Below are positions 1 through 64,000 of a stretch of DNA of 64,000 nucleotides, in pieces (the stretch's first letter is position 1; each line of letters starts with the position of its first letter). Origin of the DNA: Reyranella sp. (GTDB lineage: Bacteria > Pseudomonadota > Alphaproteobacteria > Reyranellales > Reyranellaceae). The notes below the pieces were generated by a model that did not search any database, was not told the DNA's origin, and saw only the letters and a list, made by a program, of their open reading frames with translations. The stretch spans positions 61,824 to 125,823 of the forward strand of contig NZ_JAUSBN010000052.1 in assembly GCF_030651995.1 (NCBI RefSeq). The letters run 5' to 3'. The translations under genes and the position numbers were made by a program.

Positions 1-70
1 GTCTCTCTCGCACTCGTCGTAACAGGAGCCAAGCTGCCCTTCAGGCGTTGAGACCCGCAGAAAAGTCTCA

Positions 71-1513
71 TTGCGCATCCAAGGGACCCGCGTGCCCCCC
101 GCTCCCAACAAACTCCTCGAAGGTCCGATCCTCCGCTCGCTGCTGACGCTCGCCGTGCCGATCGTGACGGCGAACATCCTGCAATCCGCCTATCAGATCA
201 TCGATGCCTTCTGGGTCGGGCGGCTGGGCGGGGCTGCGGTGGCTGCGGTGTCGATCAGCTTTCCGGTGCTGTTCCTCACCTTCGCCATCGGCTCGGGCCT
301 GTCGCTCGCCGGCTCGACCCTGATCGCGCAGTATGTCGGCGCGCGTAACGACAAGATGGTCGCGCATGTCGCGGGCCAGACGCTGCTGATGGTGATCCTG
401 GCCTCGCTGGTGCTGGGGACGATCGGCTATTTCTGCTCGCCGGCGCTGCTGCGGCTGATGGGCGTCGGGCCCGACGTCTATCCTGGCGCGCTGGGCTTCA
501 TGCGCGTGTCGTTCGTGGGCATCGTCTTCAATTTCACCTTCTTCGTCTTCCAGGCGATCATGCGCGGCATCGGCAGGCCGGCCCTGCCGGTCTACATCGT
601 GCTGGGCACGGTGTTCCTGAACTTCGTGCTCGCCCCGCTGCTGATCTTCGGCTGGGGGCCGGTGCCGGGCTACGGCGTGATGGGCGCCGCCATCGCCACG
701 CTGATCACCCAGGCGATCGCGGCCATCATCGGCATCGCCGTCCTGCGCATGGGCCTGCACGGCATCCATGTGCGGCGGCGCGACTTCATTCCCGACTTCA
801 CTTACGTGAAGCGCGCGTTCTTCCTTGGGCTCCCCGCCTCCATCGAACTCTCGGCGCGGGCGTTGGGTCTGATGGTGCTGACGTTCCTGATCGCGAGCTT
901 CGGCACGCTGACGCTGGCGGCCTACGGCGTCGGGTCGAACATCCTGCAGGTCGTCATGGTACCGGCCATGGGCCTGTCGATGGCGGTCTCGACCCTGGTC
1001 GGCCAGAACATCGGCGCCGGCAATATCGAGCGCGCAGCGCAGATCGGGCGCCTGGGCGGGCTGCTCGGATTCGCGAGCCTCTCCGTCTTCGGCATCATCG
1101 TCTTCCTGTTCGCGCCCCAGCTCGTTGCCGTCTTCGTGCCGGGGGATGCCGCCGTCATCGAAGCCGGCGCAGGCTTCCTGCGCATCATGTCGCTCGCCTG
1201 GGGCTTCCTCGGCCTGCAGTTCGCGCTGACCGGCGTGTTCCGCGCCTCGGGCAACATGGTGCTGACCATGGTGCTCACGCTGGTGTCGCAGTGGGTCGTG
1301 CAGTTTCCGCTCGCCTATGTCCTCTCCAAGCACACGGACCTGCACGAGCAGGGAATCTGGTGGGCCTTGCCGATCGCCAACATCGTCACGGCGCTGATCA
1401 CCCTGTGCCTTTACGCCAAGGGCGACTGGAAGAAGAAGCGCCTGATCGAACCGGAAGACGAACTTGCCGGCAAGGTGACGGAAGACATCCTGGTCGGCGA
1501 GGTTTCGCGCTGA
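71..1513 (+). CDS. MATE family efflux transporter
   Basis: 480-aa ORF, multi-TM, 'GPILRSLLTLAVPIVTANILQSAYQIIDAFWVGRLG' typical of MATE/NorM; TTG start. Confidence 0.9.
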   Translation: MRIQGTRVPPAPNKLLEGPILRSLLTLAVPIVTANILQSAYQIIDAFWVGRLGGAAVAAVSISFPVLFLTFAIGSGLSLAGSTLIAQYVGARNDKMVAHVAGQTLLMVILASLVLGTIGYFCSPALLRLMGVGPDVYPGALGFMRVSFVGIVFNFTFFVFQAIMRGIGRPALPVYIVLGTVFLNFVLAPLLIFGWGPVPGYGVMGAAIATLITQAIAAIIGIAVLRMGLHGIHVRRRDFIPDFTYVKRAFFLGLPASIELSARALGLMVLTFLIASFGTLTLAAYGVGSNILQVVMVPAMGLSMAVSTLVGQNIGAGNIERAAQIGRLGGLLGFASLSVFGIIVFLFAPQLVAVFVPGDAAVIEAGAGFLRIMSLAWGFLGLQFALTGVFRASGNMVLTMVLTLVSQWVVQFPLAYVLSKHTDLHEQGIWWALPIANIVTALITLCLYAKGDWKKKRLIEPEDELAGKVTEDILVGEVSR

Positions 1514-1516
1514 AGA

Positions 1517-2503
1517 TCAATCCTTCTTCGCGTTCTGCACGATCTGCGACAGCCGCTCGCCGTCGATGTCGGTCTTGATCTGCACCCAGACCGGGAAGTG
1601 GTCGGAGAGCTGGTAGGTGAACTGGGTGCGCGTCATGTCCTGCCCCGGGAAGAGCTGCTCGATCGACGCGTCGGAGACATGGAAGTCGAGGATGCCACCG
1701 AAGTTGGTGAAGCGTTTCCTGGCCGTCGGCAGATGCAGGATGTGGTCGTAGCGCGCGTCCTTGCCGAGGTTCGAGCCCTTCACCGCGACGTCGCCCACCT
1801 TGAGTTCGAGCAGCGAGTCGGGCACCTGCAGGCCGCGCCGCGTCAGCGCCTTGAAGGTCTTGTCGTCGAGCGAGGGCGTGTTGAAGTCGCCCATCACGAT
1901 CAGGTCGTGATCCTCGACCGACTTGTCCTTCTGCCGCGCGTCGATCCAGTCGGCCAGCATGCCGAGCTCGGCTTCCCGGCCGGGAAGGCTGTCGCCCCAT
2001 CTCGTATGCGTGGCGACGGCGATGAAGTCGAAATTGCCCGCGCGGAACGAGCACATATAGGGCGCGCGCCAGAACGACAGGGCCGCCAGATATTCCGTGT
2101 CCTTCTTTGCGCGCGGCGCGTCGATCTCCGCGGCCAGCCCGTTGAACGTGACGGCCCGGCGATCGTAGAGAAAGCCGGTGCGCTCGCGGTTACCGCCGGC
2201 ATCGGACATCCAGTCGGAATAGACGAGGTCCCAGCTCGGTCCCAGGAACCGGCAGACCCTGCCGAAGTCCTCGAGATTGTCGCGCAACTCCACCAGCGCG
2301 ATCAGGTCGAACTGGCCCAGGATCTCGGCGATGTAGTGCAGCGCCGCCACCGTGCGACGCTTCTTGCCGAACTCACGGATGTTCCAGACTGCGACGTTGA
2401 TCGTCTCGTCGAGCTTCGAGGGTGGAATCTTCGCCGCGTCGATGCGCTTCTTCAGGGCCAGCAGGCCCGCCGCAATCTCCGGTGACACATCGCCATGGTG
2501 CAT
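1517..2503 (-). CDS. endonuclease/exonuclease/phosphatase family protein
   Basis: 'NVAVWNIREFGKK', 'VMGDFNTP', 'SDHFPVWVQI' EEP motifs; start trimmed to MHHGDVSPE. Confidence 0.82.
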   Translation of the reverse strand: MHHGDVSPEIAAGLLALKKRIDAAKIPPSKLDETINVAVWNIREFGKKRRTVAALHYIAEILGQFDLIALVELRDNLEDFGRVCRFLGPSWDLVYSDWMSDAGGNRERTGFLYDRRAVTFNGLAAEIDAPRAKKDTEYLAALSFWRAPYMCSFRAGNFDFIAVATHTRWGDSLPGREAELGMLADWIDARQKDKSVEDHDLIVMGDFNTPSLDDKTFKALTRRGLQVPDSLLELKVGDVAVKGSNLGKDARYDHILHLPTARKRFTNFGGILDFHVSDASIEQLFPGQDMTRTQFTYQLSDHFPVWVQIKTDIDGERLSQIVQNAKKD

Positions 2504-2609
2504 GGAGCCCCGCTCTCGTCTTCGTGCAGACAGAGCGTAGAAACATCCGGCCGACCGCAACACGGCCCATCTCCGCATATCCCGCCGTCTGTTGCGGCGG
2601 AGAGCTTTG

Positions 2610-2628
2610 ATGTAAAGTTTCTTAACAT
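2610..2628. promoter_or_regulatory. candidate TetR-family operator, site 1 (ATGTAAA-N5-TTAACAT)
   Basis: 19-bp imperfect inverted repeat overlapping the TetR start codon; same 7-5-7 layout recurs at 3308-3326. Confidence 0.5.
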
Positions 2629-3265
2629 GAGCTGGAAGCGCAACGACCGTGAGGAGCGGAAGTACCACCACGGCAGTCTGCGCGAGGCGCTGATCAAGGC
2701 CGCCCGCGAGCTCATCAAGGAAAAGGGCCCGGCGGGCTTCACCTTCGCCGATGCGGCACGGTCCGCCGGCGTGAGCCCGGCCGCGCCCTACCGCCATTTC
2801 CGCGACCGCGACGCGCTGATGGCCGACGTGGCGCGCGAGGGTTTCGAGCGCTTTGCGGCAATGCTGGCCGCGGGCTGGGCCAACGGCAAACCCGATCCCG
2901 TCACCGCCTTCCACAACATCGGCAAGGCCTATCTCACGTTCGCGCGCTCCGAACCGGCCTATTACGCGGCGATGTTCGAATCGGGCATCTCCCCCGATAC
3001 GAATCCCGACCTGCGGGCCGCGTCGGAACGGGCCTTTGCCGTGCTGCGCGCCGCCGCCGATCAGCTCGTCGTGCTGCTGCCGGCCGCCGTGCGCCCGCCC
3101 GCGCTGATGATGAGCCTGCACATCTGGTCGATGGCGCACGGCATTGCCTCCCTGTTCGGGCGCGGCGATTCCGGCCGGCGCGCGCTGCCCATGTCGGCCG
3201 AGGAACTGCTCGAGTCGGAAGTGCTCATCTACCTGCAGGGACTGGGCTTTCCCACGTCGCGCTGA
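2627..3265 (+). CDS. TetR/AcrR family transcriptional regulator
   Basis: N-terminal HTH 'REALIKAARELIKEKGPAGFTFADAARSAGVSPAAPYRHFRDRDALMADVA'. Confidence 0.9.
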   Translation: MSWKRNDREERKYHHGSLREALIKAARELIKEKGPAGFTFADAARSAGVSPAAPYRHFRDRDALMADVAREGFERFAAMLAAGWANGKPDPVTAFHNIGKAYLTFARSEPAYYAAMFESGISPDTNPDLRAASERAFAVLRAAADQLVVLLPAAVRPPALMMSLHIWSMAHGIASLFGRGDSGRRALPMSAEELLESEVLIYLQGLGFPTSR

Positions 3266-3307
3266 AAGTTTTCGCCGGGGCCTTGACTCCCCGGGTCGCC
3301 GACCCCA

Positions 3308-3341
3308 ATGTAAATGTCGTTAACATTCACATCGTTAACAT
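3308..3341. promoter_or_regulatory. candidate TetR-family operator, site 2 (ATGTAAATGTCGTTAACAT plus a further ACATCGTTAACAT)
   Basis: Same inverted repeat as 2610-2628 followed by a second TTAACAT half-site, upstream of the DUF2852-like gene. Confidence 0.5.
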
Positions 3342-3361
3342 CAGCAAAAGGGGGCTCCCAC

Positions 3362-3784
3362 ATGGGCCTGATCGAAAAAATAGACGACCTCGGCAAGCCG
3401 GCGTGGATTGCGCTCCTGGTGCTGAGCTTCATCCTGTTCTGGCCCGTCGGCCTGGCCCTTCTCATCTATCTCAAAGGGAGTGGACGCATGTTTTGCTCGA
3501 AGCGCTACGGTCACTGGAACATGCCGGATGGCCGCTCGTGCCGTGAGGGATTCCAAGGCTGGAAGCGCCGCTCCGGCTGGGGCCGCAGCAGCAGCAGCGG
3601 CAATGTCGCCTTCGACGAGTATCGCGAGGAGACGATCAACCGCCTCGATCAGGAGCAGCGCGAATTCCGCGACTTCCTCGACAAGCTGCGCGCCGCCAAG
3701 GACCGCGCCGAGTTCGACCAGTTCATGGCCGACCGTCGCAACCGCCCGGCCCCCGAGACGCCGCCGGCGCCCAGCGCAGCCTGA
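3362..3784 (+). CDS. DUF2852 domain-containing small membrane protein
   Basis: 'LIEKIDDLGKPAWIALLVLSFILFWPVGLALLIYLKGSGRM...YREETINRLDQEQREFRDFLDKLRAAKDRAEFDQFM' pattern. Confidence 0.8.
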   Translation: MGLIEKIDDLGKPAWIALLVLSFILFWPVGLALLIYLKGSGRMFCSKRYGHWNMPDGRSCREGFQGWKRRSGWGRSSSSGNVAFDEYREETINRLDQEQREFRDFLDKLRAAKDRAEFDQFMADRRNRPAPETPPAPSAA

Positions 3785-3814
3785 GACATTCGGACGAGAC
3801 CCGTCCAAGGACGA

Positions 3815-3844
3815 CGCCCGCGGCTCACACCGCGGGCGTTTTCC
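3815..3844. terminator. rho-independent terminator between convergent genes
   Basis: CGCCCGCGG-loop-CCGCGGGCG stem followed by TTTT. Confidence 0.65.
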
Positions 3845-4546
3845 TTAGTGGTCGAGCTTCATCGGCAGACGCTCGCTCTGCGCCCGCTGCGCCAGCTCCG
3901 TCAGGACCGCAAAGGCATAACGCGCGCGCGCCTCCACAGGTCCGTCCTCGGTCGGCACACTTCCCCAAGCCGCCACATCGGCAGCCGATGCCTTCCAGGT
4001 TGCGGCATTCAGGTCGGCGAGCTGGCGACGCAGCGTCGTCACGGAGCCCATGACGACCCGCCGGCCCTCGACATCCTCGCCCTCGAAGGTGATTTCGAAG
4101 GCGACCGGCAGCCACATCTCCACGTTGCGGACAAGATGGGAATAGCGCGAGCGGAAGCCTTCCGTGGTCGACCGCATCAGCGCGACATCATGGTCCCATT
4201 CCTCCGGCAGGGTGTCAGGCAACCGCAATGTCGGGTTCTCGGCATAGGCCGCCCACAGGACGAGCGACCCGAATCCGTCCCAGCCGGGACGACGGGTGAA
4301 CCAGGGAGCCGCCTCCGTCTCGTCCCATTCGAGCGGCGCGACGAGGCGATCGCCCAGCGCCTTCGCAAGCGCGGCGCGCCAGGCGAACACCCTCAGTCGG
4401 ATACGATCCTGGCTCTTGGCCTCGGTCGGCTTGGCCGACCGAAGGGAAGGCGGCGCGCCCCGCTCACGTGCTGCCTTCTCGACGAGATTTTCCCAAGCAC
4501 CGGTATAATACCGCGTAAGCGACCCGACATAGACGTCGAGAGCCAT
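3845..4546 (-). CDS. hypothetical protein
   Basis: 233-aa ORF 'MALDVYVGSLTRYYTGAWENLVEKAAR...'; good start/stop and intergenic fit; no family recognised. Confidence 0.6.
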   Translation of the reverse strand: MALDVYVGSLTRYYTGAWENLVEKAARERGAPPSLRSAKPTEAKSQDRIRLRVFAWRAALAKALGDRLVAPLEWDETEAAPWFTRRPGWDGFGSLVLWAAYAENPTLRLPDTLPEEWDHDVALMRSTTEGFRSRYSHLVRNVEMWLPVAFEITFEGEDVEGRRVVMGSVTTLRRQLADLNAATWKASAADVAAWGSVPTEDGPVEARARYAFAVLTELAQRAQSERLPMKLDH

Positions 4547-4731
4547 GAAGAGATGAATTCCTTTCCGTACGGTCGCTGACGCAATCCGACATTTGCAGTT
4601 GTCCTACAAGTACAATTTCCGCGTGCAGGGACGCAATCGCAAAACGGCAAGATTCCTCTCAATTTCGGTTGTCGACATGAGTCGGGCGGGAACAAGCCCC
4701 GCCCGAGTGCCTTTGTCGCTGGGGAACGCGG

Positions 4732-5724
4732 CTACTGTGGCTCGATGTTCAGGCCCTTCACCAGGTCGATCCAGATCGGTCCCTGCTCGGCCACGATCTT
4801 TTCGAAGAAGACGTGATCGCGGGCGGCATTGTCGATGCCGAAGGTTGCGAGGATCTTCTGGACGCGCTCGCTCTTGCCGCCCTCGACCATCAGATCCGAG
4901 AGCTTCTGCACGATCTCCTTGGGCATGCCCGCGGGACCGACCAGGCCAATCCAGCCCTGGACCTGGAACGCCTTGTCGGTCACGCCCTGCTCGTAGAAGG
5001 TGGGGACGTCGGGAAGCTTCTTCATGCGCTCCTTGGTCGGCACGGCGATCGGCCGGCCGTTGCCCGACTGCAGCACGCCGGTGGCGGCGGCCACGCTGCC
5101 GCTGCCGCCCTGGACCGCGCCCGAGGCAACGTCCTGCCACATCGGCGCCTCGCCACGATAATGCACCGCTTCCATGCCGAGCTTGTAATGGCGGTTCAGC
5201 GCCTCGACGGCGACGTGACTGTAGGAGCCGGCGCCGTAGGTGCCGAGGCTGGTCTTGTTGGCGCGGGCATAGTCGGCGAGTTCCGCCAGATTCTTCACCG
5301 GCAACTTGCTGTTGACGATCAGCGGCAGATGGCCCGCATCCATCCATGAGATCAGGACGAAATCCTTGTCCGGATCGTAGGGCAGTTTCTTGAACAGCAC
5401 CTTGTTCATGATCAAGGTCGTGGAGATCGTCCACATCAGCGTGTAGCCGTCGGGCGCCGCCCCTTTTACCTGCTCGGCGGCAATGGCGCCGCTGGCGCCG
5501 GCCTTGTTCTCGACCGTCACCGGCTGACCGGTCTTCTGCGAGATGTATTCGCCGTAAACACGGGCGAAGGTGTCGGTGAGACCGCCCGCCGGATAACCGC
5601 AGATGATCCGGATGGGTTTGTTGGGCCAGGCTCCCTGCCCAATGGCAGGAGCCGGCAGGGCCGCCGCAACGGCAGCGGCAGAACCATAACGCAGCACATC
5701 ACGCCGCGACGCACGCACGATCAT
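4732..5724 (-). CDS. Bug/TctC family tripartite tricarboxylate transporter substrate-binding protein
   Basis: Tat-like signal, then 'WPNKPIRIICGYPAGGLTDTFARVYGEYISQKTGQPVTVENKAGASG'. Confidence 0.92.
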   Translation of the reverse strand: MIVRASRRDVLRYGSAAAVAAALPAPAIGQGAWPNKPIRIICGYPAGGLTDTFARVYGEYISQKTGQPVTVENKAGASGAIAAEQVKGAAPDGYTLMWTISTTLIMNKVLFKKLPYDPDKDFVLISWMDAGHLPLIVNSKLPVKNLAELADYARANKTSLGTYGAGSYSHVAVEALNRHYKLGMEAVHYRGEAPMWQDVASGAVQGGSGSVAAATGVLQSGNGRPIAVPTKERMKKLPDVPTFYEQGVTDKAFQVQGWIGLVGPAGMPKEIVQKLSDLMVEGGKSERVQKILATFGIDNAARDHVFFEKIVAEQGPIWIDLVKGLNIEPQ

Positions 5725-5764
5725 CGATAGCCTCCCTGTGGCGCGATTTTTTTCGACGGTCGGG

Positions 5765-5817
5765 GCCGTCTGGGACGCGCCTGGGGAGAGCATGGCCGCG
5801 ATTTCGCATTGCGTAAA
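5765..5817 (-). pseudogene. diverged copy of the 3' end of the adjacent CaiB/BaiF gene
   Basis: Minus-strand AFTQCEIAAMLSPGASQTA vs parent GFTQGEIEAMLKSGATRTA; hand alignment 40/53 identical nt to 5884-5936, no gaps. Confidence 0.7.
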
Positions 5818-5879
5818 GGCCATGCCGGCAGCACGGCCGCTCCCAAAGCGGCCGGAAGCTACTGGGTGTCGAGGCGGCC

Positions 5880-7073
5880 TTAGGCCGTCCTGGTCGCGCC
5901 CGACTTGAGCATCGCCTCGATCTCGCCCTGCGTAAACCCGGCCTCCTGCAGGACCTCGACACTGTGCTCCCCCAGACGCGGCTGCAGGCGGGTGACCTCG
6001 GGCTTGGTCTTGCTGAAGCGTGGCGGGATGTCGGTCATGCGCAGCCTGCCCTCGGTCGGGTGGTCGACTTCCTTCCAGAAGCCGGTCGCCTCGAGCTGCG
6101 GGTCGACGAACAGGTCGTCGAGCGTGTTCACCGGCCCGTGCGGCACGTTGGAATCCTTCAGCAACGCCACCCATTCGGCATTGGTGCGCTCGGCGCACAG
6201 GCCCGCGAGCGTCGAGTAATATTGCTCGACGTTCTTCAGGCGGTTGGCCAGGCCCTGGAAGCGCGCGTCCCGGGCGAGGTCCTCGCGGCCGACCAGGGTG
6301 CAGAACTCCCGCCAGTGGCTGTCGGTATAGGGCAGCAGCGCGAAGTAGCCGTCCTTCGACGGGTAGGGACGGCGCTCCTTGTTGAGCACGCGCTTGTAGC
6401 CCGCCGTATCGAGCGCCGGCTTGAAGGTTTCGCCGTAGAGGTGCTCGACCATCACGAACGAGACCAGCGTCTCGTACATCGGCACCTCGACCGACTGGCC
6501 CTTGCCGGTGCGCTCACGCGCGAACAGGGCGGCCAGCAGGGCGGAGACCACGCCGTTGGAGCTCGTCTTGTCGGCCACGATCGTCGGCAGGAAGCGCGGC
6601 TGGCCGGCCACGACGCTCTGGAGCGCGGCAAGGCCGGAACCGGCCTGGATGATGTCGTCATACGCCGCCTTGGCGCCCATCGGACCGGCGGAGCGATAGC
6701 CGTAGGTCGCGAGATAGACCAGGCGCGGATTGATCTTCTCGAACTTCTCGTACTCGACACCGAGGCGCTTCGCCGGCTCGGGCCGGTAGTTGTGCATGAT
6801 GACGTCGGCGGTCTCGGCGAGCTTGAAAAGGGCGGCGCGACCGGCGTCCTGCTTGAGGTCGAGCACGATCGAGCGCTTGGAACGGTTGCAGCCGAGATAA
6901 AAGGCCGACATGCCGGGATTGCGGGCGGGCCCGAGCTGGCGCGTCGTGTCGCCTTCCGGCGGCTCGATCTTGATCACATCCGCCCCGAGATCGCCCAATT
7001 GCTGCGCCGCCCACGGACCCAGCACGACGGTCGTGCAGTCGAGAATGCGAACGCCGTCCAACGGACCTGCCAT
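5880..7073 (-). CDS. CaiB/BaiF CoA-transferase family protein
   Basis: 'MAGPLDGVRILDCTTVVLGPWAAQQLGDLGADVIKIEPPEGD'. Confidence 0.93.
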   Translation of the reverse strand: MAGPLDGVRILDCTTVVLGPWAAQQLGDLGADVIKIEPPEGDTTRQLGPARNPGMSAFYLGCNRSKRSIVLDLKQDAGRAALFKLAETADVIMHNYRPEPAKRLGVEYEKFEKINPRLVYLATYGYRSAGPMGAKAAYDDIIQAGSGLAALQSVVAGQPRFLPTIVADKTSSNGVVSALLAALFARERTGKGQSVEVPMYETLVSFVMVEHLYGETFKPALDTAGYKRVLNKERRPYPSKDGYFALLPYTDSHWREFCTLVGREDLARDARFQGLANRLKNVEQYYSTLAGLCAERTNAEWVALLKDSNVPHGPVNTLDDLFVDPQLEATGFWKEVDHPTEGRLRMTDIPPRFSKTKPEVTRLQPRLGEHSVEVLQEAGFTQGEIEAMLKSGATRTA

Positions 7074-7195
7074 CTGATGATTCCTCCCGTTCTTCCTTCC
7101 CGCTTACCACAAGTTGGTCACCATCCCAGGGCGAATTCACGGGCAACATCCTCCGCGCGCAGGGCGTTTCATCCTGCAGCAAAGGAGACCGCAAA

Positions 7196-7504
7196 ATGAA
7201 GATCGAGGTCCTGCGTCTGGCTGGTTCGCTCGCCGTGGCGGGTGCCGTCCTGCTCACCGCGTCGGCCGCGATGGCCGGCGACTGGAAGAAGGGCCGTGGG
7301 CATCACAAGCACCATCATCACCACTACTACGACCGCGAAGTCGTGGTCGTTCAGCCGCCCGGCCGCGTCTACTACGCCCCCCGCCCTGTCGTCGTTTACC
7401 CGGCCCCGGTCTACGCGCCACCGGTCGCCTACGCGCCGATCTATGGACCCGCCTATTCGCGCGGCGGAAATCTCAGCATCGGAATCGACGTTCCGCTGCG
7501 GTGA
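7196..7504 (+). CDS. secreted His/Tyr/Pro-rich small protein
   Basis: Signal peptide then 'GDWKKGRGHHKHHHHHYYDREVVVVQPPGRVYYAPRPVVVYPAP'. Confidence 0.65.
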   Translation: MKIEVLRLAGSLAVAGAVLLTASAAMAGDWKKGRGHHKHHHHHYYDREVVVVQPPGRVYYAPRPVVVYPAPVYAPPVAYAPIYGPAYSRGGNLSIGIDVPLR

Positions 7505-7592
7505 CATCGGCAATGGCTCCCTCATTCGACTGAAGCCGGGTTGACGGGCGCGGCCAAATCGACGATTGTCGCGCCCAACATGCTGCGACTGA

Positions 7593-9479
<1,887 letters not shown>

Positions 9480-9615
9480 CGGTACCGCCCGTTTCGGGCG
9501 GGCGTTAGCATCCGGGCGCGCGGGAGACCTTCCGCGCGCCCCGCAATGGCCATGGACTGAAGAAGTGGCGCTTCCCGATCCTGTTGCGACACGCCGGCGG
9601 GCGGAAGGGCCCCTC

Positions 9616-9834
9616 ATGCGCGGCGCCCGTCACGTCTGGAACGCCGCGATTTCCCTCATGCTGGGCGCGATGATCGGCATAATCGGCCACCAGTTCGTGG
9701 CCGATGCCGTCGGACGGCTGTGGCCCGAGCAGGCGATGATCGCCGATGTCGTCCGTGCCACATTCTGGACACTGGGCATCGCCGCGACCGGCGTGTTGTT
9801 CTTCTCCTACTATCTCGACGACACGGGCCGATAG
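9616..9834 (+). CDS. small two-TM membrane protein, hypothetical
   Basis: 'MRGARHVWNAAISLMLGAMIGIIGHQFVAD...FWTLGIAATGVLFFSYYLDD'. Confidence 0.5.
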   Translation: MRGARHVWNAAISLMLGAMIGIIGHQFVADAVGRLWPEQAMIADVVRATFWTLGIAATGVLFFSYYLDDTGR

Positions 9835-9850
9835 CGCGTAGAACGGCCTC

Positions 9851-11443
9851 ATGGCCAAAGCGAAAAAGACTGCCCCCAAGTCCTCCCCGAAGAAGCCGTC
9901 GCGCAAGTCGGCAAAGCCCGCCACCAGGAAGGTGGTGAAGAAGGCCGCGCCCAAGAAGGCAGCGCCGAAGAAAGCCGCACCCAGGAAGGCTGCTCCGAAG
10001 AGGGTGGCGAAGCCGGTCTCCAGGCCCGCACGGACGCCCGCGCGCAAGCCTGCGCCGAAGCCCGTCGCCCAGGCCGCCGCGAAGATCGCGCGGAACACGC
10101 ACCCCGCCGGCGCACTTGACCCCAATCTCCTGTCCGACCTGCTGAAGTGGGCGAAGGAATTCGGCGCCGATGCGGCCGACGCGCTCTACGTCAACGGCGA
10201 GTCGATCTCGGTCGCGCAGCGGCTGGGCAAGCGCGAGAAGCTCGAAAGCAGCGAGGGCCGCGACCTCGGCCTGCGCGTCTTCGTGGGCAAGCGCCAGGCC
10301 TTCGTCTCCTCCACCGACTTCGCACCCACCTCGCTGCGGGAACTGGCGAGCCGCGCCGTCGACATGGCGCGCGCCGTGCCGGAAGACCCGGTCTGCGGCC
10401 TCGCGCCGGAGGAATTGCTGGCCCGGTCGTGGCCCGACCTCGACCTCGACGACAAGACGCGCCCCACGGCCAAGAAGCTGATCGCCATGGCCTCCGAGGC
10501 CGAGGATGCAGCGCGCGCCGTCAAGGGCGTCACCAATTCCGAAGGCGCCGAGGCCGGCTGGGGCCGCACCTCGGTGATGCTGGCGGCCAGCAACGGCTTC
10601 ACGGGCGGCTATCGGCGCAGCGGCTTCTCGCTGTCCTGCTCGGTGCTGGGTGGCGAAGGCACCGGCATGGAACGCGACTATGAGTGGACCAGCGCGGTCC
10701 ATCTGGAAGACCTGATGCCGGCCTCAAAGGTCGGCCGCAACGCCGGCAAGTTCGTGGTGCGCCGCCTCAACCCGCGCAAGGCGCAGAGCGCGCGCGTGCC
10801 GGTGATCTACGACCGCCGCGTCTCGGGCGGCCTGATCGGCCATCTCGCCGGCGCCATCAACGGACGCGCCGTGGCGCGCGGCACCTCGTTCCTGAAAGAC
10901 AAGATGGGCGAGCGCGTCTTCGCCGAAGGCATCCGCATCCTCGACAACCCGCTGCGCAAGCGCGGGCTGGGCAGCCGCCCCTTCGACGCCGAGGGCCTGG
11001 CGACCTCGCGCCGCGCAGTCATCGACGACGGCGTGCTGACCACCTGGCTGCTCGACCTCGCGGCGGCGCGACAGCTCAACTTGAAGCCGACCGGCCACGC
11101 CTCGCGCGGCGTCTCCGGTCCGCCCTCGCCCACGACCTCGAATTTCTATCTCGAGAAGGGCAAGCTTTCGGTGAAGGAGCTGATCGGCGACATCAAGAGC
11201 GGCCTCTACATCACCGACATGATCGGCTTCGGCGTCAACGGCGTGACCGGCGATTACAGCCGCGGCGCCTCCGGCTTCTGGATCGAGAACGGAGAGCTCG
11301 CCTGGCCGGTGAGCGGCATCACCGTCGCGGGCAACCTGAAGGACATGTTCCTCAACATGACGGCCGCCAACGATCTCGAATTCAAGAGCTCGACCAACGC
11401 CCCAACCCTGAGAATTGAAGGGCTGACCGTCGCCGGCTCGTGA
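9851..11443 (+). CDS. TldD/PmbA family metallopeptidase with Lys/Ala/Pro-rich N-terminal extension
   Basis: PmbA-like core 'ADALYVNGESISVAQRLGKREKLESSEGRDLGLRVFVGKRQAFVSST'; first ~85 aa AKKTAPK/KAAPK repeats. Confidence 0.88.
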   Translation: MAKAKKTAPKSSPKKPSRKSAKPATRKVVKKAAPKKAAPKKAAPRKAAPKRVAKPVSRPARTPARKPAPKPVAQAAAKIARNTHPAGALDPNLLSDLLKWAKEFGADAADALYVNGESISVAQRLGKREKLESSEGRDLGLRVFVGKRQAFVSSTDFAPTSLRELASRAVDMARAVPEDPVCGLAPEELLARSWPDLDLDDKTRPTAKKLIAMASEAEDAARAVKGVTNSEGAEAGWGRTSVMLAASNGFTGGYRRSGFSLSCSVLGGEGTGMERDYEWTSAVHLEDLMPASKVGRNAGKFVVRRLNPRKAQSARVPVIYDRRVSGGLIGHLAGAINGRAVARGTSFLKDKMGERVFAEGIRILDNPLRKRGLGSRPFDAEGLATSRRAVIDDGVLTTWLLDLAAARQLNLKPTGHASRGVSGPPSPTTSNFYLEKGKLSVKELIGDIKSGLYITDMIGFGVNGVTGDYSRGASGFWIENGELAWPVSGITVAGNLKDMFLNMTAANDLEFKSSTNAPTLRIEGLTVAGS

Positions 11444-11456
11444 TAAACTGGCGGGC

Positions 11457-12677
11457 ATGACCTTCATGCCCAATGCACGAATTCTCGCCGCAACGACGGC
11501 CCTGATCTGCAGCCCCGCCTTCCTCGGGGCTGCGCCCGCGTACGCCCAGGATGGCGGATTCCGCGACTGCCTGGCCGGCATCAAGGCCGATGCGCTGAAG
11601 CAGGGCGTGCCGGCATCGGTCATCGATCGCACCTTCCAGGGGCTGACGCCCGACCAGAAGGTCGTCGATCTCGACAACCGCCAGCCCGAATTCTCGCTGA
11701 CCTATGCGAAGTACGTCGGCGGCACCGTGTCGCTCGATCGAATCCAGAAGGGCCAGCAGAAGATGGCGCAGCATCGCGCCCTGCTCGACCAGTTGCAGGC
11801 CGAGTACGGCATCCCGCCGCAATACCTCATGGCCTTCTGGGGCATCGAGACGAATTACGGAACGTTCATGGGCGACTTCCGCGTCGTGCGCTCCGTCGCG
11901 ACGCTCGCCTGCATGACCAAGCGCAAGGAGTTCTTCAGCAACGAGACGGTCCAGGCGCTGCGCATCCTCAACAGCAACCACATGACCAGCGACCAGATGC
12001 GGGGCTCGTGGGCCGGCGCCATGGGCAACATGCAGTTCATGCCCTCGACCTTCACCCGATGGGCGGTCGATCGCGACGGCAACGGCAGGATCGACATCTG
12101 GAACAGCCTGCCCGACGCCTTCGCCTCCGCGTCCAACTACCTGCGCGGCGTCGGCTTCAAGCCCGGCCTGCCGTCCAGCGAAGAGGTGATGCTGCCGGCG
12201 GGCTTCCCGCTGGAACAGGCCGACACGACGGTCGAGAAGCCAGTGAAGGCCTGGGCCGCGATGGGCGTCAAGAAGATGAGCGGCGGCGCATTGCCCGCCG
12301 TGGACGATACCGCCTCGATCCTGCTGCCCGCCGGCTTCCGCGGCCCGGCCTTCATCATCTATCCGAATTTCAAGGCGGTGATGAACTGGAACCGCTCGAC
12401 GCTGTACGCGCTGTCGGTCGGCATCCTCGCCCGCCAGATCGCCGGCGGCCCGCCGGTGCAGCAGCAGGCCCCCGCCGACGATGCGCCGATCTCGCGCAAC
12501 ACCGTCATCGACATGCAGATGCGCCTGGCGCGGCTCGGCCTGTACAAGGACGAAGCCGACGGGCTGTTGGGCCCCAAGACACGCTCCGCCCTGCGCCTCT
12601 TCCAGCAGCAACAGGCCCTGCCGGCCGACGGTCATCCGACCCAGGAATCGGTGCGCCGCCTGCAGGCGGTGCGGTAA
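11457..12677 (+). CDS. lytic murein transglycosylase (MltB-like) with C-terminal peptidoglycan-binding domain
   Basis: Signal peptide, 'AFWGIETNYGTFMGDFRVVRSVATLA', 'GAMGNMQFMPSTF', C-terminal 'MQMRLARLGLYKDEADGLLGPKTRSALRLFQQQQ'. Confidence 0.92.
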   Translation: MTFMPNARILAATTALICSPAFLGAAPAYAQDGGFRDCLAGIKADALKQGVPASVIDRTFQGLTPDQKVVDLDNRQPEFSLTYAKYVGGTVSLDRIQKGQQKMAQHRALLDQLQAEYGIPPQYLMAFWGIETNYGTFMGDFRVVRSVATLACMTKRKEFFSNETVQALRILNSNHMTSDQMRGSWAGAMGNMQFMPSTFTRWAVDRDGNGRIDIWNSLPDAFASASNYLRGVGFKPGLPSSEEVMLPAGFPLEQADTTVEKPVKAWAAMGVKKMSGGALPAVDDTASILLPAGFRGPAFIIYPNFKAVMNWNRSTLYALSVGILARQIAGGPPVQQQAPADDAPISRNTVIDMQMRLARLGLYKDEADGLLGPKTRSALRLFQQQQALPADGHPTQESVRRLQAVR

Positions 12678-12689
12678 AGACGCGTCCCC

Positions 12690-13403
12690 GTGACCGCCTT
12701 CATCGGCATCGGCAGCCGGGGAGGCCTGCGCAGCTTCGGCGGCACTCAGTTCGCCCAGGTCAACCGATGGTGCACGACCTGGTTCAAGCGAGACCTGATC
12801 CATTTCTCGCAGGCGCTGACCATGCGCTTCAACGGCGCAAACATGGTCCTCCGGTTGATCTCGGAGGACCGGCTGCTGGTCCGCATGCAGATCTTCCAGG
12901 CGGGCACCAGGATCGCCAGCATCGCATTCCGCATCGACCCGCAGCAGCAGCGGGCGTTTCTGAGTTGGACGGTGTTGACGCCGGCGACGCAGCGCACCGG
13001 CGCCTTCAAGCATATCCTGCAGAACCTTCTGCTCGTGCTGCGCGACTGCGGCATCACGCGGATCAGCCTCGTCGCCAGCCTGAGCCATGGCGGCTATGTC
13101 TGGGCCATCTATGGCTTCGTGCCCGAAACCGCTGGCCAATGGGCGCGTTTGGCGGGGGTGCTTCGACGGAAGCTGCTCGCCATAGCGTCCGAGCTGAAGC
13201 CCGCGGAACTCGACGCCGTCCAGAAGCTGGTTGCCTCGCCGGATCGGCTGGCGCTGCGGGCCCTCGCGGGCAGCGCCATCCCCGTCCGCGACACGACACT
13301 CGGCAAGCACCTGTTGATGGGAACCGAATGGAAAGGAGAACTCGACTTTTCCGACGGCCCATCGGTGCTTATATACCTGAAGCGAATAGGGGTGGTTCCA
13401 TGA
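12690..13403 (+). CDS. hypothetical protein, possibly GNAT-like fold
   Basis: 237-aa ORF; '...SLSHGGYVWAIYGFVPET...' weakly GNAT-like. Confidence 0.55.
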   Translation: MTAFIGIGSRGGLRSFGGTQFAQVNRWCTTWFKRDLIHFSQALTMRFNGANMVLRLISEDRLLVRMQIFQAGTRIASIAFRIDPQQQRAFLSWTVLTPATQRTGAFKHILQNLLLVLRDCGITRISLVASLSHGGYVWAIYGFVPETAGQWARLAGVLRRKLLAIASELKPAELDAVQKLVASPDRLALRALAGSAIPVRDTTLGKHLLMGTEWKGELDFSDGPSVLIYLKRIGVVP

Positions 13404-13684
13404 CGAAGAAGTCTGCTCCCACTGTTGGCGACTTTGTGACGGCAGCTTACGTCGCCCCTAAACGCGCCCGGGCGACGGAGATCGCGCCTGCCGACCGCAG
13501 CAGACCCAAGTCTCCTCGGGCAAGACGTCCGATCAAGTTCATTCCCATGGAAGAGCTGATGCTCTCCGATCTCGAGGCAAACTCGAACTTCGTGAGCCTG
13601 CCGACAGAAGAGATCGAGCGGATTGCCCAGATCTTCGGCCTGTCATCCGAGGATGTCGCCGCCCTTTACGCCCCCCGGATATAG
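13400..13684 (+). CDS. hypothetical small protein, translationally coupled to the upstream gene
   Basis: ATGA overlap with upstream stop; 'MTKKSAPTVGDFVTAAYVAPKRARATEIAPADRSRPKS...EEIERIAQIFGLSSEDVAALYAPRI'. Confidence 0.55.
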   Translation: MTKKSAPTVGDFVTAAYVAPKRARATEIAPADRSRPKSPRARRPIKFIPMEELMLSDLEANSNFVSLPTEEIERIAQIFGLSSEDVAALYAPRI

Positions 13685-13697
13685 GCGGGCCCGGAGC

Positions 13698-14633
13698 CTA
13701 TTGCGGCCGCAGCAGGCGCACGGCCGCGGTCGAGAGGCCGATCGATACGGGCAACGTAAGGGCATCGTCGCCATCGATCTGGACCGGCTGGCGTCGCCGT
13801 TCGCCGGCATCGTTCAGGACGGAGATCCTGACCTCGCCCCCGGCAACGACGCGGTAGCCAGGCGTCCGCGGCAGCGCGCCCAGCACGAGGGCCGCGCCGA
13901 AGCGCAGCGCGTGCATCCAGCCCCAGCGCTCGAACAGGCAGACATGCAGCAGCGGTGCGTCGAGCGAGGCTTCCGGCGCCACGACATAGGGGCCGGCATA
14001 GTGACGGGCGTGCGTCACGATCACCGACGCGGCCTCGTAGTCCACGCCGTCGATCTCCACGCCATAGCGCACCGGCCGGTAGCGCCTTGCCTCGACCAGC
14101 GAGCGCCAGACATAGGCGATCTTGCCCCAGCGGCGCTTCAGGCCTGAGCTCACGCCCGCCACCACCTTGGCGTCGAAGCCGGCGCCGGCCATCAGGGAGA
14201 AGCAGCGCGGACGCCCGGCTCCACTGGCCTGGCCCGGACGCATCAGCACTTCGCGTCCGGCAGTGATCGCCTCGGCGAGCGCCGCGGCCGTCAAACCCAG
14301 CCCCAGCTCGTGCGCCAGCACGTTGGCGGTCCCCAGCGGCACGAGAGCGAGCGGCGGTGCCGTGGCGGCGCGGGCAGCGAGGCCGTTCACCACCTCGTTG
14401 ATCGTGCCGTCACCGCCGGCAACCGCAATCACGCCGTAGCGTCCGGCATCGCACTCTTCGGCATGGCGGCGGGCATCGCCCGCCGCCGCCGTCTCCACGA
14501 GATCGACCGTCCAGCCCTGGGCGCGCACACCGCGCACGACGGCATCGACCAGGCCACGCCGTCGCCGGCCGGCCGTCGGATTGAAAATGAGGAGAACCGA
14601 TTTCGCCGGTCCGGCGGTCGAGGCGAATGTCAT
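13698..14633 (-). CDS. diacylglycerol/lipid kinase family protein (YegS/DgkB-like)
   Basis: 'SVLLIFNPTAGRRRRG...VAGGDGTINEVVNGL...LALVPLGTANVLAHEL'. Confidence 0.9.
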   Translation of the reverse strand: MTFASTAGPAKSVLLIFNPTAGRRRRGLVDAVVRGVRAQGWTVDLVETAAAGDARRHAEECDAGRYGVIAVAGGDGTINEVVNGLAARAATAPPLALVPLGTANVLAHELGLGLTAAALAEAITAGREVLMRPGQASGAGRPRCFSLMAGAGFDAKVVAGVSSGLKRRWGKIAYVWRSLVEARRYRPVRYGVEIDGVDYEAASVIVTHARHYAGPYVVAPEASLDAPLLHVCLFERWGWMHALRFGAALVLGALPRTPGYRVVAGGEVRISVLNDAGERRRQPVQIDGDDALTLPVSIGLSTAAVRLLRPQ

Positions 14634-14644
14634 CGAACAGTCAC
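14627..14644 (+). promoter_or_regulatory. candidate PhoB (Pho) box
   Basis: ATGTCAT-CGAA-CAGTCAC vs CTGTCAT-N4-CTGTCAC: 12/14 in the heptamers; oriented toward the PlcP-like gene. Confidence 0.5.
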
Positions 14645-14757
14645 AACCGATACACCTCCACGCAACGGCTCCCATACACAATCCCATGCGTACCCTGCAA
14701 TCGTGCACAACATATTTTGTGTCGGTCGACCATTATCCACATGACCGTGCCTTTCCC

Positions 14758-15570
14758 ATGACACTTCACGACCGCAACAAGCCGGCCCGCCACAGGGCGA
14801 TCTTCCTGTCCGACATCCATCTCGGCACGCGCGGCTGCCAGGCCGAGTTGCTGCTCGACTTCCTGAGGCGCAACGAGAGCGAGCATCTCTATCTGGTGGG
14901 CGACATCGTCGACGGCTGGCGGCTGAAGCGGTGGTGGTACTGGCCCCAGGCTCACAACGACGTCGTGCAGAAGATCATGCGCAAGGCCCGCAAGGGCACC
15001 AACGTCGTCTACATCCCCGGCAACCACGACGAGGCGGCGCGGCAGTACTGCCAGCTTACCTTCGGCGACGTGCGAGTCGAGGACGAGGTCATCCACGAAA
15101 CACCGGACGGCAAGAAGCTGCTGGTGATTCACGGTGACCAGTTCGACGGCATCGTGCGCTATGCCCGCTGGCTCGCCATCCTCGGCGACTGGGCCTATGC
15201 CGCGGCGCTGCGCCTCAACACCACCTTCAACTGGGGCCGCCGCAAGCTCGGCCTGCCCTACTGGTCGCTCTCGGCCTACCTGAAGCACCGGGTCAAGAAC
15301 GCCGTGCAGTTCATCAACGACTACGAGAATGCGGTGGCCAGCGAGGCCCGCCAGCGCGGCGTCGATGGCGTCGTGTGCGGCCACATCCATCATGCCGAGA
15401 TGCGCATGATCGACGGCGTCCTCTACTGCAACGACGGCGACTGGGTCGAAAGCTGCACGGCGCTCGTCGAGGATTTCGACGGCCGCCTGCGCATCATCCA
15501 CTGGGCGGACGAGGTGGCCCGTCGCACGTCACGGCTTCCCTTGTCTCACGTTCAACTGGCGGCGGAGTAG
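14758..15570 (+). CDS. metallophosphoesterase, PlcP-like (annotated elsewhere as UDP-2,3-diacylglucosamine diphosphatase-like)
   Basis: 'AIFLSDIHLGTRGCQAELLLDFLRRNESEHLYLVGDIVDGWRLKRWWYWPQAHNDVVQKIMRKARKGTNVVYIPGNHDE'; paired with a glycosyltransferase as in plcP-agt operons. Confidence 0.82.
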   Translation: MTLHDRNKPARHRAIFLSDIHLGTRGCQAELLLDFLRRNESEHLYLVGDIVDGWRLKRWWYWPQAHNDVVQKIMRKARKGTNVVYIPGNHDEAARQYCQLTFGDVRVEDEVIHETPDGKKLLVIHGDQFDGIVRYARWLAILGDWAYAAALRLNTTFNWGRRKLGLPYWSLSAYLKHRVKNAVQFINDYENAVASEARQRGVDGVVCGHIHHAEMRMIDGVLYCNDGDWVESCTALVEDFDGRLRIIHWADEVARRTSRLPLSHVQLAAE

Positions 15571-15573
15571 CCC

Positions 15574-16626
15574 TTGCGCATTGCCATCGTTACCGACGCC
15601 TGGCGGCCCCAGATCAACGGTGTCGTCCGCACGCTCGAGACGGTCGCGCGCCTCCTTCGCGCCGAAGGCCACGAGGTCGAGGTTTTCGGTCCCGACCGGT
15701 TCCGTACCCTGCCCTGCCCGACCTATCCCGAGATCAGGCTGTCGCTGTTCCCGTCCTCGCGGCTCAGCCACATGCTGAACCTGTTCGCGCCCGATGCCAT
15801 CCATCTCGTCACCGAGGGTCCGCTCGGCTGGGCGGCCCGTGGCTTCTGCCGGCGCCGCGGCATTCCCTTCACCACCGCCTACCACACGCGCTTCCCCGAA
15901 TATGTCCGAGCCCGCATCCGGGTGCCGCTCTCATGGAGCTACGCCTTGGTGCGCCGCTTCCACGCTCCGTCGGCCGCAGTGCTGGTCGTGTCTCCGGCGA
16001 TCCGCGACGAACTCAGCGAGCGCGGCTTCAGGAATCTCGTGCCGTGGTCGCGCGGCGTCGACATCGCCGCGTTCAAGCCCCAGCCGCGCGAGCAGTTCAA
16101 GGAACCGCGACCGATCTGGCTCTATACAGGGCGCGTCGCCATCGAGAAGAACATCAAGGCCTTCCTCGACCTCGACCTCCCCGGCACCAAGTGGGTCGTG
16201 GGTGGTGGTCCACAACTGAAGTCGCTGCAGCGCCGCTACACCAACGCGCACTTCTTCGGCTCGGTCGACCCCGGCGAGCTCTCGTATCGCTATGCACAGG
16301 CAGACTGCTTCGTCTTCCCGAGCGTCACCGACACGTTCGGTCTGGTGATGGTCGAGGCACTCGCGTCCGGCGTGCCGGTTGCGGGATATCCCGTGCCCGG
16401 ACCGCTCGACGTCGTGACCGATCCGAAAGTTGGAGCCCTCGACGACGACCTTCGCAAGGCCTGCCTCGCCGCGGTGTCGCGTGATCCCGAGGATTGCCGT
16501 CGGCATGCGGAAACCTTCACCTGGGAACGCTGTGCGCGGCAGTTCGTGGAGGCGCTGCAGGTCATTCCGCGCAGCCACTGGCAGCCGCTTCGCAATCGCG
16601 TTCTGCCTGACGCCGCCGCGCCCTGA
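15574..16626 (+). CDS. glycosyltransferase family 4, Agt-like candidate glycolipid synthase
   Basis: 'MRIAIVTDAWRPQINGVVRTLETVARLLRAEGHEVEVFGPD...PSVTDTFGLVMVEALASGVPVAGYPVPGPLDVV'; 3 nt after upstream stop; TTG start. Confidence 0.85.
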   Translation: MRIAIVTDAWRPQINGVVRTLETVARLLRAEGHEVEVFGPDRFRTLPCPTYPEIRLSLFPSSRLSHMLNLFAPDAIHLVTEGPLGWAARGFCRRRGIPFTTAYHTRFPEYVRARIRVPLSWSYALVRRFHAPSAAVLVVSPAIRDELSERGFRNLVPWSRGVDIAAFKPQPREQFKEPRPIWLYTGRVAIEKNIKAFLDLDLPGTKWVVGGGPQLKSLQRRYTNAHFFGSVDPGELSYRYAQADCFVFPSVTDTFGLVMVEALASGVPVAGYPVPGPLDVVTDPKVGALDDDLRKACLAAVSRDPEDCRRHAETFTWERCARQFVEALQVIPRSHWQPLRNRVLPDAAAP

Positions 16627-16714
16627 GCGACGGTCCGGCCTCTCTCATTGTGGGTTGCGGCCCACCCCGGATGGAGAGTAGATGCGGCGTCCGTATTCCT
16701 GAAGGCAGACCGGC

Positions 16715-16975
16715 ATGGCTATCCAGTACTTCGCCAAGGTGACCGCATCCGACCACGAGGTGCTGCAGCGCACCGTGAAGCACTATCCGCTCAGCTCCTA
16801 TGCCGACTGGCATCTGAAGGAGATGAGTCGCATGTCCGATTGGCGGAGCCGTCGTCACACCATCAAGATGGTGCCGGTGACGCCGCAGGAGTTCGAGGAC
16901 TACTGCAAGAAGAGGGGTGTCCCCAGCGACATCATCACCTTCAAGGCTTTCGTCTGCGAGAAGGGTGGCGGCTGA
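16715..16975 (+). CDS. hypothetical protein
   Basis: 86-aa ORF 'MAIQYFAKVTASDHEVLQRTVKHYPLSSYADWHLKEMSRMSDWRSRRHTIKM'. Confidence 0.45.
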   Translation: MAIQYFAKVTASDHEVLQRTVKHYPLSSYADWHLKEMSRMSDWRSRRHTIKMVPVTPQEFEDYCKKRGVPSDIITFKAFVCEKGGG

Positions 16976-17123
16976 TCCTATTGCGCCCATCCGAAAGAGA
17001 GCGGGCCGAGCGACATCAACCACTTCTACGACGGCCCATCCCGGAGAGCAGGGTCAGGAATCGTCGAACTTCCCAAGGGGTGAAAGCGACGATCGCCATG
17101 TGCGGATTCCGTCGTTCACCGCC

Positions 17124-17855
17124 TCACCCGCCTGCGGGTTCACCGGCCTTGATCCACGCCTGATAGAGCTTCTTCGTCTCGTCGTTCGGCGGATAGGTGC
17201 CGGCGATCGGATGGCCCTGCCCCACCCGGATCGCGACGAACTTCTCCAGCCGCTCCTGCTCGAATGAATCGCGGGCGACCTCATCGGCGAGATGCCGGGG
17301 CACGACGATGGCGCCGTCCTCGTCGGCCACGATGACGTCGCCGGGATAGACAGGGACGCCGCAGATCCCCAGCGGCACCTGCACCTCGACGGGCCGCAGG
17401 TTGGCCATGCTGGGCGGCGCGGCGGCGGCCGAGCAGTAGACGGGGAAGTCGAACTTGCCGATCACCGGCGAATCGCGCATCGCCCCGTCGCTCAGCACAC
17501 CCGCGAGGCCGCGCACCTTGAGGCGCAGCGCCAGGATGTCGCCCAGGGTGCCGGAGCGCGTATTGCCCTCGGTGCCGATCACCAGCACCGAGCCCGCGGG
17601 CGATTCCTCGATCGCGGTGCGCTGCGCGTTCGGCGGATCGCTGGGACTGGGCGCCTTGTCGATGTCCTCGCGGCTCGGAATGTAGCGCAGCGTGTAGGCC
17701 GGTCCCACGATCCGCGCCGCCACCGGATTGAGCGGCTTCACCCCGTTCACCGCGACATTGCGGAAGCCCCGCTTCAGCATCTGCATCGAGACGGTCGCCG
17801 TGCTCGCATACAGGAAGTTCCGGATCGTCTCGGCCGACAACGGTTCGCTGGTCAT
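17124..17855 (-). CDS. RraA family protein
   Basis: 'VLVIGTEGNTRSGTLGDILALRLKVRGLAGVLSDGAMRDS...VYPGDVIVADEDGAIVVPRHLADEV'. Confidence 0.9.
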   Translation of the reverse strand: MTSEPLSAETIRNFLYASTATVSMQMLKRGFRNVAVNGVKPLNPVAARIVGPAYTLRYIPSREDIDKAPSPSDPPNAQRTAIEESPAGSVLVIGTEGNTRSGTLGDILALRLKVRGLAGVLSDGAMRDSPVIGKFDFPVYCSAAAAPPSMANLRPVEVQVPLGICGVPVYPGDVIVADEDGAIVVPRHLADEVARDSFEQERLEKFVAIRVGQGHPIAGTYPPNDETKKLYQAWIKAGEPAGG

Positions 17856-17881
17856 TGGCGCTATCTCCTCGCAACACCATT

Positions 17882-17956
17882 ATTGTCATCCCGAGGCGAA
17901 GCCGAGGGACCTTTGCTTTGACCTTAAGGGTCCCTCGCTACGCTCGGGATGACAAT
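17882..17956. repeat. REP-like inverted repeat (ATTGTCATCCCGAGgcgaagCCGAGGGACC / inverse)
   Basis: Near-perfect arms ATTGTCATCCCGAG...CGAGGGACC and GGTCCCTCG...CTCGGGATGACAAT. Confidence 0.85.
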
Positions 17957-17980
17957 TTTCATTTCATCAAGGCTCGTGCG

Positions 17981-19504
17981 TCAGAGCAACGACCCTTGAT
18001 TGCCGGTGCCGTCGTCGCGACGACGCGGTGAGACGGGCGGCGGCGCAACCGGCTTCGCGACGCCCGAGCCATCGGTGATTCTCGCGCCGACGCGGCCGTC
18101 GTTGAATTCGATGCTGATCGTCTGGCCGGTGCTGGTGCCGGCGGCGGCGAGGACGGGCTGGCCGTCCTGGTCTCGCACAAGGGCGAAGCCGCGATTGAGG
18201 ACGGAGTGGAAGGAGTAGCTCTCCAGCAGCTTGGCGGCCTGGTCGACCTGGCGATGGCCGTTCAGCAACAGGTCGTTGCCGTGGCGCTTTAGACGCTCGC
18301 CCAGCTGGTCGAGCCGGTCGAAGGCGCGGGCGTATTTCTGCAACGCATCGCTCTTGAAGCGGTCGACGGCGCGGGTCAGCGCGCGGCCCTCGGCGACCAG
18401 CGCCTGTTCCTTGGCGGCGATCACCGCCTGCGGGCTCACCAGGCGCGCGGCCGAGAGCTGATGCACTCGACGTTCGACGAGCTGGCGCGCGGCGAGCGCC
18501 AGCCGCTCGCCGCTCACGTCGATCCGCTGCTGGCGCTCCTCGATCAGGCGGCGCGGATCGCCGAGGCCGCGCGCGAGGCCGGCCAGTTCCATCGACCGCT
18601 CGCGCAGCAGGCGCGTCATGCCGCCGACCAGCCGCTTGGCGTAGTCGAGCGTCTCGGTCATCAGGTCGGCGCGCACCGGCACCGCCATCTCGGCGGCGGC
18701 GGTCGGCGTGGGCGCGCGGCGGTCCGAGGCGAAGTCGATCAGGGTCGTGTCGGTCTCGTGGCCGACGGCGGAGATCAGCGGGATTGCCGAGTCCGCAGCG
18801 GCACGCACCACGATCTCCTCGTTGAAGGCCCACAGGTCCTCCAGCGAGCCGCCGCCGCGCGCCACGATCAGCACGTCGGGACGCGGCACCGGTCCGTCCT
18901 CCGGGAGCTGGTTGAAGCCGGCGATGGCACGGGCCACCTCGCCCGCCGCCTTCTCGCCCTGGACCGCGACCGGCCAGACCAGCACGTGACAGGGGAAACG
19001 GTCGCTGAGGCGATGCAGGATGTCGCGGATGACGGCGCCCGACGGCGAGGTCACGACGCCCACCACCTGCGGCAGGTAGGGCAGCGGGCGCTTGCGGTCC
19101 GCATCGAACAGGCCCTCGGCCTGCAGCTTCTTGCGACGGTCCTCCAGCAGCTTCAGCAGCGCGCCTTCGCCGGCCAGTTCCAGCCGGTCGACGATGATCT
19201 GGTAGCGCGAGGAGCCGGCATAGGTGGTGAGCTTGCCGGTGGCGATGACCTCCAGCCCCTCCTCGATCTTGATCCCGAGCCGCGGGATCGTGCCCTTCCA
19301 GCAGACGCCGTCGATCACGGCGTTCTCGTCCTTGAGGCGGAAGTAGCAGTGACCCGAGCGCGGGAACGAGGGCTGGCTGATCTCGCCGCGCACACGCACG
19401 CGGGGGAAGGCCGTCTCGATCTCGCGCTTCAGCGCGAACGACAGCTCGGAAACCGAGAATTCCGGGACGTTACTGGGAGCGGCGGGGGCGTCGAGGTCAT
19501 CCAT
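17981..19504 (-). CDS. xseA: exodeoxyribonuclease VII large subunit
   Basis: 'FSVSELSFALKREIETAFPRVRVRGEISQPSFPRSGHCYFRLKDENAVIDGVCWKG', 'VVTSPSGAVIRDILHRLSDRFP'. Confidence 0.95.
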   Translation of the reverse strand: MDDLDAPAAPSNVPEFSVSELSFALKREIETAFPRVRVRGEISQPSFPRSGHCYFRLKDENAVIDGVCWKGTIPRLGIKIEEGLEVIATGKLTTYAGSSRYQIIVDRLELAGEGALLKLLEDRRKKLQAEGLFDADRKRPLPYLPQVVGVVTSPSGAVIRDILHRLSDRFPCHVLVWPVAVQGEKAAGEVARAIAGFNQLPEDGPVPRPDVLIVARGGGSLEDLWAFNEEIVVRAAADSAIPLISAVGHETDTTLIDFASDRRAPTPTAAAEMAVPVRADLMTETLDYAKRLVGGMTRLLRERSMELAGLARGLGDPRRLIEERQQRIDVSGERLALAARQLVERRVHQLSAARLVSPQAVIAAKEQALVAEGRALTRAVDRFKSDALQKYARAFDRLDQLGERLKRHGNDLLLNGHRQVDQAAKLLESYSFHSVLNRGFALVRDQDGQPVLAAAGTSTGQTISIEFNDGRVGARITDGSGVAKPVAPPPVSPRRRDDGTGNQGSLL

Positions 19505-19560
19505 GCCGGCCGAACCTAGCCGCTTGTGCCGACGGCGCAAACTGTGGTCAAAGCCTCGCC

Positions 19561-20835
19561 ATGCGAATCCTCGTGGTGGGCGGCGGCGGCCGCGAACATG
19601 CCCTGTGCTGGGCGATTTCGGCCTCTCCGCTGTGCACGAAGCTCTACTGCGCGCCGGGCAATGCCGGCATCGCGCAGGTCGCCGAATGCGTCGATGTCGG
19701 AGCCGAGGACATTCCCGGCCAGGTGGCGCTGGCGCAGCGGCTGAAGATCGATTTCGTGGTGATCGCCCCCGACGCGCCGCTGGTGGCCGGCATGGCCGAC
19801 GCCTTCGCCGAGGCCGGCATCAAGGCCTGGGGCCCGTCGAAGGCCGCCGCCCGCATCGAGGGCTCGAAGAGCTTCACCAAGGAACTCTGCCGCGCCAACA
19901 ACATCCCGACCGCCGCCTATGAGCGCTTCACCGAGGTCGGGCCGGCCGAGGCCTATCTCCGGGCCCAGGGCCTGCCCATCGTAATCAAGGCCGACGGTCT
20001 TGCCGCCGGCAAGGGCGTGATCATCGCCGAGACGGTCGAGCAGGCGATCGAGGCGGTGCGCGACATGCTCTCGGGCAACCGCTTCGGCGCCGCCGGCGCC
20101 TCGGTGGTGATCGAGGAGTTCATGCAGGGCGAGGAAGCGAGCTTCTTCGCCCTCACAGACGGCGAGCATGTGCTGCCGCTGGTCGGCGCGCAGGACCACA
20201 AGCGCGCCTTCGACGGCGACACGGGCCCCAACACCGGCGGCATGGGCGCCTACTCACCCGCCCCGATCTTCGACGCCGCCATGCAGCAGCGCACGATGGA
20301 CGAGATCGTGCTGCCGACCGTGCGCGCGCTCGCCCGGGCCGGCACGCCGTTCAGGGGCGTGCTCTATGCCGGCCTGATGATCGACGCCAAGGGCCCGCGG
20401 CTGGTCGAGTACAATTGCCGCTTCGGCGATCCCGAGACCCAGGTCCTGATGATGCGGCTGAAATCCGACCTCGTGCCGGCGCTGCTGGCCAGCGCCGAAG
20501 GCGGGCTGAAGCATCTCGACCTGCGCTGGTCGCCCGACGCCGCCGTCACAGTGATCATGGCGACCAAGGGCTATCCCGACTCCTACCCAAAGGGCAGCGA
20601 GATCCGTGGCCTGGCCGAGGCCGCCAGGGTCGAGGGTGTGCAGATCTTCCACGCCGGCACCAAGGCCGGCCCGGACGGGAAAATCCTGGCCAATGGCGGC
20701 CGCGTCCTGAACGTCAGCGCCATGGCCCCCACCGTCGAGGAAGCCCGCGCCCGCGCCTACCGCGCCGTCGACCTGATCGACTGGCCCGAGGGCTTCTACC
20801 GCAAGGACATTGCCTGGCGGGCGCTCAAAGGCTGA
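19561..20835 (+). CDS. purD: phosphoribosylamine--glycine ligase
   Basis: 'MRILVVGGGGREHALCWAISASP', 'GPNTGGMGAYSPAP', 'VEYNCRFGDPETQ'. Confidence 0.97.
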   Translation: MRILVVGGGGREHALCWAISASPLCTKLYCAPGNAGIAQVAECVDVGAEDIPGQVALAQRLKIDFVVIAPDAPLVAGMADAFAEAGIKAWGPSKAAARIEGSKSFTKELCRANNIPTAAYERFTEVGPAEAYLRAQGLPIVIKADGLAAGKGVIIAETVEQAIEAVRDMLSGNRFGAAGASVVIEEFMQGEEASFFALTDGEHVLPLVGAQDHKRAFDGDTGPNTGGMGAYSPAPIFDAAMQQRTMDEIVLPTVRALARAGTPFRGVLYAGLMIDAKGPRLVEYNCRFGDPETQVLMMRLKSDLVPALLASAEGGLKHLDLRWSPDAAVTVIMATKGYPDSYPKGSEIRGLAEAARVEGVQIFHAGTKAGPDGKILANGGRVLNVSAMAPTVEEARARAYRAVDLIDWPEGFYRKDIAWRALKG

Positions 20836-20948
20836 CCTTTCATGCAAGATCGACCGGCTGAAGCTGCTGCAGGCCCTGGTCGCGGCCATGCCGGCGACGG
20901 GCGAATGGGACCCGCCGAGGGGGCGGCACCCCCTTGCGCCAGGGGATT

Positions 20949-21113
20949 TCAGCGGGCGTTGGGATCGTAAGGCGTTGCCGGCAGCCCGGTCTGCATTTCG
21001 CCACTGCCACGACCATAGCCTTGGTATCGGCTGTCCTTGGGAATGCCGTCGCAGCCGGTCGAACCGGCCAAGGCGGCGAGCACGAGCACGATGATAGGAA
21101 ACGCTGCCTTCAT
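20949..21113 (-). CDS. small putative lipoprotein (54 aa), absent from the ORF track
   Basis: Translated by hand: MKAAFPIIVLVLAALAGSTGCDGIPKDSRYQGYGRGSGEMQTGLPATPYDPNAR*; signal-like N-terminus and Cys. Confidence 0.55.
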   Translation of the reverse strand: MKAAFPIIVLVLAALAGSTGCDGIPKDSRYQGYGRGSGEMQTGLPATPYDPNAR

Positions 21114-21558
21114 GCTCTGCTACCCCGCTTGCCCCCTTGGGCTGGATGTTGGGCTGGATGTCGGGCTCGCGGCGGCGCGCGCCGTGCTGGTCGACCGGCA
21201 GGCCACGAAGCCTTCCAGAACCGGCATTTTCTGGATGAACCCATAAGGTCAAAGCTATCATTCTGCCGTGTCAGCGGGAAGGATGATCGCGGATATGGCT
21301 TCCGCTGCTTGTCGCCGATCGACACGACACCGAAGTCGACCTTTGATCCGACATTCCCCGGAAGAACCCCGATTCCTGGCGGCATGGGAGGCTTCGCGAC
21401 CACCGAGGGCAGTTCTGAGTGCCGTGCGGAAGGGTAATTGCCCGGATTGGCTGCTGATCTCACTGAGCCGAGAATTCCACGGCTGGTGATTGCGCCGATT
21501 CTCGTCATCAAGGCACACCTCTCCCGTGTTTCTTGCCGGAGCTCATGACAGCCTGACG

Positions 21559-21726
21559 CGTCACACCGGCACCAACGCCGGCCCGGAGGGCACCATCCTC
21601 GCCAATGGCGGCCGGGTCCTGGATGTCAGCGCCATGGCGTCCACCGTCAAGGAACCCCGAGCCCGCGCCTACCGCGCGATCGACCCGATCGTCTGGCCGG
21701 AAGGGAGCATGAGCCTGAAAAGCTGA
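21559..21726 (+). pseudogene. diverged duplicate of the purD 3' end
   Basis: HTGTNAGPEGTILANGGRVLDVSAMASTVKEPRARAYRAIDPIVWPEG vs PurD HAGTKAGPDGKILANGGRVLNVSAMAPTVEEARARAYRAVDLIDWPEG. Confidence 0.88.
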
Positions 21727-21777
21727 CATGCGCCCTCCCCCGGAGACGGGGGCCGGAGAATCCTCTAGTTTCCCGCC

Positions 21778-22905
21778 ATGCCTGACGCCCTCTCCGAGTC
21801 CCAGCGCCTGCTGGCCCAGCTTCGCTTTCCCTGCGGTGACGTGCCGGAACCCGGCGACATCAAGAACGTCGCCCCCGGCATCCACTGGCTGCGCATGCCG
21901 CTGCCGTTCCAGCTCAACCACATCAACCTGTGGCTGATCGAGGAGAAGGATGGCTGGACGATCGTCGACACCGGCATCAATTCGCAGGACACGCGAACGC
22001 TCTGGGAGAAGATCTTCGCCGAGAAGCTGGGGGGCAAACCAGTCGTGCGCGTGATCGGCACGCACCTCCACCCAGACCATATCGGCCTCGCGGGCTGGCT
22101 GTGCGAGCGGTGGAACGCGCCGCTCTACATGACGCTGGGCGAGTACATGAGCGCACAGGCCGCGCGCAACGACTTCGTCGAGAATGAGGAGACGCGCGCG
22201 GAGCACGTCACGCGCAACGGCGTGCCGGCCGATCGCATCGCCAACTTCCATCGCCACAAGGGCGGCTACGCCAAGGGCGTGGTGCCGCTGCCGACCGCCT
22301 ACCGGCGCATGATCCATGCGCATCCCATCACCATCGGCGGTCATCGCTGGGACGTCATCGTGGGCCGCGGGCATGCGCCCGAACATGCCTCGCTCTGGTG
22401 TCCCGAACTCAACGTGATGATCGCGGGCGACCAGGTGCTGCCCAAGATCAGCACCAATGTCGGCGTGTGGCCCAACGAGCCGCTGGCAGACGCGCTGACC
22501 TGGTTCCTCGATGGCTTCTCGCGCTTCCGCCGCCTGCCGGCCGACGCGCTGGTCCTGCCGAGCCACGGCTTCCCCTTCATCGGCCTGCATACCCGGCTCG
22601 ACCAGCTCGTCGCCCATCACGACGCCCGGCTGAACGACATGGAGCGGGCGATCGCCGCCCGGGGTCCAGAGGGCGCGACCGGCTGGGACATGGTGCCGGT
22701 CCTCTTCCCCCGCCATCTCGACAACAACCAGATCGTCTTCGCCTTCGGTGAGACGCTGGCGCACCTCCATTGCCTGGAGACACGCGCGCGGGTGAAGCGC
22801 GTCGTGGTCGACGGCGTGCACCGCTTCGTGGCGCTGGCCGATCTGAATACCCTGCCCCCGGCCGACGATTCGGACGGCGTGGTCATGGACATCGGCCAGA
22901 CCTGA
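21778..22905 (+). CDS. MBL-fold metallo-hydrolase
   Basis: 'WTIVDTGINSQDT...VIGTHLHPDHIGLAGWL'. Confidence 0.9.
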   Translation: MPDALSESQRLLAQLRFPCGDVPEPGDIKNVAPGIHWLRMPLPFQLNHINLWLIEEKDGWTIVDTGINSQDTRTLWEKIFAEKLGGKPVVRVIGTHLHPDHIGLAGWLCERWNAPLYMTLGEYMSAQAARNDFVENEETRAEHVTRNGVPADRIANFHRHKGGYAKGVVPLPTAYRRMIHAHPITIGGHRWDVIVGRGHAPEHASLWCPELNVMIAGDQVLPKISTNVGVWPNEPLADALTWFLDGFSRFRRLPADALVLPSHGFPFIGLHTRLDQLVAHHDARLNDMERAIAARGPEGATGWDMVPVLFPRHLDNNQIVFAFGETLAHLHCLETRARVKRVVVDGVHRFVALADLNTLPPADDSDGVVMDIGQT

Positions 22906-22926
22906 CCAAGGCCAGATTCCCAAACG

Positions 22927-23970
22927 ATGCGCGTCGACCTTTTCGATTTCGCGCTGCCGGACGAACTGATCGCCCAGCGGCCTGTCTCCCCGCGCGACTC
23001 CGCGCGCCTGCTCGACGTCACGGGCGAGACCCTGCACGACCGCACCGTGCGGTCGCTGCCCGGCCTGCTGCGGCGCGGCGACCTGCTCGTCTTCAACGAC
23101 ACCAGGGTCATCCCCGCGCGCCTGAAGGGCGTGCGGCCGGGCCAGGGCATCCGCCAGGACGTGGCGGTCGAGGCGCTGCTGATCCGCGATCTCGGTAACC
23201 GGCGCTGGCGCGCCTTCGCCCGCCCGGGAAAGCGGCTGCGGCCGGGCGATGCGCTGGCCTTCCCGGGGCTTCGCGCCCGCGTCGAGTCCAAGGAAGAGGA
23301 CGGCTCGCTGGTGCTGGCCTTCGACCAGGAGGGTCACGCCTTTCTCACGGCCCTCGAGCAGGAAGGTACGGTACCTCTGCCACCCTACATTCGCGGCGGC
23401 ACCGCCGACGCGCAGGACCGCAAGGATTACCAGACGCTGTTTGCCAGGCACGACGGCTCCGTCGCCGCCCCCACCGCCGGGCTGCATTTCACGCCCGAGC
23501 TGATGGCCGCCCTCGCCGACAGCGGCATCACCACGGCGGGCGTCACCCTGCATGTCGGCGCGGGCACCTTCCAGCCGGTACGGGTGGACGACACCGACGC
23601 GCATACGATGCACGCCGAATGGGGCGAGGTTTCGGAGGCGACGGCGCGCGCCGTCGAGGCGACGCGCATCCTGGGCGGCCGCATCGTCTCGATCGGCACG
23701 ACCTCGCTGCGCCTGCTCGAAACCGTGGCACGCGAGCATGACGGCGCCCTCAAGCCGTGGAGCGGCGAGACCGACATCTTCATCACGCCGGGCTTCAAGT
23801 TCCGCGCGGTCGACCTGCTGCTGACCAACTTCCACCTGCCCCGCTCGACCCTGTTCATGCTGGTCTCCGCCTTCGCCGGGCTGGAGCGCATGAAACAGGC
23901 CTACGAGCACGCCGTGCGCGAGCGATACCGCTTCTATTCCTACGGCGATTGTTGTCTGTTGCGCCGATGA
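22927..23970 (+). CDS. queA: tRNA preQ1(34) S-adenosylmethionine ribosyltransferase-isomerase
   Basis: '[29 protein letters not shown]', '[14 protein letters not shown]', '[19 protein letters not shown]'. Confidence 0.96.
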
Positions 23971-25091
23971 GCCTTTCCTACGAGCTGCTGGGCAGCGACG
24001 GCGCCGCCCGCCGCGGCCGGATATCGACCGCGCACGGAACCATCGAGACGCCGGCCTTCATGCCGGTCGGCACCGCGGGTACGGTGAAGGCGATGCTGCC
24101 GCAATCCGTCGCCGAGACCGGCGCGGAGATCGTGCTGGGCAACACCTTCCACCTGATGCTGCGGCCGGGCGCCGAACGCGTCGCAGCACTTGGCGGCCTG
24201 CACAAGTTCATGAACTGGCCGGGCCCGATCCTGACCGATTCGGGCGGCTTCCAGGTGATGTCGCTCAAGGAGCTGCGCAAGCTCGACCCCGACGGCGTCA
24301 CCTTCCGCTCGCCCAAAGACGGTTCGCAGCATCGCCTGACGCCCGAAAGCTCGATCGGCATCCAGCGCCTGCTCGACGCCGACATCACCATGTCGTTCGA
24401 CGAATGCACCAGCTGGCCGGTCGAGGAGCCGGAAGCCGCCTTCTCGATGCGGCTCTCCATGAAGTGGGCCGAGCGCGGCCGCAGGGCCTTCGTCGATCGC
24501 CCGGGCTACGGCCTGTTCGGCATCGTCCAGGGCAGCACCTTCCCGGCGTTGCGCGAGGAGAGTGCGAAGGCGCTGATCGACATCGGCTTTGACGGCTACG
24601 CGGTCGGCGGCCTCGCCGTGGGCGAAGGCCAGGAACTCATGTTCGGCACGCTCGACTACACGGTGCCGATGCTGCCCGCCGACCGGCCGCGCTACCTGAT
24701 GGGCGTCGGCCGTCCCGGCGACATCGTCGGCGCGGTGAAGCGCGGCATCGACATGTTCGACTGCGTGATGCCGACGCGCGCAGGCCGCACGGCGCAGGCC
24801 TTCACGCGCCGCGGTGAGCTCAACATGCGCAACGCCCGCCATCGCGACGATCCGCGTCCGATCGACGAGCACTGCGGCTGCCCTGCCTGCCGGCATCACA
24901 GCCGCGCCTATCTGCATCACCTGATCCGCGCCGACGAGATCCTGGGCGCGATGCTGCTCACCTGGCACAATCTCCACTACTATCAGGACGTGATGCGCGG
25001 GCTGCGCGGCGCCATCGAGAGCAAGAGCCTGGACTCCTGGATCGCCTCGTTCGAGCGCGACCAGGCGCTGGGCGACATCCCACCCATGTAG
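23967..25091 (+). CDS. tgt: tRNA-guanine(34) transglycosylase
   Basis: '[43 protein letters not shown]', '[11 protein letters not shown]'; ATGA overlap with queA. Confidence 0.96.
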
Positions 25092-25103
25092 CGGAGCGCA
25101 CCG

Positions 25104-25712
25104 ATGCCGAACGAGGCCCTGATCGTCGTCGACGTGCAGAACGATTTCTGCGAGGCCGGTGCATTGGCCGTGGCCGGCGCCCACGCCATCGTCCCGCTGG
25201 TCAATCGCCTGATCGCGCGCCACGACCATGTCGTGCTGACTCAGGACTGGCATCCGCCGGGCCATGCCTCGTTCGCGAGCGCGTGGCAGGACGCGGAGCC
25301 GTTCACCACGGTGCAGTTCCCCTACGGGCCGCAGGTCCTGTGGCCGGACCATTGCGTGCAGGGCACGCCGGGGGCCGCGTTCCATCCCGACCTGGAGGTC
25401 ACCAAGGCGCAGATGATCGTGCGCAAGGGCTTCCACACCGGCATCGATTCCTATTCCGCGTTCCGCGAGAACGACCGCATGACGCGCACCGGCCTCGACG
25501 GCTACCTGAAGGCGCGCGGTTTCACGAAGCTGATCTTCTGCGGCCTGGCGCTCGACTACTGCGTCGCCTGGTCGGCCATCGACGCGCGTCAGGCGGGCTT
25601 CGACGTGGCCGTGGTGGTCGAGGCGACGGCCGCCATCGACCTCGACGACAGCCGCAAGCGCATGATGAGCGACATGCGCCGCGCCGGGATCAATCTGAAC
25701 GCTACTGCGTAG
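25104..25712 (+). CDS. pncA: nicotinamidase
   Basis: 'ALIVVDVQNDFCEAGALAVAGAHAIVPLVN', 'TQDWHPPGHASFAS', 'GLALDYCVAWSAIDARQAGF'. Confidence 0.93.
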   Translation: MPNEALIVVDVQNDFCEAGALAVAGAHAIVPLVNRLIARHDHVVLTQDWHPPGHASFASAWQDAEPFTTVQFPYGPQVLWPDHCVQGTPGAAFHPDLEVTKAQMIVRKGFHTGIDSYSAFRENDRMTRTGLDGYLKARGFTKLIFCGLALDYCVAWSAIDARQAGFDVAVVVEATAAIDLDDSRKRMMSDMRRAGINLNATA

Positions 25713-25726
25713 CGCTTTTTCATATT

Positions 25727-25819
25727 CCTCTCCCCCGGTAGGGGGAGAGGTTAGGTGAGGGGGTTACGGGCGGTGCGTCGCCCCCTCACCCAGCCTCTCC
25801 CCCTATCGGGGGAGAGGAG
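25727..25819. repeat. palindromic intergenic repeat, CTCTCCCCC family, copy 1
   Basis: CCTCTCCCCCggtaGGGGGAGAGGTTAGGTGAGGGGG ... CCCCCTCACCCAGCCTCTCCCCCtatcGGGGGAGAGG. Confidence 0.9.
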
Positions 25820-25847
25820 TCTGAATGAGACGTGGGTACAGCTCGAC

Positions 25848-27050
<1,203 letters not shown>

Positions 27051-27177
27051 CTTGGGTACTCCCGACTAAGGCAATCGTTGCTGAGGGGTTAGCACCCGAC
27101 GCGTGCGGTTGCCAATGGCCCCCGCGATGCCCCTGGGACAGGGGCGCCATGCCCTGGAAGAGCGAGCGCGGCCTTCC

Positions 27178-27834
27178 TTAGCGGGCAGAGCGACGACAGA
27201 CGGCGTATTGGGCGTAGCCGAGATGCGGCCGTTCGAAGCGCCGGACCTCGATGTCGCCGGGCAGCCGCGTCAGGGCGGCCTCCAGCGCGTCGCGCGGGAT
27301 CACGTGGAACAGCGCCAGCCACTGGCGCAGGCCGCCGCGGAACCAGCGCGGCAGCCGCTCCTGGCCGCCAAAGTCGACGAGATGCAGCTCACCGCCGGGC
27401 TGCAGCCACACGACCGACTGGGCCAGCGCCTCCTCCCACTCGGGGATCATCGACAGCGTGTAGGAGAAGAAGATGCGCGAGAATCCCGGCACACCGAACA
27501 ACAGGGCCGGGTCGAAGCGCGTGGCATCGGCATGGGCGAGGCGAATGCGGCCACCCAGCCCTTCCCGGTCGACGCGGCGGCGCGCCGTGTCGAGCATTTC
27601 CAGCGACAGGTCGATGCCGAACAGCGGTGTGTCGGAATGACGATGGGCAACCGCGATCAGGTTGCGCGCCGTGCCACATCCGATCTCCAGCACGCGACCG
27701 CCGGGCGGCGGCGCGAGGCCGTCGATCAACCGGTCACGGCCCAGCAGGTAGTATTTGCGGCTGAGATCGTAAACGTGGCGCTGACGGCGATAGATCCGGT
27801 CCATCAGACCGGCATTGGCGAGTGTCGTGCTCAC
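27178..27834 (-). CDS. btaB: SAM-dependent methyltransferase, BtaB-like (betaine lipid headgroup N-methylation)
   Basis: 'MDRIYRRQRHVYDLSRKYYLLGRDRLIDGLAPPPGGRVLEIGCGTARNLIAVA'; GTG start overlaps the BtaA-like stop (GTGA). Confidence 0.85.
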   Translation of the reverse strand: MSTTLANAGLMDRIYRRQRHVYDLSRKYYLLGRDRLIDGLAPPPGGRVLEIGCGTARNLIAVAHRHSDTPLFGIDLSLEMLDTARRRVDREGLGGRIRLAHADATRFDPALLFGVPGFSRIFFSYTLSMIPEWEEALAQSVVWLQPGGELHLVDFGGQERLPRWFRGGLRQWLALFHVIPRDALEAALTRLPGDIEVRRFERPHLGYAQYAVCRRSAR

Positions 27835-29063
27835 GGCTTCAGCACATAGAGATGGAAGCCGCCATAGATGGCCGACCGGTCGCGTGCGGTGAAGGCGCGC
27901 GACGCCTCTGCCTCATAGTGCCACTGGTCGAGCAGCGCGGACGCGACGCGACCGGGCAGCAGCGAGGGCTCGGCGGCGGTGCGGAAGATCACGCGGGCGC
28001 CCGGCCGCGCCGTGCGCGTGATCTCGGCCCACAGCGCATTGAGCTGCGCGTCGGTCATCCAGTCCTGGGCGTCGAGCAGCACGTAGCGGTCGCGCGAGCC
28101 GGCGGGACAGGCCGCAAGATAATCCGTCACCGAGCGGTTCATCACCTCGACCTTCCCGGCGCCGTGCTTCACCGCGGGGAAATTCTCCTGCCTGAGATAG
28201 GGCGGCAAGGGCCCACTGGCGTTACGCGCATAGCCGCGGCCGAAGGCCTGCCAGGCGAAGTAATTGTCTTCGAGGCTGAAACCGCAGGCCAGCCGCTCGA
28301 CGCGGTCGCGCAGCACCGAGCCCATGTCGCGGCCGCCGGCCAGCGCCTCGTACTGCGCCGGGGGGATGCCGAGGCCGTAGAGCGACAGGCGGTTCGACGT
28401 CGCCCAGCGCACGGCCGGCTTGTCGAACAGCGGCGCCAGCACCGTATCGAAGAAGCGCTGCTGCTCCTCGATCGTCCGCGCCGCGAGGAGCTTGCGGAAG
28501 TCGACGCCGTAGGCCCGCGCGGCAATGTGCGCCGCGCCGATGAAGCGGCCGAGCACGCCGTGGCGATAGGCGTTCTGGGCGAAGATCGAGATACGGCGCC
28601 GGCCGCCCCGGTGCAGGCTGCGGCCTTCCCAGTAGGCGCGGCTCTCGGTATCGAGATGAGGCGCGATCTCGCGGTCGTAGACGCGCGGATTGGCACCCGA
28701 GTCGGCGGCGCCGAAGAAGCGATAGTAATCCGACCAGGAGGGCAGTCTCTGCGCCGCCGTGAGCTTCAGCCGGTTGAGCGCAACATGCGCGCGGCTGAGG
28801 TCGACGGCGGTGATGCGCGCGGGATCGGCGGTGAGATAGGACAGGATGTTGCAGCCGCCCGACGCGATCGCCACGACGTGGCAGTCCGGCGTCAGCGCCA
28901 TCGCCTCCAGGTCGATCTCCGGATCTTCCCAGATCTGGGCGTAGACCAGACCGCGGAACAGCCGCTCGAACAGCTTCTCCAGCATCCCTTCACGGGACAG
29001 AACCTTGTGGCGGCGCACCGCCTGCTTCAGGAGCGAATGGCTTTCTGCCCGCGGATGGATCAA
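27831..29063 (-). CDS. btaA: DUF3419 family, BtaA-like S-adenosylmethionine:diacylglycerol 3-amino-3-carboxypropyltransferase
   Basis: 'LVYAQIWEDPEIDLEAMALTPDCHVVAIASGGCNILSYLTADPARITAVDLSRAHVAL'; TTG start chosen for upstream GGAG, start uncertain (ATG at 28985 possible). Confidence 0.87.
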   Translation of the reverse strand: MIHPRAESHSLLKQAVRRHKVLSREGMLEKLFERLFRGLVYAQIWEDPEIDLEAMALTPDCHVVAIASGGCNILSYLTADPARITAVDLSRAHVALNRLKLTAAQRLPSWSDYYRFFGAADSGANPRVYDREIAPHLDTESRAYWEGRSLHRGGRRRISIFAQNAYRHGVLGRFIGAAHIAARAYGVDFRKLLAARTIEEQQRFFDTVLAPLFDKPAVRWATSNRLSLYGLGIPPAQYEALAGGRDMGSVLRDRVERLACGFSLEDNYFAWQAFGRGYARNASGPLPPYLRQENFPAVKHGAGKVEVMNRSVTDYLAACPAGSRDRYVLLDAQDWMTDAQLNALWAEITRTARPGARVIFRTAAEPSLLPGRVASALLDQWHYEAEASRAFTARDRSAIYGGFHLYVLKP

Positions 29064-29111
29064 CCCAACAACTCCGGCTCTAAATCGAGTCCCTGACGCT
29101 AGACGCGGTCG

Positions 29112-29129
29112 GTGCCAGTTTGATGACGG
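29112..29129 (-). promoter_or_regulatory. candidate PhoB (Pho) box
   Basis: Minus-strand CCGTCAT-CAAA-CTGGCAC vs CTGTCAT-N4-CTGTCAC: 12/14; about 50 bp upstream of the proposed btaA start. Confidence 0.55.
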
Positions 29130-29139
29130 TCGCCGAAGC

Positions 29140-29526
29140 TTACAGAGGAAGGAGAGAGACACCCAAGGCGCGCGCCGCCAGAGCAAGGCGGTCATCGTAC
29201 GTCGCCAGGTCGACGGTCTGACCGCGCGACCGCAGAAACTCGATCGACGCGAGATGAAGCGCATCGAGCGTACGGACGGGAACGGGAAAGGGGTCGAGCG
29301 CGCGCGCCAGGATCGGAGGTGCAAGCTCGATCAGGGTAACGCGCCCGAGCAGCGCCCGCGCTTCCTCGCCATGGGAGAGACCAAGACCGCGCGCATGCAA
29401 GCGGGTCCACATCTCGTGTTCCAGCAACCGGCTCGACACGAGCGACTGCCGCCAAAGGGCCTCCGGCGGCGCACGATCTTCCGCGAGCATGTGGGCCAGG
29501 GCGACCGATGTATCGAGATAGATCAA
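29140..29526 (-). CDS. type II toxin-antitoxin PIN-domain toxin (VapC family)
   Basis: 'MIYLDTSVALAHMLAEDRAPPEAL...LDALHLASIEFLRSRGQTVDLATYDDRLALAARALG'. Confidence 0.88.
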   Translation of the reverse strand: MIYLDTSVALAHMLAEDRAPPEALWRQSLVSSRLLEHEMWTRLHARGLGLSHGEEARALLGRVTLIELAPPILARALDPFPVPVRTLDALHLASIEFLRSRGQTVDLATYDDRLALAARALGVSLLPL

Positions 29527-29813
29527 CGGGCGTCGCGATCCTCGCGCAGCTCGGCCAGGATATCGTCGAAGGGCGCCACGGGACGACGGGGTGGCACGCC
29601 GCTTGCGGCGAGCGGTGGCGGTGCGATCCAGCCTTGCCGCACGGCGTCCGCCAGCAAGGCATCGCCCGGAGACGCACTTCGCCCGGAGGCCGGCGGTACG
29701 AGTTCGGCAACGACCCGGTTGCGGTCGGTGACGAGAACGGTCTCGCCGGCCGCCGCCGCCCGCACATATTCGCTGAGCTGGTTCTTCAGGTCCTTGATGC
29801 CGACGATGCGCAT
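29523..29813 (-). CDS. type II antitoxin, Phd/YefM family
   Basis: 'MRIVGIKDLKNQLSEYVRAAAAGETVLVTDRNRVVAELVPP'; 4-bp overlap with toxin start. Confidence 0.88.
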   Translation of the reverse strand: MRIVGIKDLKNQLSEYVRAAAAGETVLVTDRNRVVAELVPPASGRSASPGDALLADAVRQGWIAPPPLAASGVPPRRPVAPFDDILAELREDRDAR

Positions 29814-29910
29814 GCCAACAAGGTAGCTACTCGTAGCCACCCATTCAATCCACCGCTGGGCCGAACCGCTAACTTGACGGGTTGACCGGTTAGAGGGAAA
29901 GGTCGAGCCC

Positions 29911-30462
29911 ATGAGCGCCCGCGATTTCGCCCTGTTCGACACGCCGATCGGCACCTGCGCCGTCGCCTGGAGCGGTCGCGGCATCGCCGGGCTTCAGCTT
30001 CCCGAGGCGAACCCGGCGGCGACGCGCGCCCGCGTCAAACGTCGCTGGCCCGATGCCGTCGAAGCGAGCTCGGTGCCGGCCGGCGTGCAGCGCGCGCTCG
30101 ATCGCGTGCAGTCACTCCTGGCAGGCGATGCCGTCGATCTCGCCGACATCCCGCTCGACCTCGAAGCCGCGCCCGAGTTCCACCGCAGGGTTTACGAGGT
30201 GGCGCGCACCATTCCGCCCGGCCGCACCATGACCTATGGCGAGATCGCGCGGCGTCTCGGCGTGCCGCACGAATCGCGCGAGGTCGGCCAGGCGCTGGGC
30301 AAGAACCCGGTGGCCATCATCGTGCCCTGCCATCGCGTGCTGGGTGCCGACGGGAGGATGGGCGGCTTCTCGGCCAATGGCGGCGTCTCGACCAAGCGGC
30401 GCATGCTGGAAATCGAGGGCGCGGCCGAGGTCGGCGCGGGGCCTCTCTTTGCAGCTCGATGA
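29911..30462 (+). CDS. methylated-DNA--[protein]-cysteine S-methyltransferase
   Basis: 'RTIPPGRTMTYGEIARRLGVPHESREVGQALGKNPVAIIVPCHRVLGADG' with PCHRV motif. Confidence 0.93.
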   Translation: MSARDFALFDTPIGTCAVAWSGRGIAGLQLPEANPAATRARVKRRWPDAVEASSVPAGVQRALDRVQSLLAGDAVDLADIPLDLEAAPEFHRRVYEVARTIPPGRTMTYGEIARRLGVPHESREVGQALGKNPVAIIVPCHRVLGADGRMGGFSANGGVSTKRRMLEIEGAAEVGAGPLFAAR

Positions 30463-31097
30463 ACCGTTTCACGTTCAAGCCGGCGAAAGCCATCGCGCAT
30501 CTCAGGGCCGCCGATCCTACGCTGGCCGCGATCATCGACACGGTCGGCCCCTTCCGCATGCAGCTCAAGGTCTCGCGCAGTCTGTTCGGCTCGCTGGCCG
30601 AGGCCATCGTCTACCAGCAGCTCTCGAACAAGGCGGCCGCCACCATCTACGGCAGGGTGGAGGCGCTCTATCCCGACGCGCCCGATGGCTTCACGCCGCG
30701 TCACATCCTGAAGACACCGGACGACGCCTTGCGCGGCTGCGGTCTGTCGCACGCCAAGGTGCTGGCGGTGCAGGACCTGGCACGCCGTGTCGAGGGCGGC
30801 GAACTGCCGACGCTCGACGAGGCGCTGGCGATCCCCGACGCCGAACTGATCGAGCGCCTGGTGACGGTCCGCGGCATCGGCCGCTGGAGCGCCGAGATGT
30901 TCCTGATGTTCCGCCTCGGCCGCCCCGACGTGCTGCCGCTCGACGACTACAGTCTGCGCAAGGCCTACGCCAAGGCGTTCAGGAAGCGCGCGTTGCCCTC
31001 ACCGCAAGCGCTGGAGAAAGCCGGTGAGAAATGGCGGCCCTATCGCACGGTGGCGAGCTGGTATCTGTGGCGCGTGCTGGACCTGCCTTCTTCATAA
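30459..31097 (+). CDS. DNA-3-methyladenine glycosylase (AlkA-like HhH-GPD)
   Basis: 'LAEAIVYQQLSNKAAATIYGRVEAL...TVRGIGRWSAEMFLMFRLGRPDVLPLDDYSLRKAY'; ATGA overlap. Confidence 0.92.
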   Translation: MNRFTFKPAKAIAHLRAADPTLAAIIDTVGPFRMQLKVSRSLFGSLAEAIVYQQLSNKAAATIYGRVEALYPDAPDGFTPRHILKTPDDALRGCGLSHAKVLAVQDLARRVEGGELPTLDEALAIPDAELIERLVTVRGIGRWSAEMFLMFRLGRPDVLPLDDYSLRKAYAKAFRKRALPSPQALEKAGEKWRPYRTVASWYLWRVLDLPSS

Positions 31098-31169
31098 CAG
31101 CGCGGCGAGGTGAAGCCTCGTTCATCTGACGCCACTGGAGTGACACGTTTGCTATGACATAATCGGCAC

Positions 31170-32561
31170 ATGGCCCTGCTGTTCTCCAATACCGTCGACC
31201 GTACCCTCGAACGACTTCGCACTGCTTTCGTCGACACCGCCCGCGGCGCCCGCGAGGCGGTGGGCGCGCCGCTCCGGCCCGATCTTCCCGACGACGACAT
31301 CCCGCGCCTGAAAAGCCGAATCGACGCCTGCCTCGAAGGCAAGGGCGGCGAGACGGCGCGTCGCGGCCGGGCCGCCGAACTGGGGCAGGCCTACCTGTCG
31401 CTCTCGCCCGCGGGTCGCAAGAAGTTCCTGATGACCCTGGCGCGCGACTACGGCCTGCCGCGCGAGGCCGCGATGAAGACGGTCGACCATTGGCGCGCCG
31501 GCAAGGAGCCCGCCCGGGCGTTGCGTCGCGAACTGGAGCCGCCGGCTGTGCGGCTGCTGCGCGAGTTCGTCGGCGTGCCGCAGGGTGTGAAGTTCGTGGT
31601 CGACCTGCGCGCCGAGTTGCTGGCGTTGGGTCGCAGCGACGCCGCGGCCAAGGCGCTGAGCGAGGATTTGCGCTCGCTGCTGGGGGCCTGGTTCGACGTG
31701 GCCTTCCTCGATCTGGTGCGCATCGACTGGGCCTCGCCCGCCTCGCTGCTGGAAAAACTGGTGACCTACGAGGCCGTGCACGCCATCCGTTCCTGGCGCG
31801 ACCTCAAGAACCGGCTCGATTCGGACCGCCGCTGCTTCGCCTTCTTCCATCCGCGCATGCCCGACGAGCCGCTGATCTTCGTCGAGGTGGCGCTGGTCGA
31901 CGGCATGGCGGGCAACGTGCAACGCCTGCTCGACGCGCGCGACGAGACGCACGATCCCAAGCACGCCAACACCGCGATTTTCTATTCGATCTCGAACTGC
32001 CAGCAGGGGCTGGCGGGCATCAGCTTCGGCAACTTCCTGATCAAGCGCGTCGCCGACCAGCTGTCGCGCGACCTGCCCAACATCAAGGACTTCGCGACCC
32101 TGTCGCCGATTCCCGGCCTGCGCCAGCATGTCGAGCACCGGTTCAAGACCGAGGGCGACGGCGCGCTGACCCAGAACGAGATCGCCTCGCTGGGGCCGGT
32201 CATCGACGACGCACACGGCGCGGCGGCCGTCCTCAAGCTCCTGGCGCGCCCGATCTGGTGGGAGGTGCCCGCCATCGACAAGGCGCTGCGCCCGATCCTG
32301 ACGCGGCTCGCCGCCGTCTATCTCACCGCCACCGACAAGGGCCGCGCGCTCGACCGGGTGGCGCATTTTCACCTCGGCAACGGCGCCGTCGTCGAGCGGC
32401 TCAACTGGCTGGGCGACACCAGCGCCAATGGGTTCAAGCAGTCCTACGGCATGATGGTGAATTACCGCTACAAGCTCTCCGACGTCGACGCCAACCACGA
32501 GGCCTATGCCGCCGGCAAGGTCGTCGCCAGCCGCGAGGTGCGGGGGCAGGCGAAAAGTTGA
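31170..32561 (+). CDS. malonyl-CoA decarboxylase
   Basis: 'CFAFFHPRMPDEPLIFVEVALVDGMAGNVQRLLD', 'AIFYSISNCQQGLAGISFGNFLIKRVADQL'. Confidence 0.92.
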   Translation: MALLFSNTVDRTLERLRTAFVDTARGAREAVGAPLRPDLPDDDIPRLKSRIDACLEGKGGETARRGRAAELGQAYLSLSPAGRKKFLMTLARDYGLPREAAMKTVDHWRAGKEPARALRRELEPPAVRLLREFVGVPQGVKFVVDLRAELLALGRSDAAAKALSEDLRSLLGAWFDVAFLDLVRIDWASPASLLEKLVTYEAVHAIRSWRDLKNRLDSDRRCFAFFHPRMPDEPLIFVEVALVDGMAGNVQRLLDARDETHDPKHANTAIFYSISNCQQGLAGISFGNFLIKRVADQLSRDLPNIKDFATLSPIPGLRQHVEHRFKTEGDGALTQNEIASLGPVIDDAHGAAAVLKLLARPIWWEVPAIDKALRPILTRLAAVYLTATDKGRALDRVAHFHLGNGAVVERLNWLGDTSANGFKQSYGMMVNYRYKLSDVDANHEAYAAGKVVASREVRGQAKS

Positions 32562-32669
32562 GCCCGTGAGCCAGCTTCCGCGGTGATATGCGGCCGTGCA
32601 TGAGCGCGCGACATGGCCACACCATGCAATTGATGGTTTAGTTCCCTCTTCACCGTAGGGGGACGGCGA

Positions 32670-34073
32670 ATGTCGATGACGGACATGCCTGCAGGCGCGC
32701 CCGCGTCCGGGAAAAAGCGCATCATCCTGCTGCTCGATGGCACGTGGAACGACCGGGATTTCGGCAACTCGGACACGAACGTCGTCAGGCTGCAGCGGAT
32801 AATCGCCGAAACCTTGCGCGACAGGAAGGACACTGGCGACGTCCGTCCTCAGGATCCAACGAAGATCACCAGCTCGATCGACGATGTCGACGGCACCATC
32901 AATATCGTGTTCTACGAGCGCGGCATCGGCACGTCGTGGCAGGACCGGCTGAAGGGCGGCATCTTCGGGTCGGGCATGCCGCAGAAAATCAGGAATGCCT
33001 ACCGTTTCCTGTCCTTCCACTACGAGCCCGGCTGCGAAGTTTTCGTATTCGGGTTTTCGCGCGGCGCCTACACGGCCAGGTCCCTCGTGGGATTCATCGG
33101 CGCCGCCGGGTTGCTGCGCTGCCAGGACTGTACGAAGACCAACGAAGCGTTGGCCTGGGCCTACTATCGAACACCACCAAATGAACGCCTGCCGGGCGTG
33201 CATGCGGCACTTACCCCCTACGTCCATGATCGCGATAAGTTCCGCATCTCGTGCGTCGGCGTCTTCGATACCGTGGGAGCCCTCGGCGTCCCGCTTCACA
33301 GGTTCAAACTCTTCAATCGCGACAAGTATCAGTTCCACGATGTCGACCTGTCATCGATCACGGAGCTCAATCTTCACGCCGTTGCGATCGATGAGCACCG
33401 GCAGCCTTTCGAGGCGACCGTCTGGCGGCGCCCGAAATTCAAGCGCTACCTCAGCCGTACGGAGCAGGTATGGTTTCCCGGCGTCCATGCCGATGTCGGC
33501 GGAAGCTACATTCCCGAAGCCGATCGGCGGCGCGACAATCCCCGATCCCTCGACGACGTGACGCTCGACTGGATGCTGAAGCGGGTGACGAAGAAGTTTC
33601 CCAGATTTCCGGCGGATCCAAAGAAATGGAAACTCATCGAACCAGGCTGGGCGACGGCGGCGCAGCACGAAAGCCGTCTCCGCTTCTACCGCCTCATGCC
33701 TCTCACATTACGGTCGATCGGCAACTACCCGATCCGCGATCTGCCCCGTTTCCACTACAACGGCTGCTATGATCGCCACGCCGTTCCCATGTGGGAGAAG
33801 GTTCATATTTCGTCCCTCCAGCGCCTTGGCGAGACCATCGAGACCCGCACGGGCAAGCAGGTTTCCCGTGCTCGTTACCTGCCCCGGAACCTGATCTCGG
33901 CGCTTCCCGTCATACGGGCCACCTACCGCGAGCCTGTCGAAGAAGCACCGGACGACATGCACTACCAGATCCGAATCGTGAACTGGGACGGCGAGGAATT
34001 CCTGCCAACGGATCCGGAGCACCGGACCGCCGCCCGGACGATCGTCCAGGCGGCCGTGGACCGAATGAAGTAG
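32670..34073 (+). CDS. DUF2235 (Tle1-like alpha/beta hydrolase) domain protein
   Basis: 'IILLLDGTWNDRDFGNSDTNVVRLQRII...VFGFSRGAYTARSLVGFIGAAGLL'. Confidence 0.9.
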   Translation: MSMTDMPAGAPASGKKRIILLLDGTWNDRDFGNSDTNVVRLQRIIAETLRDRKDTGDVRPQDPTKITSSIDDVDGTINIVFYERGIGTSWQDRLKGGIFGSGMPQKIRNAYRFLSFHYEPGCEVFVFGFSRGAYTARSLVGFIGAAGLLRCQDCTKTNEALAWAYYRTPPNERLPGVHAALTPYVHDRDKFRISCVGVFDTVGALGVPLHRFKLFNRDKYQFHDVDLSSITELNLHAVAIDEHRQPFEATVWRRPKFKRYLSRTEQVWFPGVHADVGGSYIPEADRRRDNPRSLDDVTLDWMLKRVTKKFPRFPADPKKWKLIEPGWATAAQHESRLRFYRLMPLTLRSIGNYPIRDLPRFHYNGCYDRHAVPMWEKVHISSLQRLGETIETRTGKQVSRARYLPRNLISALPVIRATYREPVEEAPDDMHYQIRIVNWDGEEFLPTDPEHRTAARTIVQAAVDRMK

Positions 34074-34078
34074 CGGCC

Positions 34079-35011
34079 CTACTTGTTCAGATACTCGAGC
34101 TTCAGCCCCGGACGCGGCCATTCGAAGCTGACCAGCTTGCCGGTCATCGACAGCGTGGCGTAGGCGGTGCGCAGGTCCGGTCCGCCGAAGCAGACGTTGG
34201 TGACCATCGGGTCGGGGAACTTGTGCTGCGTCACCGACTTTCCGTCGGGCGAGATGTCGGAGACGGCGCCGGTGATCAGGGTCGCGACGCAGATGTGGCC
34301 GGCCGAATCGACGGCCAGCGAATCGAACATCTGGTAGCCGCCGAGGCCCGCCACCACCCGGCCCTTTTCGCCGCGATAGGGGCCGTTGGCGTCCTTGATC
34401 GTGCCGGGCGACGACAGATCGAAGGCCCAGAGGCGCGCGGTCGGGGTCTCCACGACATAAAGCGTCTTGCCGTCAGGCGAGAGGCCGCAGCCGTTGGGGC
34501 GCTCCAGCGGGAACACTTTTTGCTCGATCTTCGAGCCGTCGGCCCTGGCGTAGTAGACGGCGCCACGATCGCTGTCGTACTCGCGCGTCTTGCCGAGGTC
34601 GGTGAACCAGAAGCCGCCGGCATCGTCGAACACGAGATCGTTCGGGCCGTTCAGCTTGCGGCCGTCGCAGCTGTCGTACAGCGTCTCGAACTTGCCGGTC
34701 TCCGGGTCGACCACCTGGATCGAGCCGCCTTTGTACGAGGCCGGCGCCGTGCCCGGGAAGAGGCGGCCGTCGGACCGCTCGACCCAGTTGAAGCCGCCAT
34801 TGTTGGTCACGTAGATCTTGCCGCCAGGGCCCATCGCCGCGCCGTTGGGGCCGCCGCCAAGCTTGGCAATGATGTGCTGCTTGCCGTCGGGCGTGACGCG
34901 GGTGAGCGTCTCGCGCGCGATCTCGACCAGGATGACCGAACCGTCCGGCATGGCCACCGGACCCTCGGGGAACCTGAGGCCCGAAGTGATCTCCTTGAAC
35001 GGCGTCGTCAT
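34079..35011 (-). CDS. SMP-30/gluconolactonase/LRE family protein
   Basis: 'LRFPEGPVAMPDGSVILVEIARETLTRVTPDGK...LNGPNDLVFDDAGGFWFTDLG'. Confidence 0.92.
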   Translation of the reverse strand: MTTPFKEITSGLRFPEGPVAMPDGSVILVEIARETLTRVTPDGKQHIIAKLGGGPNGAAMGPGGKIYVTNNGGFNWVERSDGRLFPGTAPASYKGGSIQVVDPETGKFETLYDSCDGRKLNGPNDLVFDDAGGFWFTDLGKTREYDSDRGAVYYARADGSKIEQKVFPLERPNGCGLSPDGKTLYVVETPTARLWAFDLSSPGTIKDANGPYRGEKGRVVAGLGGYQMFDSLAVDSAGHICVATLITGAVSDISPDGKSVTQHKFPDPMVTNVCFGGPDLRTAYATLSMTGKLVSFEWPRPGLKLEYLNK

Positions 35012-35044
35012 GGTGGTCTCTCCCGTGATCGTATTCTTGTAGTC

Positions 35045-35833
35045 CTACTTGCCCTTGAAGGCGGGCTTGCGCTTGGCGAGGAAGGCCGCGACGCCCTCCT
35101 TGAAGTCCTCGCTCTTGCCCAGCTCGCGCTGGAAGTCGCGCTCGACGTCGAGCTGCTGCGACAGCGTGTTGCCGCTGGCGCGGTTCATCGCCTCCTTGAT
35201 GCGGGCGAGCGACATCGTCGGCCCGTCCGCGAGGCGGCGCGCGAGGTCGCCTGCCGTCTTCATGAGATCGGCATCCTCGACCACGTCCCAGATCAGGCCC
35301 CAGTCCTTGGCCTGCTGGGCGCTGATCTGCGGCGCCAGCATCGCCAGCGCCCGCGCCCGCTGCTCGCCCACCAGACGCGGCAGGAACCAGGTGCTGCCGC
35401 CGTCGGGCAGCAGGCCGATGCGGGCGAAGGCCTGCAGGAAGGACGCCGACTTGCCCGCCACGGCGATGTCGGAGGCGAGCGCGAAGCTCATGCCGACGCC
35501 GGCCGCCGGGCCGTTCACCGCCGCCACGATCGGCTTGGGGACGCTGCGCATCAGGCGGATCACGGGATTGAAGAACTTGTCGAGCGCCTCGCCCGAGTCC
35601 GAGGTGTTGCCCTTTGCGCGGTCGGGATCGGCGAGGTCGGCGCCGGCGCAGAAGCCGCGACCCGCGCCGGTCAGCAGCACGGCGCGCACAGAGGCGTCGG
35701 CCGCGAGCTCCTCCCAGCACTGCTTCAGCTCGCCGATCATCTTGCGCGACACGGCATTCAGCCGGTCCGGCGCGTTCAGGGTCAGGGTGGCGAGGCCGTC
35801 TTCCTTGGCGATCTGGATCTTCTCGTAGGTCAT
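35045..35833 (-). CDS. enoyl-CoA hydratase/isomerase family protein
   Basis: 'VRAVLLTGAGRGFCAGADLA...PIVAAVNGPAAGVGMSFALASDIAVAG'. Confidence 0.93.
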   Translation of the reverse strand: MTYEKIQIAKEDGLATLTLNAPDRLNAVSRKMIGELKQCWEELAADASVRAVLLTGAGRGFCAGADLADPDRAKGNTSDSGEALDKFFNPVIRLMRSVPKPIVAAVNGPAAGVGMSFALASDIAVAGKSASFLQAFARIGLLPDGGSTWFLPRLVGEQRARALAMLAPQISAQQAKDWGLIWDVVEDADLMKTAGDLARRLADGPTMSLARIKEAMNRASGNTLSQQLDVERDFQRELGKSEDFKEGVAAFLAKRKPAFKGK

Positions 35834-35844
35834 TCTTTCGTCTC

Positions 35845-36651
35845 TCAACGTCCGGTGAAATGGGGGGCGCGCTTGGCGAGGAAGGCCGCAACGCCCTCCT
35901 TGAAATCCTCGCTCTTGCCGAGCTCGCGCTGGTGGTCGCGTTCGAGGTCGAGCTGCTGGTCAAGCGTGTTGGTGGCGGCCGCGTTGATCGCGCCCTTGAT
36001 CGCCGCATAGGAGCGGGTCGGGCCGGTGGCGAGCTTCCTGGCGATCTTGCCGGCCTCGTCCATCAGGGCGGCATCGTCGACGACCTGCCAGACCATGCCC
36101 ATGCGCGCGGCCTCCTCGGCCGGGACGGAGGTGCCGAGCATCGCGAGCGCGCGGGCCCGGGCATCGCCCACCGTGTGCGGCAGGAACCAGGTGCCGCCCA
36201 GGTCGGGGATCAGCGAGATGCGCACGAAGGCCTGGTCGAAACGGGCCGAGCGCGCGGCGATCACGATATCGCAGGCCAGCGCCAAGTTGGCGCCACCGCC
36301 GGCCGCCACACCGTTCACGGCCGCCACGATGGGCTTCGGGAGATCGCGCATGGCCCGGATCATCGGATTGAAGATTCGGTCCATGGCCGCGCCGACGTCG
36401 CGCGGGCCCGAGGCCCCCGCATCGCCGGGACCGCCGCCGGCGAGGTCGGCGCCGGCGCAGAAGCCGCGGCCGGTGCCGGTCAGCAGCACGGCGCGCACGG
36501 CATCGTCGTCGCGGGCGCGCTTCAGCTCGGCGTTCATGGTTTCGATCAGTTGATGGCTCATGGCGTTCAGCCGCTGCGGGCGGTTGAGCGTCAGGGTCAG
36601 CACGCCGCCCTCGAGGGCGGACAGAACGGGCGTTTCTCGTGTTTCAGTCAT
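35845..36651 (-). CDS. enoyl-CoA hydratase/isomerase family protein (tandem paralogue)
   Basis: 'VRAVLLTGTGRGFCAGADLAGG...PIVAAVNGVAAGGGANLALACDIVIAA'; shares RELGKSEDFKEGVAAFLAKR tail with neighbour. Confidence 0.93.
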   Translation of the reverse strand: MTETRETPVLSALEGGVLTLTLNRPQRLNAMSHQLIETMNAELKRARDDDAVRAVLLTGTGRGFCAGADLAGGGPGDAGASGPRDVGAAMDRIFNPMIRAMRDLPKPIVAAVNGVAAGGGANLALACDIVIAARSARFDQAFVRISLIPDLGGTWFLPHTVGDARARALAMLGTSVPAEEAARMGMVWQVVDDAALMDEAGKIARKLATGPTRSYAAIKGAINAAATNTLDQQLDLERDHQRELGKSEDFKEGVAAFLAKRAPHFTGR

Positions 36652-36732
36652 GGGCCGCAAGACTGGCATGGCCGAATCGGCCGCGCCATCCGGTCGCGTC
36701 GCATCGCGGCACTCGGTCCCTTATCCGGGAGT

Positions 36733-37179
36733 ATGGCCTCAATCCTCATTCTTGTCGGCACCGAGTCGGGCAATGCCCAGATGGTGGCCGACGCGCTGCA
36801 ACCCGTGCTGGCGAGTGCCGGACACGCCGTCGACGTCACCGACAAGGCCGCGACCGCCGCCGACCTGGAGGCGCACGACGTGCTCCTCGCGGTCTGCGCG
36901 ACCCACGGCTCGGGCGACATCCCGACCAACATCCTGCCGCTGGTGGAGACACTGGAGCGCGACAAGCCCGACCTGTCGGGCCATCGCTACGGCGTCATCG
37001 CGCTGGGCGACATGACCTACCAGGACACGTTCTGCGGCGGCGGCAAGAAGGTCGACCAGGCGCTGGAGCGGTGCGGCGCCCGGAAGGTCGGCGACCGGCT
37101 CGAAATCGACGCCTCCGAGCAGCCCCTGCCCGACGAGGAAGCGCTGACCTGGATCGAGGGCTGGAAGACGAAGGTCTGA
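36733..37179 (+). CDS. flavodoxin domain protein (MioC-like)
   Basis: 'SILILVGTESGNAQMVADAL...HDVLLAVCATHGSGDIPTN...RYGVIALGDMTYQDTFCGGGKKVDQAL'. Confidence 0.88.
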   Translation: MASILILVGTESGNAQMVADALQPVLASAGHAVDVTDKAATAADLEAHDVLLAVCATHGSGDIPTNILPLVETLERDKPDLSGHRYGVIALGDMTYQDTFCGGGKKVDQALERCGARKVGDRLEIDASEQPLPDEEALTWIEGWKTKV

Positions 37180-37182
37180 AGG

Positions 37183-37280
37183 AAAGGTCCTTCGCTGCGC
37201 TCAGGATGACAATGTTGTTGGGTCGACGCGGTGCGCCAACTCCGAAAATGTTGTCATCCTGAGCGCAGCGAAGGACCTTT
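37183..37280. repeat. perfect 30-bp inverted repeat, REP-like, between convergent genes
   Basis: AAAGGTCCTTCGCTGCGCTCAGGATGACAA (37183-37212) and exact inverse (37251-37280). Confidence 0.95.
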
Positions 37281-37283
37281 GGC

Positions 37284-38495
37284 TCAGTCCGGCAGCGTGA
37301 AGATCTCGACCGGCTCGCGGACACCGCGCAGGCGGTGCTTGCCCAGGGATTTCATCGGGCGCGGGCAGTCCTGGTTGAATTCGGCGGAGGCGCAGACGCG
37401 GACGCCGAGGGCCTTGGTGAGGCCCTGGAGCCGCGAGGCGCGGTTGACCGCGGAGCCGATGACGGTGAAGTCGAGCCGGTCCTCGGTGCCGATATTGCCG
37501 AAGGTGACCGTCCCGACGTGGAGCCCGATGCCGAACTTGATCGGCTCGGCGCCGGCCGTGGCGCGCGCCTCGTTGGCGGCTTCGGCATCGGCGATCAACT
37601 TGCGCGCGGCGTCGAGCGCGGCCGCTGTCACCATCGGCATGAACAGCGCATCCTCGGCCGGAAAATAGGCCATCACGCCGTCGCCGATGAACTTCAGGAT
37701 CTCGCCGCCATGTTTGGCGAGCGCATCGCCCACCAACTGGAAGTAGTTGTTCAGCAGTTCGAGCACCTGGTCGGGAGGCAGGCGCTCGTTGAGGCCAGTG
37801 AAGTCGCGCAGGTCCGAGAACCAGAGCACCGCCCGGATCTCCTCGCCGTCGCCGCGGCGGATCATGCCGCGCAGGATGCGCTCGCCGACCTGGCGGCCGA
37901 GATAGGTCTGGGCGACGGTCTGGGCGACGCTCTCCTCGATGTACATCTCGGTCACCGCGCCCATCATGTCGACCAGGCGCGTCAGGTCGTCGATGTCGGC
38001 GTCGCTGAAGCCGTCCTTACGATCGGTCGCGAAGGCCACGACCGGCAGCGGCCCGTCGCGGCGTACGCGCATCGGCAGCGAGAAGTAATCGGCGCCGCCG
38101 CCGTCCTTGACCTCGTGCAGAACGTGATGGTGCCGCTCGGTCAGGCCGTCGAGCCGGTAGCGGACCGGGGTGCCCCCTTCCCGCACCTCCTGCAGGGGGC
38201 TGCCGATATAGGCCGGGGTGAACTGAACGCCGTAGGCCCGGGTGATCGTCTCGGCCCGCTCGCCGCGCCGCCACAGGAAGCCCATCGCCTGGAGCTGCGG
38301 GTGGACGAGTTGCAGGCCGATATACGTGCGCCAGACCGGGATGCCGGCCTCGAGCACGCGATTCATGAGCTGCTCGAGGAAGGCGTCCGGTCTCCGGACC
38401 AGCCGGCCTTCCCGGATCAACCATTTCTCGACCGGCAGCAGCCGATCCGCTGCCGGCGCGGTAAAAGGAGACGCCTCGCTGCTCAGGAGCCGCTC
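37284..38495 (-). CDS. adenylate/guanylate cyclase domain-containing protein
   Basis: 'EEIRAVLWFSDLRDFTGLNERLPPDQVLELLNNYFQLVGDALAKHGGEILKFIGDGVMAYF'; start approximate. Confidence 0.87.
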   Translation of the reverse strand, partial: ERLLSSEASPFTAPAADRLLPVEKWLIREGRLVRRPDAFLEQLMNRVLEAGIPVWRTYIGLQLVHPQLQAMGFLWRRGERAETITRAYGVQFTPAYIGSPLQEVREGGTPVRYRLDGLTERHHHVLHEVKDGGGADYFSLPMRVRRDGPLPVVAFATDRKDGFSDADIDDLTRLVDMMGAVTEMYIEESVAQTVAQTYLGRQVGERILRGMIRRGDGEEIRAVLWFSDLRDFTGLNERLPPDQVLELLNNYFQLVGDALAKHGGEILKFIGDGVMAYFPAEDALFMPMVTAAALDAARKLIADAEAANEARATAGAEPIKFGIGLHVGTVTFGNIGTEDRLDFTVIGSAVNRASRLQGLTKALGVRVCASAEFNQDCPRPMKSLGKHRLRGVREPVEIFTLPD

Positions 38496-39379
38496 ACGAC
38501 GGCGGCGACTTCCTCGCCCGAGGTGCGGAAGACCCGGCTGGCCGAGACGTCGGCGATCTTCTCGATATTGTCGGCCACGTCCTCGATGGTCGGCGCGCGA
38601 CCGTCGATCCTGAGCCCCTCGGCCTCGCGATACTCGATGCGCGCGAAGGTGCCGGCGCCGGCGCTCCAGATGTCGCCGGTACGCTGGCACTGCTCGCTGC
38701 ACAGGAAGGCGACCATCGGCGAGACGAACTCGGGCCTGAGCTTGGCCAGCGCCTCGGGCGTCATCAGGCTTTCGGTCATGCGCGTGGCGGCGATCGGCGC
38801 CAGCGCGTTCATCATGATGTTGTACTTCTGGCCCTCGAGCCTGAGCGCGTTCATGAAGCCCACGACGGCGAGCTTGGCGCCGCCATAGTTGGACTGGCCG
38901 AAGGTGCCGTAGATGCCCGAGTTCGAGGAGGTCACGACGATGCGGCCATAGGCCTTGGCGCGCAGGATCGGCCAGGCGGCATGGGTCACATAGGCGGTGC
39001 CGAGGAAGTGGACCTTCACCACGAACTCGAAATCCTCGGTCGTCATGTTGTGGAAGGTCTTGTCGCGCAGGACGCCGGCATTGTTGACCACGATGTCGAC
39101 CGTGCCAAAGGCATCGACGGCGGTCTTCACGATGTTGGCGGCGGTCGCGGCCTCGGCGACGGAATCGTAGTTGGCGACGGCCTGGCCGCCCGCCGCCTTG
39201 ATCTCGTCGACGACCTTGTCGGCCGCGGCGTGACCGCCACCCTTGCCGTCGACCGCGCCGCCCGGATCGTTAACGACCACCTTGGCGCCGCGGCTGGCCA
39301 GCAGGAGCGCGTGCGCGCGGCCGAGCCCGTTGCCCGCGCCGGTGACGATGGCGACTCGATTGTCGAAGCGGATTGTCAT
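38483..39379 (-). CDS. SDR family NAD(P)-dependent oxidoreductase
   Basis: 'MTIRFDNRVAIVTGAGNGLGRAHALLLASRGAKVVVNDPGG', 'VNNAGVLRDKTFHNM'. Confidence 0.93.
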   Translation of the reverse strand: MTIRFDNRVAIVTGAGNGLGRAHALLLASRGAKVVVNDPGGAVDGKGGGHAAADKVVDEIKAAGGQAVANYDSVAEAATAANIVKTAVDAFGTVDIVVNNAGVLRDKTFHNMTTEDFEFVVKVHFLGTAYVTHAAWPILRAKAYGRIVVTSSNSGIYGTFGQSNYGGAKLAVVGFMNALRLEGQKYNIMMNALAPIAATRMTESLMTPEALAKLRPEFVSPMVAFLCSEQCQRTGDIWSAGAGTFARIEYREAEGLRIDGRAPTIEDVADNIEKIADVSASRVFRTSGEEVAAVVSGS

Positions 39380-39415
39380 TTCAGTGTCTCTCCTAAGGTC
39401 GTTCTTGCCAGAGTG

Positions 39416-39808
39416 CTAAGCGGCTGCCCGTCGCCCGCGTTCGCCATCGAGCCGATACGGCTGGACCAGAATGTCCGTGGGAATGTCCCATTCGCTCGCC
39501 AGCTTCCTGATCACGGCCAGCGACATCGCTCGCTTACGATTGAGAATCGCCGAAGCGAGCGACCGTGAACCCACCAATCTCGCGAAATCGGCCTGGCCCA
39601 GACCGCGCTCACTCATATGCGTCTCGATGGCCTCGATTGGATCAGGCAGATCGATAGCATCATGAGTGGCCTCGTACATCGAGACCAGAGCAACCAATAC
39701 TTCGAGGCGATCGGCTTGCGCCGAGCCGCGCCGGGCGCCGATGAGGCGTTCGATCTCAGCCAGTGCGCGCTGGTGATCGGCCCTCGTGCGAACAGGCTTT
39801 ACGAGCAT
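39416..39808 (-). CDS. HigA-like antitoxin (HTH)
   Basis: 'PDPIEAIETHMSERGLGQADFARLVGSRSLASAILNRKRAMSLAVIRKLASEWDIPTDIL'. Confidence 0.88.
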   Translation of the reverse strand: MLVKPVRTRADHQRALAEIERLIGARRGSAQADRLEVLVALVSMYEATHDAIDLPDPIEAIETHMSERGLGQADFARLVGSRSLASAILNRKRAMSLAVIRKLASEWDIPTDILVQPYRLDGERGRRAAA

Positions 39809-39817
39809 GAGACGTCC

Positions 39818-40114
39818 TCAAACAGTCCTTGCGTCAATGCGATCATAGGCGGCATGCAGACCAACGAAACGGACCAGTACCAATTGAACCTGGTAGTCGA
39901 TCTTCACAACCAAGCGGTACTTGTTGCCTCCAATGTCAAAAATTGCCCGGTTGCCCGCGACGAAATCCACAGTGGCGCCGAACTGGTCACGCAGATCACT
40001 CGGCCGCTTCCATCTCGCTCTTATCGCACGTGCATACCACAGCTTGAGCGGCACCTCCGCAGCAGGGTGTCGCAACCAGAATTCACGCAAGACGCGCTTG
40101 GCAATCACCTGCAC
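39818..40114 (-). CDS. HigB-like mRNA interferase toxin
   Basis: 'MQVIAKRVLREFWLRHPAAEVPLKLWYARAIRARWKRPSDLRDQF...VAGNRAIFDIGGNKYRLVVKIDYQVQLVLVRFVGLHAAYDRID'. Confidence 0.92.
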   Translation of the reverse strand: MQVIAKRVLREFWLRHPAAEVPLKLWYARAIRARWKRPSDLRDQFGATVDFVAGNRAIFDIGGNKYRLVVKIDYQVQLVLVRFVGLHAAYDRIDARTV

Positions 40115-40130
40115 GACATGACGCTAACAT

Positions 40131-40157
40131 GTTCTCATATTGTGAACAACAGAGAAC
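40131..40157. promoter_or_regulatory. candidate HigA operator
   Basis: GTTCTCATATTGTGAACaacaGAGAAC: GTTCTCA/TGTGAAC dyad plus outer GTTCTC/GAGAAC, just upstream of higB. Confidence 0.5.
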
Positions 40158-40160
40158 GGC

Positions 40161-41411
40161 TTAGGCCTTCTGCAGAATCACCACCGAGGCCACGGCCTCT
40201 TCCATGCCGATCACGCCGCCGCCATTCTCGGCGAGCGCGACCTTGGCACCTTCCACCTGGCGGGCGCCGGCCTCGCCGCGCAGCTGCGTGGCGAGTTCGG
40301 CCAGCATCGACAGGCCGGTGGCGCCCACCGGATGGCCCTTGGAGACCAGGCCGCCCGACGTGTTGACCGGCAGCTTGCCGCCGGGGCCGGTGGCGCCCGA
40401 TTCGACGAACTTGCCGCCCTCGCCCTCGGGGCAGAAGCGCAGCATCTCGCACTGGTAGATCTCGCAGAAGCTGGTGGCGTCATGGACCTCGGCGACGTCG
40501 ATGTCCTCCGGCCCCAGCCCGGCCATCCGGTAGGCCTTGTCGGCGGCCGCGCGCGTCAGGCCGGGCGCGTCGAGGTTGCGGTACATGCCGCCCGAGAAGC
40601 CGACGCCGGCGATCTTCACGGCGCGGTCCTGCACGTGCCTGGGCTGCTTCGCGAGATACTCCGCCGAGCACAACAAGGCGGCGGCCGCGCCGTCGCCGAT
40701 CGGCGCGCACATGGCGCGGGTCAGCGGGAAGGACACCGGCCGGTCCTCCAGCACCGACTGTGGCGTCATCTGGAAGCGGTACTGCGCCTTCTCGTTGAGC
40801 GCGCCGTAATTATGGTTCTTGGCAGCACCGGCCGCGATCTGGGCCTGGGTCGTGCCGTACTTCCACATGTGCCACTTGGCCTGCATGGCGTAGGTATCCA
40901 TGAAGATGGTGCGGTCATCGCCCGGCTTGAACTCGGAGCCGACCATCTTGCCCACCCGGTTCATCTCCTCGACCAGCCGGTCGTGCTGGCTGGTGATGTA
41001 GCCCTGGTTGAACAGGCCGGCCGTGCGCTCGGGTGCCTCCGGGCTGAACAGCTTCTCGACGCCCAGGCAGAAGGTGAGTTCGTGGGTGCCGGCCAGCACG
41101 TCCTTCCAGGCGCCCATGAAGGCGGTCGAGGCGGTGGCGCAGGCATTCTCGACGTTGAACATCGGCACCCGCTCGGGAAACAGCCCCTCCTCGACCAGCG
41201 GCTGGAACAGCGCCTGGCCGCGGATCGAGTTCTGGCCCCAGAAGCCCATGCCGCAATTGCCCAGCCAGCCGGTTTCGATGTCCGTGCCCTTGTCCATGCC
41301 GGCATCGGCCAGGGTGCCCAGATAGGCCTCCCGGGCCAGGTCGCCGAAGCTCAGGCCGGGGTGCTTCTTGAAGACGGTGGTGTAGGCGCCGATCACATAG
41401 ACGTCGCGCAT
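40161..41411 (-). CDS. thiolase family protein (SCP-x-like acetyl-CoA acetyltransferase)
   Basis: 'MRDVYVIGAYTTVFKKHPGLSFGDLAREAYLGTLADAGM', 'NVENACATASTAFMGAWKDVLAG'. Confidence 0.9.
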   Translation of the reverse strand: MRDVYVIGAYTTVFKKHPGLSFGDLAREAYLGTLADAGMDKGTDIETGWLGNCGMGFWGQNSIRGQALFQPLVEEGLFPERVPMFNVENACATASTAFMGAWKDVLAGTHELTFCLGVEKLFSPEAPERTAGLFNQGYITSQHDRLVEEMNRVGKMVGSEFKPGDDRTIFMDTYAMQAKWHMWKYGTTQAQIAAGAAKNHNYGALNEKAQYRFQMTPQSVLEDRPVSFPLTRAMCAPIGDGAAAALLCSAEYLAKQPRHVQDRAVKIAGVGFSGGMYRNLDAPGLTRAAADKAYRMAGLGPEDIDVAEVHDATSFCEIYQCEMLRFCPEGEGGKFVESGATGPGGKLPVNTSGGLVSKGHPVGATGLSMLAELATQLRGEAGARQVEGAKVALAENGGGVIGMEEAVASVVILQKA

Positions 41412-41481
41412 GGGGCGGTTCCTCAGGTTGGCTTTGCCCCCATTTGAGCGTATCCAAACGGCTTACGCTAGGAGAACGAAC

Positions 41482-42885
41482 ATGGCTGCAGCGGCCCAGG
41501 CGCGCCCCCTCAACGTCGATGCCACGATCGCCGAGCTGAAGGCGCTGTTCGGCGACCGGGTCAGCACCGCGCACGCCGTGCGCGAGCAGCACGGCAAGGA
41601 CATTTCGTATCACGAAGCGCACCTGCCCGACGCCGTGGTCTTTGCCGAATCGACCGAGGAAGTGCAGCAGATCGTCCAGCTCTGTGCCCGCCACAAGACC
41701 CCGATCATCCCGTTCGGCACCGGCACCTCGCTGGAGGGCCATATCAGCGCCCCCAACGGCGGCATCTCGCTCGACGTCAGCCGGATGAACAAGATCCTGC
41801 AGGTCAACGAGGCCGACCTCGACGTGGTCGTGCAGCCCGGCGTCACCCGCAAGCAGCTCAACGAATACCTGCGCGCGACCGGCCTGTTCTTCCCGATCGA
41901 TCCCGGCGCCGACGCCTCGATCGGCGGCATGACCAGCACCCGCGCCTCCGGCACCAACGCGGTGCGCTACGGCACGATGCGCGAGAACGTGCTCTCGCTG
42001 CAGGTCGTGACGCCCGACGGCCGGATCATGCAGCTCGGCCGCCGCTCGCGGAAGTCGAGCGCAGGCTACGACCTGGTGAAGCTGTTCGTGGGCTCCGAGG
42101 GCACCCTGGGCGTCATCACCGAGATCACGCTCCGTCTCTACGGCACGCCCGAATCCATGGTCGCCGCGACCTGCGCCTTCGACGACCTCGAGGGCGCGGT
42201 CAACACGGTGATCCAGACCATCCAGTCCGGCATCCCGGTGGCGCGCATCGAGCTGATGGACACCTACACCGTCGACACGGTGAACCAGTATTCCAAGCTC
42301 ACGCTGCCGCAGAAGAACCTGCTGCTGCTGGAGTTCCACGGCACCGAGGCCGGCACCAAAGAACAGGCCGAGATGGTGCAGGCCATCGCCGCCGAGCATG
42401 GCGGCGGCGACTTCGCCTGGACCAACCAGGCCGAGGAACGCAGCAAGATGTGGCAGGCCCGCCACGACGCGGCGTGGGCCGCCAAGGCCTACAAGCCGGG
42501 CTGGGGAATGTGGGCGACCGATGTCTGCGTGCCGATCAGCAAGCTCGCCGAATGCATCCTGGAGACCCAGAAGGACATCCAGGCCAACGGCCTCTACGCC
42601 CCGATCGTCGGCCATGTCGGCGACGGCAACTTCCATCTCACCATGATGGTCGATCCGAACGACCCGACCTACCTGCCGCGGGCCGAGGGTCTCAACGACC
42701 GCATGATCGCCCGCGCCCAGAACCTCGGCGGCACCTGCACCGGCGAGCACGGCGTCGGCATCGGCAAGATCAAGTACCTCTACCAGGAGCACGGCGAGGC
42801 GATGTCGCTGATGCGCGCCATCAAGAAGGCGATCGACCCGGACAACATCATGAACCCGGGCAAGATCATGGGTCCGATCAACTAG
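41482..42885 (+). CDS. FAD-binding oxidase, D-lactate dehydrogenase/GlcD-like
   Basis: 'TPIIPFGTGTSLEGHISAPNGGISLDVSRMNKILQVNEADLDVVVQPGVTRKQLNEYL', 'GTCTGEHGVGIGKIKYL'. Confidence 0.93.
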   Translation: MAAAAQARPLNVDATIAELKALFGDRVSTAHAVREQHGKDISYHEAHLPDAVVFAESTEEVQQIVQLCARHKTPIIPFGTGTSLEGHISAPNGGISLDVSRMNKILQVNEADLDVVVQPGVTRKQLNEYLRATGLFFPIDPGADASIGGMTSTRASGTNAVRYGTMRENVLSLQVVTPDGRIMQLGRRSRKSSAGYDLVKLFVGSEGTLGVITEITLRLYGTPESMVAATCAFDDLEGAVNTVIQTIQSGIPVARIELMDTYTVDTVNQYSKLTLPQKNLLLLEFHGTEAGTKEQAEMVQAIAAEHGGGDFAWTNQAEERSKMWQARHDAAWAAKAYKPGWGMWATDVCVPISKLAECILETQKDIQANGLYAPIVGHVGDGNFHLTMMVDPNDPTYLPRAEGLNDRMIARAQNLGGTCTGEHGVGIGKIKYLYQEHGEAMSLMRAIKKAIDPDNIMNPGKIMGPIN

Positions 42886-42936
42886 AGTTCAGGGGCGCAA
42901 CGCGCACTTTCGGACGGGTGCCTCCAACCCACACGA

Positions 42937-43354
42937 CCTCATCCTGAGGAGGCCGCGCAGCGGCCGTCTCGAAGGATGGGCAACAGGACAGAACGCCTGA
43001 ATGTCCGAGGAGTCCGGCGCCGGCGTCTACATGGTGAGATGTGCCGATGACAGCTACTATGTCGGGTCAGCACGCCTAGGTCTGGAACGTCGCCTTTCTG
43101 AACACAACAATGGTATCTGTGGCGTTTACACCGCAAAGCGTTTGCCGGTGACGCCCGTCTGGTCCGAGCATTTCCAGAAGATCACTGATGCCATTGCGGT
43201 CGAGCGCCAAGTGAAAGGCTGGCCCCGCGCCAAGAAGGAGGCGCTCATCCGGGGTGACTTCGGCTCGATCCAGATGCTGGCCAAGAGGCGCACCTAAATC
43301 ACGCCTGTTGCCCATCCTTCGAGACGGCCGCTGCGCGGCCTCCTCAGGATGAGG
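42937..43354. mobile_element. putative REP-bounded cassette: 51-bp perfect inverted repeats enclosing a GIY-YIG gene
   Basis: 42937-42987 CCTCATCCTGAGGAGGCCGCGCAGCGGCCGTCTCGAAGGATGGGCAACAGG is the exact inverse of 43304-43354. Confidence 0.75.
43001..43297 (+). CDS. GIY-YIG nuclease family protein
   Basis: 'GVYMVRCADDSYYVGSARLGLERRLSEHNNG...AIAVERQVKGWPRAKKEALIRGDF'. Confidence 0.9.
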   Translation: MSEESGAGVYMVRCADDSYYVGSARLGLERRLSEHNNGICGVYTAKRLPVTPVWSEHFQKITDAIAVERQVKGWPRAKKEALIRGDFGSIQMLAKRRT

Positions 43355-43393
43355 ATTTTGTTGGACCCACTGTAGGTCAGAAGGCTGCGCAAA

Positions 43394-43424
43394 CAAAAAA
43401 AGGGCCGGCGAGGCCGGCCCTTTT
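43394..43424 (-). terminator. rho-independent terminator for the RidA gene
   Basis: Minus-strand AAAAGGGCCGGCctcGCCGGCCCTTTTTTTTG. Confidence 0.85.
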
Positions 43425-43442
43425 CAGTGCAGCAGACACGCC

Positions 43443-43790
43443 CTACTTGGCGGCCTGGATCATGATCTCGACCTTGAGGCCGGGAGCGGCGAGCTTGGCT
43501 TCGACGGTCGCGCGGGCCGGGGTGTTGCCGGGGGAGACCCAGGCGTCCCACACCTCGTTCATCTGGCTCCAGGTCGAAATGTCGGTCAGCCAGATGTTGG
43601 CCGAGAGGACCTTCGACTTGTCGGTGCCGGCCTCGGCCAGGAACTTGTCGACCTTGTCGAGGATCTGCTTGGTCTGGCCCTTGACGTCGGCCTTGGCGTC
43701 GTCGGCGGTGAGGCCGGCGAGATAGACGGTGTCGCCATGGACCACGGCGCTGCTCATGCGGGCGCCGGCGTTGATGCGCTTGATGCTCAT
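43443..43790 (-). CDS. RidA family protein
   Basis: 'VVHGDTVYLAGLTADDAKADVKGQTKQILDKVDKFLAEAGTDKSKVLSANIWLTDI'. Confidence 0.93.
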   Translation of the reverse strand: MSIKRINAGARMSSAVVHGDTVYLAGLTADDAKADVKGQTKQILDKVDKFLAEAGTDKSKVLSANIWLTDISTWSQMNEVWDAWVSPGNTPARATVEAKLAAPGLKVEIMIQAAK

Positions 43791-43840
43791 ATTCTCTCTC
43801 CTCGAAGAAACTTCAAAAGCGGGCGGGACCTTAGCAGAGG

Positions 43841-44191
43841 CTAGATCGCCGCGACGACCATGATTTCGACCTTCATGTCCGGGTCGTTCAGCCGCGCCTC
43901 GACGGTGGCCCGGGCGGGCGCGTGGCCGGGCGCGACCCAGGCGTCCCAAACTTCATTCATGGCGGCAAAATCGGAGATATCGCTCAGCCAGATCGTGGCC
44001 GTCAGGATCTTCGACTTGTCGCTGCCGCCCCTGGCCAGCAGGGAGTCGATCTCGGCCAGCGCCTGCCGGACCTGGCCGGTGATGTCGAGGCTCGTATCCT
44101 CGGGGATCATGCCCGAGCAATGGATGCGGTTGCCCAGGATGACGGCCTCGCTCATGCGCGGGCCGACGTCGATTCGCGTGATGGTGCTCAT
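43841..44191 (-). CDS. RidA family protein (tandem paralogue)
   Basis: 'VILGNRIHCSGMIPEDTSLDITGQVRQALAEIDSLLARGGSDKSKILTATIWLSDI'. Confidence 0.93.
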   Translation of the reverse strand: MSTITRIDVGPRMSEAVILGNRIHCSGMIPEDTSLDITGQVRQALAEIDSLLARGGSDKSKILTATIWLSDISDFAAMNEVWDAWVAPGHAPARATVEARLNDPDMKVEIMVVAAI

Positions 44192-44304
44192 GGCGGCGAC
44201 CCTAAAGCGCCTTTTCCGCTCGCACAACGGACCGGGCCTGCACTCGGCCCTGCCCGCGCCGCCGGTTCGCGTTACAGTCCGGTACGCCTATCGGAGAAAA
44301 CGCC

Positions 44305-45540
44305 ATGACCATCCAACCCCAGATTCGACGGCCGCTCGACGGGATGCTCGTCCTCGATCTGGGGCAGATCTACAACGGCCCCTATTGCGGCCTGCAGCTC
44401 GCCTTCATGGGCGCGCGCGTGCTCAAGATCGAGCCGCCGGAGGGCGACGTGGTGCGCCGCCGCAAGCGCGAGGTCGAGCCCTATCCGCTGGTCATGCTGA
44501 ACTCCAACAAGGAGTCGGTGGTCCTCGATTTCAAGCAGCCGCGCGGCAAGGAGATCTTCCTCGAGCTGGTCGCCAAGGCCGACGTGCTGATCGAGAACTT
44601 CGCCGCCGGCGTCATGGACCGGCTGGGTCTGGGCTACGACGTGCTGAGCAAGCTCAACCCGCGCCTCGTCTATGGCGGCAGTTCGGGCTTCGGCCTCGAC
44701 GGGCCCTATCGCGACCTCGCCGCGATGGACGTCACCATCCAGGCGATGAGCGGCATCACCAATGCGACGGGCGACGCCGACGGGCCGCCGACCAAGGCCG
44801 GCGCCGCGGTGTGCGACTTCCTGGCCGGCATCCATCTCTGCGCCGGCATTTTGGGCGCGCTGGTGCAACGTGAACGCACCGGGAAAGGCCAGCGCGTCGA
44901 AGTCGCCATGCACGAGGCCGGCGCGATCTCGATCGCCTCGGCGCTGGGCGCGGTGATGGACGGCGACAAGAACGTGCCCGACCGCACCGGCAACCGGCAC
45001 CCGGCGCTCGCCATGGCGCCCTACAACACCTATCGCTGCCGCGACGGCTATGTCGCGATCTTCACCTCGGCGGACCGGCACTGGACGTCGATGTGCGAGA
45101 TGCTGGGCCGCGAGGACCTGCTGACCAATCCCGAGTTCATGACGACGCCGGGCCGCGCGAAGAACATGGCAACGATCGACGACATGGTCGGTGCCTGGAC
45201 CCTGCCCAAGACCAAGGAAGAAGTGCTGGCCGCGCTCAACGAAGCGCGGGTCCCGTGCGCCCCGGTGAAGACCGCGCGCGAGGTCGCCTACGACCCGCAT
45301 CTCGAGGCCCGCGGCTTCTGGGTCGATGTCGAGCACCCGCGCCGCGGCAAGACCCGCGTGCCGATCTCGCCCATCCGGCTGCATACCGGCGGCAAGTCGG
45401 AGATCAAGCGCCCGGCGCCGACCCTGGGGCAGCATACCGATGCGGTGCTGGGCGAATTGCTTGGATTGAAGGCGGACGAGCTGCTGCAGCTGCGCGCCAA
45501 CGAAGTCACCGTGCCTGTGACAGAACGGAAGAAGAAGTAG
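44305..45540 (+). CDS. CaiB/BaiF CoA-transferase family protein
   Basis: 'RPLDGMLVLDLGQIYNGPYCGLQLAFMGARVLKIEPPEGDVVRRRKREVEPYPLVMLNSNKESVVLDFK'. Confidence 0.93.
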   Translation: MTIQPQIRRPLDGMLVLDLGQIYNGPYCGLQLAFMGARVLKIEPPEGDVVRRRKREVEPYPLVMLNSNKESVVLDFKQPRGKEIFLELVAKADVLIENFAAGVMDRLGLGYDVLSKLNPRLVYGGSSGFGLDGPYRDLAAMDVTIQAMSGITNATGDADGPPTKAGAAVCDFLAGIHLCAGILGALVQRERTGKGQRVEVAMHEAGAISIASALGAVMDGDKNVPDRTGNRHPALAMAPYNTYRCRDGYVAIFTSADRHWTSMCEMLGREDLLTNPEFMTTPGRAKNMATIDDMVGAWTLPKTKEEVLAALNEARVPCAPVKTAREVAYDPHLEARGFWVDVEHPRRGKTRVPISPIRLHTGGKSEIKRPAPTLGQHTDAVLGELLGLKADELLQLRANEVTVPVTERKKK

Positions 45541-45550
45541 GATTTCAGAC

Positions 45551-45830
45551 TCCTCTCCCCCGCTAGGGGGAGAGGTTGGGTGAGGGGGTCGCGCATGAAC
45601 GCCTCGACTCGCCCCCTCACCTAGCCTCTCCCCCTAGCGGGCTATCGGATTCACACATCTCAAAAAATGATTCTGTATCAATGACTTGCGTGTCGGCCTC
45701 GCCGACACAACTGGGGCCATCACTAGCGCCAGAAGCATTGAAAAGATTCAGATTTTGTGACCGCCTCTTTCACTCGCGCGAGGCATCCGTCGAGATGTGT
45801 GAATACGATAGCCCTAGCGGGGGAGAGGAA
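45551..45830. repeat. palindromic intergenic repeat, CTCTCCCCC family, copy 2, interrupted by a MITE-like insertion
   Basis: CCTCTCCCCCgctaGGGGGAGAGG...GCCTCTCCCCCTAGCGG | insertion | CCCTAGCGGGGGAGAGG. Confidence 0.88.
45639..45814. mobile_element. MITE-like element with 22-bp terminal inverted repeats
   Basis: Ends GGGCTATCGGATTCACACATCT and AGATGTGTGAATACGATAGCCC (1 mismatch); flanked by repeated CCCTAGCGGG; no transposase ORF. Confidence 0.85.
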
Positions 45831-45856
45831 CATGAAAAGAGAAAGAGGAAACACCC

Positions 45857-46693
45857 ATGCCGATCATCGATTCCCAGGTCCACGCCTACGAGGCCAACAC
45901 GCCGCAGCGGCCGTGGGCCACCGTGCCGAACTGGCCCGCGCACGTGACCGGGGACGAGATGGTCGAGGCGATGGACGCGGTCGGCGTCGACGGCGCGATC
46001 ATGATCTCGCCCTTCGCGACGTACCGCTATGACGCCAGCTACGCCGAGGACGTGGCCCGCCGGCATCCCACCCGCATAGCCATCGTGAAGCCCGTCGATC
46101 CCGATGACGAGAACGTGGCCGACGTGATCGCCAAGTGGAAGGAGACGCCGGGCGCGGTCGGCATCCGCATCTTCCTGCGCGAGGAGGAGAAGCGCGCCGC
46201 CGACCATCCCGGCCTCGACCGCATCTGCCGGGCCGCGGTCCGATACGATCTGCCGCTCAACTTCCTGTTCTGGGGCAGGGTCGACGAGGGCATGCAGATC
46301 ATCGACCGCCATCCCGAGACGCGCTTCATCGTCGACCATCTCGGCCTGCTGCAGCCGCGCGTCCCGCCCGCCCCCGCCGAGCCGTGGGCCGACCTGCCGA
46401 AGATCCTCGACCTCGCGAAGCGCCCCAACGCCGTGATCAAGATCAGCGGCGCCTGCACGCTCTCGAAGCAGCCCTATCCGTTCCCCGACATCTGGGATCC
46501 GCTGAAGCGCATCTTCGATGCCTGGGGCTTCGAGCGCTGCCTCTGGGGCACCGACTGGACCCGCGCGTTTGCCGTCGTGAACTACGAGAACGCGGTGAAG
46601 CCGTTCCTGGAGACCAAGACGCTCAGCGACAGCGAACGCGCCATGCTGATGGGCGGCGCCTGCGCCAAGGCCTACGGCTGGTCGCCTTCCTAG
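45857..46693 (+). CDS. amidohydrolase family protein (TIM-barrel)
   Basis: 'MPIIDSQVHAYEANTPQRPW...GVDGAIMISPFATYRYDASYAEDVARRHP...FIVDHLGL...LWGTDWTRA'. Confidence 0.9.
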   Translation: MPIIDSQVHAYEANTPQRPWATVPNWPAHVTGDEMVEAMDAVGVDGAIMISPFATYRYDASYAEDVARRHPTRIAIVKPVDPDDENVADVIAKWKETPGAVGIRIFLREEEKRAADHPGLDRICRAAVRYDLPLNFLFWGRVDEGMQIIDRHPETRFIVDHLGLLQPRVPPAPAEPWADLPKILDLAKRPNAVIKISGACTLSKQPYPFPDIWDPLKRIFDAWGFERCLWGTDWTRAFAVVNYENAVKPFLETKTLSDSERAMLMGGACAKAYGWSPS

Positions 46694-46702
46694 ACACTCG
46701 GA

Positions 46703-46800
46703 CTCCTCTCCCCCGATCGGGGAAGAGGTTGGGTGAGGGGGTCGCGCACCACCTGTAACCCCCTCACCTAGCCTCTCCCCCTAGCGGTGGAGAGGAACAT
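46703..46800. repeat. palindromic intergenic repeat, CTCTCCCCC family, copy 3
   Basis: CTCCTCTCCCCCgatCGGGGAAGAGGTTGGGTGAGGGGG ... CCCCCTCACCTAGCCTCTCCCCCTAGCGGTGGAGAGGAACAT. Confidence 0.9.
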
Positions 46801-46809
46801 GAGAAGAGA

Positions 46810-48393
46810 TCAGGATCGCTCCCTGATATCCGAGAACTTCACCTTGGGGCTCTTCTCGGCGATGTAGCCCAGCTCCCAGGCGTTGCGCGCGAGGAACACC
46901 GGGGAGCCGTCGCGGTCCTCGGACATGCCGCCGCGATTGGCGGACATGAACTCTTCCAGGTCGGCCTTGGTCTCGGCCGAGATCCAGCGCGCGGTCTCGA
47001 AGGGCGCGGGCTCGAGATCGATAAGGACGTTGTACTCGGCCTCGACGCGGGTCTTGAGCACGTCGAGCTGCAGCTCGCCGACGACGCCCACGATATGGTC
47101 GCCGCCGATGACCCGGCGGAACACCTGCGTCACGCCCTCTTCCGCCAGATCCTCCAGTGCGCGCCGCAGCTGCTTGGACTTCATCGGATCTTCCAGCCGC
47201 ACGCGGCGCAGGATTTCCGGCGCGAAGTTGGGGATGCCGACGATCTTCAGCGTCTCGCCCTCGGTCAGCGTGTCGCCGACCCGCAGCACCCCGTGGTTGG
47301 GAATGCCGATGATGTCGCCGGGCCACGCCTCGTCGACGATCTCGCGCTCGCGGGCGAAGAACAGGATCGGCGAGTTGACCGACAGGATCTTGCCCGTGCC
47401 CATCTGCGTGAGCTTCATGCCGCGGCGGAACTTGCCGCTGCACAGGCGCAGGAAGGCGATGCGGTCGCGGTGGTTGGGATCCATGTTGGCCTGGACCTTG
47501 AACACGAAGCCCGAGACCTTGGGCTCGGTCGGCTCGATCGGCCGCGGCTCGGCGGGCTGCGGCCGCGGCGGCGGCGCCCAGGCGGCGATCGCGTCGAGCA
47601 GTTCCTTCACGCCGAAATTGTTGTAGGCCGAGCCGAAGAACACCGGCGACAGGTGGCCGGCGCGATAGCTTTCGAGATCGAAGGCGGGATAGCCCGCGCG
47701 CACCAGCTCGACCTCTTCGGCGAAGTTGGGATCGGCGATCGTGTAGTTCTCGATCACCTCGCCGATGCGGCTCCTGTCGGTGTTGTCGAACACCAGCATG
47801 CGGTTGTTGTTGAGATCGTAGGTGCCCTTGAAGTTCTGGCCCGAGCCGGTCGGCCAGGTCATCGGCGAGACGTCGAGCGCCAGGGTCGAGGCGACCTCGT
47901 CCAGCAGCTCGATCGGGTCCTTGGACTCGCGATCCATCTTGTTGATGAAGGTGATGATCGGCACGTCGCGCAGGCGGCAGATCTCGAACAGCTTGCGGGT
48001 GCGCGCCTCGATGCCCTTGGCGGCGTCGATCACCATCACCGCCGAATCGACGGCGGTCAGCGTGCGGTAGGTGTCCTCGCTGAAGTCTTCATGGCCAGGC
48101 GTGTCGAGCAGGTTGAAGACGGCGCCGCCATACTCGAAATGCATCACCGAGGTGGTGACCGAGATGCCGCGCTGCTGCTCGATCTTCATCCAGTCCGAAC
48201 GCGCCCGCCGCGCCTCGCCGCGCGCCTTTACGGCACCGGCGACATGGATGGCGCCGCCGAACAGCAGCAGCTTCTCCGTCAGCGTCGTCTTGCCGGCGTC
48301 GGGATGCGAGATGATCGCAAACGTGCGCCTGAGCCCGGCGGGATGGCCGGCCAGACGGGCGTCGGAAGCGGGAAGAGCGGCGGAATCGGGCAC
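46810..48393 (-). CDS. prfC: peptide chain release factor 3
   Basis: 'RRTFAIISHPDAGKTTLTEKLLLFGGAIHVAGAVKARG', 'MKIEQQRGISVTTSVMHFEY', 'LDTPGHEDFSEDTYRTLTAVD'; GTG start proposed, ORF open to 48585. Confidence 0.94.
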   Translation of the reverse strand: MPDSAALPASDARLAGHPAGLRRTFAIISHPDAGKTTLTEKLLLFGGAIHVAGAVKARGEARRARSDWMKIEQQRGISVTTSVMHFEYGGAVFNLLDTPGHEDFSEDTYRTLTAVDSAVMVIDAAKGIEARTRKLFEICRLRDVPIITFINKMDRESKDPIELLDEVASTLALDVSPMTWPTGSGQNFKGTYDLNNNRMLVFDNTDRSRIGEVIENYTIADPNFAEEVELVRAGYPAFDLESYRAGHLSPVFFGSAYNNFGVKELLDAIAAWAPPPRPQPAEPRPIEPTEPKVSGFVFKVQANMDPNHRDRIAFLRLCSGKFRRGMKLTQMGTGKILSVNSPILFFAREREIVDEAWPGDIIGIPNHGVLRVGDTLTEGETLKIVGIPNFAPEILRRVRLEDPMKSKQLRRALEDLAEEGVTQVFRRVIGGDHIVGVVGELQLDVLKTRVEAEYNVLIDLEPAPFETARWISAETKADLEEFMSANRGGMSEDRDGSPVFLARNAWELGYIAEKSPKVKFSDIRERS

Positions 48394-48577
48394 TTTTTGG
48401 GGGTCCTTCGGGGGTGGCGTGGGGGTAGCGGACAGGTCCGTTGGCGTCAACTCGGGCGGGGGACGCTTCTCCCCCGCCCTCCGCTTGCCCTGGCGCTTGG
48501 TCGCACTGCCGAGGTTTGTTAGTAGGGCGCCGGCTTTTACCGGCCGCGCGTGGGCCGGAGCGAATGGATTGGGGTCG

Positions 48578-49864
48578 ATGGACAAGAGTAAGGCTGGCAG
48601 GACGCCAATCGCGCTACGCGTGCTGAAAGAGCTGGTGCTGCCGCTGGCCGGCGGCGCGGCCTACGGGACGCTCGTGGCCCAGGCCAAGCAGATGCCGCTC
48701 GACGGGGTGACGGCGGGCGGCGTGGCGTTCTTCTGCATCCTGGCCGCGCAGGGCCTGGTGCTGCGCGCCGCGCGGACCGCCCGGAGCGATCAGCCCGCGC
48801 CGGCGGCGGTCAGCGCCCCGGCGCCGGAGCCGCTCAAGCTGCGTCCGCCTGAGAAAGCGCCCGAGAAGGAACCGGAGCCCGCGCCCGCGCTCATCGCCGC
48901 GCCGACGGTCGAGCCCCTCGTCGAGCCCGTCGTCGAGCCCGTCGTCGAGCCCGTCGCCAAGCCGGTCGAGGAGCCGGCTCCTCCTGTTCCCGTCCCAGCG
49001 CTCGTCCCTGAGCCTGCGGCGAAGCCCGCCCCGAAGCCCGCCAACGACTTCGTCAGCATCCGGGTCGGCATCGAGGAGCTGAAGGAGCAAGGCGCGCTGC
49101 CCGAACCCGAGCCGGAAAAGCCGGAAGACGGCCAGCGCCCGCTCTTCCGCAACCTCGCCCACGCCCCCACCAAGCGGACCCCCGTGGAAGCGCTGGCGCC
49201 GAAGCAGCTGCTCGACCTCAAGATGCCCTACCAGGCCGTGCTGAACGCCGCCGTGAACTTCGAACGCGAGGTCAAGCGCCACGCCGACATGGAAGGCGAC
49301 CGGACCGTCCCGCTCGAAAGCCTGTTCGAGGAACCGCGCTTCAACCTCTCGAAGGACCGCCTGCGCCAGCTCGATACGCTGCGCCGCATCCGCAACAACA
49401 TCCTCCACGGCTTCGAGACTCTCGTCGACCCGACCGAGGCCGCCGCCCTCGTCGCCGCCTTCGACCGCGCCGCGACATGGTTCGACCCCGCCGATGTCAA
49501 GCCGCCGGAGCCTGCGAAGGCCGAGGACGAGACGCCCGCAAAGGACGAAGCGGAGAAATCTGCCGGAGATGAGGTCGAGGAGCGTGCGAACACGGAAACC
49601 GAAGAGCCCGTGAAAGAACAGGCAAAAGCCGTCGTCGAGGACGAGGAGCCTGCGAACGCGGAAGCAGAAGAGCCTGTGAAGGACGACACTGAGAAGCCCG
49701 TGACGGACGAGACCCTGAAACCGGTAGAGCCCGTCAAGGAAGAGACAGAAAAGCCCCAGGAGGGCGAGCCGGAGAAATCGAAAGAAGCGGAAAAGAAGGC
49801 CGATGCTGCCCCAGACTCCAGGGCCACGGAGAAGACTGGAAGTGAAAAATTGCCGAAGGCATAA
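48578..49864 (+). CDS. membrane-anchored protein with Pro/Glu-rich linker, HEPN-like domain and Lys/Glu-rich tail
   Basis: N-terminal hydrophobic segments, VEPVVEPVVEP repeat, then 'LDTLRRIRNNILHGFETLVDPTEAAALVAAFDRAATWF' with RNxxxH motif. Confidence 0.65.
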   Translation: MDKSKAGRTPIALRVLKELVLPLAGGAAYGTLVAQAKQMPLDGVTAGGVAFFCILAAQGLVLRAARTARSDQPAPAAVSAPAPEPLKLRPPEKAPEKEPEPAPALIAAPTVEPLVEPVVEPVVEPVAKPVEEPAPPVPVPALVPEPAAKPAPKPANDFVSIRVGIEELKEQGALPEPEPEKPEDGQRPLFRNLAHAPTKRTPVEALAPKQLLDLKMPYQAVLNAAVNFEREVKRHADMEGDRTVPLESLFEEPRFNLSKDRLRQLDTLRRIRNNILHGFETLVDPTEAAALVAAFDRAATWFDPADVKPPEPAKAEDETPAKDEAEKSAGDEVEERANTETEEPVKEQAKAVVEDEEPANAEAEEPVKDDTEKPVTDETLKPVEPVKEETEKPQEGEPEKSKEAEKKADAAPDSRATEKTGSEKLPKA

Positions 49865-49939
49865 TACTCTGGGTTGAGATGGCTTGAGTGGGCGAGGATA
49901 TACTCGCGCCACGGCTTCTGACCAGTTTGGCACCAGCTG

Positions 49940-50494
49940 ATGTTTCTTCCTCCGGCAAATAACAGAATCACAAAGTACGAGCGAGTTCTTCTATCTTCCA
50001 TTGTCGTTCTTTCGACATTGGTAACAGCCGTAGTGATTGTCGCCGATCAACTCCAAGTAGGCCTGCTCGCTGACTTCATGCGGGCGCGAAGCGGCTCGAG
50101 AGCCGCGTGCAACGCAACACTCGGAGCTCGCTTTCTGTTCTGGACGGCTTTCGTCTACGAATTTGCCAGTATCGTCATGGCCCTTCATCTAAAATCCCGA
50201 CCGCTAGATGTCGTGGCCTATCAAGCAAGAATGAAGTCAGGAAAAGGTGACCAGCAAGAACAGAAGCTTGGATTGATCCCATTGGTCATCTTTGCCGCAA
50301 TTACATACTGGGGATCATTTCATCTCGCATACGGCGATTCCAATATCTGTAATGCTCAATATCCGGTGCCAGTGGTCGCCGGCTATGCGCGGGTGTTTGG
50401 GGTCAATGTTGCTCGTGGGCTGTTGACGTTTTTCTTTTTTCATCTCTATTTCATGTCTCTCGATACGACCCCGGATCGGAAGTCCACGGAGTGA
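49940..50494 (+). CDS. hypothetical multi-TM membrane protein, low GC
   Basis: 184-aa ORF with several hydrophobic segments; lower GC than flanks. Confidence 0.55.
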   Translation: MFLPPANNRITKYERVLLSSIVVLSTLVTAVVIVADQLQVGLLADFMRARSGSRAACNATLGARFLFWTAFVYEFASIVMALHLKSRPLDVVAYQARMKSGKGDQQEQKLGLIPLVIFAAITYWGSFHLAYGDSNICNAQYPVPVVAGYARVFGVNVARGLLTFFFFHLYFMSLDTTPDRKSTE

Positions 50495-50823
50495 CCCTCT
50501 TTGCTCCGGCATCTCCCTGGCGGCCAACGCCTCCGCACCTCAGGTGCTTGCAGGCAGGACTTCCGGCGCTAGACTGCCCCCTCGAAAGCCTCTTCGAGGA
50601 GCCGCGTTTCAACCTGCCGAAGGACAGGCTCCAGCAGCTCGACACACTGCGCCGCATCCGCAACAACATCCTCCACGGCTTCGAAACCCTGGTCGACCCT
50701 GTCGAAGTCGCCGCCTTCGACCGCGCCGCGCCATGGTTCGATCCGGCCAACATCGAGGCGGAGAAGCTCGTGAAAGATGAGGTGAGCACGTGCGATCAGG
50801 AAGGATCAAACGATGGACTCTAA
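50491..50823 (+). pseudogene. partial duplicate of the 48578-49864 HEPN-like region, open as a 110-aa ORF
   Basis: 'LESLFEEPRFNLPKDRLQQLDTLRRIRNNILHGFETLVDPVEVAAFDRAAPWFDPA' vs parent; 4-aa in-frame deletion; GTGA overlap with upstream stop. Confidence 0.75.
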
Positions 50824-51226
50824 ATATGTGCTCCCTGAAAGTACTGTCCTTGAACTGAATGGAGGCCAGATTGCATTGGGAGCTGCCGCTCGAGCTTGGG
50901 ATGAATACTATCATAACTTGATCGTCGTCGAGTTACCCGGTCGTACGCCGCTGTACGGTGAATGGGAGCCAAAATATGCGGCTAACAAGATTGATTTCGA
51001 TATCGAGATCTTGAGCTTCGGTTATCGCGACGGGGACAGCGTTGGTTCGACAAACATCTCGAACAGATTGGTATTCTCTCCGAATGAACGGACTCTTGTT
51101 GAAAGCCTGATCCTTTCTCTATTTGCCGATGCCGCTGCAACGGCAACGCTGAATCCATTTGCACTCAAGGTAGCGCGCTACACAGGCGTCGTACGGTTCG
51201 TGTCGAGATGGATTAGAGAACAATAG
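50813..51226 (+). CDS. hypothetical protein, low GC
   Basis: 137-aa ORF 'MDSKYVLPESTVLELNGGQIALGAAARAWDEYYHNLIVVELPG'; overlaps previous ORF by 11 nt. Confidence 0.55.
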   Translation: MDSKYVLPESTVLELNGGQIALGAAARAWDEYYHNLIVVELPGRTPLYGEWEPKYAANKIDFDIEILSFGYRDGDSVGSTNISNRLVFSPNERTLVESLILSLFADAAATATLNPFALKVARYTGVVRFVSRWIREQ

Positions 51227-51250
51227 CCCACTTAAGGTAAACTCCCGCCC

Positions 51251-52687
51251 ATGAACCCCGACCAGCTCAAGACCTTCATCGGCAGCTTCTGGGACGACCA
51301 GATCCTGCCGTCGCTCACCGAGTACATCCGCATCCCCAACAAGTCGCCGTCCTTCGACCCGAAGTGGGAGGAGAACGGCTTCATGGAGCAGGCGGTCACG
51401 CTGATGACCGACTGGGCGCGGCCGCACGTTGCCGCCTTCGCGGGCGCGACGATGGAGGTGGTGCGGCTGCCGGGCCGGACGCCGCTGATCTTCATCGAGG
51501 TGCCTGGTACCGATGGGGGCGACGACAACGACGACACCGTCCTGCTCTACGGCCATCTCGACAAGCAGCCCGAGATGAAGGGCTGGGCCGAGGGCATGGG
51601 GCCGTGGATCCCGGTGCGCAAGGACGACAAGCTCTATGGCCGCGGCGGCGCCGACGACGGCTATGCGATCTATGCCTGTTTCGCCGCGCTCTTGGCTCTC
51701 GAGGAGCAGGGCATCCCGCGCGCCCGCTGCGTCATCATGATCGAGGGTTGCGAGGAATCCGGCAGCTACGACCTGCCCTTCTATGTCGACCACCTGCTCG
51801 ACCGGATCGGCGATCCGTCGCTGGTCGTGTGCCTCGATTCCGGCTGCGGCGACTGGGACCGGATGTGGCTCACCACGTCATTACGGGGCATCGCGGCCGG
51901 CACGCTCAAGGTGCGCGTGCTGAACGAGGGCGTGCATTCGGGCGACGCGTCGGGGATCGTGCCCTCCTCCTTCCGCATCACGCGCGCGCTGCTGACGCGC
52001 CTGGAGGACGAGGCGACCGGCGAGATGAAGCTGCCGGAACTGTTCGTGCAGATCCCGCCGCAGCGCATCGCGCAGGCCTCAGAAGCCGCGCGCGTGCTGG
52101 GCGAGGAGGTCTATCGCAAGTTTCCCTTCGCCGGCACGACCAAGCCGATGGTCGAGGATCTCGGCCAGATGGTGCTGAACCGCACCTGGCGGCCGCAGCT
52201 CGCGACGGTGGGCATGGCGGGCTATCCCGAGCCGGTCGATGCCGGCAACGTGCTGCTGCCCTACACCGAGGCCAAGATCAGCGTGCGCACGCCGCCGACG
52301 CTCGACGCCAGGGAGGCCGTGAAGGCCATGAAGAAGGCGCTGGAGTCCGATCCGCCCTATGGCGCCACCGTCGAGTTCGACGCCGGCGAAGGCGGCCAGA
52401 GCGGCTGGCACGCGCCGCCGCTGGCGCCGTGGCTGGAGACGGCGGTGAACGAGGCCTCGCAGGAAGCGTTCGGCGAGCCGGTCGCCTACATGGGCGAAGG
52501 CGGCACGATCCCGTTCATGGGCATGCTGGGCGACAAGTTCCCCGGGACGCAGTTCGTGATCACCGGCGTGCTGGGCCCGCACTCGAATGCGCACGGGCCG
52601 AACGAGTTCCTGCACATCCCGACGGGCAAGAAGGTGACGGTCGCGACCGCGCTGATGATCGCGGCGCATTATGAGCGGAAGAAGTAG
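51251..52687 (+). CDS. M20 family metallopeptidase
   Basis: 'DTVLLYGHLDKQPEMKGWAEGMGPWIPVRKDDKLYGRGGADDGYAIYA', 'IEGCEESGS'. Confidence 0.94.
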   Translation: MNPDQLKTFIGSFWDDQILPSLTEYIRIPNKSPSFDPKWEENGFMEQAVTLMTDWARPHVAAFAGATMEVVRLPGRTPLIFIEVPGTDGGDDNDDTVLLYGHLDKQPEMKGWAEGMGPWIPVRKDDKLYGRGGADDGYAIYACFAALLALEEQGIPRARCVIMIEGCEESGSYDLPFYVDHLLDRIGDPSLVVCLDSGCGDWDRMWLTTSLRGIAAGTLKVRVLNEGVHSGDASGIVPSSFRITRALLTRLEDEATGEMKLPELFVQIPPQRIAQASEAARVLGEEVYRKFPFAGTTKPMVEDLGQMVLNRTWRPQLATVGMAGYPEPVDAGNVLLPYTEAKISVRTPPTLDAREAVKAMKKALESDPPYGATVEFDAGEGGQSGWHAPPLAPWLETAVNEASQEAFGEPVAYMGEGGTIPFMGMLGDKFPGTQFVITGVLGPHSNAHGPNEFLHIPTGKKVTVATALMIAAHYERKK

Positions 52688-52696
52688 CCTTTCTTC

Positions 52697-52796
52697 CTCC
52701 TCTCCCCCGCTCGGGGGAGAGGCTGGGTGAGGGGGCGACGCACCCCGTGTAACCCCCTCACCTAACCTCTCCCCCTATCGGGGGAGAGGAACATGA
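52697..52796. repeat. palindromic intergenic repeat, CTCTCCCCC family, copy 4
   Basis: CCTCTCCCCCgctCGGGGGAGAGGCTGGGTGAGGGGG ... CCCCCTCACCTAACCTCTCCCCCTATCGGGGGAGAGGAACATGAGAAG. Confidence 0.9.
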
Positions 52797-52890
52797 GAAG
52801 GGCGAAGGCCGCGTAAACGAAACAAACGAAATAAACGAAAAAACTGGATCCGAAGAGGCCCTCCCCCGTGCCGGGAGCGATTCCACGGCG

Positions 52891-54699
52891 CTAGCCGCCC
52901 AATTCCTCGCGCAGCATTTCGAGTTCGAGCCATTCGCTTTCGGCTGCATCGATCTCCGACTGCGCCGCGCCGATGCGGGCGGTCTTGGACTGGAAGGACT
53001 TGGGATCGCGGCGGTAGAGGTCGGGGTCGGCCAGCGCCTTTTGCAGGGTGGCGATCTCGGCCTGCAGGGTCTCGATCTTCTTCGGCAGTTCGACCAGGGC
53101 GCGTTCGCGCTTGTAGCCGAGGCGGGCCTTGCCCTGCGCTGCAGCCTTTGGCGCGGCCGGCTTGTCCTTTGCGCGTGACGGCGTGACGCCGGTTGGCTCC
53201 ACGCGCGGCCCACGCTGGGCCACGTAGTCGCTGTAGCCGCCGGCATACTCGGTCGCCGTGCCGTCGCCTTCGAGCACGATGGTCGAGGTCACGAGCCGGT
53301 CGAGGAAGTCACGGTCGTGGCTCACCAGCAGGACGGTGCCGTCGTAATCGTCGAGCGCCTCCTGCAGCAGGTCGAGCGTGTCGGCGTCGAGATCGTTGGT
53401 CGGCTCGTCGAGCACGATCATGTTCGAGGGCGCGGCCAGCGCCTTCGCGAGCAGCAGGCGGTTGCGCTCGCCGCCCGACAGGGTGCGCACCGGCTGGCGC
53501 GCCTGCTCGTCGCGGAACAGATATTCGCGCAGATACGTCATCACATGCGTGAGATGGCCGCGCACCAGCACATGGTCGTTGCGGTCGGCCAACGTCTCCC
53601 ACGGCGTCTTGTCGGGGTCGAGACCGATGCGGCGCTGGTCGATCACCACCGGCATCAGGTTGGAGCCCAGCTTCACCGTGCCGCTGTCGGGCTCGAGCTC
53701 GCCCATCAGCATCTTGAGCAGCGTCGTCTTGCCGGCGCCGTTGGGCCCGATCAGGCCGATGCGGTTCTTGCGGAAGATACGCGTCGAGAAATCCTCGACG
53801 ATGACCTTGTCGCCCCAGCGCTTGGTGATGTTGCGCGCCGTCACGACCAGCGCGCCCGAGGCCTCGGCGCTGCCGGCCTCGATCGAGGCGCGGCCGACGG
53901 GGCCGATCTGCTGGCTGCGCTGCTGCCGGAGCGCCGCGAGCGCGCGCAGGCGGCCCTCGTTGCGCGTGCGGCGGGCGCGGATCGACTTGCCGGCCCACTC
54001 GGTCTCGCGCTCGATCAGCCGGTCGAGCTTGTGCCGCTCCGTCGCCTCGCGCTCGATGATGTCGTTCGACCAGGCCTCGAACTCGCCATAGCCCTTGTCG
54101 AGGCGGCGCACGATGCCGCGGTCGAGCCAAAGCACGGCCCGCGTCAGGTTGGTGAGGAAGCGCCGGTCATGGCTCACCAGCACATAGGCGCCGCGCCACT
54201 TCGAGAGCTTCTCCTCCAGCCACTCGATGGTCGGCAGGTCGAGATGGTTGGTCGGCTCGTCGAGCAGCATCACGTCGGGCTCGCCAATCAGCACGCGCGC
54301 CAGCGCCGCGCGCCGCGCCTCGCCGCCCGACAGGGTGGTCGGATCGCGCCCGCTGTCGAGCTTCATGTCCTCGAGGATGGCGGCGACGCGATAATCGTCC
54401 GGCCCCAGCGAATCGGAAAGCGCCGAGGACACATAGTCGGCCACCGTGGTGTGACCGGCGAAATCCGGCTCCTGCGGCAGGGTGGCGACGGTGGCCCCGG
54501 GCTGGGCGAAGCGCTCGCCCGAATCGGCGATCGGCGCGCCCGCGAGGATGCGCAGCAGGGTCGACTTGCCGGCGCCGTTGCGGCCGACCAGCGACAGGCG
54601 CTCGCCCGGACCGATTCCCAGATCGACGCCGGCCAGGATGGACTGGTCGCCGAGATGGAAGCGGATGTCGCTGAGCGCAAGGAGAGGAGGATCGGCCAT
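52891..54699 (-). CDS. uup: ABC-F family ATPase, Uup-like
   Basis: Two ABC cassettes ('LVGRNGAGKSTLLRIL', 'LIGPNGAGKTTLLKML', 'LSGGERNRLLLAKAL') and C-terminal coiled-coil. Confidence 0.92.
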   Translation of the reverse strand: MADPPLLALSDIRFHLGDQSILAGVDLGIGPGERLSLVGRNGAGKSTLLRILAGAPIADSGERFAQPGATVATLPQEPDFAGHTTVADYVSSALSDSLGPDDYRVAAILEDMKLDSGRDPTTLSGGEARRAALARVLIGEPDVMLLDEPTNHLDLPTIEWLEEKLSKWRGAYVLVSHDRRFLTNLTRAVLWLDRGIVRRLDKGYGEFEAWSNDIIEREATERHKLDRLIERETEWAGKSIRARRTRNEGRLRALAALRQQRSQQIGPVGRASIEAGSAEASGALVVTARNITKRWGDKVIVEDFSTRIFRKNRIGLIGPNGAGKTTLLKMLMGELEPDSGTVKLGSNLMPVVIDQRRIGLDPDKTPWETLADRNDHVLVRGHLTHVMTYLREYLFRDEQARQPVRTLSGGERNRLLLAKALAAPSNMIVLDEPTNDLDADTLDLLQEALDDYDGTVLLVSHDRDFLDRLVTSTIVLEGDGTATEYAGGYSDYVAQRGPRVEPTGVTPSRAKDKPAAPKAAAQGKARLGYKRERALVELPKKIETLQAEIATLQKALADPDLYRRDPKSFQSKTARIGAAQSEIDAAESEWLELEMLREELGG

Positions 54700-54778
54700 G
54701 GGAGCGCGCTGTATTGGCCGAACCTGTCCACATCGGCAAGCGCGAAGCCCAAGTTTGACGGGCCGGGTCGCGCCCTGC

Positions 54779-55126
54779 ATGAAGGCGCGCATGGTCATGG
54801 GCCTCACCACCGGACTCTGGGTCAGCGCGCAGATACGTCTCTGCGACCGCGCGTTCATTCCCGCAGCCGTCGTGCGGCGCGGCGATCCCGATGTCGGCAC
54901 GGTGCTGCTGAAGATCAACCGCTTCGAGGCCGGCGTGACCGTGTTCACCCAGACCAGCACGCTCGAGGATGAACCGGCCTGGAGCCGCGGCACCGGCCCT
55001 GCGCCCGTCACCGAGCCCGAAGCCGACGCCTACATCGCCCGCCAGGTCGCCCGCGACCCCGACCTCTGGGTCCTCGAAATCGAGGACCGCAAGGGCGAGT
55101 ACAAGATGATCGGGAAGGTCGTTTAG
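54779..55126 (+). CDS. DUF1491 family protein
   Basis: 'GLTTGLWVSAQIRLCDRAFIPAAVVRRGDPDVGTVLLKINRFEAGVTVFTQT'; start among clustered ATGs uncertain. Confidence 0.82.
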   Translation: MKARMVMGLTTGLWVSAQIRLCDRAFIPAAVVRRGDPDVGTVLLKINRFEAGVTVFTQTSTLEDEPAWSRGTGPAPVTEPEADAYIARQVARDPDLWVLEIEDRKGEYKMIGKVV

Positions 55127-55142
55127 GCGCGAGGTCTTCGAG

Positions 55143-55240
55143 TAACCCCCTCACCCTGCCTCTCCCCCTGTCGGGGGAGAGGAGTTTCAAAATCATGTTC
55201 CTCGCCCCCGTTAGGGGGAGAGGTTAGGTGAGGGGGCTGC
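55143..55240. repeat. palindromic intergenic repeat, CTCTCCCCC family, copy 5 (opposite arm order)
   Basis: TAACCCCCTCACCCTGCCTCTCCCCCTGTCGGGGGAGAGG ... CTCGCCCCCGTTAGGGGGAGAGGTTAGGTGAGGGGG. Confidence 0.9.
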
Positions 55241-55264
55241 GCACGGGACGGCGAACGACGCCCG

Positions 55265-56146
55265 TCACTGCGGCCCGAGCACCGTCGTCGGGTCGATCGT
55301 CCTGCCGGAGCGGCGGACCTCGAAATGGAGCTGCGGCTCGGCGGTGCCGCCGGAATTGCCGACCCGGGCGATCGTCTGGCCCTTCTTGACCACGTCGCCC
55401 TTCTTCACCGCCAGCGACTCGTTGTTGCCGTAGGCCGTGATGTAGCCGCCCGGATGCTCGATCAGCAGCAGGTTGCCCATCCGGGCGACCTCGTTGCCGG
55501 CATAGACGACCCTGCCGCCCTCGGCGGCCTTCACGGGCGTGCCCTTGGCGGCGGCGATGTCGATGCCGTCGTTCTTCTGGCCGCCCGACGTGCCGTAGCC
55601 CGAGACGACCTTGCCGTTGACCGGCCAGATCATCCTCGCCGCGGGCGGCGTGGCCGGCACGGTGACCGACGTCTTGCTGAGCGGCGTGGGTTCGCCCGCG
55701 GGCGCGGCGGAGCGCGGCGCCTCGCCCTGCGCGCCGGGCGGCGGCGCCAGCCCTTCGCGCTTCACCGAGGACGGCGCGTTGGGATTGGCGGCGGCGGTCT
55801 GCTGGCTGGACGGCTCGCCGTAGCTGTCCGGGACGAAGCGGGCCCCCGGCATGGCGAGCGTCTGGCCGGGCTTGATCGTGTACGGCGCCTTGAGGTTGTT
55901 GCGGTCGATGATGGTCTGCGACGGCACGCCGTAGCGGCGCGACAGGCCGTCGACCGTGTCCTTGTCCTTGACGACGTAGACCGGAACGGCGTTGGGACCG
56001 GCGGCGGACCCGGGATATTCCATGGTGCCTTCGCGGGCACCCATGACGGTGTTGCAGGCGCCGAGCGCGACCGATAGCACCGCCATTGTTCCCAGCGTGT
56101 GCATGCGGCCGGCCCATCGCGAGGGGAAGCGAGGGGCGTTTTTCAT
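55265..56146 (-). CDS. LysM/M23 peptidoglycan DD-metalloendopeptidase family protein (NlpD-like)
   Basis: LysM 'VYVVKDKDTVDGLSRRYGVPSQTIIDRNNLKAPYTIKPGQTL' and M23 'KNDGIDIAAAKGTPVKAAEGGRVVYAG...LHFEVRRSGRTIDP'. Confidence 0.93.
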   Translation of the reverse strand: MKNAPRFPSRWAGRMHTLGTMAVLSVALGACNTVMGAREGTMEYPGSAAGPNAVPVYVVKDKDTVDGLSRRYGVPSQTIIDRNNLKAPYTIKPGQTLAMPGARFVPDSYGEPSSQQTAAANPNAPSSVKREGLAPPPGAQGEAPRSAAPAGEPTPLSKTSVTVPATPPAARMIWPVNGKVVSGYGTSGGQKNDGIDIAAAKGTPVKAAEGGRVVYAGNEVARMGNLLLIEHPGGYITAYGNNESLAVKKGDVVKKGQTIARVGNSGGTAEPQLHFEVRRSGRTIDPTTVLGPQ

Positions 56147-56267
56147 GCTCTCATACTACTGCATTGAGATTCTGGCGGGAATAGGAGCCTCCGAGGGTCG
56201 TTCTTTCTTCGGCGCTCTCGGACATTGCCCTGGGCAATGTCCTGTCGCTCCTCGGGCTGAGCTTCGC

Positions 56268-56915
56268 TCAGCCCTGCCCCAGCACCGGCAGCGGGCCCGA
56301 CACGAGGGGCACGAACCGCACCGGCATGAGCGTGTCGCGCTGGAGGCCGCTCTCGGTCTTCACGATGCGCTCGACGACCTGGGAGGTGGGGTCGCGGCCC
56401 ACCGGCACGATCAGGATGCCACCGACGGCGAGCTGGTCGATCAGCGCCTGCGGGCGCTCCTCGGCCGCCGCGGTGACGATGATGCGGTCGAACGGCGCCT
56501 GGCCAGGCCAGCCCTTGCTGCCGTCGTTGATGTCGACCACGACGTTGTAGATGCCGAGGTCGAGCAGCAGGCGCTCGGCGGCCTTGGAAAGCGGCTTGAA
56601 GCGCTCCACCGAGTAGACACGGCGCGCGAGCTTCGCCAGCACGGCGGCCTGGTAACCGGAGCCCGTGCCGATCTCCAGCACCTTCATGCGCGGCCCGACC
56701 CGCAGCGCCTCGGTCATGGCGGCGACCACCAGCGGCTGGCTGATCGTCTGGCCAAAGGCGATGGGCAGCGCGGTGTTCTCCCAGGCCCGCTCGGCGAAGG
56801 TCTGCGTCACGAAGCGCTCGCGGTCGACCGAGGCGATGGCCGCCAGCACGCTCTCGTCCGCGATGCCCGAATTGCGCAGCTCGGCGATCAGGCGCTGCAT
56901 GGCGGCAACGTTCAC
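56268..56915 (-). CDS. pcm: protein-L-isoaspartate O-methyltransferase
   Basis: 'ALPIAFGQTISQPLVVAAMTEALRVGPRMKVLEIGTGSGYQAAVLAKLA'; GTG start. Confidence 0.94.
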   Translation of the reverse strand: MNVAAMQRLIAELRNSGIADESVLAAIASVDRERFVTQTFAERAWENTALPIAFGQTISQPLVVAAMTEALRVGPRMKVLEIGTGSGYQAAVLAKLARRVYSVERFKPLSKAAERLLLDLGIYNVVVDINDGSKGWPGQAPFDRIIVTAAAEERPQALIDQLAVGGILIVPVGRDPTSQVVERIVKTESGLQRDTLMPVRFVPLVSGPLPVLGQG

Positions 56916-56925
56916 GGGGCGCTCT

Positions 56926-57723
56926 CTAGTCGAGGTCGATGGGCTGCGCCTCGAACTCCGCGACGAGCTTGCGGCGCATGCTCTCATGGGTCAGGTCGAG
57001 GTGCAGCGGGGTCACCGAGATGTGGCCCGAGCGGACGGCGGCGATGTCGCTCGCCGCGTCGATCTCACTCTCCTGCGGGGCATAGCCGATCCAGTAGTAG
57101 GTGCCGCCGCGCGGATCCCTGCGCTCGACGATGTGGCCGCCAAAGCCGCGCGTACCGGTATGGGTGACCCGCACGCCCTGGACCGAGGCCGCGACCACGT
57201 CGGGGAAATTGACGTTGACCAGAACGTTGCGCGGCCAGTCGAGCGCCAACACCCGGCGCGCCACGGCGGCGCCATGGGCGGTCGCGGTGCCCCACTTCAC
57301 CGGATGATCGAAGGCAGACGCCTGGCTGAAGGCAATCGACGGGATGCCCAGCAGGCAGCCTTCCATGGCCGCTGCGATGGTGCCGGAATATGTCACGTCG
57401 TCGGCGATGTTGGTGCCGCGGTTGACGCCCGACAGGACGAGGTCCGGCTTGCGGTCCTTCATCAGATGCTTGACGGCGAACAGCACGCAGTCGGTCGGCG
57501 TGCCGTCGACCGCGAATTTGCCGTCGCTGACCTCGCGGGCGCGGATCGGCCGCGACAGCGACAGCGAATGACCGGCGCCGCTCTGGTTGACCTCGGGCGC
57601 CACGATCCAGACGTCGCTCGAAAGCTGGGTCGCGATCTCGACCAGCGCCTCGAGACCCGGCGCATGGATGCCATCGTCGTTGGTGACGAGGATGCGCGCC
57701 TTGGCGAGGTTGGGAACCTTCAT
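56926..57723 (-). CDS. surE: 5'/3'-nucleotidase SurE
   Basis: '[23 protein letters not shown]...[20 protein letters not shown]...[29 protein letters not shown]'. Confidence 0.96.
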
Positions 57724-59006
57724 TTCTTCGCGGGAGGCGCGGGAATGAGCTCGAGGCCGCCCATGTAGGGACGCAGCGCCTCGGGGATGGTCACCGAGCC
57801 GTCCTCGTTCTGGTAGTTCTCCAGCACCGCCACCAGGGTCCGCCCCACGGCGAGGGCCGATCCGTTCAGCGTGTTCAGGAAGCGCGTGCCCTTCCCTTCC
57901 TTAGGCCGGTAGCGCGCGTTCATGCGACGGGCCTGGAAGTCGCCCATGTTCGAGCAGCTCGAAATCTCGCGATAGGCCTCCTGGCCGGGCAGCCAGACCT
58001 CGATGTCGTAGGTCTTGCGCGACCCGAATCCCATGTCGCCGCCGCACAGCACCACGGTGCGATAGGCGAGGCCGAGGCGCTTCAGCACTTCCTCGGCGCA
58101 GCCCGTCATGCGCTCGTGCTCGTCGGCCGACTGCTCGGGTGTCGTGATGCTCACCAGCTCGACCTTGGGGAACTGGTGCTGACGGATCATGCCGCGCGTG
58201 TCCTTGCCGGCCGAGCCCGCCTCGGAGCGGAAGCAGGGCGTGAAGGCCGTAAAGCGCAGCGGCAGCTCCTTCTCCTCCAGCACCATGTCGTTCACCAGGT
58301 TGGTGAGCGAAACCTCGGCGGTGGGGATCAGCCAGAACCCGTTGTCGGTGCGGAACATGTCCTCGGCGAACTTCGGCAGCTGCCCGACGCCGTAGACGGC
58401 GGTGTCCTTCACCAGCAGCGGCGGACTAACCTCGGTGTAGCCGCCCCCGGCCGTGTGCAGGTCGAGCATGAACTGGGCCAGGGCCCGTTCCAGCCGCGCC
58501 AGATGGCTCCTCAGGAACACGAAGCGCGAGCCGGAGATCTTCACCGCGGCGGCGAAATCCATGTTGCCGGTCGCCTCGCCCAGGGCGACGTGGTCCTTCG
58601 GCGGGAAGCTGAAATTGCGCTGATTGCCTTCGCGGCGGATCTCGACGTTGCCGGTCTCGTCGGCGCCCTCGGGCACCTCCTCGAACGGAAGGTTCGGGAT
58701 CACCTCGAGGCGAATGCGCAGCTCCTCGTCGAGGCGGCTGGCCTCGCGCTCGCCGTCCTTCAGGCTCTGCTCGAGGTTGGCGACCTCCTCCATCAGCGCG
58801 TCGGCATTCTCGCCCTTGCGCTTGGCGATGCCGATCTGCTGGCTGAGCGCCTTGCGATTCGCCTGGATGGCTTCGCTCTCCGAGATCGCCGCGCGGCGGC
58901 GCCGGTCGATGTCCAGGATCTCGGCCGAAAGCGGCGCCAGGCCACGTTTCTTCAGGCCGGCGTCGAACGCCTCGGGAGCTTCGCGGATGAAACGGATGTC
59001 ATGCAT
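57720..59006 (-). CDS. serS: serine--tRNA ligase
   Basis: '[22 protein letters not shown]', '[27 protein letters not shown]', '[37 protein letters not shown]'. Confidence 0.97.
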
Positions 59007-59008
59007 GG

Positions 59009-59824
59009 CTAGCTGCCGGACGCCTCGCCGGCTTTGGCGGCTTCCTCGGCCTTCTGTTCGGCCTCTTCGGCCGCCTTGTCCGCGGCTGCGCGCTTCCGCT
59101 CAATCACCCTCCCGATCAGGATGCTGATCTCGTAGAAGGCCATCAGCGGGATCGCCAGCGCGATCTGGCTCACCACGTCGGGGGGCGCCAGGACGGCCGC
59201 GATGACGAAGGCCACGACGATGGCGTAGCGGCGCTTGGATCTCAGCCCCTCGGTGGTGGCGATACCGACCTGGATCAGCAGGGTCAGCAGGACCGGCACC
59301 TCGAAGGCGAAGCCGAAGGCGAAGACGAGCTGCAGGATGCGTTCGAGATAGTCCGACGACCTGAGCGTCTTCTCGATGTCGGGCGGCGCGTACTGCGTCA
59401 GCATGAAATTGATCACGTACGGCAGCACGACGTAATACATCAGCGCACAGCCGGCATAGAACATGAACGGCGTGGCGACCAGAAACGGCACGAACGCGCG
59501 CTTCTCGTGGCGATAGAGTCCCGGTGCGACGAACAGCCAGATCTGCACGGCGATCAGCGGGAAGCCCACGATCAGCGCCACGAAGGCCGACAGCTTCACC
59601 GTGACGAAGAAGAACTCGAAGATGTCGAGGACGACGACCTTGTAGCCATCGGCCAGCGCCGGCTGGATCAGGAACGAGAAGATCGGCTTGGCGAAATAGA
59701 ACGTGATGAAGAAGACCAGGAAGAAGCACACGAGCGCATAGATCAGGCGCTTGCGCAACTCGACCAGGTGATCGAGCAGCGGCATCGGCTTGTCGTCTTC
59801 GGGTCCGTCGTATGCCTGGGTCAC
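59009..59824 (-). CDS. tatC: twin-arginine translocase subunit TatC
   Basis: '[43 protein letters not shown]', '[28 protein letters not shown]'. Confidence 0.96.
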
Positions 59825-59894
59825 GGATCACTTCGCAGCATGGGAGCCGCGTTATGCCGCCCTTTGGGGCGCAATTCAAAGCGCAAGTTGGCGC

Positions 59895-60416
59895 TCAGAC
59901 GGCCGCGACGGCCTTGGCCGGCTTTTCCTCGGCTGAAACAACCGGCGCCGGGGCTTCGGGTACGGCCGTTTCGGCAGCCACCGGCGTCATCGCCGGGGTT
60001 GCTTCGGAGGCCGCGATGGGCATCGTCGAGGCATTTTCGAGCGTCGGCTGGGGCTCTACCGCGATCTGCGGCGCCGATTCCGGCTCGGCGAGCGGATTGT
60101 CGAATTTGGCCTTGGCGTCGGCCATGGCCTTCTCACCCTCGGCCATGCCTTCCTGAAGCGCGCTCTTGATCTCGCGGGTGGGGTCGAGCGCCTGAAGGTC
60201 GAGACCGGGAGTGGCCGCGAGCTGCTTCTTCACATCATCGAGGTCGGCCTGGCGCACCATCTCATCGACATGGCCGCGGAATTCCGAGGCCATGCCGCGC
60301 ATCTGGGCCATCCATTTGCCCCAGCTCCGCAGCATGCCCGGCAGTTCCTTGGGGCCGATGACGACGAGCGCCACGACCGCAATGACCAGTAACTCAGGAC
60401 TATCGATACCGAACAT
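59895..60416 (-). CDS. tatB: Sec-independent protein translocase TatB
   Basis: 'MFGIDSPELLVIAVVALVVIGPKELPGMLRSWGKWMAQMRGMASEFRGHVDEMVRQ'. Confidence 0.94.
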   Translation of the reverse strand: MFGIDSPELLVIAVVALVVIGPKELPGMLRSWGKWMAQMRGMASEFRGHVDEMVRQADLDDVKKQLAATPGLDLQALDPTREIKSALQEGMAEGEKAMADAKAKFDNPLAEPESAPQIAVEPQPTLENASTMPIAASEATPAMTPVAAETAVPEAPAPVVSAEEKPAKAVAAV

Positions 60417-60446
60417 GGCCGGTCAGGCCCTCACGTCGCCCGCGTC

Positions 60447-60719
60447 TCAGATCTTGGCGGCGTTGTCCTGGTGGTGGACCGTGCCGCCCGGCGGGGTGGT
60501 CGTCGCCTGAGCCGAGATCGGCTTGGCGCTGTCGCCCGGCTGCGTACCCGGCTGAGCCTGCGGAGGTGTCTCGTCCTCTTTGGCCCCGACGCCCTTCTTG
60601 AAGGCCGAGAGGCCCTTGCCGAAGTCGCCCATGAGCTGCGAGACCTTGCCGCGACCGCCGAACAGCAGCAGCACGACGGCCAGCACGATCAGCCAGTGCC
60701 AAATGCTGAAGCTTCCCAT
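60447..60719 (-). CDS. tatA: twin-arginine translocase TatA
   Basis: '[43 protein letters not shown]'. Confidence 0.95.
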
Positions 60720-60829
60720 TTCAAAATGCTCCCAAAATCGATTGCAATCGGCGTGTCGAATTACGTGTACCGATTATGGCATCCGTTAAGAAGCCCCGGC
60801 AACCTGTCGAATAAGGCGCTTCCGGGGCG

Positions 60830-61918
60830 TCAGCGCCCGGGCTCCGCCAAGCCTTCCTCGACGGCGAGAGGCTCGTCGGCCTCGTCCTCCGTCGGTTCGA
60901 GCGGCAGATCGGGCTCGTCTGGCCTGAATATGGGGGGCTGCGAGCGGGCATCCAAGAGCCCGGCGGCCTTCAATTCCTCCTGCCCCGGCAGGTCGTCGAG
61001 GCTCGGCAGGCCAAAATGCTCGAGGAAAAAGTCCGTCGTGCCCCAGGTTACCGGTTTGCCCGGCGCCCGGCGGCGGCCCATCGGCTTGATCCAGTTCTGC
61101 TCGAACAGCAGGTCGAGCGTGCCCTTGCTCAAGCCCACGCCGCGCACCTGTTCGATTTCGGCGCGCGTCACCGGCTGGTGATAGGCGATGATGGCCAGCG
61201 TCTCGACCGAGGCCCGCGACAGTTTGCGCGTCACCGGCTTTTCGATCTTGAGCTTCTCGGAGAGGTCGGACGCCGTCCGGAAGGCGTAACCGCCCGCCAC
61301 CTGCACGAGATTGACCCCCCGGCCGGCATACAGTTCCGCGAGATCGGCCAGCAGGCGCTTCACGTCGGCATCGTTGGGCAGCCGGTCGACCAGCTCCTTT
61401 TCGTCCAGCGCCTGGGTGCCGGCGAAGATCAGCGCTTCGAGCAGGCGCAGATGCTGGGCATGATCGGGCGAAACGACATCGGTGACGTTCTCCTCCGTGT
61501 GCGCGACAGCGGCCGAAGCGGCAATAGCCGCGACCGCAACGGCCTCGGCGGCGACGGTCTCGATGACGGTGTCGCCAGACGTCTCGACCGGCTCCGGCGG
61601 GTCTTCTACGGCGGCAGCCTTCGCGGGCTTGTCGTCCTCGTCCTCCTCGTCGTCGTCGTCTTCTTCGTCTTCCTCATCATCGTCGGAATCGTCGTCGTCG
61701 GAATCATCGTCGTCGGAATCATCGTCGTCGGAATCATCGTCGTCGTCGTCGCCGGATTCGTCGTCGTCCTCCGACTCCTCCTCGTCGTCGTCATCATCGT
61801 CGTCTTTTTTTTCGTCGTCCTCCTTATCGGCCTTCTCCTTGGCGGCGGCCTGGTCGCGGACGAGCGCGAGCGCGTCGGGTTCTTCGACGGCGGGGGTGGC
61901 GTTTTCGATGTCTGACAT
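60830..61918 (-). CDS. scpB: SMC-Scp complex subunit ScpB with long acidic N-terminal extension
   Basis: Core 'LRLLEALIFAGTQALDEKELVDRLP...YAFRTASDLSEKL...LSRASVETLAIIAYHQPVTRAEIEQVRGVGLSKGTLDLL'; N-terminal D/E/S low complexity. Confidence 0.93.
   Translation of the reverse strand: MSDIENATPAVEEPDALALVRDQAAAKEKADKEDDEKKDDDDDDDEEESEDDDESGDDDDDDSDDDDSDDDDSDDDDSDDDEEDEEDDDDEEDEDDKPAKAAAVEDPPEPVETSGDTVIETVAAEAVAVAAIAASAAVAHTEENVTDVVSPDHAQHLRLLEALIFAGTQALDEKELVDRLPNDADVKRLLADLAELYAGRGVNLVQVAGGYAFRTASDLSEKLKIEKPVTRKLSRASVETLAIIAYHQPVTRAEIEQVRGVGLSKGTLDLLFEQNWIKPMGRRRAPGKPVTWGTTDFFLEHFGLPSLDDLPGQEELKAAGLLDARSQPPIFRPDEPDLPLEPTEDEADEPLAVEEGLAEPGR
61681..61750. repeat. 15-bp in-frame tandem repeat (GAATCATCGTCGTCG)n within scpB
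   Basis: Four consecutive units, first with one substitution, encoding SDDDD on the minus strand. Confidence 0.92.
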
Positions 61919-61929
61919 GGCGGGAACCG

Positions 61930-62796
61930 TTACTGCTGCTCGGTACGTTTACGCAGATGGATAGGGCCGAAACGCTCGCTCTGGCGCAGCTCGATCTGGC
62001 CGTCCTTGGCGAGCTGGAGGCCGGCGACGAAGGTCGCGGCGATCGCCGAGCGGCGGCGTGCCGGATCGGTAAGGCCGGCCGGCAGGAAGGCCTCCAGCGA
62101 CTGCCAGTCGATGGCGATGCCCAGCATGCGGCCAAGCCGCTCCGCCGCCTCCTCGACCGAGAAGAACTGCATCGGCTCGATCTGGTAGGTGTCGGCATCC
62201 TTCGGCCGGACCTGCGAGCCGTAGGCGCTGAGCAGGTCGTAGAGTTTCACGTCCCAGACCGCGCGGCGCACGACGACGATGCCCTCGGGTTGACCGCGCA
62301 CGAAAATGTCCCGACCGAGCTGCGGCCGGGCCATCAGGCGCGCACCGGCCTCCTGCATTGCCTCAAGGCGACGCAACTGCCACTTCAGCGCGTCCGCCAT
62401 CTCCTGGCCCGACGGTTCCTCGCCGGCCGGCGGCTCCGGCAGCAGCAGCCGCGACTTGAGGTAGGCGAGCCAGGCCGCCATCACGAGATAGTCCGCAGCC
62501 AGCTCCAGCCGCATGCGGCGGGCCTGATGGATGTGCACCAGATACTGGTCGACCAGCGCCACCATCGAGATCTTGCGCAGATCGACCTTCTGATCGCGCG
62601 CCAGACTCAGCAGCAGGTCGAGCGGACCCTCGAACCCTTCCAGATTGACGATCAGCTCGCCCTCGCCCGGCGCGATGACGTCGGGCCCTGCGGCCGCAAA
62701 ATTGTCCGCGCCCGGCGCCGGAGTCGCTTCGCCTGGCGCAATGGCGCCGTCGGCGATGGCTGCGTCCTCGGGAGGCGGGCTGGCGGGTTCGTTCAT
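61930..62796 (-). CDS. scpA: segregation and condensation protein A
   Basis: 'LIVNLEGFEGPLDLLLSLARDQKVDLRKISMVALVDQYLVHI...LVMAAWLAYLKSRLLLPEPP'. Confidence 0.95.
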   Translation of the reverse strand: MNEPASPPPEDAAIADGAIAPGEATPAPGADNFAAAGPDVIAPGEGELIVNLEGFEGPLDLLLSLARDQKVDLRKISMVALVDQYLVHIHQARRMRLELAADYLVMAAWLAYLKSRLLLPEPPAGEEPSGQEMADALKWQLRRLEAMQEAGARLMARPQLGRDIFVRGQPEGIVVVRRAVWDVKLYDLLSAYGSQVRPKDADTYQIEPMQFFSVEEAAERLGRMLGIAIDWQSLEAFLPAGLTDPARRRSAIAATFVAGLQLAKDGQIELRQSERFGPIHLRKRTEQQ

Positions 62797-62850
62797 GCAG
62801 TCCCGGTTTAGTGAGCGGAAGCGCCTACCGCCACATGATTTGGCCCGGCC

Positions 62851-63882
62851 TTATCCCCATTCCGGCAGGAGTTCGGCCACCCGGCGGGCAGCTTCGGCGA
62901 GCCCCCGGGCACCGGCGGGATCGCGATGGCGGGCGAGAAAGCTGCGTCCATCCTGAAAGCGTCGATGGGCGGGTTCGGTCATCGGACCGGTGCGGCCCGC
63001 GATCTCCACCATTTCGGGCATCCGGCCGTTACAGTGGAGGGCGATGTCGCAGCCGGCGGCCAGCGCCCGTGCCGCCCGCTCGCCCAGCGACCCGCCCAGC
63101 GCCTGCATCGAGAGATCGTCCGACAGCAGGAGTCCGTCGAAGCCGATATGGGAGCGGATCACGTTCTGCACGGCGCCTGCCGAAACCGTGATGCAGTCCT
63201 TCGGATCGATGGCATCGAACAGGAGGTGGCCGGTCATCGCCCAGGGCAGGTCCGACAGCAGCTTGAAGGGCACGAAGTCGGTCCGTTCCAGCTCGGCGCG
63301 CGACGCCGTAACCCTGGGCAGCGCCTCGTGGCTGTCGACCGTGGCGCGGCCATGTCCGGGAATGTGCTTGATCACCGGCAGTACGCCCTCGGCCAGCAAG
63401 CCCTCGGCTGCCGCCCGGCCCAGCGCCGCCACGGGCTCGGGCCGGTCGGCATAGGCGCGATCGCCGATCACGGCATGGGTTTCGGGAAAGGCGATGTCGA
63501 GCACGGGCAGGCAGTCGACGTCGCAGCCGATCGACGCAACGTCCGCCGCGAGCAGCCGGGAATTGAGCTTCGCCGCCTCGAGCCCGGCATCGGGATCGCG
63601 GGCATAGAGGTCTCCCAGCAAACGGGCGGGCGGCGCCTTGCGCCAGTTCGGCGGACGCAGCCGGGCGACCCGGCCCCCCTCCTGGTCGATCAGCACCGGG
63701 GCCTCGCCGCGCGCCACGCAGGAGCGCAACTCGTCGACCAGACGGCGGGTGCTCTCGATCGTGTCGACGTTGCGGGCAAACAGGATGAAGCCCAGCGGAT
63801 CGGTGTCCCGGAAGAAGGCGCGCTCCTCGACCGACAGCTCGGTCCCGGCGCAGCCCAGGATCAGGGCGCGCGGGCGGCTCAT
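62851..63882 (-). CDS. nagZ: beta-N-acetylhexosaminidase
   Basis: 'LIDQEGGRVARLRPPNWRKAPPARLLG', 'VIKHIPGHGRATVDSHEALPRV', 'FDGLLLSDDLSMQAL'. Confidence 0.95.
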   Translation of the reverse strand: MSRPRALILGCAGTELSVEERAFFRDTDPLGFILFARNVDTIESTRRLVDELRSCVARGEAPVLIDQEGGRVARLRPPNWRKAPPARLLGDLYARDPDAGLEAAKLNSRLLAADVASIGCDVDCLPVLDIAFPETHAVIGDRAYADRPEPVAALGRAAAEGLLAEGVLPVIKHIPGHGRATVDSHEALPRVTASRAELERTDFVPFKLLSDLPWAMTGHLLFDAIDPKDCITVSAGAVQNVIRSHIGFDGLLLSDDLSMQALGGSLGERAARALAAGCDIALHCNGRMPEMVEIAGRTGPMTEPAHRRFQDGRSFLARHRDPAGARGLAEAARRVAELLPEWG

Positions 63883-64000
63883 TTCGAGCCCAGTGGGCGA
63901 TAGCTCGGCCCTAGAAAGGGTCCGTCGTCTCGACCGGAGCGCGCAGCGCGGAGTGGAGAGACCTTCTCTCCCCCAAGAGCCAGCTTATCGCAGGGAGAAG

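Follow-up and report, generated by a model that had tools for sequence, protein, structure and literature searches.

A candidate PhoB-controlled plcP-agt operon for lipid remodelling in a Reyranella-type alphaproteobacterium

Overview

The 64,000-nucleotide stretch of Reyranella sp. DNA analysed here (the window) very probably carries a PhoB-controlled plcP-agt operon by which a Reyranella-type alphaproteobacterium would exchange phospholipids for glycolipids at low phosphate; we put the probability of this reading at roughly 0.87. The pathway and plcP-agt genes with Pho boxes have been described before, and the unusual element at this locus is a lipid kinase gene that stands back to back with the operon and has its start codon inside the Pho box. 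When phosphate is scarce, PhoB would bind the tandem heptamers at 14627-14666 and drive transcription from near 14687. PlcP would then cleave phospholipids into diacylglycerol and a phosphoalcohol, and Agt would place a sugar on the diacylglycerol, by analogy glucose, galactose or glucuronic acid, yielding phosphate-free glycolipids. With lesser weight, it is proposed that PhoB sitting on the box would block the divergent kinase and diacylglycerol would not be returned to phosphatidic acid. PhoB binding, the induction at low phosphate and the substrates and products of the enzymes are predictions made from the sequence.

Gene content and layout

The genes and their operon layout, the box, its register and its conservation can be read directly from the DNA and comprise the following features:

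13698-14633, reverse strand: kinase gene, encoding a YegS/DAGK_cat-type lipid kinase with a GGDGT motif (Pfam DAGK_cat and YegS_C)
14758-15570, forward strand: plcP, encoding a metallophosphoesterase, predicted intracellular phospholipase C (Pfam Metallophos, identities, tree)
15574-16626, forward strand: agt, with a TTG start, encoding a GT4 glycosyltransferase, predicted diacylglycerol glycosyltransferase (Pfam Glyco_transf_4 and Glycos_transf_1, motifs)
14627-14648, forward strand: 22-bp Pho box facing plcP and overlapping the kinase start codon at 14633-14631 (pstS-trained matrix, conservation in the genus)
14627-14666, forward strand: four heptamers, ATGTCAT, CAGTCAC, GATACAC and ACGCAAC, at 11-bp spacing, the last two weak (register as in pstS promoters)
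14675-14680, forward strand: candidate -10 element TACACA inside the invariant CATACACAATC, about 100% conserved and at the same 48-nt offset as in pstS; its promoter function is putative

All three open reading frames are intact and lie where an earlier note on this DNA had placed them, and their closest named relatives come from Reyranella and related MAGs. The arrangement is a stable one, since the divergent kinase adjoins plcP in 66 of 66 Reyranellaceae loci and a glycosyltransferase gene follows plcP in 65 of them. The trio of plcP, glycosyltransferase and kinase genes also occurs in Nitrospirillum and Azospirillum (Azospirillaceae).

Identity of the phosphoesterase and the glycosyltransferase

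Several lines of evidence support the assignment of the phosphoesterase as a PlcP-type enzyme, predicted to act as a phospholipase C on PC/PE. The alignment with characterised PlcP and LpxH proteins that the earlier note had suggested gave 54% identity to PlcP of Sinorhizobium meliloti and 57% to that of Pseudomonas aeruginosa, compared with 26% to Escherichia coli LpxH. The S. meliloti reference (L076) is presumably SMc00171/PlcP, an assignment based on the gene neighbourhood rather than on a locus tag; its gene adjoins those of an acyl-homoserine-lactone synthase and a LuxR-type regulator. The P. aeruginosa reference, whose gene precedes those for a glycosyltransferase and an adenylate cyclase, is presumably PA3219; in that species PA3218 lies directly 3' of PA3219 (PMC8528852). 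The titles of two database records may not fit their content: CP090106.1 (L076), 3.7 Mb long and named S. meliloti Ak57 pSymB, has plcP beside quorum-sensing genes and may be a mislabelled chromosome, and in NZ_CP137508.1 (L078), a P. aeruginosa plasmid record, the plcP-agt region looks chromosomal.

In the phylogenetic tree LpxH was split from the whole PlcP side with a support of 100/100, while the order inside the PlcP side was poorly resolved. The two LpxH family models gave the phosphoesterase 42.3 bits (cut-off 190.35) and 42 bits (cut-off 134), close to the 38-55 bits of two known PlcPs and far from the 388.9 and 364.3 bits of E. coli LpxH. The calcineurin-type metal motifs DxH, GD, GNHD, H and GHxH are present as SDIHLG, VGDIVDGW, GNHDE, HGD and GHIHH, and the alignment places GNHDE where LpxH sequences read GNRD. 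PlcPs are named UDP-2,3-diacylglucosamine diphosphatase in public records; hence the warning of the earlier note about this default name was justified.

The glycosyltransferase shares 52% identity over 327 residues with P. aeruginosa Agt1. It contains HTRFP at 104, GRVAIEKN at 186 and FPSVTDTFG at 248, which correspond to the Agt motifs GRVAxEKN and FPSxTDTFG with a His/Asp catalytic pair. The same donor motifs, with Asp replacing the usual GT4 Glu, have been reported for the diacylglycerol-using GTcp (PMC8231724), and the match includes this Asp-for-Glu exchange. These features agree with the Agt identity proposed earlier and support an Agt predicted to glycosylate diacylglycerol.

A Pho box in front of plcP

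The sequence ATGTCAT-CGAA-CAGTCAC at 14627-14644 agrees with the CTGTCA(T/C) heptamers at 12 of 14 positions and faces plcP, as had been noticed before. Its placement between the genes was wrong, because 14627-14633 forms the start of the kinase ORF, whose ATG lies at 14633-14631. A 22-bp PhoB matrix was trained only on 30 pstS promoters of the genus, all with clear Pho boxes. In the scan with such a matrix, another of the checks suggested earlier, 14627-14648 scored 16.2 bits and ranked first among 127,958 window positions, clearly above background, with the runner-up at 7.1 bits. Left-out pstS sites scored 16.7-36.4, every one of them higher than the plcP site. Across the genus, the best plcP site exceeded the 99% level of 200-bp background windows in 49 of 57 loci; the remaining eight, with scores near background, all have TTCAT in heptamer 1. 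The plcP loci of other genera of the family mostly gave low scores near background, and the upstream regions from P. aeruginosa and S. meliloti also scored low; as the spacer positions are lineage-specific, the matrix is uninformative outside the genus. The second-best matrix site in the window (39373-39394, 7.1 bits, forward strand) overlaps the beginning of an SDR-like ORF on the reverse strand (38483-39379) and is probably a chance match.

The register of the site is that of the pstS promoters. Both have four repeats at 11-bp spacing, then 8 nt and a hexamer, which begins 48 nt from heptamer 1 and reads TACACA at plcP and CCTAGA or CCTAGG at pstS; transcription is predicted to start near 14687. 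GTCACA and CATACACAATC are nearly invariant across the genus, while several spacer positions vary. The invariance of TCAT in heptamer 1 is not independent evidence, because TCAT doubles as the kinase start codon. A genome-wide search with the pattern TGTCATNNAACNGTCACA had three matches, against zero for its reversed control. Because the pattern was derived from plcP promoters, this result is partly circular, and the argument rests on the pstS-trained matrix. The genome also encodes a PhoB that passes the curated cut-off, and pstS, pstB and phoU belong to the same locus. Collectively, the independent matrix, the register and the conservation argue for PhoB-type control of plcP, as far as sequence can.

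The stretch from the Pho box to plcP holds further conserved elements. One is a second, likewise strongly conserved block at 14697-14725 (GCAATCGCGC..GACAGATTTTGTG), which is situated between the candidate -10 element and plcP and is possibly the site of another regulator. A structured RNA leader was considered and is not claimed, because the consensus fold was weak (-1.27, where column shuffling gave a mean of -0.38 with an s.d. of 0.75) and the plcP leader had no match in Rfam. At 14733-14741, TTATCCACA has the exact sequence of the E. coli DnaA box; it is the sole copy in the window, where 0.08 would be expected, and in this position, shortly before plcP, it is largely conserved in the genus. 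Finally, a short upstream ORF (14741-14761, MTVPFP*) ends in an ATGA that overlaps the plcP start codon, which makes translational coupling with plcP possible. Such an ORF was found in 25 of 58 genus loci, and in 29 of 58 the corresponding ATG shares the reading frame of plcP; the ATGA overlap follows in part from plcP itself starting with ATGA.

The divergent kinase

The kinase has the DAGK_cat and YegS_C domains, but no NCBIfam lipid-kinase model reaches its cut-off on this protein. A search of the genome for proteins with the DAGK_cat domain, as distinct from DgkA-type kinases, found this one and no other. Inspection by eye recognised no promoter for its gene. Since the Pho box covers the kinase start codon, PhoB binding could block the kinase, and PhoB may switch it off rather than letting it recycle diacylglycerol. 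Taken further, we tentatively suggest a two-way Pho box in which PhoB would turn plcP-agt on and the only DAGK_cat kinase off, directing diacylglycerol to glycolipid and not to phospholipid in a double-membraned family that has apparently lost lipopolysaccharide. A live rival is joint induction of the kinase and plcP, with the kinase recycling diacylglycerol as the earlier note had proposed. In Pseudomonas putida BIRD-1, low phosphate raises DagK together with PlcP (PMC5082522), and the conservation of the kinase beside plcP would fit this rival as well. However, the heptamers face plcP, the start codon of the kinase gene lies within the box, and the BIRD-1 DagK may be of another kinase type than the divergent kinase here, hence we regard co-induction as possible rather than probable.

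Comparison with known plcP-agt systems

The closest parallel is the P. aeruginosa pair plcP-agt1 (PA3219-PA3218; PMC8528852), where plcP is likewise followed directly by a GT4 agt and preceded by a Pho box, and the proteins are 57% and 52% identical to those described here. It differs in that the divergent lipid kinase is missing, a helix-turn-helix gene lies upstream of plcP, and a second glycosyltransferase, Agt2, is present as well. S. meliloti PlcP (SMc00171; 54% identity) has the same motifs and is named in PMC3596328 as a phospholipase C of the Pho regulon, but neither a glycosyltransferase nor a kinase gene adjoins it. In Agrobacterium tumefaciens, plcP and agt are atu1649 and atu2297 (PMC3972451). 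The earlier note had described PlcP and Agt as a pair in Sinorhizobium/Agrobacterium and in marine bacteria. This holds for the marine bacteria (PMC4796936), whereas the rhizobial part needs correcting, because the S. meliloti gene has no adjoining glycosyltransferase gene and atu1649 and atu2297 are apart.

Adjacent plcP-agt genes are documented in P. aeruginosa (PMC8528852), in Pelagibacter and other marine bacteria (PMC4796936) and in type II methanotrophs (PMC9239053). The marine type 2 plcP clusters resemble our locus in the order of plcP and agt and in their predicted Pho boxes, but a kinase is unmentioned in that survey (PMC4796936). GTcp of Pelagibacter HTCC7211 has the same donor motifs and the His104/Asp dyad (PMC8231724). 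In Methylosinus trichosporium OB3b plcP and agt are adjacent as well, and a mutant lost GADG and grew slowly at low phosphate; a divergent kinase is not described in the excerpt on which these statements rest (PMC9239053).

Apparent lack of lipid A genes and its implications

LpxI, LpxC, LpxB and LptD had no match in the genome from which the window stems (99.53% complete), in searches that each found the well-known control genomes. LpxC was likewise absent from 51 of 51 good Reyranellaceae genomes. Among all 75 genomes of the family, one full LpxC match lies on one contig of a 75% complete genome and is possibly a contamination, and a second genome has a fragmentary match under the cut-off. 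Reyranellaceae thus appear, from gene content, to be without lipopolysaccharide; a non-exhaustive literature search found nothing on such a lack in this family.

This background might suggest that plcP-agt acts constitutively to maintain the envelope of a bacterium without lipopolysaccharide and that phosphate control is only part of its regulation. The additional conserved, unexplained sites that follow the Pho box in front of plcP could be read in the same way. Such a role is improbable, because the box score and register match pstS, and some high-quality genomes of the family, including the complete single-contig G052, do without plcP, which indicates that plcP is not essential for the envelope. 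A true LpxH with lipopolysaccharide genes as neighbours can be dismissed despite the LpxH entries among the PDB matches, the weak similarity and the public names, because the scores, the identity, the tree separation and GNHD in place of GNRD contradict it and, with LpxC, LpxB, LpxI and LptD missing, an LpxH would have no pathway to serve. The earlier judgement that the default LpxH name is wrong was correct.

The phosphate-controlled plcP-agt operon therefore remains the preferred reading. It adds Reyranellaceae to the lineages with a plcP-agt route, supported at the level of the promoter, and provides a case in which the whole genome contradicts a default LpxH label. The arrangement of box and kinase offers a testable model of how diacylglycerol might escape re-phosphorylation during phosphate starvation. 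Moreover, given the apparent lack of lipopolysaccharide in this lineage, its membranes may depend more on glycolipids than those of its relatives.

Follow-up and report, generated by a model that had tools for sequence, protein, structure and literature searches.

A small GIY-YIG nuclease gene between inverted REP hairpins in Reyranella as a candidate REP-nuclease element

A gene for a 98-residue GIY-YIG nuclease in Reyranella, together with the two inverted copies of a multicopy hairpin repeat that enclose it, probably constitutes a minimal REP-nuclease element, in which a REP-cognate GIY-YIG nuclease propagates its repeat along with its own gene, much as in the RAYT/REP systems, with an unrelated enzyme doing the work. 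We observed the association of gene and repeat and the orientation of the two, cognate specificity between nuclease and repeat types, covariation within the hairpin, a dimer layout, sites both vacant and occupied, and a copy with an internal deletion. By their sequence the repeats belong to the CGTC-tagged REP superfamily, and this nuclease is the best candidate for the missing enzyme partner of those REPs.

The unit in the window and its repeat

The unit spans 418 bp of the window, by which we mean the whole 64,000-nucleotide stretch of DNA that was analysed, and consists of a REP, the nuclease gene and an inverted REP:

42937..43354, no strand assigned: the whole unit, with the layout of a REPIN whose 24-nt spacer is swapped for a gene
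42937..42987, plus strand: left REP-A arm, with tag CCTC, outer stem ATCCT/AGGAT, a compensating inner stem, a loop and the gene-facing internal tail GGGCAACAGG; assigned from its perfect inverted match to the right arm and from its hairpin fold, covariation among 29 genomic copies and about 200 copies in the genome
43001..43297, plus strand: 98-aa GIY-YIG nuclease of type A, a single UPF0213-like domain; assigned from a PF01541 match, active-site residues, an AlphaFold2 model and PDB matches
43304..43354, minus strand: right REP-A arm, inverted, with the gene-facing internal tail CCTGTTGCCC

The initial annotation had described a GIY-YIG gene enclosed by a perfect 51-bp inverted repeat, and this proved exact to the base. 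The two arms are 100% reverse complementary across 51 nt (arm-pair BLAST E = 1.7e-24, searched within 300-nt flanks), the ATG lies 13 nt past the left arm, and the right arm begins 6 nt past the stop codon, both spacings being as claimed. The arms had also been called REP-like on account of a GGCCGCGCAGCGGCC dyad; the dyad is found in each of them, and as a single strand each arm forms a hairpin that folds better than nearly all shuffled versions (z about -3). The ends of the arms show no target-site duplication, again as the annotation had it. The unit is intergenic, with a predicted FAD-linked oxidase gene upstream and two genes that appear to be RidA-like, in the opposite orientation, downstream. 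The members of the RidA-like pair (43443-44227, minus strand) are adjacent and about 54% identical to each other. A terminator-like hairpin, AAAAGGGCCGGC-GAG-GCCGGCCCTTTT, stands before ridA at 43398-43424, and several relatives have similar sequence at this position; the element itself sits between the oxidase stop codon and this hairpin.

With no more than one mismatch allowed, the host genome (5.5 Mb in 92 contigs) contains 212 occurrences of the arm core CATCCTTCGAGACG, compared with a single occurrence of the reversed control pattern, which rules out a chance repeat. Each window arm is one REP hairpin, and its family numbers about 200 copies in the genome, mostly arranged as head-to-head pairs 24 nt apart in the manner of REPINs. 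As seen in 400 kb of host sequence and in the fetched loci, the REP-A unit is about 44 nt long and reads CCTCAYCCTGAGGAG-stem-loop-stem-CGTCTCGAAGGRTG. Head-to-head (+-) pairs make up 31 of the 39 close REP pairs, counted in overlapping loci where the ++ and -- pairs are partly the same places, and the gap is exactly 24 nt in 26 of the 31. In the window, and likewise in a paralogue of 74% identity on contig 17, the gene occupies the place of this 24-nt REPIN spacer, and the internal tail GGGCAACAGG of the window arms is also found at one end of many solo dimers. Among 29 distinct REP sequences, 98.8% of cells in the hairpin are paired, and compensatory double changes number 67 compared with 19.4 ± 3.3 in shuffles, slid registers all scoring far lower. 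At seven loci of the same genome, many REPINs lie beside or inside a larger composite repeat built of outer inverted repeats, CCTCATCCTGAGAGGCTGACCGGAAATGAA...TTTCATTTCCGGTCAGCCTCTCAGGATGAGG, plus a AATTGAATCGATTCAAGCACTTA segment.

The CGTC-tagged REPs were described in 2013 as a superfamily with the tag CGTC, TGTC or CCTC whose members "apparently lack a dedicated transposase" (PMC3733652). The superfamily includes dRS3 of Neisseria and RPE-4 and RPE-6 of Rickettsia, and its traits are AT as the first stem bases, a variable compensating stem, head-to-head dimers and a strong presence in Alphaproteobacteria (PMC3733652). The window arms match it on each of these points: they start with CCTC, the stem of the family begins with AT (AC is seen as well, with compensating changes), the close pairs are predominantly head-to-head dimers, and the host is an alphaproteobacterium. 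The difference is that the 2013 paper reports no enzyme, whereas here the dimer encloses the gene of a cognate nuclease, and such repeats stand beside the gene in more phyla. Both the membership in this superfamily and the spread of the pairing over many phyla lie beyond what the initial annotation had in view.

The nuclease, its cognate repeats and their sites

The identification of the gene product as a GIY-YIG nuclease is borne out by a PF01541 match with E = 1.2e-13 (51.6 bits; cut-off 22.6), and the protein has both the fold and the Y, Y, G, R, H and E active-site residues of the superfamily. The catalytic residues, whose absence the initial annotation had named as an argument against its idea, are present as Y10, Y20, G22, R31, H35 and E68 (window numbering), each invariant or more than 90% conserved across 87 homologues. 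An AlphaFold2 model (pLDDT 84) has matches among UPF0213 structures and a weaker one in Slx1, and the PDB matches of the protein are 1zg2, 1ywl and Slx1. UPF0213/YhbQ-like proteins (1zg2, 1ywl) are the closest solved structures by sequence and fold; these are structures of uncharacterised proteins, which, unlike the window gene, showed no repeat association in the search results. Because the protein is a bare nuclease domain, we infer that recognition of the hairpin must come from that domain itself, plausibly with a hairpin or cruciform as its object. An intron, intein or phage origin is unsupported, the PHROG and NCBIfam matches being weak and partial.

Close homologues (58-80%) are distributed patchily over 75 genomes of the same family, some genomes having them and others not, and most are flanked on both sides by inverted REP arms about 5-50 bp away. 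The Reyranella genome also carries a second nuclease, type B (L003, about 31% identical), which is flanked by REP-B, GTCATCCCGAGCGNAGCGAGGGA. Whether GIY-YIG genes in relatives are repeatedly flanked by the repeat had been set as a check on the original idea, and they are: within the genus, REP-A lies near 24 of 27 type A loci, as a rule on both sides and no more than about 50 bp away, and REP-B near none of the 27, whereas REP-B lies near 17 of 22 type B loci and REP-A near only one (Fisher p = 7e-11 for the pairing of type and repeat). Across 65 genus genomes, the median number of REP-A copies is 78 with nuclease A and 19 without it (p = 2e-5), and that of REP-B copies is 52 with nuclease B and 11 without it (p = 1e-6); the crossed tests of each REP against the non-cognate nuclease in these genomes are flat (p = 0.27 and 0.88). 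Under phylogenetic contrasts over the 30 placeable genomes, the B result holds (r = 0.55, p = 0.0008) and the A result is weak (r = 0.23, p = 0.11), so the copy-number result for nuclease A is to be read with care. Some genomes hold many REPs with no cognate nuclease detected, for example one with 127 copies of REP-A. The 29 nuclease copies are spread over 20 context groups, even with weak paralogous links included.

Several individual copies have features of their own. The type B open reading frames (L003, 1429-1743, and those at other type B loci) run into the 3′ REP, which encodes the C-terminus ...KGPSLRSG. The paralogue on contig 17 (L002, 1501-1788) is a decaying copy with an in-frame TAG, and truncated nuclease copies are found at one locus shared by three genomes.

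The pairing of nuclease and REP is general, more so than the initial annotation had supposed. A scan with one genome per species returned at least 571 relatives, the best 80 of which were examined for a generic hairpin facing the gene (TCATabc...c'b'a'AT[CG]), with 302 shifted positions in the same loci as the control. Among these best 80 of at least 571, an inward-facing REP hairpin was found on both sides at 24 loci (0 of 302 controls), on the left at 42 (8 of 302) and on the right at 28 (9 of 302), and an inverted-repeat test free of any motif was positive at 38 of the 80, compared with 1 of 148 controls. A CGTC or TGTC tag, which the search pattern did not require, is present on 76 of the 78 flanking hairpins in this set (C or T and then G before TCAT). 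The repeat is also multicopy, a restricted hairpin pattern recurring in 17 of 20 two-sided genomes from the best 80, mostly in several to 200 copies, with a control of 0. The 24 two-sided cases in the same set come from about eight phyla (Alphaproteobacteria, Coriobacteriaceae, Bacteroidota groups, Fibrobacter, Verrucomicrobia/Kiritimatiellae/PVC, Acidobacteria, Chloroflexi and Peregrinibacteria), although single taxon labels may be wrong because many of these genomes are metagenome bins. Some of the 80 homologues, three loci among them, have no recognisable REP arms. In Neisseria a GIY-YIG gene lies among dRS3 copies, a proximity that counts little because dRS3 copies are so dense and so mixed in orientation.

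Empty sites, which the initial annotation had proposed to look for, were found in the FAD-oxidase neighbourhoods, at REPIN loci and on Sphingobium plasmids, and orthologous sites are both occupied and vacant, as for a transposable element. In 29 orthologous FAD-oxidase neighbourhoods, the gene and REP-A are absent from that place in every other genome, and in several the FAD-oxidase and RidA genes are adjacent. At other loci, some species carry REPINs at orthologous positions where others have none. On Sphingobium plasmids, fnrL and a response regulator gene flank an element with CGTCACCCCGGGCTTGACCCGGGGTCCC arms; two related plasmids without the nuclease gene carry exactly one palindrome there, made of the two outer REP halves joined, and two other empty plasmids have neither gene nor REP at that site. 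The single palindrome may represent the target, the scar of a deletion or a product of excision. Sinorhizobium meliloti has a full element beside a copy with the same REPs that is cut to 25 nt of the 5′ end and 133 nt of the 3′ end, the intermediate to be expected between an autonomous element and a short REP dimer. At the divergences of the window, REPIN and Sphingobium sites, neither a target-site duplication nor an exact junction is resolvable. In relatives, the space after the FAD-oxidase stop codon contains palindromic repeats of other kinds, REP-B dimers in three of the neighbourhoods and GGAGCGCGCCACTCCAGTGGCGC-type palindromes in four, so it may be a common landing place.

A proposed mechanism and its competitors

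For binding, cleavage, movement, choice of target and the order of steps, we propose the following. The REP hairpin, in DNA that is single-stranded or extruded, would most likely be recognised by the nuclease and nicked or cut. As the cut REP-bounded DNA is repaired or re-inserted, the REP dimer would be copied to new intergenic sites, and so, more rarely, would a dimer with the nuclease gene inside it. The solo REPs and REPINs, roughly 200 in number, would be non-autonomous derivatives maintained in trans by the nuclease, much as RAYTs are thought to maintain GTAG REPs. The analogy with RAYTs and REPs, which the initial annotation had drawn, holds in the REPIN-like dimers, the compensatory hairpins, the cognate nuclease and repeat types, and the vacant sites. 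With RAYT (TnpA-REP)/GTAG REPs, REPINs and REPtrons, the Reyranella unit shares a small gene between inverted REPs, non-autonomous dimers and specificity between enzyme and repeat; unlike them, it has a PF01541 GIY-YIG nuclease instead of an HUH tyrosine transposase (Y1_Tnp), and its flanking repeats carry the CGTC-type tag instead of GTAG. As a RAYT partner, the host genome offers a single partial Y1 transposase, which lies elsewhere without flanking REP-A. Pairs of MITEs and parent insertion sequences resemble the system in that the dimers share ends with the gene-bearing element and an internally deleted copy is seen, but here the ends are hairpins, no target-site duplication was seen, and there is no DDE or HUH transposase.

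Free-standing GIY-YIG homing endonucleases copy their own gene into a cut site through double-strand-break repair, and a similar process might make the REPs targets and not cargo. The nuclease would cut solo REP palindromes, double-strand-break repair would copy the gene into the cut REP because the broken ends are homologous to the gene-flanking REPs, and the REPs would multiply by other means. We consider this unlikely. The catalytic fold, the active-site residues and the suspected selfish spread are those of I-TevI-like homing endonucleases, the gene always lies between inverted REPs, and the two Sphingobium plasmids whose gene-less site is exactly one palindrome of outer REP halves are compatible with copying into a cut site. 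However, that fused palindrome could also be a deletion scar, and the two other empty plasmids have no REP at the site. REP dimers with the fixed 24-nt spacer exist without the gene, and REP copy number tracks the cognate nuclease, which together suggest that the REPs profit too. The system also departs from homing endonucleases in being a bare domain of about 95 aa with no intron, intein or DNA-binding extension, in being associated with a multicopy hairpin and not with one conserved gene target, and in its location, which is not in an intron or intein or beside a cognate gene target but intergenic, between the FAD-oxidase and RidA genes in the window and in about 20 unrelated contexts among relatives.

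It is quite improbable that the protein is a structure-specific enzyme which has been domesticated to trim or resolve REP hairpins or to act on REP-containing RNA, and which stays near REPs for regulation and mobilises nothing. A resemblance of the fold to the branched-DNA nuclease Slx1 and the existence of some homologues without REP arms (among the best 80 of at least 571) would fit such a role, but the patchy presence, the roughly 20 contexts for 29 copies, and the decayed and internally deleted copies argue for a selfish element over a conserved host gene. Least credible to us is that intergenic REP insertions merely trap small genes while RAYTs or other transposases move the REPs. REPs are indeed abundant and intergenic, and nearby copies mean little in REP-dense genomes such as those of Neisseria; yet chance does not sit well with inward placement on both sides at 24 of the best 80 of at least 571 relatives and none of 302 controls, or with a flanking REP specific to the nuclease type. 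RAYTs and other transposase genes, moreover, are not flanked by CGTC REPs (PMC3733652), nor is the single partial Y1 transposase of the host.

Implications for the CGTC-tagged REPs

Beyond the reading of the Reyranella unit as a REP-nuclease element, the chances seem evenly balanced that the whole CGTC-REP superfamily, across bacteria, has its dedicated mobilisers in stand-alone GIY-YIG nucleases of about 95 residues, each element consisting of a lone GIY-YIG protein and its cognate hairpin ends, with most CGTC REPs, the dRS3 type included, as non-autonomous offspring. The class could be new in kind, and we rate it so because no known mobile element with a lone GIY-YIG nuclease and cognate palindromic ends was found; a stricter view would hold that the REP/RAYT layout is the same and that only the enzyme and the repeat class differ. 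In the open-access PMC literature, no paper linking GIY-YIG proteins to REPs was found, and the raw repeat sequences led to unrelated papers only.

Short repeats of the CGTC-REP kind are widespread in bacteria, and the question of whether an enzyme spreads them, and which one, was left open by the defining paper (PMC3733652). With a tiny cognate nuclease in hand, that question becomes directly testable in vitro. If the proposal is confirmed, one more nuclease fold would join the drivers of prokaryotic mobile elements, and many small GIY-YIG genes annotated by their domain only or as 'excinuclease ABC subunit C' would be explained. Confirmation would also provide many natural pairs of nuclease and hairpin with distinct specificities.
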